Of a stretch of DNA of 46,058 nucleotides, positions 1 to 46,058 are shown piece by piece. The stretch is from Clostridia bacterium (GTDB lineage Bacteria; Bacillota; Clostridia; Oscillospirales; Acutalibacteraceae). The stretch is taken from NCBI GenBank assembly GCA_017435865.1, contig JAFSEF010000053.1, positions 205,188 to 251,245 of the forward strand. Reading direction: 5' to 3'. Numbering within the stretch: position 1 is the first letter of the stretch; every line of letters starts with the position of its first letter. The position numbers and the translations under genes were made by a program. The notes under the pieces were generated by a model. The model saw nothing but the letters and a program-made list of their open reading frames with translations, was not told the DNA's origin and made no database searches.

Positions 1-273
1 ATGGTTTTGTTTTATAAAAAAGAGAGTGTGTAAATGTTTTTCCCAAATATCCTGATCGTTCCTTCGAATTTTTATATTCTGAGTTTCAGGAGAAGCACTG
101 TCTGGAACGGTTCGAGAACAGCACTCACAAAACCAAAAATCACCATATAATGTTCCTGACATTTTTTCTTCTGTTTTTAGACAGCGAAAGCATTTGGCAG
201 TATTGGATTCCGATGAAGTTAATACTGCAGTTGCTAATCGCTTATTAGCTTTTCTTTTTTTTAAAATAGACAT
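1..273 (-). CDS. Partial small protein with two cysteine pairs (zinc-ribbon-like)
   Basis: An open minus-strand frame starts at the ATG at 273-271 and runs off the window edge after 91 codons with no stop. An AGGAGG-type ribosome binding site lies about 8 bases upstream, and a sigma-A promoter (TTGCAA, 17 bases, TACAAT) lies behind it, so this is a real gene. The N-terminus is basic (MSILKKRKANKR). It is followed by a CFRC pair near residues 28-31 and a CECC cluster near residues 49-52, the spacing of a zinc ribbon or rubredoxin-like knuckle. I do not recognise the family and the C-terminus is outside the window. DNA binding or a phage/plasmid-type small protein are both possible; neither is shown. 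Confidence 0.7.
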   Translation of the reverse strand, partial: MSILKKRKANKRLATAVLTSSESNTAKCFRCLKTEEKMSGTLYGDFWFCECCSRTVPDSASPETQNIKIRRNDQDIWEKHLHTLFFIKQNH

Positions 274-301
274 CAATACAATACCTCCGACAGCTTTATG
301 A

Positions 302-330
302 ATTGTATCACAAAATTGAAATAATTGCAA
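302..330 (-). promoter_or_regulatory. Sigma-A-type promoter for the truncated zinc-ribbon gene
   Basis: On the minus strand TTGCAA (330-325) and TACAAT (307-302) are separated by exactly 17 bases, about 30 bases upstream of the start codon at 273. The rest of the gap between this promoter and the tRNA-Leu terminator (331-544) holds nothing I can recognise. Confidence 0.65.
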
Positions 331-544
331 CAAATCACAATAAAACTTATTCTTTTTCACGATGAAACCAATCTCCAAAATGAAATTCTTCTTTTTGAGA
401 TAAATATCATCGTGATTAACAGCACTTAAAAACGGTGAGTATTAGTCCTCTCACTTCGACTTTTCTATGTTCATTTTTGATACAATGAAACTAATCTTTT
501 ATGCCATAATGTCAGAAACCCTTATATCACAAGGCTTTTTAGGC

Positions 545-596
545 ATAGAAAAAGAACGAAAGCTGCAATACCAAAGGTATCATAACTTTCGTTCTT
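545..596 (-). terminator. Terminator of tRNA-Leu
   Basis: On the minus strand an 11-base arm AAGAACGAAAG (596-586) pairs with CTTTCGTTCTT (562-552). A nested ATACC/GGTAT pairing sits inside the loop, and the stem is followed by a T-rich tail (TTCTTTTTCT). It begins four bases after the tRNA CCA end. Confidence 0.7.
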
Positions 597-599
597 ATG

Positions 600-682
600 T
601 GGTGCGGGTAACAGGACTTGAACCTGCACGCCGTGGCAATAGAACCTAAATCTATCGTGTCTGCCAGTTCCACCATACCCGC
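600..682 (-). tRNA. tRNA-Leu (anticodon UAG)
   Basis: The minus strand reads GCGGGTA (acceptor arm), a D-arm region TGGTGGAACTGGCAGAC and an anticodon arm ATAGA-TTTAGGT-TCTAT with anticodon TAG. A long class II variable arm and a TTCAAGT T-loop follow, then the pairing acceptor TACCCGC, discriminator A and an encoded CCA. The length of about 83 bases and the long variable arm fit leucine tRNA. It reads CUA codons. Confidence 0.95.
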
Positions 683-694
683 AAATGTGTTATT

Positions 695-723
695 ACTATA
701 GCACATAATCTGTTTGTTTGCAA
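695..723 (-). promoter_or_regulatory. Promoter of tRNA-Leu
   Basis: On the minus strand TTGCAA (723-718), a 17-base spacer and TATAGT (700-695) lie 12 bases before the mature tRNA 5' end, as expected for a stable RNA gene. Confidence 0.7.
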
Positions 724-758
724 GATATTTCTGCGGCAGGATGCAACGCAATTCTTTT

Positions 759-810
759 CATACAAATGCAACAGGAACGCTTTTTAGATTATTCCTGTGT
801 TTGTTGTATG
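759..810. repeat. Two-step imperfect inverted repeat
   Basis: CATACAA (759-765) pairs with TTGTATG (804-810), and ACAGGAA (771-777) pairs with TTCCTGT (792-798) inside it, with small internal loops between. No T-run follows on either strand, so it is not a clear intrinsic terminator. It lies in the 470-base gap between tRNA-Leu and the dockerin protein. The rest of that gap up to the promoter at 1086 shows nothing else I can support. Confidence 0.35.
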
Positions 811-1085
811 ATCATGTGAACTGTGACGTTGAATTTTTTGTTTTTACACTCAAGAAGTAGCGTTCCGTTGTATTTTTTTTGACAATATTTTGAATGTTTT
901 GGTCCCGATACCGTGCTCTGATCGGTTTGCTTTTGTTGTTTTGATTGCGTTATTCTTTTGTGTTTTAAATTTATTTTGCACGAACGGTCGCAATTTCGGG
1001 TGAACGGTGTAAAAAAGAATTCTTAAAGAAAGTTGAGATGTAAAGATTTGACAGAAAGAAAAACAAGGTAACGAATCGTTTTTCA

Positions 1086-1114
1086 TTGACATATTGAACG
1101 TGTTATGCTATATT
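1086..1114 (+). promoter_or_regulatory. Promoter of the dockerin protein gene
   Basis: TTGACA (1086-1091), a 17-base spacer and TATATT (1109-1114) form a near-consensus sigma-A promoter 36 bases upstream of the ATG at 1151. An AAGGAGG ribosome binding site lies in between. Confidence 0.8.
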
Positions 1115-1150
1115 TTTTAGTGAAGTGATATCCATTAAGGAGGAAAAAAG

Positions 1151-2602
1151 ATGAAACGATTGTTAACTATTCTTCTTTGTTTACTTATGATCAGTAGCCT
1201 GTGTGTTCCTGCATTGGCAGTTGAAGATGGTGCTGAAACAAAAGTTCTTGCTGCTTGTTGTCTCGGCGATGTTAACGCTGATGACGCTATCGGAGCTGAC
1301 GATGCAAGACTTGCTTTGCGTTTTGCCGTGGGACTTGAACCTGATTTTACCGAACAGCAGTTTAAATGGGCTGATTATAATGCTGACAATGTTGTACTTG
1401 CAGAAGATGCAAGATCCATTCTGCGTGTTGCTGTTAAGCTTGATAAACAGAAAGCTCATTTACCCAATGTTGTTGTTGATGTTGCATCCACATGGATTAC
1501 CAATGGCTATGCAGGTAAAGCTTGTGCGGATTGCGGCAGACTGGTAGAAAAGAATGCCGAATATGATGCAATTCTTGAGAAGGTGGTATCTGTTGCCAAT
1601 TCCTGGGCTGCAGATGCAGGCCTTGCTTCATTGATTGCAGGCGTAGCTGATGTTAAAAACGCAAAGGCTGAAGTCATTGTCAATGTTGACGGAATCTGGT
1701 CTGTTGAAGGCGATCTCAATGCAGATGCTTTTGACGGATTTATGACTGCTTTTGGTAATGCTTTTGAACAGTACGTCGGCGATGATGAACTCAGCATTGT
1801 TGATGAAACTGTTTACAAAGACGGTGTATTTCAGAATACTGCCATTAAGAATGTTCTCTTTGAAGTTGGTGCAGGTCTGTTCTATAAGCTTGCCAATATA
1901 GATGAAAATCTTGTTTTCGGCACTTATGCTGTTCGTGTTGCTGATGAAAAGTTTGATGTTGTTGTCAAGCTTGCAGGTGCAGAAGAAAATATTGCAAAGG
2001 TAAAAAGTTTTGCTCAGACCGTGTCCGAACACATTGCTGCAGAAGTTGTTGACGGCAATCTTGTTATTGATGTCAAGACTCCCGATGCTCTTGTCAACTA
2101 CATAACCAATCTCAAACCTGAGAATCCTGCAGAAGCTCTTAATTCAAAAACAATCGATGCAGGTCTTAATCTTGTTGCTATGATGAATGTAGAGGATGCA
2201 TTCGGCAGCCAGCAGTCTGCTATTAACAGACTATGTGCTGTTCTCAATTCTGTTGACGGCTTCATTAATAAGGTTATCGGTAAGATCACCACTGCAACTG
2301 TTACCACAAATGACGGTACGGTTGTGGAGCTGCTGAAGAAAGGTGCAATTTTTACACCTGAAGAGTATCATTGGAGTGCTGATGACACAGCTTTTGAACT
2401 CTTGGTTAAGGGTGTGCAGGGCATTATGAGTGATGATATTCTGGCTCTTACTGTTGGTGACTTTGCAAATGAAAGCGGTTACTACACTGTTAAAGTTGAT
2501 GTTGCTGTTGATATGAGTAACGTCGGTGATATGGTCAACTCAACCATCACAGAAACCATTTATGTAAATATTCACATCTTTGATGATGTTGATCTTGGTT
2601 AA
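1151..2602 (+). CDS. Secreted protein with N-terminal type I dockerin-like module
   Basis: This is a 483-residue exported protein. Residues 1-23 are a signal peptide (basic start, hydrophobic core, cleavage after PALA). Residues 38-62 and 74-97 are two F-hand-like repeats, GDVNADDAIGADDARLALR and ADYNADNVVLAEDARSILR. They carry the D-x-N-x-D calcium-loop pattern of a dockerin, the module that docks enzymes or surface proteins onto cohesins. A short CADCG knuckle near residue 125 resembles the Cys-rich repeats of the next gene. The remaining 350 residues match no family I know and show no glycosidase motif. The dockerin sits at the N-terminus rather than the more usual C-terminus. The start is fixed by AAGGAGG eight bases upstream. 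Cohesin partners are not in this window, so cell-surface attachment is an inference. Confidence 0.8.
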   Translation: MKRLLTILLCLLMISSLCVPALAVEDGAETKVLAACCLGDVNADDAIGADDARLALRFAVGLEPDFTEQQFKWADYNADNVVLAEDARSILRVAVKLDKQKAHLPNVVVDVASTWITNGYAGKACADCGRLVEKNAEYDAILEKVVSVANSWAADAGLASLIAGVADVKNAKAEVIVNVDGIWSVEGDLNADAFDGFMTAFGNAFEQYVGDDELSIVDETVYKDGVFQNTAIKNVLFEVGAGLFYKLANIDENLVFGTYAVRVADEKFDVVVKLAGAEENIAKVKSFAQTVSEHIAAEVVDGNLVIDVKTPDALVNYITNLKPENPAEALNSKTIDAGLNLVAMMNVEDAFGSQQSAINRLCAVLNSVDGFINKVIGKITTATVTTNDGTVVELLKKGAIFTPEEYHWSADDTAFELLVKGVQGIMSDDILALTVGDFANESGYYTVKVDVAVDMSNVGDMVNSTITETIYVNIHIFDDVDLG

Positions 2603-2637
2603 GATTGACTTAAAAGTCTGATGAATTGAATGATGCG

Positions 2638-2702
2638 AAGCCTTGGCATCTGCCGTGGAAACAGTTTACTGTCTGTCGGATCTGATGTCGGGGCTTTGTT
2701 GT
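2638..2702 (+). other. Structured intergenic RNA between the two secreted-protein genes
   Basis: AAGCCTTGGCATC (2638-2650) pairs along 13 positions, including three G-U pairs, with GATGTCGGGGCTT (2684-2696). Inside, GCCG can face CGG and ACAGT-TT-ACTGT forms a perfect small hairpin. The tail is TGTTGTT, then AGGAG only one to two bases later. It could terminate transcripts of the dockerin gene, protect mRNA ends, or tune translation of the downstream gene. A separate 12-base palindrome GACTTAAAAGTC (2607-2618) precedes it. No other promoter is visible for the second gene, so it probably depends on passage through this element. Confidence 0.55.
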
Positions 2703-2715
2703 TAGGAGAATGAAT

Positions 2716-4956
2716 ATGGGTAAAAAGCTTCCTTTTGTAATTGCTGTTTGCTTGTTGCTTTTGATTGCCGTACCGCTGACATCTGTTCATGCAGTTTCTG
2801 TCGGTGACTACATTGACGACGGTATCGTTGTTGATGAAGATGAATCCTACTGCGGTTGCTGTCATGAACACAATCATGCGGGTATTTTTGCAAAAATATC
2901 ATGTATGTTTTGTAAGATTTCTCAGTTTTTCAAGAATCTTTTTGGCAATGCCGAAGAAAATGTTGAACATAAGTATGTTATAACAAATACAAAGGCAGCA
3001 ACATGTCAAGTTGCCGGATATGAGTCATACAAGTGTCTTGTTTGTCAAAAAACCGTCACACATTCTTTTGCAAAACTCGACCATAAGACAGAAGTCCTGA
3101 AAGCTGTTTCTGCAACCTGTACAGAAAGCGGTTTGTCACAAGGAAGTCGTTGTTCTGTTTGCAACACAATACTTGTCGAACAGACAATTGTTCCTGCATT
3201 CGGTCATGCCTATGATGACGGTATTGTCATAACTGCACCTGTTTGTGAAAAAGAAGGTAAGCGCGTATTCACCTGTGCCACTTGCGGTGACACAAAAACA
3301 GAAACAATCGAAGCTCTTGAGCACGATTGGGAAGATGAAGTAATTGAAGCTCCGACCTGCACAGAAAGCGGTGCGATGGCTCGTGTCTGTCAGCTTTGTG
3401 AAACTTATATTGAACGTGAAATTATACCTGCACTCGGACATGCTTATGACGGCGGAGTTGTAATAACTGAAGCGGATTGCGAGACAGATGGTGTCCGCAG
3501 ATACACTTGTGCAAATTGCAATGACGCATATACGGAATCGATCGCAGCACTTGGACATATTATTCCGCACAATGCAAATGTTGTTTGCTATCCGTACAAT
3601 GATGCTCAATCGGCAGGCTGCCTGACCATCAATTTTGCTTGTGCAAGATGCAGTGATCCGAAAAGCGGATTGCCTTATTTCAGATATGAATACAATGACT
3701 ACAAAGCGGTCATCAAAAACGCTTCCGGTGTTTCTCTCTATGCAACAACAGAAGAAGCACTTGTTGCGAGTAAAAACGGTGACACGGTTATTGTCGGTAT
3801 TGAAGATACAATTAATGCAGATGCAACAGTTCCTGCAGGTGTTACGCTTCTGATTCCTTGTGATAATGTGATGACAGGGTATACTGTGAACGGTTTCAAT
3901 CCCGACAATCCGTCCAAAGAAGGCAGCGCTGTTTTGTATCGTACCCTTACGATTGCAGAAAATGCTACTCTTACTGTCAACGGTACGGTGTTGATCAATG
4001 CAGTTACCGGTAGAGAAGGTGGCGGTTCTGTCATTCCTTATGATAATTCCGGTAATTACGGTCAGATCCGTCTTTATGGCGATATCAGGGTCGGCAACGG
4101 CGGCCTTTTGGATTGTGCCGGTTTTGTTGAAAATGAAGGCGGTACAGTTACGCTTGAAAGCGGTGCCACTATGTATGAAACTTTTGCTATGGAAAAATGG
4201 CGCGGTGGATCTTATGTCACAAACAACAGATTGTTTACACCCATTTACGAGCGACATATGAATAATATGAGAGCGACTTTGTATATAGAGTCCGGTGCAG
4301 CTTTGATCGGTAGTGGCAAAATGTATGCTCAGAATCAGTACTACTACGCACGTTTTCCGCAGATTGACAATACCAACGGCATTATAAGACTCGGGGAAGG
4401 TGCCCATGTAATACGTGAGATTGATGTTGCAGCCGACAGAGATATTTATTCATTCTACGGTGATATTGTCTTTGATAAGTCATCTTTGAATTGTGCCGGC
4501 TATGATCTTGAAACCAGTGCTGTGACGTATTTGTTTGATGGTGATATGACATTTAATTTCTACGCAGGTACAATAACGGTCAATTATAATTTCGGTTTCC
4601 TGCCGGGTGGTATTGTGAATCTGTATGACGGTGCTGCTTTTGAAATTGTTAAATTGGCTTCTTGGGCTATGTTTGATCAGGGCTTCTATGAGATTGAAAG
4701 CACGCTTTGGAGTGAAGGTCATAAATATACAACAGGGCGTGCAAACGCGGTGTTGAATGTTTATGAAAATGCAACGGTACAAGCTGCGGAACCGAAAGCA
4801 AGGTTATTGGGGGACGTTGTTGTCAAAGGTGGTACAGTCGGATCGGTTGCGCTTAAAACCTTTACATATTCCGTACCCAATGGCGGCAACGGATCTGAGG
4901 CTTATCCGGCATCAAGCGGCAGTTATATACTGACCTTGAATATTATAACAGAATAA
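2716..4956 (+). CDS. Large secreted Cys-rich-repeat / beta-solenoid protein
   Basis: An exported protein of 746 residues. The start is taken at 2716 rather than the in-frame ATG at 2710, because AGGAG (2704-2708) is only one base from 2710 but seven from 2716. Residues 1-26 form a signal peptide (cut after SVHA). Next comes a Cys/His cluster (CGCCHEHNH) and an aromatic, amphipathic stretch. Five repeats of about 40 residues follow (roughly 85-285), each C-x5-G-x5-C-x2-C ending with a conserved His after AL-G/D/E; such units recur in clostridial surface proteins and look metal- or disulfide-stabilised. From about residue 310 the sequence is Gly/Asn/Thr-rich with alternating hydrophobics (LTVNGTV, VTLESGA, IYGDI-type), suggesting a parallel beta-solenoid as in adhesins. 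There is no sortase motif, membrane anchor or catalytic motif. Function unknown. Confidence 0.75.
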   Translation: MGKKLPFVIAVCLLLLIAVPLTSVHAVSVGDYIDDGIVVDEDESYCGCCHEHNHAGIFAKISCMFCKISQFFKNLFGNAEENVEHKYVITNTKAATCQVAGYESYKCLVCQKTVTHSFAKLDHKTEVLKAVSATCTESGLSQGSRCSVCNTILVEQTIVPAFGHAYDDGIVITAPVCEKEGKRVFTCATCGDTKTETIEALEHDWEDEVIEAPTCTESGAMARVCQLCETYIEREIIPALGHAYDGGVVITEADCETDGVRRYTCANCNDAYTESIAALGHIIPHNANVVCYPYNDAQSAGCLTINFACARCSDPKSGLPYFRYEYNDYKAVIKNASGVSLYATTEEALVASKNGDTVIVGIEDTINADATVPAGVTLLIPCDNVMTGYTVNGFNPDNPSKEGSAVLYRTLTIAENATLTVNGTVLINAVTGREGGGSVIPYDNSGNYGQIRLYGDIRVGNGGLLDCAGFVENEGGTVTLESGATMYETFAMEKWRGGSYVTNNRLFTPIYERHMNNMRATLYIESGAALIGSGKMYAQNQYYYARFPQIDNTNGIIRLGEGAHVIREIDVAADRDIYSFYGDIVFDKSSLNCAGYDLETSAVTYLFDGDMTFNFYAGTITVNYNFGFLPGGIVNLYDGAAFEIVKLASWAMFDQGFYEIESTLWSEGHKYTTGRANAVLNVYENATVQAAEPKARLLGDVVVKGGTVGSVALKTFTYSVPNGGNGSEAYPASSGSYILTLNIITE

Positions 4957-4986
4957 TTTTTTTATACGTTTAAACGATTAGTTTGT

Positions 4987-5025
4987 AAAAAAATCCATCC
5001 TGCAGGGCAGCAGGGTGGATTTTTT
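4987..5025. terminator. Bidirectional terminator between convergent genes
   Basis: An A-tract, TCCATCCTGC (4994-5003), a short loop, GCAGGGTGGA (5010-5019) and a T-tract form a 10-pair stem flanked by A and T runs. It can therefore serve both the plus-strand secreted protein and the minus-strand phosphoesterase operon. Confidence 0.9.
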
Positions 5026-5061
5026 ATCAAAGACTATTGAATTTTGACAGTGTGATGCGAA

Positions 5062-6441
5062 TCAGAATGCAAAGTATTTTTCTCTTTGCTTTTTCATTCT
5101 TCCCGATATAGCACAAAGAATTTCTTTGGCTCCGTCTTCTCCGTTGGCATAATCCTTCATTGCTCTGCCTTCTTCATAGCAGAGTTCGTCATGCAGGGGG
5201 AAAAAGTTTTCGTAAAGGAAAGATGCATATTGTACAAATCTGAGATCACCGACAATGCGGTATTCTTCACTGATGGTGTCAATGGCTATAGAATAATAAT
5301 CCTTAATTGCATTGATAATGGATACTCTTTCGTTCTCGTGTGCAAAAACCATTGTGCAACAAATATCTGCCTTGGGATTGATGGAGTCATGTGTGTCTGT
5401 GCTGCCGACGATCGGCACTCTGTTTCCTTTTGCACACTGTTCATACCATGCAGCAGTCTGATATCCGTTGTGATTGAAGTAACGTTCGCCGCCGAGAACT
5501 TCAAAAACATCAAAAATCTTACGTTCAAACATCAGCTTCCACATTTTTTCGGGTACATGATTGACATTGTTTCTCCAGTACGGATGCGGGAAAATTGCAA
5601 GACCGTTTGCCTGGCGGATTTTATCAAAAATATACTGACAGCAGGCAAATGTGTATTTTTCAATGCCGTCAGGGATGTCAAGACTGTCCTTGAGTGCATC
5701 CACCTCTGCATAAAACTCCTCAACTGTCATCATTTCAGGAGCGTTGCCATTCATTGATCTTGCAGCCGGATCACTGTTTGTTTCTGCATCATTGGCTTCA
5801 CCGCGGATCAGACCGTTGACCGACCATTCGCCACCGAAATTAACAATGTGTACATCGTTGATATGATTATCGTCGCCTTTGGGGGTGTGCACTTCTTCGC
5901 CGGGTACCAGATTCAGTTCAATCGGAACATCTTTGTAAATGTTCATGACTTCAAGTGAAGGATAGTAACGTCCGTGATCGGTGACCGCCATGAAGTCATA
6001 GCCTTTTTTTCTGTAATTTGCAGCAACAAGTGCAGGACTCTGTCTGCCGTCAGAACGATAAGTATGCATATGCAGATCTCCGATAAACGGATATCTTCCG
6101 CAGAGATCTTCATGCAGCGAATAAACAGAAAGCTGAACCAGTTTTTTATCATCCAGTAAGACGCGTACAAAATGTTCCTGTTCATCAGGGAATGCTTGTG
6201 TGAATCGGATACAACCGTCTGCATCGGGACAGACAGTCTTATACTGCCAACGGTTTATGTGCGGATAATCTCTTTTGCAACCTTCATTCAACGGGCACAG
6301 TTCAATTGTATATTCCGTGTTCTTCTCAAAACTGATTCTGCCGCCGAGGGGTTTGATGGTGATGGTTACTTCTTTGTCAGCAGGGAAAACTTTCGGGAAA
6401 ATGTCAAAATAATGCAGGGTCTCGCTTTTTACAAAAGACAT
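5062..6441 (-). CDS. PHP-type metallohydrolase (CehA/McbA-like)
   Basis: A 459-residue protein, with the start chosen at 6441 because CGGAGG lies nine bases upstream; an in-frame ATG at 6534 falls inside the preceding gene. Residues 1-115 look like a beta-rich N-terminal domain. The PHP metal-binding core begins with GDLHMHTYRSDG (121-132; His124, His126, Asp131), continues with AVTDHGRYY (Asp155, His156), and has further metal-ligand candidates in FPHPYW and GSTDTHDS. PHP enzymes cleave phosphoester or related bonds with two or three metal ions; the substrate cannot be read from sequence. No signal peptide is visible, so it should act in the cytoplasm. It is the second gene of an operon, 22 bases after the metallophosphatase gene, suggesting successive steps on a phosphorylated compound. 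Confidence 0.8.
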   Translation of the reverse strand: MSFVKSETLHYFDIFPKVFPADKEVTITIKPLGGRISFEKNTEYTIELCPLNEGCKRDYPHINRWQYKTVCPDADGCIRFTQAFPDEQEHFVRVLLDDKKLVQLSVYSLHEDLCGRYPFIGDLHMHTYRSDGRQSPALVAANYRKKGYDFMAVTDHGRYYPSLEVMNIYKDVPIELNLVPGEEVHTPKGDDNHINDVHIVNFGGEWSVNGLIRGEANDAETNSDPAARSMNGNAPEMMTVEEFYAEVDALKDSLDIPDGIEKYTFACCQYIFDKIRQANGLAIFPHPYWRNNVNHVPEKMWKLMFERKIFDVFEVLGGERYFNHNGYQTAAWYEQCAKGNRVPIVGSTDTHDSINPKADICCTMVFAHENERVSIINAIKDYYSIAIDTISEEYRIVGDLRFVQYASFLYENFFPLHDELCYEEGRAMKDYANGEDGAKEILCAISGRMKKQREKYFAF

Positions 6442-6463
6442 AATAAAAAACCTCCGATATTTT

Positions 6464-8095
6464 TTATAGCTGCACGGGGACAGGCTTGTCCTCGCTTTCT
6501 TTTTCAATCGAAATAAAGTTGTTGCGTTCTGCATGGCACCATTTCATATTGAAAGCTTCGCAATATGCATCAACAGGAACATAAAGCTGGTCGCGGTTGC
6601 CGCGGAATACGCAGCTGCCCATTTCTTTTAATTCACCGTTCAACGAATATAAATTGCTGTTTTCTTTGAAAGAAACAACGGTATTATACAGTTGTATCTG
6701 CAAAGTGCCGACATCGGTGGTAACTGTGCCGCCTATATGGTTAGAAAGGATCGCAGCAGGAATGTACCACACGTTGTCTTGTTTTACGGGAGGTGTCTGA
6801 CATGCCGCAAGTCCGAGGTCAGCACCTTTGTACATGAGTCGTGTCTGTGAATAAACAGGTGCAAGAGCAAAGGGAAGTATTTCATCCTTTTCTTTGTCAA
6901 TGATGCACTTGTCAACAATGCGTCCGTCATCAAAATAAGCAGTCAGGGTCATTTTGCAGCCGTCTACTTCAACAAGGGTGTAAAAATAACGGTATTCCTC
7001 CTGCGGATTGAATGCAGCGTGCCATACTTTCCATATAGAACGAGATCCTGGCGGATGTCCGTTGGCATTTCCGAGAGTATAGTGAACGGTTCCTTCAGAA
7101 GGACGATCGTAGAGTTGTTCATTTCTGCGGGGAAAAGAGCGTGCAAAATTATGTTCGTGACCTGAAAAAAGAATATCATTCATTTCCATGCATTCCATCA
7201 TCATCGGATATGCATCGTAATTTGCTCCTTCGGGAATGGAATAGCAGATAGGGAAGTGATAAGATGCGATCTTCCATGTTTTGTCGGTTTTTTTCAGATC
7301 TTCTTTGGACCACTCATTTACAAGTACAGGTTCGTTAACGCCGTATACGGTAAAGTGACAGTTGCCGTAGTCAAAGGTGTAGTTTTCCGGTGTCCAGCCT
7401 TCGGGACCGTTGCAGGCATAGGCACTTTTGAACTGCTCATTGAAATAAGTGGCAGGTTCAGCGTAGTAACGACCGGTGCTTTCAACTTCATTGTAGTCTT
7501 TGAAACCACGGTTGTCGTGATTTCCCATTGTCATCATATACGGAATGCTTTCGATGATATCCGTACAACCGCTGAACATGCCGTTCCACTGCTGCTCATG
7601 CTGTCCGCAGTCAGTGTTATCACCACCGGTGTATATGAATCTGATGTCCGGATGCTTTTTGAGTATGTGTTTCAGGAATCGGTTGAAGCCTGAATAATCG
7701 GGTTCATAAAACGGTTGACCGCATTGCTGGTCAGATACGCAGACAAAGCTGAATTTTGTGCAGTTTTCTTCTTCTGTTGTGAAAGTGAATATGCGGCTTC
7801 TCTCTTTGTCTGAACCGCAGGTGTATTCATAAGTTGTACCGCTTTGCAGGTTGTTCATATGTGCCGAAAAGATACGGCTTGTATCAATATCACTTGCAAA
7901 AACGTGATTTTCTGCATTGCATTGCAGCCAGTTGCAGCTACCCTTTTTACGATAAAGGCAATATCCGGTCTCGGTGTTTGCGTCGGTTCTCCATGTAACG
8001 GTCATTGTTTTTTTGGCATCACCGTTGATGGAAAGCATGATATGGTCAGGTTTTTCTGATGAGCCGCGTATCGGTTTATTGTCGGTATTCGCCAT
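6464..8095 (-). CDS. Purple-acid-phosphatase-like metallophosphoesterase
   Basis: A 543-residue protein. Residues 15-108 form a fibronectin III-like domain with the TVTWRT motif typical of purple acid phosphatase N-terminal domains. The calcineurin-like core follows: VSDQQCG (Asp122), TGGDNTDCG (Asp159, Asn160), MGNHDN (Asn192, His193, Asp194), a His in ASYHFP and SGHEHNF. This is the metal-ligand set of binuclear phosphatases. The last 120 residues (IPAAILSNHIGGTV, YVPVDAYCEAFN) resemble the copper amine oxidase N-terminal/stalk domain usual in exported clostridial proteins. There is no signal peptide, which is odd for this architecture. AGGAG precedes the start, and a good promoter lies at 8133-8161. 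Phosphomonoesterase or phosphodiesterase activity is inferred; the substrate is unknown. Confidence 0.82.
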   Translation of the reverse strand: MANTDNKPIRGSSEKPDHIMLSINGDAKKTMTVTWRTDANTETGYCLYRKKGSCNWLQCNAENHVFASDIDTSRIFSAHMNNLQSGTTYEYTCGSDKERSRIFTFTTEEENCTKFSFVCVSDQQCGQPFYEPDYSGFNRFLKHILKKHPDIRFIYTGGDNTDCGQHEQQWNGMFSGCTDIIESIPYMMTMGNHDNRGFKDYNEVESTGRYYAEPATYFNEQFKSAYACNGPEGWTPENYTFDYGNCHFTVYGVNEPVLVNEWSKEDLKKTDKTWKIASYHFPICYSIPEGANYDAYPMMMECMEMNDILFSGHEHNFARSFPRRNEQLYDRPSEGTVHYTLGNANGHPPGSRSIWKVWHAAFNPQEEYRYFYTLVEVDGCKMTLTAYFDDGRIVDKCIIDKEKDEILPFALAPVYSQTRLMYKGADLGLAACQTPPVKQDNVWYIPAAILSNHIGGTVTTDVGTLQIQLYNTVVSFKENSNLYSLNGELKEMGSCVFRGNRDQLYVPVDAYCEAFNMKWCHAERNNFISIEKESEDKPVPVQL

Positions 8096-8132
8096 GTTTT
8101 TTCTCCTGTCAGATCTGGTTTCTTACTTTAGT

Positions 8133-8161
8133 ATATTACCATAAGTCTGTATCGGTTGCAA
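8133..8161 (-). promoter_or_regulatory. Promoter of the two-gene phosphoesterase operon
   Basis: On the minus strand TTGCAA (8161-8156), a 17-base spacer and TAATAT (8138-8133) lie 38 bases upstream of the start codon. Confidence 0.7.
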
Positions 8162-8215
8162 GAAAAAATTAAAGATATGTGAAATACAATGCTTTGTTTT
8201 TTTGACTTTATGGTA

Positions 8216-8244
8216 TTGAAATAAAATACATAATATGTTACAAT
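8216..8244 (+). promoter_or_regulatory. Promoter of the GH3 glycosidase gene
   Basis: TTGAAA (8216-8221), a 17-base spacer and TACAAT (8239-8244) lie 35 bases upstream of the ATG at 8279, divergent from the phosphoesterase promoter. No clear operator is visible in the shared region. Confidence 0.7.
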
Positions 8245-8278
8245 TTTATCCGTGAATTTATATTTCAGGAGGTTGGAA

Positions 8279-10696
8279 ATGAAAAATCCTGTTGATATTT
8301 TATCTCAGATGACACTTGAAGAAAAAGCTGCATTGCTGGACGGTGCTGATTTCTGGCATTTGCAGCATCTGGACAAATACGACATTCCTTCCGTCACTGT
8401 CTGTGACGGCCCGCACGGTCTGCGTAAAAAGGACTACAGCAAAAAAGGCATCAGCCTGTCTACAAGTGTTCCTGCAATCAGTTATCCTACTGCAGTAACA
8501 ACAGCTTGCTCTTGGGACCCTGCACTTCTGTATGAAATGGGTGTTGCCCTCGGTAAAAAATGTCTCAAAGAAGAAGTCGGCGTGCTGCTCGGCCCCGGCA
8601 TCAATATGAAGCGTTCTCCTCTGTGCGGCAGAAATTTTGAGTATTTTTCTGAAGATCCCGTTCTTGCAGGTGAGGTTGCTGCAGGTTTTATCAATGGTGT
8701 ACAGAGCATGGGAGTCGGTACTTCACTTAAGCATTTCTGTGCCAACAGCCAGGAAACAAGACGTATGACTTGTGACTCTGTTGTGGATGAACGTGCACTG
8801 CGTGAGATTTATCTTACCGCTTTTGAAATTGCCGTCAAAAAAGCAAAACCCTGGACGGTGATGAACTCTTACAACAAAATCAACGGAGCACACGGATCGG
8901 AAAATCGTCATTCTCAGATTGAAATTCTGCGTGATGAATGGGGATTCGACGGTGTAGTGGTCAGTGACTGGGGTGCTGTCAATGATCGTGTTCTTGGTCT
9001 TTCCAATGGTAATGATCTTGAAATGCCTTCTTCAACAGGTTCCGGTGCTGCAAAAATTGTAGCTGCTGTCAAGAACGGTACACTTGATGAAAGTGTTGTC
9101 AATGAACGTGCATTGAATGTGCTCAAGCTGATTAAAAAAGCAGCTGACGGTGCAAAAAAGGACTATGCTTATAATGATCTTGATGATCAGTCTTTTGCAA
9201 AGAAGATTGCTGCACAGAGCATGGTTTTGTTGAAGAATAACGGCATCCTTCCCTTGAAAAAAGACAAGAAAATTGCTTTGATCGGTGAGCTTGCAAGAAC
9301 ACCGCGTTACCAGGGTGCAGGCAGCTCTCATATTGTACCCACACAGTTGGACAATGCACTTGATGAATGCAAAAAAGCCGGTATTACTGTCGATTTTGCA
9401 CAGGGTTATGAGCTTTCCGCAAAGAAAGAAAAGAAGAATGAGGCACTTCTGCAGCAGGCTGTTGAAGTTGCAAAGAGAAATGAAATTGCAGTTGTGTTTA
9501 TCGGTCTTACCGATGACTATGAAGCAGAAGGTTATGACAGACAGCATATGAATCTTCCTGCTGCACACGATAAGCTTGTTGCAGAAATTGTGAAGGCAAA
9601 TCCGAATACGGTTGTTGTGCTTTCGGGCGGTTCACCTGTTGAAATGCCCTGGAATGACTCTGTTGCAGCTGTTTTGAATGCATATCTCGGCGGTCAGGCA
9701 GGTGCAGGTGCTATTGTTGATATCTTATTCGGTGAAGTCAATCCTTGCGGTAAACTTGCAGAAACATATCCGATGTCTTATGCCGACACGCCTGCAAAGA
9801 ATAATTTCCCCGGCAATCCTGCAAGTGTTGAATACAGAGAAAGTGTATATATCGGCTACAGATACTATGAAAAAGCCGGTGTACCCGTACGCTATCCGTT
9901 TGGTCATGGTTTGTCCTATACCACTTTTGAATATTCTGATATTACGCTTGATAAGTCTGATATGAGTGAAAATGATACACTTACCGTATCATTCACTTTG
10001 AAAAATACGGGCAATGTTGCAGGTGCGGAAATTGCACAGCTGTATGTTGCTGATAAAGAAAGTACAATTTACCGTCCCGTAAAAGAACTGAAAGCTTTTG
10101 AAAAAGTCCGTCTTGAAGCAGGCGAAGAAAAACGCATTTCACTCGTTCTTGAAAAACGTGCATTTGCTTTCTATAATGTTCTCATCAATGATTGGTGTGT
10201 TGAGAGTGGTGCATTCGATATTCTTGTCGGTGCATCGAGTGCAGATATCCGCCTGCAGGCAACTGTGAATGTCAATGCAGCTGCAGTTGCATTGCCTGAT
10301 TACAAACAGACGGCTCCCAAATATTATACGGCTGATGTGCAGGATGTTCCTGAAGATCAGTTTGTTGCAGTACTCGGCAGAGAATTGCCGCCTACTGTCA
10401 AGAGTAAAGATAAAGCTCTTGATCTTACTGACACGTTTGAAAGCTCCAATCACACCAAATGGGGCAAGCGTTTGTTTGCTCTGTTGACCGCATTGATTCC
10501 TGCAGGTATGGCAAGAGCCATTGCTGTTCAGACTCCGTTCCGTGATTTTATTTCTATGAGTGGCGGCGTTTTCAGTGAGGATATGGCAGCAGGTCTGTTG
10601 CGTATTCTGAACGGTGAAAAGGGTGGCTTACGTATTATTCTTAAAGGGATCCCGGGTGCCGTAAAAGGCATTGGCCCCTTGCTTAAGAATATCTGA
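8279..10696 (+). CDS. Glycoside hydrolase family 3 beta-glucosidase-type enzyme
   Basis: An 805-residue protein, with ATG at 8279 chosen because AGGAGG (8267-8272) is six bases upstream; a GTG at 8252 has no such site. The GH3 N-terminal barrel carries CDGPHGLR, LLGPGINMKRSPLCGRNFEY, LKHFCAN and the nucleophile motif VVSDWGAV, with Asp230 as the likely catalytic nucleophile. The C-terminal alpha/beta sandwich has GAGSSHI and EGYDRQHMNLP, followed by a fibronectin III-like domain near 570-670. A further 130-residue tail with hydrophobic segments (FALLTALIPAGMARAIAV) is uncommon and may contact membranes or mediate assembly. There is no signal peptide, so it probably hydrolyses imported beta-linked oligosaccharides or glycosides in the cytoplasm. 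It is monocistronic between its own promoter and a shared terminator. Exact specificity (glucoside, xyloside) cannot be read. Confidence 0.9.
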   Translation: MKNPVDILSQMTLEEKAALLDGADFWHLQHLDKYDIPSVTVCDGPHGLRKKDYSKKGISLSTSVPAISYPTAVTTACSWDPALLYEMGVALGKKCLKEEVGVLLGPGINMKRSPLCGRNFEYFSEDPVLAGEVAAGFINGVQSMGVGTSLKHFCANSQETRRMTCDSVVDERALREIYLTAFEIAVKKAKPWTVMNSYNKINGAHGSENRHSQIEILRDEWGFDGVVVSDWGAVNDRVLGLSNGNDLEMPSSTGSGAAKIVAAVKNGTLDESVVNERALNVLKLIKKAADGAKKDYAYNDLDDQSFAKKIAAQSMVLLKNNGILPLKKDKKIALIGELARTPRYQGAGSSHIVPTQLDNALDECKKAGITVDFAQGYELSAKKEKKNEALLQQAVEVAKRNEIAVVFIGLTDDYEAEGYDRQHMNLPAAHDKLVAEIVKANPNTVVVLSGGSPVEMPWNDSVAAVLNAYLGGQAGAGAIVDILFGEVNPCGKLAETYPMSYADTPAKNNFPGNPASVEYRESVYIGYRYYEKAGVPVRYPFGHGLSYTTFEYSDITLDKSDMSENDTLTVSFTLKNTGNVAGAEIAQLYVADKESTIYRPVKELKAFEKVRLEAGEEKRISLVLEKRAFAFYNVLINDWCVESGAFDILVGASSADIRLQATVNVNAAAVALPDYKQTAPKYYTADVQDVPEDQFVAVLGRELPPTVKSKDKALDLTDTFESSNHTKWGKRLFALLTALIPAGMARAIAVQTPFRDFISMSGGVFSEDMAAGLLRILNGEKGGLRIILKGIPGAVKGIGPLLKNI

Positions 10697-10710
10697 TTTT
10701 AATATCTGAA

Positions 10711-10755
10711 TCAAAAAAATAACCGTCCGATTGATTCGGACGGTCGTTTTTTTTT
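10711..10755. terminator. Bidirectional terminator after the GH3 gene
   Basis: ACCGTCCGA (10722-10730) and TCGGACGGT (10736-10744) form a perfect nine-pair stem. An A-rich run precedes it and a run of nine T follows. It is shared with the convergent kinase-like gene. Confidence 0.9.
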
Positions 10756-10760
10756 GATGA

Positions 10761-11384
10761 TTATCTGTTGTAAAGATTGTCTATGTAGTACTGAATCATC
10801 TTAACAGCTTGATCAGTGCCGATTGCACCGGCATTGATATAAAGATCGAAATTGTTTCTGTCGCCCCATTTCTGATGGGTGAATTTGTTGTAATAATTGG
10901 CTCTTGCACGGTTCGTTTTGTTGATGATCCGCTTTGCGGTTTTGTCATTTAATCCGTACAGCTTTTTGGCTCGTTCAATTTTGGAGCTTTCATCTGCATA
11001 AATAAACACTTTCAGAACGCTCGGATGATCACGCAGGATGTAGTCTGCACAACGACCCACAAAGATACACGGACCGTCTTCTGCAATTTTTTTGATAATA
11101 TCGAACTGTGCATCAGCAACACGCATTCCGATCGGTAACAATGCAGAAGGATCTTCCATGTACCAACTGTCACGATAGGGAAGTGATGTAAATTCAAAAA
11201 AGCCAAAAGGTTTTTCGTCATGTGTTGCGACGATCTGTTTGCTTATTTCAAGCACTTCAGCCGTTTTGTCGATGATACTTCTGTCATAATACGGAATGTT
11301 ATAATGCAAGGCAAGTCTGTGACCGATTTCAGCACCGCCGCTGCAAAATTCACGACCGATAACAATAACAGGTATTTTGTTCAT
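10761..11384 (-). CDS. Cytidylate kinase-like family protein
   Basis: A 207-residue protein beginning with a nucleotide-binding loop variant, VIGREFCSGGAEIGHRLA, instead of the classic GPxGSGKST loop. It continues with YYDRSIID and IFVGRCADYIL, then the basic segment RAKKLYGLNDKTAKRII typical of the cytidylate-kinase-like family common in Clostridia. The family resembles nucleoside monophosphate kinases, but its substrate is usually not established, and true Cmk is normally encoded elsewhere. The GGAAGGG ribosome binding site is a reasonable match. No separate promoter is visible between this start and the hairpin terminator of the upstream 40-residue gene, so expression may rely on read-through of that terminator. 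Confidence 0.75.
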   Translation of the reverse strand: MNKIPVIVIGREFCSGGAEIGHRLALHYNIPYYDRSIIDKTAEVLEISKQIVATHDEKPFGFFEFTSLPYRDSWYMEDPSALLPIGMRVADAQFDIIKKIAEDGPCIFVGRCADYILRDHPSVLKVFIYADESSKIERAKKLYGLNDKTAKRIINKTNRARANYYNKFTHQKWGDRNNFDLYINAGAIGTDQAVKMIQYYIDNLYNR

Positions 11385-11414
11385 GTGGACCCTTCCTTTC
11401 TTTGTGTTGTCATA

Positions 11415-11443
11415 TAAACAAAAAAGTGCCGCAAAGCAGCACT
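11415..11443 (-). terminator. Terminator or attenuator after the 40-residue gene
   Basis: On the minus strand AGTGCTGC (11443-11436), a TTT loop and GCGGCACT (11432-11425) are followed by TTTTTTG. It starts four bases after the small gene's stop codon and 40 bases before the kinase-like gene, so incomplete termination could set the expression of that gene. Confidence 0.8.
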
Positions 11444-11446
11444 CTT

Positions 11447-11569
11447 TTATCCACCGATGGAGCCGATTATTCCGCTGATATCAAAACCGATGATTTCGCT
11501 GCCGAGTGCTTCAAACAGCAAGGAAAACAGAGATACAAGAAATTCAAAGATGGGCTTCAAAGATTCCAT
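11447..11569 (-). CDS. 40-residue hydrophobic small protein
   Basis: A short frame that would normally be missed: ATG at 11569-11567, stop at 11449-11447, 40 codons. It has everything a gene needs: a promoter (TTGATT, 17 bases, TATAAT at 11630-11602), AGGAGG nine bases upstream, and a terminator four bases after the stop. The peptide starts MESLKPIFEF and is rich in Phe, Leu and Ile. Acidic residues are spaced as in an amphipathic helix, followed by a Gly/Ile-rich tail ending IIGSIGG. One membrane-associated helix is plausible. It could be a small membrane regulator or spore-associated peptide (it lies next to the germination operon), a toxin-like peptide or a leader peptide. No family is recognised. 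The gene call is solid; the function is not known. Confidence 0.72.
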   Translation of the reverse strand: MESLKPIFEFLVSLFSLLFEALGSEIIGFDISGIIGSIGG

Positions 11570-11601
11570 GGAAATAAACCTCCTGAATATTTTATGCATT
11601 T

Positions 11602-11630
11602 ATTATACAAAATTGCAAATTGAAAATCAA
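11602..11630 (-). promoter_or_regulatory. Promoter of the 40-residue gene
   Basis: On the minus strand TTGATT (11630-11625), a 17-base spacer and TATAAT (11607-11602) lie 32 bases upstream of the start codon and just downstream of the gerC homologue. Confidence 0.75.
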
Positions 11631-11661
11631 GAGGTTTTTGGAATAACACTGAGTTTTTCTG

Positions 11662-12801
11662 TTAGTTCAAAGGTAATATTTCTTTTCCCATTCTTGTGAT
11701 TTTTGCCGTTGTGTGGATTTCAATCGGTATTGTGGCAAGAAAAGAGTTGTAATCTTTGATTGCTGAATTGTAACTGTCGGTACTCTTTTTTTTGAGCATC
11801 CTTCCCAACGACAGTATGTCACATTTATTTTCTCTGACAGCCTTGCCAATGGTGTTTTTAACGATTGAATGAATCTTGTTTTCTGTTGCCATTCTTAATT
11901 TCTCTACATCATTCATACTCAATTCACGGTGAAGCGGTGCATTGAATTCAATAATATCGCATGATAAAGAAATGTCGATTGTGTATTTAAGCTCCGGTTT
12001 TTCAAGTAAAGTAATTAAAGTTGAGCATCTCTGAACGGCGATTGAAACTTTGCTGCCTTTGTAATCAATTTCAATCGGGCCGCTGTCAAATTTGTCGTTT
12101 GCTATGAGTAACCCCTTTGTCTGTTCGTTATCCAGTACGGCATTGCTGTTCTGAGCAGCAAACAACAGTGAACCTTCTATACCTATTGATTCTGTTTTTG
12201 TCTCTTCGTCTTTTGTGATTTTTACAATCGGCAGTATTGCAGCATCCGTTTCATTCAGAAGATTGCTGATGAATTTGTACATCGGCATTGTTACAGTCAT
12301 TCCGTTGAAAGAGCCGGATTGCAAAACGGAATGGATGATTTTGGATGCCAGTACATTGTTACCGAGATTGATGTTGATAATCTGCTTTGCTGTTGATTCT
12401 GCGGCAGCAAGCAGAATATCATCTCTTGTTGTATATTCACGGATAAAATAATTCAAAGCCGTCATTGGTGCGTTCTGTGTCAGTTCTTTTCCGAGAATAA
12501 TAACACGGGCTTGTGAATACAAAGGAATCTGACCTGAGATCAGGTCAATAGCAGCAAAAGCGGATGCCAGTGTTTTTCCTTTTGCTGAGTACGTTTTTGC
12601 GACTCCGTCCGGTGTGTCGGTTGAGTTTGCTGAACCTGATTGCTGCGTATTTAAAGCAAGCACAGTGATTTCAAAACCATCTTCGGATGTGTCTATTCCG
12701 ATGGCTTCGATGATCAGACGGTCACCGAGCTCTGCTGCACTGATATTTGAGCAACCGGAAAAAAAGACCAAACTGACCATTATAATGATAAGCCTTTTCA
12801 T
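11662..12801 (-). CDS. gerKC: Ger(x)C-family spore germination lipoprotein
   Basis: A 379-residue lipoprotein, the C subunit of a GerA-type germinant receptor. A signal peptide with lipobox FSGC puts the lipidated cysteine at residue 17. The start of the mature part (ELGDRLIIEAIGIDTSEDGFEITVLAL-type pattern) and the segment around YSQARVIILGKEL are hallmarks of the family. The C-terminal half alternates beta strands and long helices, as in GerBC structures. Receptors of this kind sit in the spore inner membrane and respond to nutrients. The start codon overlaps the gerB homologue's end by four bases (ATGA), so the two are translationally coupled. No terminator is seen after the stop; the small gene's promoter follows. 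The symbol follows the gerK naming by analogy only. Confidence 0.9.
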   Translation of the reverse strand: MKRLIIIMVSLVFFSGCSNISAAELGDRLIIEAIGIDTSEDGFEITVLALNTQQSGSANSTDTPDGVAKTYSAKGKTLASAFAAIDLISGQIPLYSQARVIILGKELTQNAPMTALNYFIREYTTRDDILLAAAESTAKQIININLGNNVLASKIIHSVLQSGSFNGMTVTMPMYKFISNLLNETDAAILPIVKITKDEETKTESIGIEGSLLFAAQNSNAVLDNEQTKGLLIANDKFDSGPIEIDYKGSKVSIAVQRCSTLITLLEKPELKYTIDISLSCDIIEFNAPLHRELSMNDVEKLRMATENKIHSIVKNTIGKAVRENKCDILSLGRMLKKKSTDSYNSAIKDYNSFLATIPIEIHTTAKITRMGKEILPLN

Positions 12802-13892
12802 GTTTTACCTCTTACAGCTGTTTTTTTTGTTCTGTTTTTTGCAAATATAAGCAGCGGCAGGACGACTGTTGCAATCATAAACAGAACAGGATTGACGGGT
12901 GACGCAATAAACTTTCCGAAGAATTCAATGTTTTGTGACAGAAACAGATTCGCAGCAAATACCAGTATTCCGCCTGCTATCAACAGTTTGTTTCTGTTGT
13001 ATTTGTTTTGAAATCCTTCTTCGATTGCAGCGACAGAAGTATGAAGCAGGTATGCAATTTTTAACAAAGCACATATGACCCATACACCTGTCAGCAGATC
13101 ATCCATCCTTTCGAGGATGCCTATTTTGGCGAGTGCGGCCAGTGTATACAAAGGGAACATCTGCAAGTTTCCGTATTCCGCAGCAATGCCGCCGACGAGT
13201 AAAAACAACGCAGCGAGTTGTACACAAAAGAAAACAAGCCATATCAGATATCCTTTGCGGAGGTTTCCTTTAGTATGAGATGCTGTGAACAGGAGAGATG
13301 TCGTTTCAATATTCCTGCAAGCAGAGTGAAAACCCTGATATATGACAGCAGAAAGACCGCTTTGCAGAGGCGGTTGCAGATACAGAGTGTCGAAGTCCTT
13401 AATGACTGTTCCTGTCATCAGAATCAGTGAAACAAATAACAGAACACTCATTACGGAACCTGCACGTGCAAGCGGTTCCAGACCTTTTGATGCACAATAT
13501 ATGCTGACGGCCAACAGCACAAATATAAATATATTCAGGTTTTCCTGTTGCAATAAAACAATGCCGGAAAATAAGCTGAAGCGAGCTGCTGCAACTCCTG
13601 CTGCCCAGATGAAAGTGAATGCATAATACATCGCAACAGGTTTAGTCCACTTGTGTCGGTTTGTTCCTGCAAGAGTCAGAACACTGTTGTAAGGTTGTTT
13701 GCCTATGCATAAAAAAACCGGCAATGCAAACAGTAATGAGAAAACAAAATATGCTATAGCCATGATGGCACGGTCTGTGGATTCAAGCGGAGCTCTGATG
13801 CGAAGCATGTATGTGAATGTTGCCACCATCCGGAAAATATAAATCATGCTGAACAGCTGAAAGCTGCTGATTGTGTTTTGTCCTGTTTTCAT
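12798..13892 (-). CDS. gerKB: GerB-family spore germination permease
   Basis: A 364-residue integral membrane protein with about ten hydrophobic segments and the amino acid/polyamine/organocation (APC) permease-like fold of GerB subunits. It opens with QNTISSFQLFSMIYIFRM and contains the loop region around AVIYQGFHSACRNIETTSLL, where the germinant pocket lies in known family members. It follows the gerA homologue by seven bases, and its ribosome binding site (GAGGAG) overlaps the end of that gene. It overlaps the gerC homologue by four bases. With its neighbours it forms a complete A-B-C receptor; the germinant cannot be predicted from sequence. Confidence 0.9.
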   Translation of the reverse strand: MKTGQNTISSFQLFSMIYIFRMVATFTYMLRIRAPLESTDRAIMAIAYFVFSLLFALPVFLCIGKQPYNSVLTLAGTNRHKWTKPVAMYYAFTFIWAAGVAAARFSLFSGIVLLQQENLNIFIFVLLAVSIYCASKGLEPLARAGSVMSVLLFVSLILMTGTVIKDFDTLYLQPPLQSGLSAVIYQGFHSACRNIETTSLLFTASHTKGNLRKGYLIWLVFFCVQLAALFLLVGGIAAEYGNLQMFPLYTLAALAKIGILERMDDLLTGVWVICALLKIAYLLHTSVAAIEEGFQNKYNRNKLLIAGGILVFAANLFLSQNIEFFGKFIASPVNPVLFMIATVVLPLLIFAKNRTKKTAVRGKT

Positions 13893-13899
13893 ACTCTCC

Positions 13900-15387
13900 T
13901 CAATAACGATAATCGGAAATGTTTTTCTGTTGGTTTTTTTTGTTTGTATGGTCTTTTCTGAGAATCAGATCCTGCCATGTGTTTCTTGGTGTTGGTGAAA
14001 AAGGTACGGAATAAGGCATGGAATAAGGTGAGATGCTGCAAATGGTAACAATCAATGCACCGGCAGCAAGGGCAATGCCAAATAAACCCATTGCACCGCC
14101 GGCGATGATAAAGATGAATCTTAACAATGCCATCGGTTCGTGTATACCTTGCAGGATGGCTGAAGAAATAGCTGTCAATGCAACGACAATGAGCATCGGT
14201 ACTGCAATAAGTCCTGCTGTCACTGCTGCATCTCCTATAACAAGTGCCCCTACTATGCTGACAGCATGTCCGACCATTTTCGGCATTCTCAATCCGGCTT
14301 CTCTGACTATTTCGTAAATGAAATGAATGATAATAGCTTCAAATACCAAAGGAAACGGTGTCTGACTGATGGAAACTGCAATGTCAAACATTACATTGAC
14401 GGGTAAAAGTTCGGGATGAAAAACGCATACAGCCACAAAAAGTCCGGGAAGCATTGTTGAAATGAAGAATCCTGTCAAACGCAATAATCTTAAAAGAAAG
14501 GTGTAATATGGCCTTGTGAGGTAGTCATCCAACGAATGAAAATGATCTATAAAAAACTGCGGAACAAACAGAGCAAACGGATTGCCGTCGATTATAATGC
14601 CGATTCTGCCTTCTGTCAGCATTGCAGCAAGGGTGTCCGGCCGTTCTGTTGCACCGACACCTGAAAAGGGTGTTTTTGTTTTTGTGTCCAGAAAAGGTCT
14701 GAGATAGCCGGCCCCAAGCACCATTTCGAGGTTAGTTTTAGCTAATCTTTGTTTTACATCCTGCAGTAATTTATTGTCCACCCGATCTGCAAGATAACAA
14801 ACACAGACATAAGTGTTGCTTGTTTTGCCGATCACCATTCTTTCAATGTGCAATTGCGAAGTTCGTAATCTGCGACGCATAAGGGTGATGTTGTCCTTAA
14901 AAAAGTCACAAAAACCTTCTCTTGAACCTTTTTCCTGTTGTTCGCTCAAAGGATCAGAAACATTGCTTTTTGAAAAATTCGGGGCGTTGAATGCCGCACA
15001 ATATGCTTCGCCGTCAGCAAAAAGAACAATGCTGCCTGCAATCAATGTTTCGGTGGTTTCTTCGAGTGTGTGCAGAATTGCCTGCTCCATTCCTTCAAAA
15101 ACGGATGAACAAATCTGCTTGAGCGATGATGTTTTCTCTTCTGTTATGTGTTCGCATAACGGTTTTATCAGCGATTGTGTTAAAAATAAACGGTCACACA
15201 TCCCGTCCAGGAATGCCGCTGTAATTGCTTTTCCGCCGCATTCTATCTCCCTGAACATAAGATCAAAACTGTTTCCGAATGCCTGCATCAGCAGAATCTT
15301 GTTCTTGTATGCCGTATCTTCCAGTGGGGTACTTGTCTTTTGTGATTGTTCAGGTTTTTTATGGTGATTGTCGGTTTTGTTTTGCAT
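13900..15387 (-). CDS. gerKA: GerA-family spore germination protein
   Basis: A 495-residue A subunit. It has a long polar N-terminal domain (about 1-285) containing the family pattern KTSNTYVCVCYLADRV and GNPFALFVPQFFIDHF. A C-terminal membrane domain with four or five segments follows (LRLLRLTGFFISTMLPGL; REAGLRMPKMVGHAVSIVG; GDAAVTAGLIAVPMLIVVAL), the most conserved part of GerA proteins. Recent work on the family indicates that GerA subunits assemble into a membrane channel, so this is the likely ion-conducting partner of GerB and GerC. GAGGTG precedes the start by eight bases. Such operons are usually forespore-specific (sigma G). I found no convincing sigma-G promoter in the 77 bases before the divergent gene. 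Confidence 0.92.
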   Translation of the reverse strand: MQNKTDNHHKKPEQSQKTSTPLEDTAYKNKILLMQAFGNSFDLMFREIECGGKAITAAFLDGMCDRLFLTQSLIKPLCEHITEEKTSSLKQICSSVFEGMEQAILHTLEETTETLIAGSIVLFADGEAYCAAFNAPNFSKSNVSDPLSEQQEKGSREGFCDFFKDNITLMRRRLRTSQLHIERMVIGKTSNTYVCVCYLADRVDNKLLQDVKQRLAKTNLEMVLGAGYLRPFLDTKTKTPFSGVGATERPDTLAAMLTEGRIGIIIDGNPFALFVPQFFIDHFHSLDDYLTRPYYTFLLRLLRLTGFFISTMLPGLFVAVCVFHPELLPVNVMFDIAVSISQTPFPLVFEAIIIHFIYEIVREAGLRMPKMVGHAVSIVGALVIGDAAVTAGLIAVPMLIVVALTAISSAILQGIHEPMALLRFIFIIAGGAMGLFGIALAAGALIVTICSISPYSMPYSVPFSPTPRNTWQDLILRKDHTNKKNQQKNISDYRY

Positions 15388-15464
15388 CTTTGTTTCACCT
15401 CTCTATGTATGTATTTCCTGAAAACGGATGGATATACTGATAAAAAACTGCGGTGGTGCATAGT

Positions 15465-16145
15465 GTGTATGTTGTTCTGATGCGTACTCTTTTGCTTTTT
15501 ATAATCATTGTTCTTGTTATGCGATTGATGGGAAAGAGACAAATCGGTCAGTTGCAGCCGGCTGAACTTGTTGTGACGATTTTGTTGTCCGAAGTTGCAT
15601 CACAGCCGATGCTTGAGCCTGATTTGCCTGTGTTGTATTCGGTTGTATCGCTTATGCTGCTGACAGGTTTTGAATTGTTATTGTCTTTTGTTTCTCTGAA
15701 AAGTGCAAAAGTGAGATCCATTCTTCAGGGCAATAGCGTGGTGATCATTCGTGACGGTGTTATACAGTATGAACAGATCAAAAGACTTCGATACACAATG
15801 GATGATATTCTTGAAGCGTTGCGGCAAAAAGATGTGTTCGATATTTCCGAAGTAGAGTATGCCGTTGCGGAGACCAACGGAAGTCTGAGTGTATTTCTGA
15901 AACCACCATACCGCACTGTATCAAATGAAGAGATCCGTTGCACCGTTAAAGACACCGGTGTGGCGATTGCAGTTGTTGAAGATGGTGAATTGCTTGAGAA
16001 CAGTATCTTGGAAAGCGGTCTGGATGTTGCTGCACTCAACAGAGTGTTGAAGAAAAAAGGAATTGCATTGGAAAATGTATTGCTTGTTACAGTGAATAAA
16101 GCAAATGAAATTGTCATTTACGGAAAGGACGGGAAACAGAAATGA
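15465..16145 (+). CDS. DUF421 / YetF-family membrane protein
   Basis: About 226 residues. Three hydrophobic segments precede a soluble C-terminal domain; the signature VMRLMGKRQIGQLQPAELV near residue 20 identifies the DUF421 (YetF/YcaP) family. The start is uncertain. GTG at 15465 gives an N-terminus of the usual family length and has GGTGGT eight bases before it, whereas the upstream GTG at 15453 has no ribosome binding site. The soluble part contains VIIRDGVIQYEQIKRLRYTMDDILEALR, as in spore-former homologues. YetF-type proteins are linked to the spore membrane in Bacillus and Clostridia, which fits the divergent germination operon. Its stop codon overlaps the start of the next gene by four bases. 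Molecular function unknown. Confidence 0.85.
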   Translation: MYVVLMRTLLLFIIIVLVMRLMGKRQIGQLQPAELVVTILLSEVASQPMLEPDLPVLYSVVSLMLLTGFELLLSFVSLKSAKVRSILQGNSVVIIRDGVIQYEQIKRLRYTMDDILEALRQKDVFDISEVEYAVAETNGSLSVFLKPPYRTVSNEEIRCTVKDTGVAIAVVEDGELLENSILESGLDVAALNRVLKKKGIALENVLLVTVNKANEIVIYGKDGKQK

Positions 16146-16507
16146 GCTGGAGATTCTTTATTGCAGTTTTATTGATAATATGTGCAGTTCTGTTATCTGT
16201 GGTCATATCTGAACTTGCCGCAGACATTTTGAAAGAAATATATAATATCATCATCTCTCTTGATGATGCTGTAATGAGTTCAGAACAGTATGAAAAACTC
16301 TTTAATCGTCAATTTGAAAGAATCCGCTTTTTGAGAGTTGTATACAGAGAAACAGATGTTGATGAGTTGCAATACTTGCTGAGTGATTTGAAAGATGCCA
16401 TAAGACAAGGAAATGAAGAACAGATTCATGCAAGTAGCGTGCAGATATTATCACATATCCGCGTTTTATCAGACTCATTAAAAGTAAATGCCGATAATAT
16501 ATTTTGA
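16142..16507 (+). CDS. DUF4363-family small membrane protein
   Basis: A 121-residue protein with one N-terminal membrane helix (residues 5-24) and a helical remainder resembling DUF4363 (e.g. FERIRFLRVVYRETDVDELQYL). Start and stop overlap ATGA with the DUF421 gene, so the two are translated together. The DUF421-DUF4363 pair is a recurrent clostridial gene couple. Its placement against the gerA-type operon suggests a spore-membrane role, but this is inference. A new promoter begins 19 bases after the stop, so the pair is probably a separate unit from miaB. Confidence 0.75.
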   Translation: MSWRFFIAVLLIICAVLLSVVISELAADILKEIYNIIISLDDAVMSSEQYEKLFNRQFERIRFLRVVYRETDVDELQYLLSDLKDAIRQGNEEQIHASSVQILSHIRVLSDSLKVNADNIF

Positions 16508-16525
16508 GTTTTCTTCGAAAAACAC

Positions 16526-16554
16526 TTGCCTTTTAATAATTTATAATATATAAT
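16526..16554 (+). promoter_or_regulatory. Promoter upstream of miaB and the long operon
   Basis: TTGCCT (16526-16531), a 17-base spacer and TATAAT (16549-16554) place the transcript start near 16561. The miaB start at the TTG (16591) therefore leaves a leader of about 30 bases carrying GGAGGT. Confidence 0.7.
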
Positions 16555-16590
16555 AAAACAATGAGTTTTTATGTATTTCGGAGGTGCACA

Positions 16591-18015
16591 TTGGATTTCA
16601 ACGGAAAGACAACAACGTCTCTTGCTGAGGTTGCTAAACAGAAAGAATATATTGAGCTGATAAAAACAGTTCTTTCGGTTCGCTTTCCGGAACGTGCACC
16701 AAAGGCATATGTGCATACGTACGGTTGTCAGGGCAATGTATCTGATTCGGAACGTATGAAAGGTTTGTTGCAGGCGTGTGGTTATGTGTTCTGCGATAAA
16801 CCGGAAGATGCTGACTTTGTTTTGTTCAACACCTGTGCCGTTCGTGAACACGCAGAGGACAGAGTATTCGGCAATTGCGGTGCACTTAAGCCCGTCAAAG
16901 AAAAGAATCCTGAGCTGATTATTGCTCTGTGCGGTTGCATGATGCAACAACAGCATGTTGCTGACCGAATCCGTAAAAGCTATCCTTTTGTCAATCTTGT
17001 GTTCGGAACCTTTGCATTTCACAGATTGCCCGAATTGCTGTACAAGGTTCTTTGCGGACGAAAACGTGTGTTTGAAATCAGTGAAAACAAGGAACCTGTA
17101 GTGGAAGGTCTTCCTGTTTATCGTGACCGTGACGTAAAGGCCTGGTTGCCTATTATGTACGGATGTGATAATTTTTGCAGTTATTGTATAGTCCCTTATG
17201 TCCGCGGACGTGAACGCAGTCGTAATCCGGAGGCAATTATCACAGAAGCAAAAGAACTGATTGCCGCAGGTGCCAAAGATATAACCTTGCTTGGGCAAAA
17301 TGTGAATTCATACGGCAAAGGCTTGCAGGATGATATCGATTTTCCTCGATTGCTGCGTAAGATCAACGCTCTTGACGGTGACTTCATGATTCGCTTTATG
17401 ACATCCCATCCGAAAGATTGCACAAAAGAACTTCTTGATGCGATGGCAGAATGTGAAAAATGTGCTCGTCATCTGCATCTTCCTGTTCAGTCAGGCAACA
17501 ATCGCATTCTGAAAGAAATGAACCGCAGATACACAAGAGAAGAGTATCTGAACCTCATTTCTTATGCACGCAAGGTAATGCCTGACCTGTCTATAACGAC
17601 CGACATTATCACCGGTTTTCCCGGTGAAACATATGAAGAATTCCTTGACACGATTTCTCTTGTGCGTGAAGTGCAGTATACTTCTATGTTCACATTTATT
17701 TATTCACCGAGAAAGGGAACAAAAGCTGCACAGATGCCCGACCCTGTGCCTTATGAAACAAAATCCCGATGGATGCGCGAGCTGCTTGCAGTACAGGAAG
17801 AAATTGCAGCAAAACGAACTGCATCCATGGTCGGCAAAGTGTATCGTGTGCTTGTTGAGGATGAAACGCATGAAAAGGACGGTCGCCTGACCGGAAGAAC
17901 AGGCGGCAATGTCAATATTGATTTTGCAGGTGACAGCTCGCTTGTCGGACAGTTCTGTGAGGTAAAAGTCACACAAGCCGGCAACTGGGTCCTCCATGGT
18001 GAGCTGTTAAAATAA
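16591..18015 (+). CDS. miaB: tRNA-2-methylthio-N6-dimethylallyladenosine synthase MiaB
   Basis: A 474-residue radical SAM methylthiotransferase that adds a methylthio group to i6A37 of tRNAs reading UNN codons. The start is TTG at 16591: GGAGGT lies five bases upstream, while the earlier ATG at 16561 coincides with the predicted transcript start. The N-terminal domain has HTYGCQGNVSDSERM, NTCAVREHAEDR and CGCMMQQ, giving the three cysteines of the auxiliary cluster. The radical SAM motif is YGCDNFCSYCIVPYVRGRE (CxxxCxxC). A TRAM domain closes the protein. miaA, which makes the substrate i6A, is in the same gene string. This is the first gene after the promoter at 16526. Confidence 0.95.
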   Translation: MDFNGKTTTSLAEVAKQKEYIELIKTVLSVRFPERAPKAYVHTYGCQGNVSDSERMKGLLQACGYVFCDKPEDADFVLFNTCAVREHAEDRVFGNCGALKPVKEKNPELIIALCGCMMQQQHVADRIRKSYPFVNLVFGTFAFHRLPELLYKVLCGRKRVFEISENKEPVVEGLPVYRDRDVKAWLPIMYGCDNFCSYCIVPYVRGRERSRNPEAIITEAKELIAAGAKDITLLGQNVNSYGKGLQDDIDFPRLLRKINALDGDFMIRFMTSHPKDCTKELLDAMAECEKCARHLHLPVQSGNNRILKEMNRRYTREEYLNLISYARKVMPDLSITTDIITGFPGETYEEFLDTISLVREVQYTSMFTFIYSPRKGTKAAQMPDPVPYETKSRWMRELLAVQEEIAAKRTASMVGKVYRVLVEDETHEKDGRLTGRTGGNVNIDFAGDSSLVGQFCEVKVTQAGNWVLHGELLK

Positions 18016-18048
18016 ACTTAAATTGTCAAGAAACGGAGAAAACAAAAA

Positions 18049-18462
18049 ATGAATGTTATTGAATTGACCAGACAACTCGGAGCTGCTATTCAGCAGGACG
18101 ATCGCTATCTTGCTTACATGAAAGCAAAGTCTGCAAATGAAGCTGATGATGATCTCAATGCCCTTATCGGCAAACTCAACCTCCTGCAGCTTTCTTATCA
18201 GACCGAAGCACAGAAAGAAGATGCAGACGAAGCAAAACTTTCTGCATATGATGAAGATTTCCGCAAGCTTTACGGCGAAGTCATGCTGAATGAAAATATG
18301 CGTAATTATGAAAATGCTCGTCAGACCGTTGATGATATGATGAACTATATTATTCAGATTCTTTCTCTTTGTGTTAACGGTGAAGATCCTGCTACCTGCG
18401 AACCTGTTCCCGAAGGTGGTTCCTGCACAGGTTCCTGCTCCACTTGCGGCGGTTGCGGCTGA
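18049..18462 (+). CDS. YlbF-family regulator with a C-terminal cysteine tail
   Basis: A 137-residue helical protein of the YlbF/YmcA family (IELTRQLGAAIQQDDRYLAY at the start, NYENARQTVDDMMNYI near the end). It ends in a Gly/Cys-rich tail with six cysteines in the last 28 residues, ending SCSTCGGCG. In Bacillus, YlbF, YmcA and YaaT form an iron-sulfur complex that steers RNase Y and developmental phosphorelays. The cysteine tail here is compatible with metal or cluster binding. The position directly before mutS is common in Clostridia. The spacing (33 bases after miaB, 36 before mutS, no terminator) indicates co-transcription. Confidence 0.8.
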   Translation: MNVIELTRQLGAAIQQDDRYLAYMKAKSANEADDDLNALIGKLNLLQLSYQTEAQKEDADEAKLSAYDEDFRKLYGEVMLNENMRNYENARQTVDDMMNYIIQILSLCVNGEDPATCEPVPEGGSCTGSCSTCGGCG

Positions 18463-18498
18463 TTTATATTTATGAACTATCGAAAGGAGGCGGTATAA

Positions 18499-21108
18499 AT
18501 GGCTGAATTTACTCCCATGATGCGTCAGTACTTTAAAATCAAAGAACAGCACAAGGATGAAATACTTTTTTACCGCCTCGGTGACTTTTATGAAATGTTC
18601 TTTGATGATGCCATTACGGTGTCCAGAGAACTTGAACTTGTCCTTACGGGCAGGGAATGCGGACAACCTGAACGAGCTCCCATGTGCGGAGTTCCGTTCC
18701 ATGCAGCCGATACATATATTGCCCGTTTGATTGCAAAAGGCTACAAAGTTGCGGTTTGTGAACAGGTTGAAGATCCGACACAGGCAAAAGGTCTTGTTGA
18801 ACGCGATATTGTACGCATTGTGACCCCCGGTACTGTTACCGACAGTGTAATGCTTGATGAGTCAAAGAATAATTATCTTGCCAGCATTGTGATGAACGGA
18901 AACAGTGCGGGATTGTGTTTCAGCGATGTTTCAACAGGTGCTGTTTTTGTTTGTGAACTCAGTGGTGACCGACTTTGTGAGCGTGTGATCAATGAGCTTG
19001 CAAAGTATGTTCCGTCTGAAATTCGCCTGAACGAAACTGCTGCTGCAGAAAAGACTATATCCGAGTATATCGGCCGTAAAATGAATGCTTATACTTCGAC
19101 TGTAGCGGAAGAAGCTGTCACTTTACGCAACTGTACAGAGACTGTTGAAAATCATTTCAGAAAATCTCTTGATGAACTGGATTTGTCGGAAAGTCCTTGT
19201 GCAGTTTGTGCACTCGGTGAAAATCTTTCTTATCTTTACAATGTACAGCGAAATGATGTGTCAGGTATTGTCAGTGTTAATGTTTATACGCAGGACAAGT
19301 ATATGAAACTTGATGCATCTGCACGCAGAAACCTTGAACTGACCGAAAGCGAACGTCGCAGAGAGAAGAAAGGTTCTCTTTTGTGGGTTCTTGATAAGAC
19401 AAAAACAGCCATGGGTAAACGTATGATGCATGCCTGGGTTGAACAACCGCTTGTCAGTGTCGGTGCCATTCTGCAACGTCAGAATGCTGTCGAAGAATTG
19501 TATAACACTACAATGCTTCGCAGTTCCTTGATTGAAATTCTTTCGGGTATAAACGATCTTGAGCGAATCATAACAAGAATTGTTTACGGCACTGCAAATG
19601 CAAAAGAACTGAAGACTCTTTCACAGACTCTTGCATTGCTTCCTGCAATCAAAGGAAATCTCGACGGTGTAAGTAGTCAGCTTCTGAAAGAACTGAGTAT
19701 GCAGATTGATCCGTTGTGTGAATTGCAGCAAATCATCGACGAAGCAATTTGTGACGAACCGCCGTTTTCTGTCCGTGAAGGCGGTATGATCCGTGACGGT
19801 TACAATTCGGAACTCGATGAGCTGCGGCAGATCGAATCCGGCGGTAAAAACTTTATTGAACAAATAGAAAACCGTGAACGTGAACGCACAGGTATCAAGA
19901 AACTGAAAGTCGGTTATAACCGTGTGTTCGGTTACTACATTGAAGTCAGCAATCAGTTCAAGGAAAACGTTCCCGAAGATTACATCCGTAAGCAGACGCT
20001 TGTGAATGGAGAAAGATTCATCACAAGTGAACTGAAAGATCTTGAAGCTAAAGTGCTCGGTGCAAGAGAACGAATCGGAAAACTTGAATATGAATTATTC
20101 AATGTAATCCGTCAACAGGCTGCTGATGAACATCTTTCTGTTCGTGCAACAGCACAGGCCATTGCACAGATTGACGCATTGTGTTCATTAGCGGAAACCG
20201 CTGTGCAGAACGGGTATTCAAGACCTGTGGTTGATGCTTCGGATCGTATCAATATCCGTGAAGGCAGACATCCTGTTGTTGAAAAATACCTCAACGATGC
20301 ACCTTTTGTTCCCAATGACACACTCCTTGATTGCGGTGAGAATCGTACTGCAATCATTACCGGTCCGAATATGGCAGGTAAATCGACCTATATGCGTCAG
20401 ACTGCACTGATTGTCATTATGGCACAGATCGGATCATTTGTTCCTGCTGTTTCAGCCGAAATCGGTGTTGTTGATGCGGTATTTACAAGAGTCGGTGCTT
20501 CCGATGACCTCGCTGCCGGTCAATCGACATTTATGACCGAAATGAGCGAAGTTGCTTCCATTCTGTCTGCCGCTACTGTTCGAAGTCTTGTTATTCTTGA
20601 CGAAATCGGCAGAGGTACTTCTACTTTTGACGGAATGAGCATAGCACGGGCTGTTCTGGAATATACCAATGACCGTAAAAAACTCGGTTGTAAAACCTTG
20701 TTTGCAACACATTATCATGAGCTTACGGAAATGGAAAATGAAATCGACGGTATCCGTAATTACAATACCTGTGTCAAAAAACGCGGTGATGATATTACGT
20801 TTTTACGAAGAATCGTGCGAGGTACAGCAGACGGCAGTTACGGTATTGAAGTTGCTTACCTTGCAGGAATACCGAAATCTGTAGTCAATCGTGCAAAAGT
20901 TATTTTGAAGAGTCTTGAAGAACAGGCTCCCGAAGAGCGCCGTCCTGTCAAGAAAGCACAGGTTGTTGAAGAAACGGAAATGCAATTTTCGTTTCTTGAT
21001 AATCAGAATAATGCCGTTATTGATGAGCTGCGTTTGCTTGATATTAACACTTTGACTCCCATTGAAGCTTTGACAAAGCTGTATGAAATAAAAAGTAAAC
21101 TTGTTTGA
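18499..21108 (+). CDS. mutS: DNA mismatch repair protein MutS
   Basis: An 869-residue full-length MutS that recognises base mismatches. The mismatch-reading motif F-Y-E is at residues 30-32 (LGDFYEMF). The clamp and lever regions are intact. The ATPase carries TGPNMAGKST (621-630), Walker B LVILDEIGRGTST (Asp701, Glu702), and ATHYHELTEME. A strong AAAGGAGG ribosome binding site precedes the ATG. It is followed after 24 bases by mutL, its functional partner. No truncation or missing catalytic residue is seen. Confidence 0.97.
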   Translation: MAEFTPMMRQYFKIKEQHKDEILFYRLGDFYEMFFDDAITVSRELELVLTGRECGQPERAPMCGVPFHAADTYIARLIAKGYKVAVCEQVEDPTQAKGLVERDIVRIVTPGTVTDSVMLDESKNNYLASIVMNGNSAGLCFSDVSTGAVFVCELSGDRLCERVINELAKYVPSEIRLNETAAAEKTISEYIGRKMNAYTSTVAEEAVTLRNCTETVENHFRKSLDELDLSESPCAVCALGENLSYLYNVQRNDVSGIVSVNVYTQDKYMKLDASARRNLELTESERRREKKGSLLWVLDKTKTAMGKRMMHAWVEQPLVSVGAILQRQNAVEELYNTTMLRSSLIEILSGINDLERIITRIVYGTANAKELKTLSQTLALLPAIKGNLDGVSSQLLKELSMQIDPLCELQQIIDEAICDEPPFSVREGGMIRDGYNSELDELRQIESGGKNFIEQIENRERERTGIKKLKVGYNRVFGYYIEVSNQFKENVPEDYIRKQTLVNGERFITSELKDLEAKVLGARERIGKLEYELFNVIRQQAADEHLSVRATAQAIAQIDALCSLAETAVQNGYSRPVVDASDRINIREGRHPVVEKYLNDAPFVPNDTLLDCGENRTAIITGPNMAGKSTYMRQTALIVIMAQIGSFVPAVSAEIGVVDAVFTRVGASDDLAAGQSTFMTEMSEVASILSAATVRSLVILDEIGRGTSTFDGMSIARAVLEYTNDRKKLGCKTLFATHYHELTEMENEIDGIRNYNTCVKKRGDDITFLRRIVRGTADGSYGIEVAYLAGIPKSVVNRAKVILKSLEEQAPEERRPVKKAQVVEETEMQFSFLDNQNNAVIDELRLLDINTLTPIEALTKLYEIKSKLV

Positions 21109-21132
21109 TTCTGAAACGAAGGAGGATGTGAT

Positions 21133-23166
21133 ATGCCCAAAATTAATTTGCTGCCAAAAGAGATTTATTCACTGATTGCAGCTGGTGAAGTTGTTGAGCG
21201 TCCGTCCTCCGTCGTAAAGGAAATGCTTGAGAATTCCATTGATGCAGGTGCTCAACGAGTAACGGTGGAAATCCGATCCGGCGGTGTTACTTTTCTTCGT
21301 GTAACGGATGACGGTTGCGGTATAGCTCCTGAAGATGTCAGAAATGCTTTTGTCAGCCATGCAACAAGTAAGATCCACGCGCAAGAAGATCTTGATGCTA
21401 TTCTGACCCTCGGTTTCCGTGGTGAAGCTCTTGCATCCGTTGCATCCGTTGCAAAGGTTGAAATGCTGACACGTACACCCGATGCAGCTTTCGGAACTCG
21501 TTATGTCATTGCTTGCGGTGAAGAACAGATTTTTGAGGAAAGCGGTTGCCCTGTCGGCACAACGCTGATTGTCCGTGATTTGTTCTGTAATACACCTGCC
21601 CGCATGAAATTTCTCAAAAAAGATACGACAGAAGGTAATTACGTTGCTGACATAGTTACAAAAGTTGCTCTGTCTCATCCGTCTGTTTCTTTCCGTCTGA
21701 TACGGGAGGGCAAAGAAACATTATTTACGCCCGGAAACGGCAATCTTTATGATACTGCATTTTCACTTTTCGGAAAAGACTTTGCAGAAGGTCTTACCGA
21801 ATGTGATTATGAACTTGATGGTATAAAAATCAGCGGTTTCATTACGAAGCCTTTGTTTGGCAGACCGAACCGCAATATGCAATATTATTACGTGAATCGT
21901 CGCTATGTCCGCATTCCGACCGCGGCAGCAGCACTTGATGAAGCTTATAAAAACAGTATTATGGTCGGAAAATTTCCCGGTGCCGTCCTTAATATTGAAC
22001 TTGCTCCGGGCAGCGTGGATGTCAACGTGCATCCGGCAAAGACTGAAATTCGATTCTCCAACGACAGACGTATTTTTGAGGCCGTTTATTATGCTGCAAA
22101 GTCTGCTCTTGCAAAAGGGGACACACGTCCGTCGTTTCATATAAATAAGATCACTCCGCAACCTGCCGTAAAACAATCAGAAGGAACGCAGATGCGGTTT
22201 GAGGACAGAATGCAGAGCACATGGGGACAAGCCAAAAAAACTGTTTCTTCCGCATCAGTGCAGAAAATCGAGAATGTTGTTCTTGATGTAGTAGAAGATG
22301 TTAACTTGAAAAAGGAAAATCCGCCCCAGGATAACACTGTTCCGCAAGTCGCTCCTGCAAAAACTACAGCAGCACCGGTAATCAAAAGTGGTTTTCAATC
22401 TGCTCCGTTGTCTGTTTCTCCTGTTCAGCAGCCCTCTGCAAATACAGCGGTTGTTATGCATGACAGCGGTATGAAACCCATTGAACAACAGTTGGTTGAG
22501 AAGCATGATTTGACCGCTGTAACTGCTGCTGAACCTGAATGTATTATTAATAATGAAAAAGATACTCCCGCAACAAAACAGAAAGAAGAAACTGAAATTT
22601 CAGTTCGTGTGATCGGTGAGTTGTTCAAAACTTACATTCTTGCGGAAGTTGATAACAAATTTATAATTTGTGATAAACACGCAGCACACGAGAGAATTCT
22701 TTTTGAAAAAATCAAAAGCAATGCAAGTGCAGGTAACAGTCAGCTTTTGTTGACACCTGCAAGGGTTTCTTTGAATGCAGCTGATTACGATGCCGTTATT
22801 GAACATATTCCGCTATTTGAAAAGGCAGGATACCTTATAGAAGATTTCGGCATGGGAACCGTGCTTGTCAGAGGAGCACCTGTTGAGTTGGGAAACACTG
22901 ACATTGTCAGCGTTGTCTGTGAATTGGCCGGTGAATTGAGAAAAGGTAAAATGTCAATGCAGCCTGAAAAACTGGATTGGATTTATCACAATACGGCTTG
23001 CAGAGCAGCAATCAAAGCAGGGGATATTACTTCGCATCAGGAGCTGACTGTTTTACTGAAAACAGTATTGACAAATGATGCAGTTCGTTATTGTCCGCAC
23101 GGTAGACCTGTGTTGACGGAAATTACAAAAAATGAGCTTGAAAAACAGTTCGGACGACTTGGTTAA
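21133..23166 (+). CDS. mutL: DNA mismatch repair protein MutL (endonuclease type)
   Basis: A 677-residue protein. The GHKL ATPase motifs are intact: ERPSSVVKEMLENSIDAGA (Glu33), DDGCGI (59-64), HATSKI, and GFRGEALASVASV. A low-complexity linker (about 335-480) joins the dimerisation domain. That domain holds the metal-dependent nicking motif DKHAAHERILFE (from Asp514; canonical form DQHAxxExxxxE, so Gln is replaced by Lys), ACRAAIK and CPHGRP (Cys654). These mark the endonuclease-active MutL of bacteria lacking MutH/Dam-directed repair. GGAGG lies just upstream of the ATG. miaA follows after nine bases. Confidence 0.96.
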   Translation: MPKINLLPKEIYSLIAAGEVVERPSSVVKEMLENSIDAGAQRVTVEIRSGGVTFLRVTDDGCGIAPEDVRNAFVSHATSKIHAQEDLDAILTLGFRGEALASVASVAKVEMLTRTPDAAFGTRYVIACGEEQIFEESGCPVGTTLIVRDLFCNTPARMKFLKKDTTEGNYVADIVTKVALSHPSVSFRLIREGKETLFTPGNGNLYDTAFSLFGKDFAEGLTECDYELDGIKISGFITKPLFGRPNRNMQYYYVNRRYVRIPTAAAALDEAYKNSIMVGKFPGAVLNIELAPGSVDVNVHPAKTEIRFSNDRRIFEAVYYAAKSALAKGDTRPSFHINKITPQPAVKQSEGTQMRFEDRMQSTWGQAKKTVSSASVQKIENVVLDVVEDVNLKKENPPQDNTVPQVAPAKTTAAPVIKSGFQSAPLSVSPVQQPSANTAVVMHDSGMKPIEQQLVEKHDLTAVTAAEPECIINNEKDTPATKQKEETEISVRVIGELFKTYILAEVDNKFIICDKHAAHERILFEKIKSNASAGNSQLLLTPARVSLNAADYDAVIEHIPLFEKAGYLIEDFGMGTVLVRGAPVELGNTDIVSVVCELAGELRKGKMSMQPEKLDWIYHNTACRAAIKAGDITSHQELTVLLKTVLTNDAVRYCPHGRPVLTEITKNELEKQFGRLG

Positions 23167-23175
23167 GAGGATACT

Positions 23176-24123
23176 ATGAAAAAACGACCTGTAATTGCTG
23201 TTGTCGGTCCTACGGCATCCGGAAAAACGGCGTTGGCTGTTGATATTGCCTTGCGATACAACAGTGAAGTTGTTTCTGCTGATTCCATGCAGATATATAA
23301 AGGTATGGATATAGCAACAGCAAAACCCATGCAGGATGAAATGATGGGGATCAGACATCATCTTATCGATTATGTCGATCCATCAGAAAAATACTGTGTA
23401 GCGAGATATGTACAGGATGCAAGAGCTGCAATTGATGACATACACAAACGTGGAAAATTGCCTGTCATTTGTGGCGGAACAGGACTATACATTGACTCTT
23501 TACTCGGGAATATACAATTTGAAGATGAACCTGACAACAGTGCTGTCCGGGAAGAATTGCAACTTCGGATGGAAACGGAAGGAGCAGAAGTTCTGCTTTC
23601 AGAATTGAAGGATGTTGACCCTGTACTTGCAGAACAGTTGCATCCAAACAACAAAGGTCGCATCATAAGGGCTCTGGAGGTTTATAAGCTGACAGGAGAG
23701 ACTGCTACAGAACGCAGACTTCGCTCAAGAACAAAGCCTTGTATGTATGATTGCTTTTATATTGCTATCGCATTTCCGGACAGAGATTTTCTTTATGATC
23801 GCATCAACCGTCGTGTTGATATTATGCTGACAGAGGGTCTTGAAGAAGAGGCACGCAATTTTTTCTCTTTACATACCGATACAGCAGCACAGGCAATCGG
23901 GTATAAAGAATTAAAAGGTTGGTTTGACGGAGAAATTTCCCGTGAAGAAGCAATCGAAAATCTGAAACGTGAAACAAGACGTTATGCGAAAAGACAAATT
24001 ACATGGTTTCGCAGAAATGATGCTATACATTATATTAACAGGTGTCCGACAGACACGGCAGCAGACATAAGCAATGCAGCTTTTGAAATGATAGACAACA
24101 GCAACTTCCTGAAAGGAGCATAA
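23176..24123 (+). CDS. miaA: tRNA dimethylallyltransferase MiaA
   Basis: A 315-residue enzyme that transfers a dimethylallyl group to A37 of tRNA, producing the substrate of MiaB. P-loop GPTASGKT (11-18), SADSMQIYKGMDIATAKP, GGTGLYIDSLL, the C-terminal AIGYKEL segment and the RYAKRQITWFRR motif are all present. The length is normal. It sits between mutL and an HlyD-like gene (two-base gap), in the common mutS-mutL-miaA order. The usual downstream hfq is absent here. Confidence 0.96.
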   Translation: MKKRPVIAVVGPTASGKTALAVDIALRYNSEVVSADSMQIYKGMDIATAKPMQDEMMGIRHHLIDYVDPSEKYCVARYVQDARAAIDDIHKRGKLPVICGGTGLYIDSLLGNIQFEDEPDNSAVREELQLRMETEGAEVLLSELKDVDPVLAEQLHPNNKGRIIRALEVYKLTGETATERRLRSRTKPCMYDCFYIAIAFPDRDFLYDRINRRVDIMLTEGLEEEARNFFSLHTDTAAQAIGYKELKGWFDGEISREEAIENLKRETRRYAKRQITWFRRNDAIHYINRCPTDTAADISNAAFEMIDNSNFLKGA

Positions 24124-24125
24124 GC

Positions 24126-25463
24126 TTGGCAGAAGAGAATCTGACCCCGAAAAAAGAAAAGCCGAAAAAACTGCATATCAGCACGGATATAGATTTTGAA
24201 ATCCGTTCTCCGAAAATTCGTGCTCTGCTTGTGAGTCTTCTTGCAATATTACTTGTTGCATTCATCGGCTATCACATTTCAAGCGGTATTATCAACAGCT
24301 CAAAGGAACTGAATACAAAAACAGCTGTAAAGTATACGCACAGGCATACAATCGAAGCCAATGCTTTTATCTTGCGTGAAGAAAAGCTTTTGCAAGGAGT
24401 CGGTGGCGGAGAAGTTGTGCCGCTTGCTGAAGACGGAATGAAAGTATCCGGTAATGATGCGGTGGCAAATGTATTTGCTACCACAGCTGATGCACAACAC
24501 TATTATGAACTTGTTGAAGTTCAAAACGAAATTGCGTATTATGAATCCATCTACAATACAAGTTCAGCCAATTCTTTGCCGGACATTGCGGCTTATGATA
24601 ATCGTGTACAGGACAGTGTTTTTGACCTCGCTGAAAAACTGTCTGTTCGTGACATTGAACATATCAGTGAGCAGGCAGATGCCGTGCGGTCTGCTGTTAC
24701 AAAACGCAGTATTGCAATCGGAACAAAAGTGGATGTATCACCAAAACTCTCCGAATTGTACGCAAAGCGTAATCAATTGCTGAATGCAATGCAGAATTAT
24801 ACTGTTATCAATGCCGACAGTGCGGGGTATTATGTGCACAATGCAGATGGTTATGAAAGCTCCTCCGGTATTTATAATTCTCTTGCTTTCAGTGCTGAAG
24901 AAAAGCTGTCAGACGGAGTCAAAAAAATAGACAACAACACCGTCCGCGCATTGTTGACGATTGAACCGATTGCACAAATTGCACCCTACGGAAAGCTCAT
25001 CACCGGTTTTGAATGGTATATTGTCTGCAGTATTGAAACTTTGCAAGCATCGCAATTGCAGATCGGTCAAAGTCTTGCAATCAGTTTTGTTGATCATTCT
25101 GCGAGACCTTTCAAGGCACAGATTATTGCATTGAATCCCGACGGTGAAGGACGTACTGCCTTGATTCTGAGTGCAACAGCGATGGATGGCGCCTATGCCC
25201 AACTCCGTAAGGCAAGAATTGTCATTGAAACGGATTCATTCAGCGGATTGCGTGTTGAAAACACTGCTCTCAGAACAGTGGAAGGCGAATTAGGTGTATA
25301 CATCCGTCAAGGCAATGTTGTAACATTCAGAAATGTTGAAGTTTTATATTCGGCAGATGATTATTCCGTTGTGAAGGATAGTCAGGAACCGGGGTACTTG
25401 AAAACATATGACGAAATTATTATAGAAGGGACTGATTTGTATGACGGAAAGCTTATCAAATGA
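24126..25463 (+). CDS. HlyD-like single-pass membrane protein
   Basis: A 445-residue protein starting at TTG (24126), supported by AAAGGAG seven bases upstream, overlapping the end of miaA's spacing. A charged N-terminal tail of about 35 residues precedes one membrane helix (IRALLVSLLAILLVAFIGYHI). The remainder is extracytoplasmic: a lipoyl-like beta region, a helical hairpin (DAQHYYELVEVQNEIAYYES) and a beta domain, resembling the HlyD/periplasmic-adaptor fold. No transporter gene is adjacent. Homologues at this position in Clostridia, next to yggS and sepF, hint at a role in division or envelope assembly, but no experiment is known to me. The gene overlaps the next start by 23 bases. Confidence 0.65.
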   Translation: MAEENLTPKKEKPKKLHISTDIDFEIRSPKIRALLVSLLAILLVAFIGYHISSGIINSSKELNTKTAVKYTHRHTIEANAFILREEKLLQGVGGGEVVPLAEDGMKVSGNDAVANVFATTADAQHYYELVEVQNEIAYYESIYNTSSANSLPDIAAYDNRVQDSVFDLAEKLSVRDIEHISEQADAVRSAVTKRSIAIGTKVDVSPKLSELYAKRNQLLNAMQNYTVINADSAGYYVHNADGYESSSGIYNSLAFSAEEKLSDGVKKIDNNTVRALLTIEPIAQIAPYGKLITGFEWYIVCSIETLQASQLQIGQSLAISFVDHSARPFKAQIIALNPDGEGRTALILSATAMDGAYAQLRKARIVIETDSFSGLRVENTALRTVEGELGVYIRQGNVVTFRNVEVLYSADDYSVVKDSQEPGYLKTYDEIIIEGTDLYDGKLIK

Positions 25464-26160
25464 TGCTGTGTTTCGGGATATCGAACTGAATTATCAACAA
25501 ATTCAGCAGACAATATCTGATGCTGTATCCTGCAGTGGCAGAAAAGCGGATGAAGTTCGCTTTATGGCTGTAACAAAAACAGTTCCTCCTCATTTCATAA
25601 ATCATGCTTTGAAGCAAGGAATTCAGCTGATCGGCGAAAATAAAGTGCAGGAATTGCTCGAAAAGAAAGAGTACCTTGTCGGGGAATATGAAGCACATCT
25701 TATTGGTCATCTGCAGACCAATAAGGTCAAAAAAATCATTCGTGAAGTTACCATGATTCAATCTGTTGATAGTTTGCGTCTTGCTGCAGAGATAGCAAAA
25801 CAGGCAAAAAATGCAGAATTGGTTATGGATGTGCTGCTTGAAATCAATATTGGAAGAGAAGAATCAAAAACCGGATTTTTGCCGGATGGGTTTGATGAGA
25901 TTGCCTGTCAGATAGCAGAGCTTGACGGACTACGGGTTTGTGGTATAATGAGTGTGCCTCCCGTCTGTGAGAGTGAAGCTGAAGTCAGAAAATGGTTTTC
26001 TCAAGTCCGACAGATGTATGAAGACCTGAAGAAACAAACACTACTGAAAGATATGAATGTCCTTTCCATGGGTATGTCTTCCGATTTCAGAGAAGCCATT
26101 CTGGAAGGATCTACACTTGTTCGTGTCGGCAGTTTATTATTTGGTCGCAGACGTTATTAA
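25441..26160 (+). CDS. YggS/YlmE-family PLP homeostasis protein
   Basis: A 239-residue single-domain PLP-binding protein with the alanine-racemase-like barrel. AVTKTVPP contains the PLP lysine. IGENKVQEL, HLIGHLQTNKVKKI, SVDSLRLAAEI, and the phosphate-binding MGMSSDFREAI and LVRVGSLLFG are all present. Family members balance cytosolic PLP rather than catalyse a known reaction. Placement upstream of sepF is the classic ylmE-ylmF arrangement of Gram-positive division clusters. Its start lies 23 bases inside the preceding gene, which indicates coupled translation. Confidence 0.93.
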   Translation: MTESLSNDAVFRDIELNYQQIQQTISDAVSCSGRKADEVRFMAVTKTVPPHFINHALKQGIQLIGENKVQELLEKKEYLVGEYEAHLIGHLQTNKVKKIIREVTMIQSVDSLRLAAEIAKQAKNAELVMDVLLEINIGREESKTGFLPDGFDEIACQIAELDGLRVCGIMSVPPVCESEAEVRKWFSQVRQMYEDLKKQTLLKDMNVLSMGMSSDFREAILEGSTLVRVGSLLFGRRRY

Positions 26161-26193
26161 TTTTTCATTATATATAAAGGAAGGATTACAAAA

Positions 26194-26673
26194 ATGGCTT
26201 TCAGTGATAAATTCAGAAAAATATTGAATATTGATGAAAATGAGTTTTTTGACGGTGTCGATGCCGAAGATCTCGATGTGGATGATGAGGCTTCTTTACC
26301 CGAAGTTCGCAAAGTCAATTCAAACAAGCGCTCCGAAAAAAAGAATTCTTATTCATCAGCTCCGACAGGTCGCGTTGTTGATATTCACACAACAGCTAAA
26401 TTGCAGGTTGTTCTTAAAAAACCGGATCGTTTTGAAGATGCAACTGCAATCGCTGATGAACTGCTTGATAAACATACGGTAGTCATTAACATGGAAAATA
26501 CCAACAAAGAAGAAGCAAGCAAGTTATTGTGGTTCCTGAGTGGTGTTGCTTATGCAAATGGCGGCAATCTCAAAAAGATTGCGAACCGTACTTATATTAT
26601 CACTCCTTATAATGTTGATGTAATGGGTGATCTTTTGGATGAACTTGAAAATAACGGTATGTTCTTTGTGTAA
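26194..26673 (+). CDS. sepF: Cell division protein SepF
   Basis: A 159-residue protein that bundles FtsZ filaments and tethers them to the membrane. It has an N-terminal amphipathic segment (AFSDKFRKIL), an acidic linker, then the SepF core from about residue 70 (VVDIHTTAKLQVVLKKP, VVINMENTNKEEASKLL, FLSGVAYANGG, YIITPYNVDVMG). The length and order are typical. AAGGAAGG precedes the ATG. In Bacillus ylmG and ylmH separate sepF from divIVA; both are absent here. Confidence 0.93.
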   Translation: MAFSDKFRKILNIDENEFFDGVDAEDLDVDDEASLPEVRKVNSNKRSEKKNSYSSAPTGRVVDIHTTAKLQVVLKKPDRFEDATAIADELLDKHTVVINMENTNKEEASKLLWFLSGVAYANGGNLKKIANRTYIITPYNVDVMGDLLDELENNGMFFV

Positions 26674-26715
26674 TCAAACAGCGGTAAATGAAACATAATA
26701 AAGGGGATAGTTAAT

Positions 26716-29700
26716 ATGTTAAATCCGACTCAACTGAAACTGAATAATTTTCAGCTTCTTGAAAATGGGTGTTATTCTCCTCGTGAGGTTGACAGCTTCT
26801 TCAGACAAGTAACAGAAGATTATGCTGAAATGTTTGAAGAAAACGGTGAGCTTGTCAGAAAACTCGGAACTGTTGCAGCAAAACTTGATGAATATCGTAA
26901 AGATGAGTCTGTTTTGCGTGATGTGCTTTTGAATGCACAGAAAAATGCCGAGCTTTTGCTTGCAACTGCACAGCAACGTGCCAATGAAATGATTGAAGAT
27001 GCCAACGGCCAAGTGCAGCGCATCATGAAAGACGGCGAAAGTATTATTGATACTGCCAATGAAAAGGCTCACAAAATCGCTGCTGCAGCAGAAGCTGAAT
27101 ATGAGAGTCTGATTGCATCTGCAAAAGTTCTTGCGGACAGTTATGTTGCGACTGCACGTGAAAAGTCTGATGCTGTTGAATCACAGACGCAGGCTGCAGT
27201 TGAAGAAATGCTGAAAGATGTTGAGCAGCGTTCAACAGAAACCATGGATCTTGCTCGTCAGCAGGCTGTTGCAGTTATGGAAGAAGCTAACGAATATGCT
27301 GAAAACCTGAAATTACAGGCTGCTTCAGATGCTGATGCGTATGCTGAAGAATTGCGTGCCGGAATCCGTGCAGAGATAGAAGCAACCGCAGCTGCAGCAA
27401 AAGAGCTTTTCGACAACGCAAAAGAAAATGCTGATATTACTCTTGCTGACTTGCAGGAACAATCAGAAAAAATCATGTCTGCTGCTCTTGCACAGAAGCA
27501 GGCTTTAGAGATCAGTTCCAGAATGGAAGCTGATGAATTGCTTGAGTCTGCCCGTGTGCAGGCTGATGAATTGTTGACTTCTTCTCATAAAGAGTCTGAA
27601 ACATTGCTTCGTGAAAGTCGTACAGAAGCTGAGACATTGACCAAGCAGGCTCAGGAACTTTCCGTTACCACTGTTAAACATTATAATCAGATGATTTCTG
27701 AGGCCACTTTGAAATCAAACACTATGCTTGAAACTGCAACGCAGCAGGCAAGTGAGATGCTTATTCAGGCAAAAACTGTATCTGAAGAAGCCAAAAACCG
27801 TACGGCAGCAAATTGTGATGGGATCATTGTTCGCATAAAGGAACAGGCTGTCAGAATGCTGACTGAAGCAAAGGCTTATTCTGACGAGTCCAATGCTACG
27901 GTATTGCGTCAATCTAAATTGTTACTGACTGATGCCAAAGAACAGGCGGATCGTATTGTTTCTGATGCAAAAAGCTTTTCTGATGATGCAAAGGTAGATG
28001 CTGAAGAGAGATCACACACTTTGATGGCCGAAGCACAAGAGAAGGCAACAAAACTGATCTCTGATGCAGAAAATGATGCAAAGACCATTATTGCTGCTGC
28101 TCAAAAAAGAATTTCTGTGGCATTTGATGATCTTGAAGGCAGAATTTCCGACACAATTGAAGAGGCCAATAAAAAACGCAATGAGATCATTGCACAGGCG
28201 TATTCTCTTGCTTCTGATTCTACTGCACAAGCAGATGCAAATGCTCAAAAAATGATCAATGAGGCAAAAGAAAAAGCTGCTGCTCTTTTAGCGGATGCAC
28301 AGACAGAATGTGATCGTGTTGCTGCTGTTACAGATCAAATGAAGGTCCGATTGGCTGTGCTGATTGAAGAAGCACAGAATAAATATGAAGCAATCAAAGC
28401 CGATTCTGTCGGTTCTCACAAGAATTTCGCAGCTCATAATGAATCTGTCAGTGGCTGTGACGGTGCTCAAAAGATTACATCGGATGATATCCCCTCATTC
28501 GATGCGAAAAATTTGTTGAGAGAGAGCCTTGATACAGTCATGAGAAGTGAAGCGGATTCCGGCAGAACTGCTGAATTGCTTGCACAGTTTGATGTTGAGC
28601 GTGAAGAAAAACCGTTGACTTTCGAAGAGAGTATTCAAGCTGTCGGCAATCTTGACTTTGTTGATGACGCTCGTTCACGTGCGCAGATTTCTACAAGTTT
28701 TGATAGTATTATTGCTTCCGTAGACAATGACACTACATTGACAACTGTTATAAAGACTGATGATATTGATGCAAAGCTTGCTGATATCGGTGCTCTTGAT
28801 CTTGATGCTGTTGTTGATGAACTTCTGAACAAGCATCTTGTTATTCAAAGCGATGATGATCCGATGGATTCAATCAGCTCTTTTGACGAATATGAGTTTG
28901 AAGGGTTGAGTGACCTTGAGATCCTTTTGGAAAAGATAAAGAATGATTCACAGGATCTTATTTCTGAAAATAAAGAGATCGAGAGCTCATTGTTGCTCGA
29001 AGTGCCGAATTTTGATGCAGATTCCGAAACAGATAATGTTGAATTTGAAAAATTGCTTGATAATTCTCAGGATGGTATCGCAGATGCAATCCTTTCTGAT
29101 GATGCTGCAGATGAAAAAGATGCACAGGATGAAGCTGATGCAAATGTCAATACTTCTGACAATGATGTTTTTGTATTTGTTGAGATGAATGACGAAAACA
29201 ATGCTCAGAATGAAGACTCGGTTGCTAATACAAATGCCTCTGAGAATGATGTCTTTGTCTTTGTTGAGATGAATGAAGAAGAAGACAATGTTCAGGAAGA
29301 TGAAAACGGTACTGATACGAATGTTTCTGATAATGATGTTTTCGTTTTTGTTGAAATGAATGAAGAGGAAAACGAAATTTCTGCTGTAGAGGAAAACGAA
29401 TCTCAGGTCAGCAATGAACCGGAAAGTGCTGCAGAATATGTTGATGAGCAAGCAACATCAGAAGATGAAGATCACGATGATTTCACGACAGCAGGAATTG
29501 AAAACGCTTTCGCAGCATTGATTGATAAAGATGAACATCTTGCAGAAGAATCAGATATGATAGACACTGATGATTTTGTTGATATGGATTCTGTGAAATC
29601 AGAAGAAGTAAGCTCCCCCGAAGTGTTGAACGCAGAAAGCTCTGTTACAGAAGATGAGATCACCTTTGAAGCTGTAAATACAGCTGACGATGTTGTTAAT

Positions 29701-30246
29701 GATGAAATTGCTGACATTACTGAAGATGATTTCGTTGATATGGATTCAATCGAAGACGCTACGGAAGAAGCACAAGAAACACTCTACGAAGAGCAAACAT
29801 CTGTTGAAATTGAAGATTCCTTTGCGTCTTTAAATGAAACAGATGCTGTTGATGATCAAATGGCAGATTCCTTCGATGATGATTTTGTTGATATGGATTC
29901 TGATGATTTTGTTTCTGAGCAAGCTCCTTTGATCGAAGAGGAAGCATTTGTTGACATGGATTCCGATGATTCTTATTCAAATGAGACTGCTCAGTCACAG
30001 GAAGATGATTTTGTGTCCATTGAAACAGATGAACAGGATGGATTTGTGTTTGACACAAATGCTTTTCAGATGATGGACGCACCCGCGGTGCAGCCGGTTG
30101 AGCAAGAATCTGCACCTGTTGAGGATGACTCTTTTGAAATTGATTTCAGTGTCTTTGAAAACTCATATGACAACAGACGTACACAGGTTAAAAACAATAA
30201 ACCTACAAAGAATTCAAGATTCTTTTCTTTCGGCAGAAAGAAATAA
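26716..30246 (+). CDS. Giant DivIVA-like coiled-coil protein
   Basis: 1,176 residues, about five times a normal DivIVA. Residues 1-60 are DivIVA-like (NFQLLENGCYSPREVDSFF followed by a predicted coil), the part that binds curved membrane in known DivIVA. Residues 60-590 form a very long Ala/Glu/Gln-rich coiled coil with repeating A-x-x-x-A-D-E-L-type heptad/hendecad patterns. The rest (about 600-1150) is strongly acidic and low-complexity. It contains three 28-29-residue repeats with the core NDVFVFVEMN (from residue 814) and five units built on DDFVDMDS (from 951). The last 25 residues are basic and aromatic (RFFSFGRKK), possibly membrane- or partner-binding. Its place after sepF supports a polar/division scaffold; the acidic repeat tail is new to me. 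Confidence 0.8.
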   Translation: MLNPTQLKLNNFQLLENGCYSPREVDSFFRQVTEDYAEMFEENGELVRKLGTVAAKLDEYRKDESVLRDVLLNAQKNAELLLATAQQRANEMIEDANGQVQRIMKDGESIIDTANEKAHKIAAAAEAEYESLIASAKVLADSYVATAREKSDAVESQTQAAVEEMLKDVEQRSTETMDLARQQAVAVMEEANEYAENLKLQAASDADAYAEELRAGIRAEIEATAAAAKELFDNAKENADITLADLQEQSEKIMSAALAQKQALEISSRMEADELLESARVQADELLTSSHKESETLLRESRTEAETLTKQAQELSVTTVKHYNQMISEATLKSNTMLETATQQASEMLIQAKTVSEEAKNRTAANCDGIIVRIKEQAVRMLTEAKAYSDESNATVLRQSKLLLTDAKEQADRIVSDAKSFSDDAKVDAEERSHTLMAEAQEKATKLISDAENDAKTIIAAAQKRISVAFDDLEGRISDTIEEANKKRNEIIAQAYSLASDSTAQADANAQKMINEAKEKAAALLADAQTECDRVAAVTDQMKVRLAVLIEEAQNKYEAIKADSVGSHKNFAAHNESVSGCDGAQKITSDDIPSFDAKNLLRESLDTVMRSEADSGRTAELLAQFDVEREEKPLTFEESIQAVGNLDFVDDARSRAQISTSFDSIIASVDNDTTLTTVIKTDDIDAKLADIGALDLDAVVDELLNKHLVIQSDDDPMDSISSFDEYEFEGLSDLEILLEKIKNDSQDLISENKEIESSLLLEVPNFDADSETDNVEFEKLLDNSQDGIADAILSDDAADEKDAQDEADANVNTSDNDVFVFVEMNDENNAQNEDSVANTNASENDVFVFVEMNEEEDNVQEDENGTDTNVSDNDVFVFVEMNEEENEISAVEENESQVSNEPESAAEYVDEQATSEDEDHDDFTTAGIENAFAALIDKDEHLAEESDMIDTDDFVDMDSVKSEEVSSPEVLNAESSVTEDEITFEAVNTADDVVNDEIADITEDDFVDMDSIEDATEEAQETLYEEQTSVEIEDSFASLNETDAVDDQMADSFDDDFVDMDSDDFVSEQAPLIEEEAFVDMDSDDSYSNETAQSQEDDFVSIETDEQDGFVFDTNAFQMMDAPAVQPVEQESAPVEDDSFEIDFSVFENSYDNRRTQVKNNKPTKNSRFFSFGRKK
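29155..29370 (+). repeat. Coding tandem repeat (NDVFVFVEMN units)
   Basis: Three in-frame copies start at 29155, 29239 and 29326 (spacing 84 and 87 bases). Each encodes Ser-Asp/Glu-Asn followed by DVFVFVEMN and an acidic spacer. Synonymous differences between copies (GTATTT, GTCTTT, GTTTTT) show that the amino acid sequence, not the DNA, is being kept. Confidence 0.85.
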
Positions 30247-30254
30247 TTGCAGAT

Positions 30255-30785
30255 ATGGAATTGAAAACGAATCGTAAAATTGTTATTGCAGTGCAATTGA
30301 TCAGTGTCATTTTTTTGACACTGATCGATCAGCTCATCAAATATGCTGTTGTTGAACAACTGAAACCTGTCGGAAGAGTGCTTGCAATTGATGGTTTTCT
30401 TGCATGGACATATGCAGAAAATACCGGTGCTGCTTTCAGTATTTTTAGCGGAAATACAGATTTTCTGTCTGTGTTTACAGCAATTGCTCTGATTATCGGT
30501 ATTTGTTACCTTTTCATTTCTAAACATCATAATATTATATATGATATCTGCATTCCGCTTTTGCTTGCCGGTGGAGCAGGGAATCTGATTGACAGAGTTG
30601 CCAGAGGATTTGTTGTGGATTACATTCAGGTACTCTTTATAAACTTTCCTGTATTTAACTTTGCTGATTGTCTGGTAACCTGTTCTGCAATAGCACTTAT
30701 GGTTTATTTGATCATAGATATGATACGTGATATAAAAGAAGAGAAAGAAAAAAAGACAGAAAGTGCTGAGCAAACAGATGGATGA
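30255..30785 (+). CDS. lspA: Lipoprotein signal peptidase LspA
   Basis: A 176-residue membrane aspartyl protease with four hydrophobic segments that cleaves prolipoproteins before the lipidated cysteine. Signature motifs are ENTGAAFSIFSG (55-66), GNLIDR (109-114), VVDYI with catalytic Asp122, and VFNFADC with catalytic Asp138. A charged C-terminal tail follows. The window itself encodes likely substrates (gerC homologue, two lipoproteins at 36.3-38.5 kb). It starts eight bases after the DivIVA-like gene, and the following synthase gene begins within its last codons. Confidence 0.95.
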   Translation: MELKTNRKIVIAVQLISVIFLTLIDQLIKYAVVEQLKPVGRVLAIDGFLAWTYAENTGAAFSIFSGNTDFLSVFTAIALIIGICYLFISKHHNIIYDICIPLLLAGGAGNLIDRVARGFVVDYIQVLFINFPVFNFADCLVTCSAIALMVYLIIDMIRDIKEEKEKKTESAEQTDG

Positions 30786-31695
30786 GCGTATATTCGATGT
30801 CACGCTTGAGGAAGAAGGATTAAGAATTGACAAATTGATTTGTCTCAGATATTCAGATCTTACACGCTCAGCTGTGCAGAAATATATTGAAGGTGAATGT
30901 GTATTTGTCAATGACAAGCCTTTGAGCAAAAGTTATAAAGCAAAGTCAGGTGATCAGGTCTGCCTCGAATTGCCGGAACCGCAAGTGCTCGATGTAATGC
31001 CGCAGAATATTCCTCTTGACATTGTTTATGAAGATAATGATCTTCTTGTTGTCAATAAACCAAAAGGAATGGTTGTGCATCCCGCTGCAGGAAATTATGA
31101 AAACACGCTTGTCAATGCTTTGTTGTATCATTGCGGCAATTCGCTTTCCGGCATAAACGGTGTTATAAGACCAGGTATTGTGCATCGTATCGATAAAGAT
31201 ACAAGCGGTCTTTTGATTGTTGCAAAGAATGATACGGCCCATCAGCATCTTGCAGCACAGATACAAGTACATTCTTTCAAAAGAGAATACAGAGCAGTTG
31301 TTGTCGGACATATGCCGATGCAGACAGGGACGATTGAGCTTCCGCTTGGCAGAAGTCCGGTTGACAGAAAAAAGCAGGCGGTAAACGGATTGAATCCTCG
31401 TCATGCTGTTACACATTACGAAGTGCTTGAAGAATTCAACGGTTATTCACTTTGTAAGTTTACATTGGAAACCGGCAGGACGCATCAGATTCGTGTGCAT
31501 TGTGCTGCACTCGGACATCCGGTGGCAGGTGATACTGTATACGGCAGTTCTAAACAGAACACCGGTTTACAGGGGCAGTGTCTTCATGCAGCTGTCATTG
31601 GTTTTGTGCATCCGACGACACAGGAATATCTTGAATTTACCGCAGATCTTCCGCAGTATTTTACGACATTTTTACAAAAAATAAATAAAAACTAA
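30778..31695 (+). CDS. RluD-family 23S rRNA pseudouridine synthase
   Basis: A 305-residue enzyme. An N-terminal S4 RNA-binding domain (RIDKLICLRYSDLTRSAVQ) is followed by the RluA/RluD-type catalytic domain with HRIDKDTSGLLIVAK, Asp139 being the catalytic residue. GRTHQIRVH and GHPVAGDTVYG are also present. ATG at 30778 was chosen because it gives the usual family N-terminus (MDERIFDV). A GTG at 30763 is also in frame. Either way the start overlaps lspA, a common lspA-rluD arrangement. It probably modifies 23S rRNA helix 69 or a related site; exact position specificity is inferred. Confidence 0.93.
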   Translation: MDERIFDVTLEEEGLRIDKLICLRYSDLTRSAVQKYIEGECVFVNDKPLSKSYKAKSGDQVCLELPEPQVLDVMPQNIPLDIVYEDNDLLVVNKPKGMVVHPAAGNYENTLVNALLYHCGNSLSGINGVIRPGIVHRIDKDTSGLLIVAKNDTAHQHLAAQIQVHSFKREYRAVVVGHMPMQTGTIELPLGRSPVDRKKQAVNGLNPRHAVTHYEVLEEFNGYSLCKFTLETGRTHQIRVHCAALGHPVAGDTVYGSSKQNTGLQGQCLHAAVIGFVHPTTQEYLEFTADLPQYFTTFLQKINKN

Positions 31696-31717
31696 TATGA
31701 AAAAGGAGTGACCCATT

Positions 31718-32563
31718 ATGGACACAGCAGAAAGAAAACAGCTTAAACTCATTGCTTGCAATGTCAGAAAAGGGATCATTGAAGGTACTTTCAATGCCAA
31801 GTCAGGACATCCGGGCGGATCTCTTTCCATTGCAGAATTACTTACTTATCTTTATTTCAAAGAAATGAAAATCGATCCCGCGAATCCTGCTTGCGAAAAT
31901 CGCGATCGTTTTGTTCTCTCAAAAGGACATGCAGCTCCTGCTTTGTATGCAACTCTTGCAGAACGCGGCTTTTTCCCTGTTGAAGATCTTAAGACTCTGC
32001 GTAAATCTGATTCTTACTTGCAGGGTCATCCCAATATGAACTATGTTCCCGGTGTGGATATGAGTACCGGATCTCTCGGTCAGGGTGTCTCCACTGCTGT
32101 CGGTATGGCACTTGCAGCCAAGAGAATGAACAACGCTTTCCGTGTGTTCACCATTCTTGGTGACGGTGAAATTCAGGAAGGTCAGGTATGGGAAGCTGCT
32201 ATGTTTGCAGCTGCCAAGAATTTGTCTGATTTGTGTGTTATTGTCGATAATAACAATCTGCAGATCGACGGCACTGTCGAAGAAGTTAACTCTCCGTATC
32301 CGATTCCCGAAAAATTTGCTGCATTCGGTTTCAATGTAATTGAAATTGACGGTAACTGTTTCTGTGATATAGAGAAAGCTTTTGCACAGTTCAATGCTTG
32401 CAATGATAAACCTACTGCAATCATTGCAAAAACAGTGAAGGGTAAAGGCGTTTCCTTTATGGAAAATCAGGTATCATGGCACGGCTCGGCTCCCAATGCG
32501 GAACAGTATGCTCAGGCTATGGCAGAACTTGATGCTGCAAAAGCAGAAATTGAAAACGCATAA
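31718..32563 (+). CDS. Transketolase N-terminal subunit
   Basis: A 281-residue polypeptide equal to the ThDP-diphosphate-binding half of transketolase. SKGHAAPALYATL, QGHPNMNYVPGVDMSTGSLG, and the ThDP motif beginning LGDGEIQEGQVWEA (147-) through NNNLQIDGT are present. The pyrimidine-binding half is encoded by the next gene, 20 bases on. Together they exchange two-carbon units between ketoses and aldoses in the non-oxidative pentose phosphate pathway. Split transketolases are well known in Clostridia and archaea, so this is not a frameshift. AAAGGAGTG precedes the start. Confidence 0.95.
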   Translation: MDTAERKQLKLIACNVRKGIIEGTFNAKSGHPGGSLSIAELLTYLYFKEMKIDPANPACENRDRFVLSKGHAAPALYATLAERGFFPVEDLKTLRKSDSYLQGHPNMNYVPGVDMSTGSLGQGVSTAVGMALAAKRMNNAFRVFTILGDGEIQEGQVWEAAMFAAAKNLSDLCVIVDNNNLQIDGTVEEVNSPYPIPEKFAAFGFNVIEIDGNCFCDIEKAFAQFNACNDKPTAIIAKTVKGKGVSFMENQVSWHGSAPNAEQYAQAMAELDAAKAEIENA

Positions 32564-32583
32564 GGAAAGGGGAGTATTACACA

Positions 32584-33528
32584 ATGGCTGATATTATTAA
32601 AACCGCAACAAGAGATGCTTACGGAAAGGCTCTTGTTGAGTTGGGCGATAAAATTGAAAAATTGGTTGTTTTCGATGCAGACCTTGCAGCTGCTACAAAA
32701 ACAGGTATGTTCAAAAAGGCACATCCTGACAAGTTCATTGACTGCGGTATTGCAGAGGGAAATATGATGGGCGTTGCTGCCGGTATGGCAAGTGCAGGTT
32801 ATACTGTATTTGCAAGTTCTTTTGCAATGTTTGCAGCAGGCAGAGCTTTTGAACAGGTTCGTAATACAATCTGTTATCCGCATCTCAATGTCAAAATCGG
32901 TGCCACACATGCCGGTATTTCTGTCGGTGAAGACGGTGCCAGCCACCAGTGCTGCGAGGACATTGCTCTTATGCGTTCTATTCCCGGTATGACGATTCTC
33001 AATCCTGCTGATGACGTGGAAGCTCGTCTTGCAGTTCTTGCTGCTGCAGAAATGAACGGTCCTGTTTATATGCGTTTCGGCAGACTTGCTGTGCCCAGAG
33101 TATTTGATGAGAATTATAAATTTGAAATCGGTAAGGGTGTTTATCTGACTGAAGGTACGGATGTGACGATTGTTGCTACCGGTCTTATGGTTGAACGTGC
33201 TCTTGCTGCTGCTGAACTTCTGAAGGCTGAAGGTATCAGTGCTGCTGTGATCAATATGGCAACTATTAAGCCGATCGATAAAGATATTCTTCTTGATGCT
33301 GCCAATAAGACCGGTTGCATTGTTACAGCTGAAGAACACAATATTATCGGTGGTCTCGGATCTGCTGTTGCAGAAGTTCTTTCTGAAACAAAGCCTGTTC
33401 CCGTACTTCGTGTCGGTGTTGAAGATGTGTTCGGTAAGTCCGGTCCTGCTCTTGAGTTGCTTGAAATTTTCGGATTGAATGCTGCTAATATTGTTGCAAA
33501 AGCAAAAGCTGCTATTGCACTCAAATAA
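32584..33528 (+). CDS. Transketolase C-terminal subunit
   Basis: A 314-residue polypeptide with the pyrimidine-binding and C-terminal domains of transketolase. [37 protein letters not shown] (Glu58 being the cofactor-activating glutamate), [31 protein letters not shown] and a C-terminal [15 protein letters not shown] are seen. It needs the preceding gene product for activity. The rhamnose isomerase gene follows after 11 bases, with its ribosome binding site touching this gene's stop codon, so the three genes form one transcription unit. Confidence 0.95.
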
Positions 33529-33539
33529 GGAGAATGACT

Positions 33540-34787
33540 ATGTCTGCTGATAGATATAATTATGCAAGAGATCTGTATGCAAAAATCGGTGTTGATACTG
33601 ATGAAGCATTGAAAAAGCTTGCAAATGTACATATTTCCATGCAATGTTGGCAAGGTGATGACGTACAGGGCTTTGATTCTGACGATGCACTGACCGGTGG
33701 TATTCAGGCTACGGGTAATTATCCCGGTAGAGCACGTACACCCGAAGAATTGATGCAGGATATTGATGTTGCCTTTTCTTTGATTCCCGGCAAACATCGT
33801 GTGAATCTGCATTCTTCTTACGCTGTTTTTGATGGCAATAAGACTGATCGTGATAAGCTTGAACCTGAGCATTTTGCTGCATGGGTCAAGTTTGCAAAGG
33901 AAAGAGGAATCGGTCTTGATATCAATCCGACTCTGTTCTCGCATCCTATGGCGGCTGACAGTCTGACTCTTTCTCATCCCGATGAAGAAATCCGCCGTTT
34001 CTGGATCGATCATTGCAAGGCAATGCGTAAAATCGGTGCTTATTTCGGAAAAGAGCTCGGCACACCTGCTCTGAATAATATATGGATTCCTGACGGCTAC
34101 AAGCAGACACCTGCAGATCGTGTCGGACCTCGAGTTCGTCTGAAGGAGTCGCTTGATGAGATTCTTGCTGTGAAATATGATGAATCCGAATTGCTTGATT
34201 GTCTTGAATCCAAGCTGTTTGGTATCGGTCTCGAATCTTACACTGTCGGCTCTTCTGAGTTCTACATGAACTATTGTGCAAAGAATGACCTTATGTGTCT
34301 GCTTGATTCCGGACATTATCATCCCACAGAAGTCATTTCTGATAAAATTGCTGCTTTGCTTGTGTTCTCTGATAAGGTTGCACTTCATGTATCTCGTGGT
34401 GTTCGTTGGGACTCCGATCATGTTGTTAATTTTGATGATGAGCTCAAAGAAATAGCTAAGGAAATCGTCCGTAACGATGCACTTGATCGTGTTATCATCG
34501 GTCTTGATTACTTTGATGCAAGTATCAACCGTATCGCTGCCTGGGTCATTGGTATGCGTAATATGATGAAAGCTTTGTTGTATGCTTTGCTTGCTCCCAA
34601 TGCAGAATTCAAAAAACTGCAGGATGAAGGTAAGTTTACGGAATTGCTTGCATTGACCGAAGAACTTAAATCCTATCCCTTTGCGGATGTGTGGGATGAA
34701 TTTTGTGAACAAAACGGTGTTCCTGTGCGTGAGCAGTGGCTTAAAAAGGTGCAGGATTATGAAGAAAATGTTTTGTCAAAACGTTGA
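33540..34787 (+). CDS. rhaA: L-rhamnose isomerase
   Basis: A 415-residue metal-dependent aldose-ketose isomerase. The start at 33540 is preferred because AAGGAG lies seven bases upstream but only one base before the ATG at 33534. The metal-ligand set of the family is complete: Glu223 (LESKLFGIG), Asp256 and His259 ([11 protein letters not shown]), His283 (ALHVSRG), Asp291 and Asp293 (VRWDSDHVV) and Asp323 ([12 protein letters not shown]), with the same spacing as I recall for the E. coli enzyme. It converts L-rhamnose to L-rhamnulose; relatives also act on D-allose, L-lyxose and similar sugars. No rhamnulokinase, aldolase or RhaS/RhaR-type regulator is nearby. Its neighbour is transketolase, which is unusual. 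Confidence 0.93.
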
Positions 34788-34863
34788 TTGGCTTTATTGC
34801 TGACAAAATCAACAAAAATGTGACGATTGAATTTCTTATGTTGCACAAAAAAGAGAAATACTC

Positions 34864-34892
34864 TTGTAATATGATTGGAACTATGTTATAAT
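34864..34892 (+). promoter_or_regulatory. Promoter of the zinc-ribbon membrane protein gene
   Basis: TTGTAA (34864-34869), a 17-base spacer and TATAAT (34887-34892) lie 36 bases upstream of the ATG at 34929. The gap after rhaA holds only a weak inverted repeat GTTGATT/AATCAAC (34783-34813) with no T-run, so where the long operon ends is unclear. Confidence 0.7.
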
Positions 34893-34928
34893 TACAAAAG
34901 TATATAATGCATAAGGATAGGTGATTGT

Positions 34929-35729
34929 ATGGCTGCTTATTGCCCCAAATGTAATTACAAACTCAAGTTAACGGATTGGCGTCCCGAATGTCCGAAATGT
35001 GGCGTTAATGTTGTTTATTACGGAATTGAAGACAGACTGAATGCTGAAGCTGATAAGGCTGAATATGAACATGCAATGTTCCAGCCGAAGGTAGACAGAA
35101 TTAAGTCGTCTTTCATTGGTGATAATATCGCAAAAACAAGAATTGTTCTTTGCGTATTACCTGTGCTTGCATCTTTGCTTTCCATGGGTTCAATCACTAT
35201 GAATGTTCCTTTTAAAGAAACCGTAAATATCGGGTGGGTATCTATTATTAATGTGGTTACTCTCTTTACTGATTACGGTTTTGACATCAATGCGATCCTT
35301 GCTGCTATCAAATATGAGCCGACCCGTATGGCATTTGTCTGGTTCGCCGTTGCACTTGTCGGACTTGCTCTTGCAGTTGTAACCTGGCTCGTAGGTTTGA
35401 TTTTGCTTACTCTTTCTTGTTCCCCCAAAGGCATTCAGAGAAACATTACTCTTGCAGGCATGGGAATTGGTTTTGCTACCATCTCTTTCATCGGTTCCGT
35501 GCTGATGTCCGGTGCAATGGCTGATGTATTCCCCGGTATCTTCTCTGCAAGCGTATCTCCTTTGGCTCTGATTGGCTTTATTGTTACTTGGGGCGCTGTT
35601 ATTGCCATTAATGTAATCAATAAGAAGAAGGGTATCACAATCAATTATAAAGATGTTTCTGAGTACCTTATTCCTTATGAAGAAAGAAAAGCTCAGAAAG
35701 AAGCAGCTGCTGTAAAAGCAGACGCTTGA
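34929..35729 (+). CDS. Zinc-ribbon multi-pass membrane protein of unknown function
   Basis: A 266-residue protein. It opens with a zinc ribbon (YCPKCNYKL, then ECPKCGVNVVYYG; two CPxC pairs within the first 25 residues). A polar linker follows, then about four membrane helices: near 75-95, 140-170, 178-200 and 212-232. A charged C-terminal tail (PYEERKAQKEAA) probably lies in the cytoplasm together with the ribbon. No transport or catalytic motif is recognised. It has its own promoter and terminator and so is monocistronic. Similar ribbon-plus-helices proteins are frequent in Clostridia without assigned roles. Confidence 0.75.
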   Translation: MAAYCPKCNYKLKLTDWRPECPKCGVNVVYYGIEDRLNAEADKAEYEHAMFQPKVDRIKSSFIGDNIAKTRIVLCVLPVLASLLSMGSITMNVPFKETVNIGWVSIINVVTLFTDYGFDINAILAAIKYEPTRMAFVWFAVALVGLALAVVTWLVGLILLTLSCSPKGIQRNITLAGMGIGFATISFIGSVLMSGAMADVFPGIFSASVSPLALIGFIVTWGAVIAINVINKKKGITINYKDVSEYLIPYEERKAQKEAAAVKADA

Positions 35730-35766
35730 TTGTTGAGTAATATCAATAGACAAATAGTTTAAAATG

Positions 35767-35796
35767 AACCGCTCATTTTTATGGGCGGTTATTTGT
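35767..35796 (+). terminator. Hairpin terminator after the zinc-ribbon membrane protein
   Basis: AACCGCTCAT (35767-35776), loop TTTT and ATGGGCGGTT (35781-35790) form a ten-pair stem with one G-U. The tail ATTTGTT is only moderately T-rich. Confidence 0.75.
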
Positions 35797-35830
35797 TAGC
35801 TGTGAAAATGATTCTTTACCTATTTTCTAC

Positions 35831-35859
35831 TTGACAACAGGTCAAATTATTGTTATAAT
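35831..35859 (+). promoter_or_regulatory. Promoter of tRNA-Val
   Basis: Perfect TTGACA (35831-35836), a 17-base spacer and perfect TATAAT (35854-35859) lie 18 bases before the mature tRNA 5' end. It is one of the two strongest promoters in the window, the other being that of murC. Confidence 0.85.
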
Positions 35860-35877
35860 ATGTAGCGGTCAATAAAT

Positions 35878-35954
35878 GGGGGCGTAGCTCAGTTGGTTAG
35901 AGCGCCTGCTTCACACGCAGGAGGTCTGCAGTTCGAGTCTGCACGTCCCCACCA
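35878..35954 (+). tRNA. tRNA-Val (anticodon CAC)
   Basis: Acceptor arm GGGGGCG pairs with CGTCCCC. D-arm GCTCAGTTGGTTAGAGC, anticodon arm CCTGC-TTCACAC-GCAGG with anticodon CAC (reads GUG), T-arm TGCAG-TTCGAGT-CTGCA, discriminator A and an encoded CCA are all present. Total 77 bases. A degenerate copy of its 3' half lies 255 bases downstream. Confidence 0.96.
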
Positions 35955-35988
35955 AAAAATCGGCAAGCAGTCGCTTGTCGATTTTTTT
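35955..35988 (+). terminator. Terminator of tRNA-Val
   Basis: AAATCGGCAAGC, loop AGTC and GCTTGTCGATTT form a 12-pair stem with one G-U. It is flanked by an A-run and a seven-T run and starts directly after the CCA. Confidence 0.9.
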
Positions 35989-35990
35989 AT

Positions 35991-36152
35991 CCAATCCGCA
36001 GGATTGGTATGTAATCACGGCGCAGCCGTGTATGTAATCAGCGAAGCTGCATGTAACCAAAATCTTTACACTGCGGATTGATTACATCCATTTCCAATCG
36101 TAAATGAGTCCATACAACACTTCGTTTTGATTCCATATCGCCTATGGCGGAT
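35991..36152. repeat. Array of short hairpins with a repeated linker in two orientations
   Basis: Small palindromes with three-base loops alternate with a linker of about nine bases. Hairpins: CCAATCC-GCA-GGATTGG (35991-36007), CACGGC-GCA-GCCGTG (36016-36030), CAGC-GAA-GCTG (36039-36049), CAACAC-TTC-GTTTTG (one mismatch, from 36115) and CGCC-TAT-GGCG (36139-36149). Linkers: TATGTAATC at 36008 and 36031 and CATGTAACC at 36050. Then, inverted: GATTACATCC at 36080, GAGTCCATAC at 36106 and GATTCCATAT at 36129. The order is three forward, then three reverse. No coding frame is credible here. It resembles neither a CRISPR array (units differ) nor an ordinary terminator. Confidence 0.75.
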
Positions 36153-36162
36153 TTTATACAAC

Positions 36163-36205
36163 GCTTGACAAGCACAATGTCAGCAGTTCGAGTACGAACG
36201 TATCC
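36163..36205 (+). other. Degenerate copy of the tRNA-Val 3' half
   Basis: Aligned without gaps to 35908-35950 (anticodon loop through the acceptor 3' strand of tRNA-Val), 33 of 43 bases agree by hand count, including an unbroken GCAGTTCGAGT around the T-loop. The T-stem no longer pairs and the CCA is ATG, so it is not a functional tRNA. Such partial duplications are what integrases using tRNA 3' ends leave behind. The remainder of the gap to 36279 shows nothing recognisable. Confidence 0.55.
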
Positions 36206-36270
36206 ATGGTGCAAGAATTCGTTTGATTGAACTGCATTCTATTATTCTGTGTGTTTTGATGGAAGCAATA

Positions 36271-36316
36271 AAAAATATAAACCGTGTCTCGACGTATTGC
36301 GAAACACGGTTGTTTT
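36271..36316. terminator. Terminator of the lipoprotein operon (probably bidirectional)
   Basis: AACCGTGT (36280-36287) pairs with ACACGGTT (36304-36311), extended by CG/CG pairs inside. On the minus strand the stem is followed by TTATATTTTTT, 30 bases past the lipoprotein stop. On the plus strand TGTTTT follows. Confidence 0.8.
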
Positions 36317-36346
36317 AATTGTGAGAAACTGTAAATAACAGAATAA

Positions 36347-37627
36347 TTAACCAACAGCGTCTGAAATGGTTGTCGGGGGAGTGGTTGCAGCAGTCTGTGT
36401 TGTTGTAACAACTTGCGGTTCAGTTGTTGTTGGTTGTGTTGTTGACGGAATCGTAGTAACAGGAGCCGTGGTAACAGGAGTAGTTGTTTGTTGTTGTGTA
36501 GTTGACTCCTGAATTGCCGTGAATTTGCCCGTATTATCTACATAATAAGCATGTGTCATTGTGTCATCAAAAGCAACTTTCATTGAACCACTGCCACCAA
36601 AAATCGTAACTGTGTACACAAACATCATTCTGTTGTCAGCATATGACGTGTCAGTACGCGTTGCTCTTGTAGCATTGTCTGCACCGACTTCTTTTTCAGC
36701 AAGCTGAAGTGCATATGCTATATAGTCAGCTTCAGTATAGTTTGTTGAAACTGATTCGGCTATAACCGGTTTTCCGTTGAAGGAACCGATTCTTTTGTAT
36801 TGACCGTTTGCAGCCTCATCAATATAAACAGTACCTGTTTTTGTTACGGCGAACTTAATTGTTTTGTTGTTTGCCGTGGCATCGAACAAGGTTACATTTG
36901 TTCTGTTGATAACACCCGTGCCGGTCTCTTTGACAGTGGGTTCAGTGCCGAACAGACCTTTAAAAGCGGTCTTCAGGCTTGTTTCTTCAACTGTTACAGC
37001 AGGTTTTTCGGTCAGATCTTCTTCATTGATGCGGGATAGTTTTCTGTTTTTCCATTGGTAAAGATTCTCAACAGGCTCTCCATTGACATAGGATATCCCT
37101 TTGATAGTCTTCTTTGTTGCATCAATTGTAAGGTTTACAAGTGATGAAAGCTGACTGCTATAGTTGAAACTCTTTGAAGGATGATCCCACAGCCAACAAA
37201 TATATTGCTTGCCGTCTTTTGTGTTATTCTGAATCAGTCCAATGTCTGTATGACCGTCAAAATCCATATCCGACAGCAGCAAGGTACCTTCACCGCCAAT
37301 GAGGGATTCGTTTATGTCACTTACGTTATAAGTCAATAATCGCTGCTTGAAAGTAATACCTGATAATACTTCTTCAGCTTTGCTTACCTCTTTGTTTCCA
37401 TCACCTACAAGTGCATAGAAAGTGCCGCTTAAATATGCAAAAACAACTTTTTCGCCATTGAAATTGTCGAGTTCAACGAGAATCTTTGCTTTTTCAGGGA
37501 TCTTGCCCGGAGGTGTCACAGTTACCGTTGCATTTTCGTATATGCTTGGCGGTTCATCCTCTGCAACACAGGATGACAGGCAAAAAGCCATTACCAGAAT
37601 TAAGAAAAAAGTAAATACATTTTTCAT
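36347..37627 (-). CDS. Lipoprotein with calcium-loop motif and Thr/Pro-rich tail
   Basis: A 426-residue lipoprotein. Its signal peptide ends in lipobox CLSSC (Cys20). A beta-rich first half contains LLLSDMDFDGHTDIGLI, which fits the DxDxDGxxD calcium loop of VCBS/FG-GAP repeats, and several Trp/Tyr-rich strands. A second domain (about 230-375) includes YTVTIFGGSGSMKVAFDDT. The last 50 residues are almost only Thr, Pro, Gln, Val and Ala (TTTPVTTAPVTTIPSTTQP), a linker-like tail unexpected at a C-terminus. It follows the deacetylase gene by 35 bases in the same direction, without a visible promoter of its own, so it is probably co-transcribed. Envelope surface location is likely; function unknown. 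Confidence 0.7.
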   Translation of the reverse strand: MKNVFTFFLILVMAFCLSSCVAEDEPPSIYENATVTVTPPGKIPEKAKILVELDNFNGEKVVFAYLSGTFYALVGDGNKEVSKAEEVLSGITFKQRLLTYNVSDINESLIGGEGTLLLSDMDFDGHTDIGLIQNNTKDGKQYICWLWDHPSKSFNYSSQLSSLVNLTIDATKKTIKGISYVNGEPVENLYQWKNRKLSRINEEDLTEKPAVTVEETSLKTAFKGLFGTEPTVKETGTGVINRTNVTLFDATANNKTIKFAVTKTGTVYIDEAANGQYKRIGSFNGKPVIAESVSTNYTEADYIAYALQLAEKEVGADNATRATRTDTSYADNRMMFVYTVTIFGGSGSMKVAFDDTMTHAYYVDNTGKFTAIQESTTQQQTTTPVTTAPVTTIPSTTQPTTTEPQVVTTTQTAATTPPTTISDAVG

Positions 37628-37662
37628 GTGATTTTCACCGTGACAGTGGATTTGTTGAATCC

Positions 37663-38526
37663 TCAGTTGACAATTTCAAGATGAGCTGTGTAGGAGTTTT
37701 CATTGAGTGAAAGGAATTCATAGCCAAGATTCTTGTAATGCTCAATTACACGTGGCAGGCATTCCACTGTTGTGTCAAGATAGTCAGTGTCATGCATAAG
37801 CATAACGATAACATCTTCATAATCGTAGGAAATTGCAAACTCATAAAGTTCATCTGCGGTATAAGGTTCAGTGCTTGCGTCTGCGTTTGTTGCGTTCCAG
37901 TCGAAGTAAACGTAACCGCGGTTTTCAACTTCTTCAGCAAGACGTGACATGATGCCGATATTGTAGTTTTCGCTGACAGTGTTACTGCTACCGCCGGGGA
38001 AGCGAATCAGATTGGTAGTAACACCTGTCAGATCATATACGAGATCAGCGATAGCATCGAGATCTTCGAAATAAGCTTCTTCAGACTGATAAATTGTTTC
38101 ATAATCATGTGTATACGTGTGCAGTGCAAGCGTATGACCATGATCTACAATGTTCTGATATTCATTGTCATAACCGGAAGCAACAACAAAGAATGTTGCC
38201 TGGCAATCGTAAGTATCAAGAATGTCAAGAATTTCCTGTGTGTTGCTCGAAGGACCGTCATCGAAGGTCAGATACATGATCTTCGTACCTTCAGGGAAAT
38301 CTTCTTCTGTCAACTGGCCGGGTTGCTGTGTCAGGTTTTGCTCTGTTGTATAAGCATCTTCAATATTTGCACGGATTTCTTCCTGACGTGCAACCGTAAG
38401 TTCCTGAATCTGATTCGGAGCTGCCGCAATGACTTCCTGTTCACGGCTGCAGGCAGCACACGTGAGAAGCAGAACGATCGCAAGAAGTATGCCGATGAAA
38501 CATCTTATTGTTTTTACATGATTCAT
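37663..38526 (-). CDS. Polysaccharide deacetylase (NodB fold) lipoprotein
   Basis: A 287-residue protein starting at 38526 (AGGAAG eight bases upstream). The N-terminal hydrophobic segment ends LLLTCAACS, a tolerable lipobox with Cys26. The NodB catalytic set is present: TFDDGPS (Asp89, Asp90), HTYTH (His136, His140), RFPGG (Arg175), DWNATNAD and a late LMHD. Family members remove acetyl groups from peptidoglycan or other N-acetyl glycans outside the membrane. Residues 30-80 form a Gln/Glu-rich spacer. Its own promoter is at 38561-38589. It precedes a lipoprotein gene in an apparent two-gene unit. Whether the role is vegetative or spore-related (cortex muramic lactam) cannot be decided from sequence. 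Confidence 0.88.
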   Translation of the reverse strand: MNHVKTIRCFIGILLAIVLLLTCAACSREQEVIAAAPNQIQELTVARQEEIRANIEDAYTTEQNLTQQPGQLTEEDFPEGTKIMYLTFDDGPSSNTQEILDILDTYDCQATFFVVASGYDNEYQNIVDHGHTLALHTYTHDYETIYQSEEAYFEDLDAIADLVYDLTGVTTNLIRFPGGSSNTVSENYNIGIMSRLAEEVENRGYVYFDWNATNADASTEPYTADELYEFAISYDYEDVIVMLMHDTDYLDTTVECLPRVIEHYKNLGYEFLSLNENSYTAHLEIVN

Positions 38527-38560
38527 AATGAAATCTTCCTTTTGTTGTATAATTGCTTCT

Positions 38561-38589
38561 ATATTACCACATTTGTTTACATTTTGCAA
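38561..38589 (-). promoter_or_regulatory. Promoter of the polysaccharide deacetylase gene
   Basis: On the minus strand TTGCAA (38589-38584), 17 bases and TAATAT (38566-38561) lie 35 bases upstream of the start. The elements are nearly the same as those of the phosphoesterase operon promoter. Confidence 0.7.
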
Positions 38590-38667
38590 GCATCAGACGA
38601 TTTCTTAATAAATCTTAAATAAATAGAATTATATACATTTTTGTAATATTAAAAAAAATTATGTCAA

Positions 38668-39240
38668 CTATCTCAATATCGGTTGTAATTGTTGCTCTGA
38701 AAGTGCAGCATTTACACAAGGTAGCAGCAGTGAAAAATCCGCAACAAGTGACGTAGGTTTGTTGATACAATCGTCTTGTCTGTAAGGTATAAAGTAGTAG
38801 TTTTTTCTTGTAAGCAATGTGCCGATATTCGCTGCAGCTGCACATAAACCGTCATTGGTCGAAATGCCTATCAATACAGGACGTGCATTTCGGAGTTGTG
38901 ATTTTACAGCAAGCGTCACGGGTGTATCTGCAATACCTGCAGCAAGTTTTGCAAGTGTATTTCCTGTGCATGGAGCAACAATGAGAAGATCAAGCATTTT
39001 CCTCGGGCCGATTGGTTCAGCATCTACCAATGAGCTGATTACCTGATTTCCGGTTATATTTTCCATCTTTTCTATGAACGATATGGCTGTTCCGAATCGG
39101 GTATCTGTGTTGTAGGCATTGTAACTCATAATCGGTATAATCTCAAAACCGGCCGATTTCAGATTCTGCAATTGCTCCAGTACTTTTCCGAACGTACAGA
39201 ATGAACCGCATACAGCAAATCCGACAGTTTTATTTTTCAT
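38668..39240 (-). CDS. dpaB: Dipicolinate synthase subunit B
   Basis: A 190-residue flavoprotein-like subunit (also called spoVFB). It begins KTVGFAVCGSFCTFGKVLEQ and carries VAPCTGNTLAKLAAGIADTP, which binds the flavin-like pocket in this fold, and IGISTNDGLCAAAANIG. With DpaA it oxidises dihydrodipicolinate to dipicolinic acid, the calcium chelator stored in the spore core, in the mother cell. Its start overlaps the dpaA stop by one base. No terminator is evident in the 140 bases before the deacetylase gene. Confidence 0.95.
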   Translation of the reverse strand: MKNKTVGFAVCGSFCTFGKVLEQLQNLKSAGFEIIPIMSYNAYNTDTRFGTAISFIEKMENITGNQVISSLVDAEPIGPRKMLDLLIVAPCTGNTLAKLAAGIADTPVTLAVKSQLRNARPVLIGISTNDGLCAAAANIGTLLTRKNYYFIPYRQDDCINKPTSLVADFSLLLPCVNAALSEQQLQPILR

Positions 39241-40109
39241 CAGGATCCCTCCGTCAAGTATCTGTGAATTGATTGTCCGATAATTTCACCGGCAGTTTTC
39301 GGTGCGGTTTTCCCGGGCAATGAAGCGGCTTTTATAACGCGTCGTCCAAGTTCTTCTGCCGCATTGAAATCTATTCCGAAAGGTTTGCTTGCCACTTCAA
39401 TGAAAACGCAGGACTGTTGTGACATTTCAAGGACAGAAGAATCAATTATTAATTCGGGAACAGTATTTATAACACAGTCAAATTGTCCGATCGCATTAAT
39501 CATTTCATTGATGTGTAAAGAATTGATTCCGTTTATCAGTGCTTGTGTCAATGCTGTGCTGCGACGTGCAAAAACAGTTACTGACGCTCCCATGCTTTTT
39601 AATGCAGCTGCAGTACAGTTTGCAACTCTTCCGTATCCGACAACAGCACAATGCATACCTGATAAAGTGATCGGCAATTGATCAGTGAGAATGCCGATAA
39701 TGCCTTCAGCTGTCAACTGTGCATTTCGAAGCGTCAGATTTTCATCTTTAAAATAGTCAATCACTTTGCAGCCGTTGACCTGTAGTGCGTTCTCAAATCG
39801 CTTTGGCGGCATCCCGCAGAATATGGTGGTGTCCGGTGTGATTTTTCTTAAAATATCTTGCAGGTAAAGCTTTTTGTCTGAAAATACTGCATTTAAAGTG
39901 TATTCGTCACGGGTTACCGGCAATGGAAGAATAATATTCTTGTTTTCCGGAAGCAAGTCATCAATATCATAGTTGTGAATATTGTCCGGGAGTGTTGCCT
40001 GCGAAAAAGCTGACATCTGAACACGATAACCTTTTTGTTTCAAATACGCAGCAAGGTGGATTTGTCTTGTGTCTCCGCCTAATATGATAAGATTGTTTTT
40101 TGAATTCAT
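39240..40109 (-). CDS. dpaA: Dipicolinate synthase subunit A
   Basis: A 289-residue dehydrogenase-type subunit (spoVFA). The N-terminal LIILGGDTRQIHLAAYLKQ is the family signature. A second nucleotide-binding motif, AVVGYGRVANCTAAAL, is followed by VTVFARR. LPGKTAPKTAGEIIG near the C-terminus is also conserved. GGAGGG lies upstream of the ATG. The gene is normally driven by sigma K in the mother cell. CATAAATTA (40135-40127, minus strand) matches the CATAnnnTA -10 pattern, but I see no good -35 partner, so this remains a hint. murC is divergent. Confidence 0.95.
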   Translation of the reverse strand: MNSKNNLIILGGDTRQIHLAAYLKQKGYRVQMSAFSQATLPDNIHNYDIDDLLPENKNIILPLPVTRDEYTLNAVFSDKKLYLQDILRKITPDTTIFCGMPPKRFENALQVNGCKVIDYFKDENLTLRNAQLTAEGIIGILTDQLPITLSGMHCAVVGYGRVANCTAAALKSMGASVTVFARRSTALTQALINGINSLHINEMINAIGQFDCVINTVPELIIDSSVLEMSQQSCVFIEVASKPFGIDFNAAEELGRRVIKAASLPGKTAPKTAGEIIGQSIHRYLTEGS

Positions 40110-40166
40110 AAAAGTCCCTCCGTTAATAATTTATGCGGTCTTGCTGCTTTTGACATGGAAAATTAC

Positions 40167-40195
40167 TTGACAAGAAAAATAGGATGTAATATAAT
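40167..40195 (+). promoter_or_regulatory. Promoter of murC
   Basis: Consensus TTGACA (40167-40172), 17 bases and TATAAT (40190-40195) leave a leader of about 55 bases before the GTG start. GAGGAG lies eight bases before that GTG. Confidence 0.85.
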
Positions 40196-40256
40196 ATCAT
40201 GATGTGTTAATAAATACTTCAAGAACAATTTTATATGAGCCAGAGGAGTTGTTTTT

Positions 40257-41663
40257 GTGAAAGAAATAGATAAATTGCTTGATAGCGTAAAACGTATTCA
40301 TTTTATCGGTATTGGCGGTTCCGGCATGTGCCCTTTGGCAGAAATTCTGCATGAAAAAGGCTACATTCTCAGCGGATCTGATAATAACGAGAGTAACATT
40401 CTTAAAAGAATCCGAGCGTTGGGTATACCTGTTGTGCTCGGTCAGAAAGCAGAAAACATCGGTGATGCAGAACTTGTAATTTATACCGCTGCACTTTTAC
40501 CTGATAATCCGGAATTGGTGGCCGCCAAAGAATCCGGTATTCCAACATTTGAAAGAAGTGTCCTTTTCGGTGCCGTTACACGCAAATTCAACCGCTGCGT
40601 CGGTGTTTGCGGTACGCATGGAAAGACTACAACAACATCAATGCTTACACAGATGCTTATGCACGCCGGGGAAGATCCGTCTGCGGTTATCGGCGGTAAA
40701 TTGCCTTTGATTGATGCGTATGGTCGTATCGGAAAAACAGATCTTATTGTCTGTGAATCCTGTGAATTTGCAAATCACTTTCTTGAACTTTCACCGTCAT
40801 GTGTATTGATTCTGAATGTTGATGCGGATCATCTTGAATTCTTTAAGACAATTGACAATCTGATCAATTCCTTTTCTAAGTTTGCTGATCTTGCTTCTGA
40901 TTGCGTTATTTATAACGGAGATGATGAAAAGTCTCGTCGTGCTGTCAGCGGAATGCAAACGAAAAAAGAACTTATCACATTCGGTCTGGATAAAGGCAAT
41001 GACTGGTATGCCGAAAATGTGCATTTTGAACATGGTGCATTTGCAGTATTTGATGTATACAAAAAAGGTGAATTGATCGGTACTGCACATCTTTCGGTTC
41101 CCGGTGATCATAATGTTTATAATGCCCTCGGTGCAATAGCAGCTGCCGATTATGTCGGTGCGGATCTTCAGAAGAGTATGGAAGGTATGGGGCAATTTCA
41201 TGGTGCCGGCAGACGTTTTGAAGAACTCGGTAACGTAAACGGTATTACCGTTATTGATGACTATGCACATCATCCTGCAGAATTGCTCGTTACAATTGAA
41301 TCAGCAATGAAAATGGATTACAATCGTGTATGGGCAGTGTTCCAGCCGTTTACTTTCTCGAGAACGTATATGCTCCTTGACGATTTTGCAAAGGTGCTTT
41401 CTCTTGCTGACCGTGTTGTGTTGACTGATATCATGGGTTCCCGTGAGGTCAATACATGGGATATTCACACGAAAGATCTTGCAGATAAAATTCCCGGTTG
41501 TGTATGGTTTGAATCTGCTGATAAAACAAGCAACTTTGCTGAAATTGCACAGTATATCTGTGATAATGCACAAAGTGGTGATCTTATACTTACACTTGGT
41601 TGCGGTGATGTTTATAAGATTGCAGAACAGTTGCTTGATAAGCTTCAAGAAAAATACAATTAA
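40257..41663 (+). CDS. murC: UDP-N-acetylmuramate-L-alanine ligase MurC
   Basis: A 468-residue Mur ligase that adds L-alanine to UDP-MurNAc in peptidoglycan synthesis. The start is GTG at 40257. The N-terminal substrate-binding loop HFIGIGGSGM (16-24), ATP loop GTHGKTTTTS (119-128), DADHLEFF, and the C-terminal DDYAHHPAEL and FQPFTFSRT are all present. Full length, monocistronic, with its own strong promoter and a shared terminator. Its divergent neighbour is the dipicolinate synthase operon. Confidence 0.96.
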   Translation: MKEIDKLLDSVKRIHFIGIGGSGMCPLAEILHEKGYILSGSDNNESNILKRIRALGIPVVLGQKAENIGDAELVIYTAALLPDNPELVAAKESGIPTFERSVLFGAVTRKFNRCVGVCGTHGKTTTTSMLTQMLMHAGEDPSAVIGGKLPLIDAYGRIGKTDLIVCESCEFANHFLELSPSCVLILNVDADHLEFFKTIDNLINSFSKFADLASDCVIYNGDDEKSRRAVSGMQTKKELITFGLDKGNDWYAENVHFEHGAFAVFDVYKKGELIGTAHLSVPGDHNVYNALGAIAAADYVGADLQKSMEGMGQFHGAGRRFEELGNVNGITVIDDYAHHPAELLVTIESAMKMDYNRVWAVFQPFTFSRTYMLLDDFAKVLSLADRVVLTDIMGSREVNTWDIHTKDLADKIPGCVWFESADKTSNFAEIAQYICDNAQSGDLILTLGCGDVYKIAEQLLDKLQEKYN

Positions 41664-41699
41664 AAAACGAGGCACGCATCGATCAGATGCGTGCCTTTG
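41664..41699. terminator. Shared terminator of murC and the reductase operon
   Basis: GGCACGCATC (41671-41680), loop GATCA and GATGCGTGCC (41686-41695) form a perfect ten-pair stem. The plus strand has TTTG after it; the minus strand has TCGTTTTTT, so it is the stronger terminator for the minus-strand operon. Confidence 0.88.
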
Positions 41700-41717
41700 C
41701 TGATAAATCTTTATTTG

Positions 41718-43091
41718 TTATAGAAGATTGTCTGAGTCATCAAAGTTGTTATTCTCATAACGGATAGAATTATAAAACGAGTCGTACTTATCTGCCCATT
41801 TCTTTACATCTTCACGTACATAATCTTCCGGCAATGAATTGAGAATCGGAAGCAACTTTGCCAACCATACAGTTATACTCCGAAGCTTCTTTTGCAGTTC
41901 TTTGTTGTCAAAAAATCTCAACATTTTATCCTTGATAGTGTTAACACCTGAGTCAGTGATCAGGTTGACAAGGCCGTTTTTTGTCGCAGATGCATCAATG
42001 ATTTTTTGGTTGATGATGTTTTCTTTCAACAAATATGCAACGTCTTCTGTTGTGAGCATTGTCAGAAGAACTTTACCGAGTGCTATGATGGAAGCATTTT
42101 TGCCGATCTCTTTGAAGAAGTTGACTTGGTATGACCATAATGATTGAGCTGTAAACAATTCATCTTTATCTGCAAGAATTGTGTCGGCGAGTATTCTGCC
42201 GGCCTGCATCGCATAACCGACTCCTGATCCTTTGATGGAGTAAGTCATAAATGCACAATCGCCGATTGCTGCATAACCGTCAGCAACAAGAATTGACAAC
42301 GGTTGTCTGACGGGAATATCTGTAACGTGTCCTCCGCGAATCAGTCTATTGCCGAGTTGCGGATTCTCTCTTTTCAGGCTTTCAATAGTATGTGTTGTGT
42401 CTTCTTCCTGATAAGGATTGAATCTTCCGATGAGTACATCAACATCATCATCGTTGGTAATAATCCATTGCATTCCGATGTTTCCGTCTTCAAAGACGTA
42501 CACTTTATAGGGTTCTGTTTCAGGACAATCAGGTATTTTGTTGTAAAATGCTCTGTATGTGTGCAGAATATCAAACTGACTGATTGTGCTGTTGATCAGA
42601 AATTTTTCCGGAAGGTTTGTCTTAAGAGGAGAGTTGACACCGCAGGAGTCGATAACAATGTCTGCAAAATAATCGCCTTTTTCAGTATGAACGCCGCAAA
42701 CCCTGCTGCCGAAAATAATCGGTCCTGTTATTTTTGTATTAAATACAATGTTTACGCCTACCTCCATAGCAAGACCGATAAGATATTGACACAGTATTTT
42801 TCTTTCTATGAATACTGTGTAACCGTCAGGTGGTACAACTTGTGTAATGTCAGGTGTTGTATCATCATTGCAGCAAAGTGTAATCGGTGTACGTAATTTT
42901 ACATATTCTTCAGGGACAGGGATGTCTGCTTTTTCAAAACAATCCAGATTGACAGAGTCAGGTTGATCAAGACCCATAGCGTAGAGAGATGACGATTCAA
43001 GAACCGTTACCTGTACTCCGTTTTTTGCAAGATGATATGCTGTGGCAAGACCGCCGTGACCGGCTCCTGCTATCAGAACTTTACAATGCAT
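41718..43091 (-). CDS. FAD-dependent oxidoreductase, geranylgeranyl-reductase-like
   Basis: A 457-residue flavoprotein. The dinucleotide-binding motif VLIAGAGHGGLATAYHLAKNG opens the protein, and the second FAD motif DGYAAIGDCAFMTYSIKGSG lies near residue 280. Both are typical of the geranylgeranyl reductase/squalene-epoxidase-like group 2 flavoproteins. The last 120 residues are helical and unassigned. Family members reduce or hydroxylate isoprenoid or aromatic substrates; the substrate here is unknown. It starts 16 bases after a histidine kinase gene, so the two-component system probably controls it or is co-expressed with it. No NAD(P)H partner gene is nearby. Confidence 0.75.
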   Translation of the reverse strand: MHCKVLIAGAGHGGLATAYHLAKNGVQVTVLESSSLYAMGLDQPDSVNLDCFEKADIPVPEEYVKLRTPITLCCNDDTTPDITQVVPPDGYTVFIERKILCQYLIGLAMEVGVNIVFNTKITGPIIFGSRVCGVHTEKGDYFADIVIDSCGVNSPLKTNLPEKFLINSTISQFDILHTYRAFYNKIPDCPETEPYKVYVFEDGNIGMQWIITNDDDVDVLIGRFNPYQEEDTTHTIESLKRENPQLGNRLIRGGHVTDIPVRQPLSILVADGYAAIGDCAFMTYSIKGSGVGYAMQAGRILADTILADKDELFTAQSLWSYQVNFFKEIGKNASIIALGKVLLTMLTTEDVAYLLKENIINQKIIDASATKNGLVNLITDSGVNTIKDKMLRFFDNKELQKKLRSITVWLAKLLPILNSLPEDYVREDVKKWADKYDSFYNSIRYENNNFDDSDNLL

Positions 43092-43107
43092 TCATAACAT
43101 CCTTTCA

Positions 43108-44148
43108 TTATTTCCTCAGCGGCAGTGTGATTGTGAACACTGACCCGTTTCCGGGAGAACTTTGTACGTCAATTGTGCCGCCTGCAATATCAAGAACTTT
43201 TTTCGTCAATGTCAATCCGAGACCGTTGCCGGGTGTTGTGTGAGAAGAATCTCCCTGATAAAACTTGTCAAAGATTCTTGCCAATGTTTCTTCTGACATA
43301 CCGATTCCGGTGTCTTTGACTTGCACACAAATGTTGTTGATTGTTTTATTTGCTGTTACGGTAATGCAGCCGTTGTCAGGAGTAAACTTGATTGCATTGG
43401 CAAACAGGTTGTTCCATACATGTGACATCAGATCCTGGTTGTTTTTGTATGTTATTTCCTCAAGATCCATCTCTATGTCAATGTTCTTTCTGCTCCAGTC
43501 TTCTTCAAAGAGCAGCATACAACGTCTGAGTTGTTCATCAAGGCTGTAGACAGATTGTTCAGGAATAATTGCCTGCGATTCAAGTCTTGTCAGAAGGAGT
43601 ATTTCTTTAGAAAGATCAGCAAGTCGTGAAGATTCTTCATATATAATCTTGAGAAATTCATTTTTTTGTTCTTCGTCAACTTCACCTGCATACAATTGCT
43701 TTGCCATGCCTTTGATTGATGCAATCGGTGTTTTGAACTCATGTGAAAAATTGGATATAAAGTCTTTTCGCATAAGTTCTGTATTCTGCAATTCTTTTGT
43801 CATTGCATTGAAGCTGTCTTCAAGTTGAGCAATTGTCAGATTCTCACCCAATTGTCTGCTGATTGGCTTGACTTTTGCGGTGTAATCTCCGTTTTTGACT
43901 TTTTCCATTGCCTTACGCAGATTGTTGATCGGCTGCAGAAAAAAACGTGACAGAAGAATAGCACCAACGGAACCAATGGCCGTACTTGCAAGAAACAGCA
44001 ATGCAATGAGGACAATTGATGTCAGTTTCCAAGCAGCAAAAAAGCCGTTATGTATCAAAAAAGCAAAAGTAACACCTGTAATAATATTGGCAGCCAAAAA
44101 GCAGAAAAATACGCCAAAGGAGAGTTTTGTTGATAATTCTCTGTTCAT
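43108..44148 (-). CDS. Sensor histidine kinase
   Basis: A 346-residue membrane kinase. Two membrane helices (about 10-33 and 43-66) are separated by only a few external residues, so it probably senses the membrane itself or works with a partner. A HAMP domain (LQPINNLRKAMEKVKNGDY) follows, then the phosphoacceptor SNFSHEFKTPIASIKG with His136. The ATPase boxes are NLFANAIKFTP, KDTGIGMSEETLARIFDKFYQ and GNGLGLTL. The short-loop intramembrane layout resembles kinases of cell-envelope stress systems. It overlaps the response regulator by four bases and is followed by the flavoprotein gene. Confidence 0.92.
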   Translation of the reverse strand: MNRELSTKLSFGVFFCFLAANIITGVTFAFLIHNGFFAAWKLTSIVLIALLFLASTAIGSVGAILLSRFFLQPINNLRKAMEKVKNGDYTAKVKPISRQLGENLTIAQLEDSFNAMTKELQNTELMRKDFISNFSHEFKTPIASIKGMAKQLYAGEVDEEQKNEFLKIIYEESSRLADLSKEILLLTRLESQAIIPEQSVYSLDEQLRRCMLLFEEDWSRKNIDIEMDLEEITYKNNQDLMSHVWNNLFANAIKFTPDNGCITVTANKTINNICVQVKDTGIGMSEETLARIFDKFYQGDSSHTTPGNGLGLTLTKKVLDIAGGTIDVQSSPGNGSVFTITLPLRK

Positions 44149-44828
44149 TGTTTTTCCTCGTTGATGACGGCTTTGTATCCCAGACCTCTTACTGTTACAA
44201 TTTTGAATTCATCATAATTGCCGAATTTTTCACGAAGTCGATTAATATGCACGTCCACCGTTCTCTCTTCGCTTTCACTTTCCATGCTCCATATCTCGTC
44301 CATGAGCTGTGTTCGGGTAAAAGTCTTATTCGGATATGATAACAATTTATACAAGACAAGAAATTCTTTTCTCGGTAAAACGTGTTCTTCATTGTTAATC
44401 AGAACGGAAAATGAATCATAACGCAGGGTGAAAGCCCCGATGTGCAATGCTTTTTCGGTCGCAATCTTTGCTCTTCGCAACAACGCTTTGATTCTTAACA
44501 ACAATTCAACCTCGTCAACGGGTTTTACCATATAGTCATCAGTACCGGCAAGAAAGCCGTCACGTTTATCTGTGGCTGCATCCTTCGCGGAAATCATCAG
44601 AATCGGAGTGGTGATATCAGCATTCCTTAATTCCTTCGCAAATGTGAATCCGTCCATGTTCGGCATCATGATGTCAAGCAGAATCAGATCAATGTGTTTT
44701 TTGTCAAGTATATCAAGCGCCTGCAGTCCGTCTTCTGCAAGTATGGGCGTATAATGCTCTTTAGCAAGAATGAACTCATACAGTTTTCTTGCATTGGGAT
44801 TATCGTCAACAACCAATATATTTATCAT
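44145..44828 (-). CDS. OmpR/PhoB-family response regulator
   Basis: A 227-residue regulator. The receiver domain has Asp8/Asp9, phosphoacceptor Asp52 (LILLDIMMPNMDG), Ser79 and Lys101 (DDYMVKPVDE). The winged-helix DNA-binding domain contains VLPRKEFLVLYKLLSYPNK and ERTVDVHINRLREKFG, ending VTVRGLGYKA. It is the first gene of a three-gene operon with the kinase and flavoprotein. AAGGAG precedes the ATG. The upstream gap to the PAP2 gene shows no convincing minus-strand promoter and no obvious direct repeats that would serve as binding sites. Confidence 0.94.
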   Translation of the reverse strand: MINILVVDDNPNARKLYEFILAKEHYTPILAEDGLQALDILDKKHIDLILLDIMMPNMDGFTFAKELRNADITTPILMISAKDAATDKRDGFLAGTDDYMVKPVDEVELLLRIKALLRRAKIATEKALHIGAFTLRYDSFSVLINNEEHVLPRKEFLVLYKLLSYPNKTFTRTQLMDEIWSMESESEERTVDVHINRLREKFGNYDEFKIVTVRGLGYKAVINEEKQ

Positions 44829-44953
44829 AGTGAAACTCCTTAAACAGTCATAATATCACTATCTTATACAATACAGAAACATTGTGAATTTCATATAAAT
44901 ATATTACCATATTTTTCTTCACTTTTAAAGTATAATCTGAAAAAATATCGAAG

Positions 44954-44982
44954 TTGACATCGCAGGAAAATTTTGATATATT
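44954..44982 (+). promoter_or_regulatory. Promoter of the PAP2 phosphatase gene
   Basis: TTGACA (44954-44959), 17 bases and TATATT (44977-44982) lie 40 bases upstream of the ATG at 45023. GGAGGG stands between. Confidence 0.78.
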
Positions 44983-45022
44983 AGTAAGGAAATAATCGTC
45001 ATATGGCGAATGGAGGGTAATA

Positions 45023-45874
45023 ATGAATAAGAATCAAAATCAAAAGATGTATGCATTCATGATGATTTTTGCATTGTTGTGCATGTTCTTCAGTTTTCCT
45101 GTAAGTGCACAGGAAACAGTAGTTGAGGATGCTGTGATTCTTTCAGCAGAAGCACCGGATGCCATTTCTGATTCAGATGCAAGTGAAATTGTAGCAGGTG
45201 ATGTTGCAGAAGAGAAGTTCGAAGGAAATGCCATCGGGCGTTGGCTTGACAAGACTTTTCCGAAGATTGACTATGCGGTGTTTACTTTTGTAACAAAGCT
45301 GCACAGCGATGTGATGAATGTTATTGTCAGCACTTTGACACATCTCGGTGACAGCGAAGTTGCAATTCCGCTTCTGATTGCCTGTGTGATTATGTGCTTC
45401 TTCAAAAAGACACGTCGTGTGGGTATCACCGTTGCCTTTGCAATCGTCCTCGGAACACTGTTTACCAATGTTATTCTTAAAAATGTCTGCGGCAGAGTCC
45501 GTCCTTATGTGCATCTTTCAGATGACCCGGTGTTTATGTCCTGGTATCAGTTCGCGGGAGCTCATGTGGAAAGCGATAATTCTTTCCCCAGCGGTCACAC
45601 AACCTGTGCATTTGAAATGGGCGTTGCATTGTTCCTGAGTATGCGCAAGAAAAAGATTGCATGGATTTTCCCGACACTTGCAGCAGTTGTCGGTTTCACA
45701 AGACTTTATCTGTGTGTACATTACTTCACTGATGTAGTTGCAGGTGTTGTGGTCGGTACATTCGCAGCATTCCTTGGATATTGGATCATGAATGCAATTC
45801 TGAATGCAATTGAAAAGAAACCTGCATTGAGAGATTTTGACCTTGCTGAAAAATTAACCAAAAAGAAAGCATAA
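45023..45874 (+). CDS. PAP2-family membrane phosphatase
   Basis: A 283-residue protein with an N-terminal signal-like helix (about 10-28) followed by a 45-residue acidic spacer of Ala, Asp, Glu and Ser. The PAP2 domain then has about five membrane helices. The three catalytic motifs are complete: KNVCGRVRP (Lys153 to Pro161), FPSGHTT (189-192) and TRLYLCVHYFTD (Arg227, His233, Asp237), with Thr in place of the usual Ser before Arg227. Such enzymes dephosphorylate undecaprenyl diphosphate or phosphatidic-acid-type lipids at the outer membrane face. It is divergent from a two-component operon whose third gene may act on isoprenoids, so an undecaprenyl carrier role is attractive but inferred. 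Confidence 0.88.
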   Translation: MNKNQNQKMYAFMMIFALLCMFFSFPVSAQETVVEDAVILSAEAPDAISDSDASEIVAGDVAEEKFEGNAIGRWLDKTFPKIDYAVFTFVTKLHSDVMNVIVSTLTHLGDSEVAIPLLIACVIMCFFKKTRRVGITVAFAIVLGTLFTNVILKNVCGRVRPYVHLSDDPVFMSWYQFAGAHVESDNSFPSGHTTCAFEMGVALFLSMRKKKIAWIFPTLAAVVGFTRLYLCVHYFTDVVAGVVVGTFAAFLGYWIMNAILNAIEKKPALRDFDLAEKLTKKKA

Positions 45875-45908
45875 AAAATCAGCAGCGGTGAAAGCCGCTG
45901 CTCTTTTT
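45875..45908 (+). terminator. Terminator of the PAP2 gene
   Basis: AGCAGCGG (45881-45888), loop TGAAAG and CCGCTGCT (45895-45902) are followed by CTTTTTG. An A-run precedes the stem. Confidence 0.9.
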
Positions 45909-45917
45909 GTAATCGAA

Positions 45918-45940
45918 AACCCCGCCATAGTGGCGGGGTT
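45918..45940. repeat. Perfect palindrome at the probable insertion-sequence border
   Basis: AACCCCGCCA (45918-45927), loop TAG and TGGCGGGGTT (45931-45940) form a ten-pair GC-rich stem. CAAAAAA follows on the plus strand, so it would terminate weakly at best for minus-strand transcripts. It lies just outside the promoter of the gene starting at 46050 and may mark the element's end. Confidence 0.6.
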
Positions 45941-45964
45941 CAAAAAAGGCTATTGCCTATGAGT

Positions 45965-45994
45965 GAGACAAAAAAACTCCTGATGTGTTATAAT
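45965..45994 (+). promoter_or_regulatory. Promoter inside the left arm of the leader hairpin
   Basis: TATAAT (45989-45994) with GAGACA (45965-45970) 18 bases upstream. The start point should fall near 46001, downstream of the left arm of the inverted repeat (45977-45991). Confidence 0.6.
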
Positions 45995-46040
45995 AAAAGC
46001 GTGACCTGCCAGTTACGCAAACAAAATAACACATCAGGAG
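45977..46040 (+). promoter_or_regulatory. Long leader hairpin that can hide the ribosome binding site
   Basis: CTCCTGATGTGTTAT (45977-45991) is a perfect 15-base inverted repeat of ATAACACATCAGGAG (46026-46040). Inside, GCGTGAC (45999-46005) pairs with GTTACGC (46012-46018). The AGGAGG ribosome binding site (46036-46041) is in the right arm, so it is paired whenever the left arm is transcribed. Confidence 0.8.
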
Positions 46041-46049
46041 GACATTAAA

Positions 46050-46058
46050 ATGTCAGAA
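46050..46058 (+). CDS. Start of a truncated gene, probably a transposase
   Basis: ATG TCA GAA are the last nine bases of the window, eight bases after AGGAGG. Only Met-Ser-Glu can be read. The transposase call rests wholly on the leader architecture, not on protein sequence. Confidence 0.4.

Follow-up and report, generated by a model that had tools for sequence, protein, structure and literature searches.

IVS of the 23S rRNA, for example in Coxiella burnetii, carry a gene for a protein of the S23/IVP family, and the pertinent section of the source calls their origin and function unclear (PMC4990558). The IVP protein is described, in passages dealing with its fold, as a relative of Avd from the diversity-generating retroelements (DGR) with a homologous four-helix bundle (PMC10053308), and Avd works together with a reverse transcriptase and a structured RNA, as excerpts of a further report state (PMC12875486). 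IVP is also mentioned in a section on rRNA insertions of CPR bacteria (PMC11270868), and a CRISPR survey names the 23S rRNA IVP in a figure legend (PMC10910872). Heptamer direct repeats of the TAACTGA type occur in Beggiatoaceae, cyanobacteria and Bacteroidetes and were possibly spread horizontally by a mechanism that the relevant passages present as not evident; the terms four helix, intervening, S23 and Avd are absent from the main text of that paper (PMC4679880). The general picture is that neither a role nor a way of moving has been established for the IVP (S23) family known from 23S IVS, and that heptamer repeats have been described without an owner. Another class of intergenic repeats is formed by the REP and BIME sequences, short palindromes that are present in both orientations.

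In the 46,058-nucleotide stretch of DNA analyzed here (the window), conserved linkers alternate with hairpins behind the gene for tRNA-Val(CAC), and we consider it highly probable that this array is a partly decayed copy, devoid of an IVP gene, of a mobile element that was inserted directly behind the CCA of the tRNA, a reading that includes the mechanism proposed below for IVP and the linkers. The complete element resembles the 23S IVS in that a short selfish element bearing inverted repeats occupies the gene of a stable RNA and encodes a PF05635 protein, the mechanism of its movement not being established in the corresponding section of the source; IVS, however, reside inside the 23S rRNA and are cut out by RNase III (PMC4990558), whereas the array element follows the CCA of a tRNA, lies outside the mature RNA and includes a terminator and a linker–hairpin array. 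The TAACTGA-type repeats are likewise 7-bp direct repeats that are largely intergenic and patchy in occurrence, as far as the passages on their distribution go (PMC4679880), but the 7-bp tandems linked to IVP precede IVP genes, and the tRNA-associated branch has interspersed hairpins. In contrast to DGR, no reverse transcriptase is seen in the array–IVP units compared, and genome G050 lacks a match to RVT_1; unlike in REP and BIME, the linkers of the arrays are constant while the stems vary, an IVP gene is present and tRNA CCA ends are the target. IVS, DGR, REP/RAYT and integrase attachment regions each have at least one defining feature that was tested and that the unit lacks; the complete element is therefore rated categorically new, and the window array is a relic member of this new kind of element. 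Among the titles listed by searches of open PubMed Central text, none connects IVP with hairpin arrays, with heptamers or with the ends of tRNAs.

The layout of the locus is given in Table 1. An initial annotation, made from the letters alone, had described three forward and three inverted linkers between hairpins with the loops GCA, GCA, GAA, TTC and TAT, and these are all present, although its forward starts were one base too low and the TTC and TAT hairpins are imperfect, while a sixth hairpin has decayed. By analogy with transferred elements in which the homologous block begins at the CCA and includes the terminator (L132/L133, L174/L176 and L153/L175), the terminator behind tRNA-Val would be part of the unit. 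The copy in genome G014 matches the window at 91% over positions 35878–36167. A higher frequency of the linker than in shuffled DNA had been named as a touchstone, and the outcome depends on the word chosen: exact ATGTAATC is enriched in the window (8 copies versus 2.22 ± 1.49 in shuffles; 0 of 100 shuffles reach 8), but the degenerate word ATGKMAYC is not enriched window-wide (19 versus 14.35 ± 3.57; 9 of 100 shuffles reach 19), so that the signal lies in the ordered cluster and not in the count. The 226-nt stretch 35955–36180 folds better than 200 of 200 shuffles (z of −4.0 and −3.5 for the two strands), in part because it includes the terminator. A lone ATGTAATC at 35611–35618, inside an ORF upstream of the tRNA, is most likely due to chance, and a scan of the window for other symmetric arrays yielded one weak set only (12405–12640).

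Table 1. Features of the array behind tRNA-Val(CAC) in the window
Feature	Position	Strand	Evidence or remark
tRNA-Val (CAC), host gene; CCA end is left boundary of the unit (tRNA 3' end, 35954)	35878..35954	+	ARAGORN; Rfam RF00005, 69.2 bits
Terminator hairpin with A-run and T-run	35955..35988	+	inverted repeat I4
hp1 CCAATCC-GCA-GGATTGG, first hairpin	35991..36007	+	stem invariant across 9 aligned arrays
Forward linker 1 ATGTAATC	36009..36016	+	exact match
hp2 CACGGC-GCA-GCCGTG	36016..36030	+	two-sided changes in 3/6 pairs over 9 arrays (helix 3)
Forward linker 2 ATGTAATC	36032..36039	+	exact match
hp3 CAGC-GAA-GCTG	36039..36049	+	two-sided changes in 3/4 pairs (helix 4)
Forward linker 3 ATGTAACC, variant position; many relatives have ATGGCATC or ATGTCATC	36051..36058	+	
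Center CTGCGGATTG	36071..36080	+	exact reverse complement of 35992–36001 (hp1 5' arm and loop); inverted repeat I15
Inverted linker 1 GATTACAT	36080..36087	-	
hp5, decayed in window; G014 has perfect CATTTCC-TTAC-GGAAATG	36089..36105	+	helix 5
Inverted linker 2 GAGTCCAT, degenerate	36106..36113	-	
hp6 CAACAC-TTC-GTTTTG, imperfect in window, perfect in G014	36115..36129	+	helix 6
Inverted linker 3 GATTCCAT	36129..36136	-	
hp7 around CGCC-TAT-GGCG, imperfect in window	about 36138..36150	+	helix 7
Inverted linker 4, degenerate: GATTTTAT in window, GATTTCAT in G014	36150..36157	-	
End-hairpin remnant (stump)	36158..36167	+	homology to G014 copy ends at 36167

Arrays with ATGTAATC form a dispersed family. 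When ATGTAATC-N12..18-ATGTAATC was used as the search unit and the reversed pattern as control, the window's own genome gave 8 matches, spread over four contigs, and none for the control; the linker–hairpin unit is present in 10 of the 59 genomes compared (own included). A unit with another spacing occurs in 13 of 394 genomes of the order (own included; one match for the reversed control), and in two of these 13, G351 and G258, the flanking hairpin is absent by eye. A scan of named genomes returned at least 118 stretches with the unit; among the matches listed, 40 have a hairpin of at least four pairs between the linkers, and 27 of the 29 titled stretches among these 40 stem from Clostridia, Clostridiales, Oscillospiraceae or Ruminococcaceae. 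The motif is thus not unique to the window locus, as the proposed genome-wide search has established for both the own genome and relatives. Viral contigs contributed 72 stretches, three of them with a hairpin between the linkers and one with a clear array (L381). This complete ATGTAATC array (IMGVR_UViG_3300032167_006405, positions 4000–4260; contig classed as viral) has, by eye, a consensus-like promoter at its right end, followed by an ORF unlike IVP.

The clear copies that were inspected share one architecture. Their left half consists of a terminator, a T-run, hp1 (CCAATCCGAAGGATTGG or nearly so), a T preceding ATGTAATC, and hairpins, the third linker often being ATGGCATC or ATGTCATC, and their right half of a spacer, the reverse complement of the hp1 5' arm, GATTACAT–hairpin units and an end hairpin that often leads into TTGATT and in several copies is followed by a T-run. 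Across these copies and the aligned ones the stems change and the linkers are conserved, as the initial annotation had it for the window. Among 59 distinct left ends of ATGTAATC arrays, 33 have a tRNA ending 34–44 bp before hp1 (for Val, Gln, Thr, Arg, Pro, Asn, Ser, Ala, Leu, Lys or Glu), 25 have none and one was too short; an IVP motif lies downstream of seven left ends, all seven at a tRNA, and of none of 50 others, two being too short. Hence some ATGTAATC copies carry a PF05635 gene, and the window copy is one without. Very long arrays are seen at L016 (G024:C32, positions 1500–1790), with 11 exact forward units and several identical hairpins, and at L142, with 12 reverse linkers upstream of the IVP gene, which suggests tandem expansion on one side only. 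At L028 (G021:C8, about 1206–1450) an intact tRNA-Arg(CCG) and a short insert are followed by an apparent second tRNA 3' end before the array, similar to an att duplication. By eye, the terminator hairpins at L242, L245, L250 and L067 are extended, the tRNA or tmRNA end pairing with a stretch similar to GGTGG that immediately precedes the first linker.

The right end of the array at L016, L018 and L030 adjoins a gene resembling S23/IVP, an assignment confirmed by a family search, and at L054 a second array with another linker (GTGAAG/CTTCAC) lies between tRNA-Arg and an IVP gene. All 14 aligned IVP proteins match PF05635 and TIGR02436; a profile made from them retrieves the five-chain entries 2rld (E 8e-42) and 2gsc, and PADLOC yields marginal matches for two of the 14 at most. 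PF05635 was detected at 130 places in 43 of the 59 genomes (own included), and 123 of these places form the IVP locus set. An array was scored when the 450 bp before the IVP gene contained a 6-mer with at least two forward and at least two reverse copies, five in all. This test was passed by 75 of 109 TSIGANI-type genes (34 failed), 3 of 10 PSNIAEG-type genes and 0 of 1 unclassified gene, three loci being too short; in control stretches, all IVP types taken together, the corresponding numbers were 9 of 105 further upstream and 9 of 116 downstream. With a looser linker finder (two forward plus two reverse copies), which had no control of its own and some of whose 88 positives are probably chance, every forward copy precedes every reverse copy in 72 of the 123 IVP loci.

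Linker sequence and IVP protein go together. In 66 arrays linker similarity tracks IVP identity (Mantel r 0.41, 0 of 2000 permutations), the relation declining below about 60% identity, and two sister IVP types are accompanied by sister linkers, NTVFQIRKSSSSVFANI by ATGTAATC and NTLFQIRKSSSSVYANI by ATATCATC. That the linker follows the lineage of the neighboring IVP protein supports the earlier idea that the linkers may be protein sites and makes them likely recognition sites, although the correlation could stem from co-inheritance of a linked unit rather than from binding. The sole IVP gene found in the window's genome, which is 84.8% complete, has a different linker (L196).

The initial annotation had also tied the array to tRNA genes, and this is borne out at many relatives, where a tRNA is encoded shortly upstream. 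Among the 106 TSIGANI-type genes with at least 300 bp of upstream sequence, 43 are preceded by a tRNA or tmRNA on the same strand within 700 bp, and none by one on the opposite strand; an upstream tRNA or tmRNA accompanies 42 of the 81 genes with a linker versus 1 of the 25 without. No same-strand tRNA or tmRNA was found upstream of the 10 PSNIAEG-type genes, nor any downstream of the IVP gene at 119 loci, mostly over about 400 bp of downstream sequence.

Evidence for mobility comes from 42 pairs of IVP loci that are alike over at least 350 bp, some of which reflect ordinary orthology. For 11 of these pairs the tRNA is known on both sides; it differs in nine and is the same in two. In three of the nine different-tRNA pairs the similar block sets in at the tRNA end, in the rest further inside. 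One of the three consists of L132 (G005, tRNA-Gln TTG) and L133 (G024, tRNA-Ser CGA), which agree at 93.8% over 738 bp from the tRNA end, that is, from a shared GCCA and the terminator to about 45 nt past the IVP stop codon, with unrelated flanks; no target-site duplication was seen by eye at their boundaries. The other two pairs are L127 and L128, from different families (tRNA-Gly and tRNA-Arg, 80%), and L174 and L176, both in G013 (tRNA-Thr and tRNA-Ser, 80%). In addition, L153 (tRNA-Gly) and L175 (no tRNA recognized) are 91% alike across families from the GCCA on. Since the blocks start at CCA or GCCA, the terminator travels with the element in the compared pairs. Judged by these comparisons, the unit of terminator, array and IVP gene is mobile, and nearly the same unit is located behind different tRNAs across genomes and families, with the unit as such behind many tRNA genes. 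As to terminal repeats of the MITE or IS type, hp1 and the center are complementary, but the outer ends do not appear to be repeats of one another.

Occupation of a single target can be followed at tRNA-Val(CAC), which is readable in 15 of the 26 genomes of the genus. ATGTAATC arrays are present in the window and in G014, a ATATCATC array on a tRNA 3' half in G021, a TATTCAT array together with IVP in G004 and G023, CTTCACT arrays in G002 and G007, and AATGAAG arrays in G009 and G024. Remnants are visible by eye in G001 and G011, and no array was seen in G010, G012, G018 (about 130 nt only) and G022 (about 60 nt only). The copies in G014 and G021 have the end hairpin and downstream sequence in common despite their different linkers. 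The G021 copy (L231) keeps only the 3' half of the tRNA, from the anticodon loop on, and in the window a remnant at 36163–36206 is similar to the tRNA-Val 3' half (75% over 44 nt; D1) and starts at the same position in the anticodon loop as L231. This remnant looks like an old integrase or tRNA remnant that is independent of the array.

The stems were inspected for pairing and for the manner in which they change. In nine aligned arrays 90.2% of the cells are paired versus 74.3% in shuffles, and 24 of 47 pairs have changes on both sides versus 4 to 7 with slid partners, the structure having been drawn from one of the nine rows, which favors it over the slid versions. In helices 3–8, the hairpins after hp1, 35 cells are changed on both sides and one on one side, and in the terminator helix 25 and five; hp1 is invariant. 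In 92 non-redundant arrays we counted 272 perfect hairpins versus 38.7 in shuffles. Single mismatches in the interiors of these arrays comprise six G.T and five A.C (8.3 and 8.0 in shuffles), that is, 11 informative mismatches; with terminators included the test gave 19 versus 4, and terminators alone, intended as the RNA control, showed no significant bias (4 G.T versus 2 A.C). The picture of Watson–Crick palindromes that change as units, with no strand bias visible in these small numbers, leans towards DNA hairpins. The center matches the 5' arm of hp1 or of the terminator over at least 7 nt in 41 of 71 arrays (shuffled partners: mean 4.3, maximum 10); a narrower search box, which in some of the families was placed on the incorrect side of hp1, gave 22 of 71 matches (null maximum 7). 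In L234 and L235, tRNA-Val loci with another linker type, the center is, by eye, an inverse copy of the tRNA end CCACCA and the terminator arm.

In our proposal, a complete element would begin with its own terminator, hp1, forward linker–hairpin units and a center complementary to the hp1 5' arm, and would continue with inverted linker–hairpin units, a promoter-like stretch (by eye, in few copies) and a single gene for a PF05635 four-helix-bundle protein. The IVP protein, whose related structures are five-chained, would bind the linkers, the perfect palindromes would form DNA hairpins or a cruciform, and the IVP–array complex would recognize tRNA 3' ends, where the unit would be inserted with the aid of host or other helper enzymes. 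Insertion would be harmless because the tRNA transcript would still be ended by the carried terminator. The proposal has to be weighed against the lack of an insertion enzyme encoded in the element, the failure to identify a target-site duplication, the 25 ATGTAATC left ends without a tRNA and the 50 without an IVP motif, the 34 TSIGANI-type genes that failed the array test, and the window copy, which lacks an IVP gene in a genome whose only one found goes with another linker. Concerning helpers, the IVP gene is the only gene in the units compared, and neither a recombinase nor a reverse transcriptase was seen in them; among nine proteins scanned around the array in the window (32584–43091), two of which match nothing, there is none of either kind. 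Matches to RVT_1 were found in 24 of the 59 genomes and to Y1_Tnp in 29 (own included), and both are absent from G050 (seven IVP places, 98% complete), G038 (four, 98%), G028 (four, 97%) and G054 (two, 99%). It is therefore unlikely that the same genome must supply a helper of one or the other kind, even if these genomes may have lost it or a match may have been overlooked; obligate help by a reverse transcriptase, which was considered, is not supported in view of the IVP-rich genomes without RVT_1.

The same genomes bear on the possibility that the array consists of REP- or BIME-like palindromes mobilized by a Y1 transposase (RAYT or TnpA). Hairpins with a conserved flanking word would fit, as would the frequent Y1_Tnp matches, but the conserved part is the linker and not the hairpin, and the four genomes just named have several IVP places each and no Y1 match, which makes this explanation very improbable. 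Even less credence can be given to the initial suggestion that the linkers serve a tyrosine integrase as arm-type sites flanking an attachment core at tRNA-Val. The tRNA-like remnant at 36163–36206 and the tRNA 3' half at L231 do suggest that integrases use tRNA-Val; against the arm-site reading stand the nine neighboring proteins, none of which matches a recombinase family, and the recurrence of one array layout behind many different tRNAs, in some cases with an IVP gene, which complete elements carry instead. The duplication of tRNA-Val is not needed as an explanation either, since by eye the G014 array sits at the same tRNA without the remnant.

A structured RNA, also raised at the outset, would arise by read-through of the terminator, and hairpins and linkers would act as RNA. 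The good folding, the many compensatory changes and the T-run behind the end hairpin of several copies speak for it, but it is not favored: the terminator precedes the array, the stems show no preference for G.U over A.C and change on both sides at once instead of stepwise, promoters are seen by eye downstream of the array in a few copies, and no Rfam family reached the cut-off on the array stretch (window, L009–L011). We regard an RNA function as improbable. Somewhat less so, yet still unlikely, is that the array is regulatory DNA, an immobile operator or insulator acting on a right-end promoter in the autoregulation of IVP. Promoter-like elements were indeed noted by eye at the right end, downstream of the array, at L067, L072, L081, L095 and L381, and the linker tracks the IVP lineage; many arrays, however, show no IVP gene, one unit occurs at different tRNA genes with unrelated flanks, and an operator needs no tRNA CCA end. 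A regulatory role may exist in addition to mobility.

Insertion of an IVP-linked unit behind a gene may extend beyond tRNAs. Of the 46 IVP genes without a symmetric array, 35 belong to relatives, and the other 11 are among the 25 places that a phylum-wide search returned. A run with a 7-bp period is present in the 130 bp upstream of 25 of these 46, and none with a period of 5, 6, 8 or 9; control stretches of these genes gave 0/41, 2/41, 2/45 and 0/27, and tiles of the window 0/354. For IVP genes with an array the numbers are 13/88 and, in the controls, 0/77, 0/74, 3/85 and 0/14. Within 220 bp upstream, 26 of 42 array-less genes have a 7-bp run, and 21 of these 26 runs start no more than 15 nt from the stop codon of a long open frame, a count that has no control and is biased by stop words within the heptamers. 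At the PSNIAEG-type loci L062 and L063, tandem heptamers before the IVP gene start at the stop codon of the upstream gene.

Tentatively, and with rather less confidence than for the window array itself, we propose that IVP genes might define a widespread mobile class that recognizes the 3' ends of genes via a protein-specific tandem word of 7–8 bp, in this order the tRNA CCA and elsewhere the stop codons of protein genes, and that spreads without a recognized transposase, integrase or reverse transcriptase of its own. The 23S IVS and orphan heptamers could be other faces of this class and the hairpin arrays its DNA-hairpin form; in that case the arrays would have been elaborated from tandem heptamers. 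By these comparisons, IVP genes belong together with tandem 7–8 bp words, symmetric arrays of hairpins and tRNA 3' ends as parts of a single mobile unit whose left boundary is defined, and scattered, unexplained repeats thereby gain a likely common owner. Two predictions follow, namely that the IVP protein reads its own linker and that the unit inserts at CCA ends. If true, a mobile element that encodes no more than one protein, of about 117 residues and outside all known enzyme families, would be surprising, and its insertion at tRNA ends could be developed into a tool. At the far edge of the window, positions 45918–46040 match the Hfq-binding RNA STnc490 of Rfam (RF01405, 65.5 bits, cut-off 56) just before the ORF at the window edge, in a genome that is Clostridia-like.
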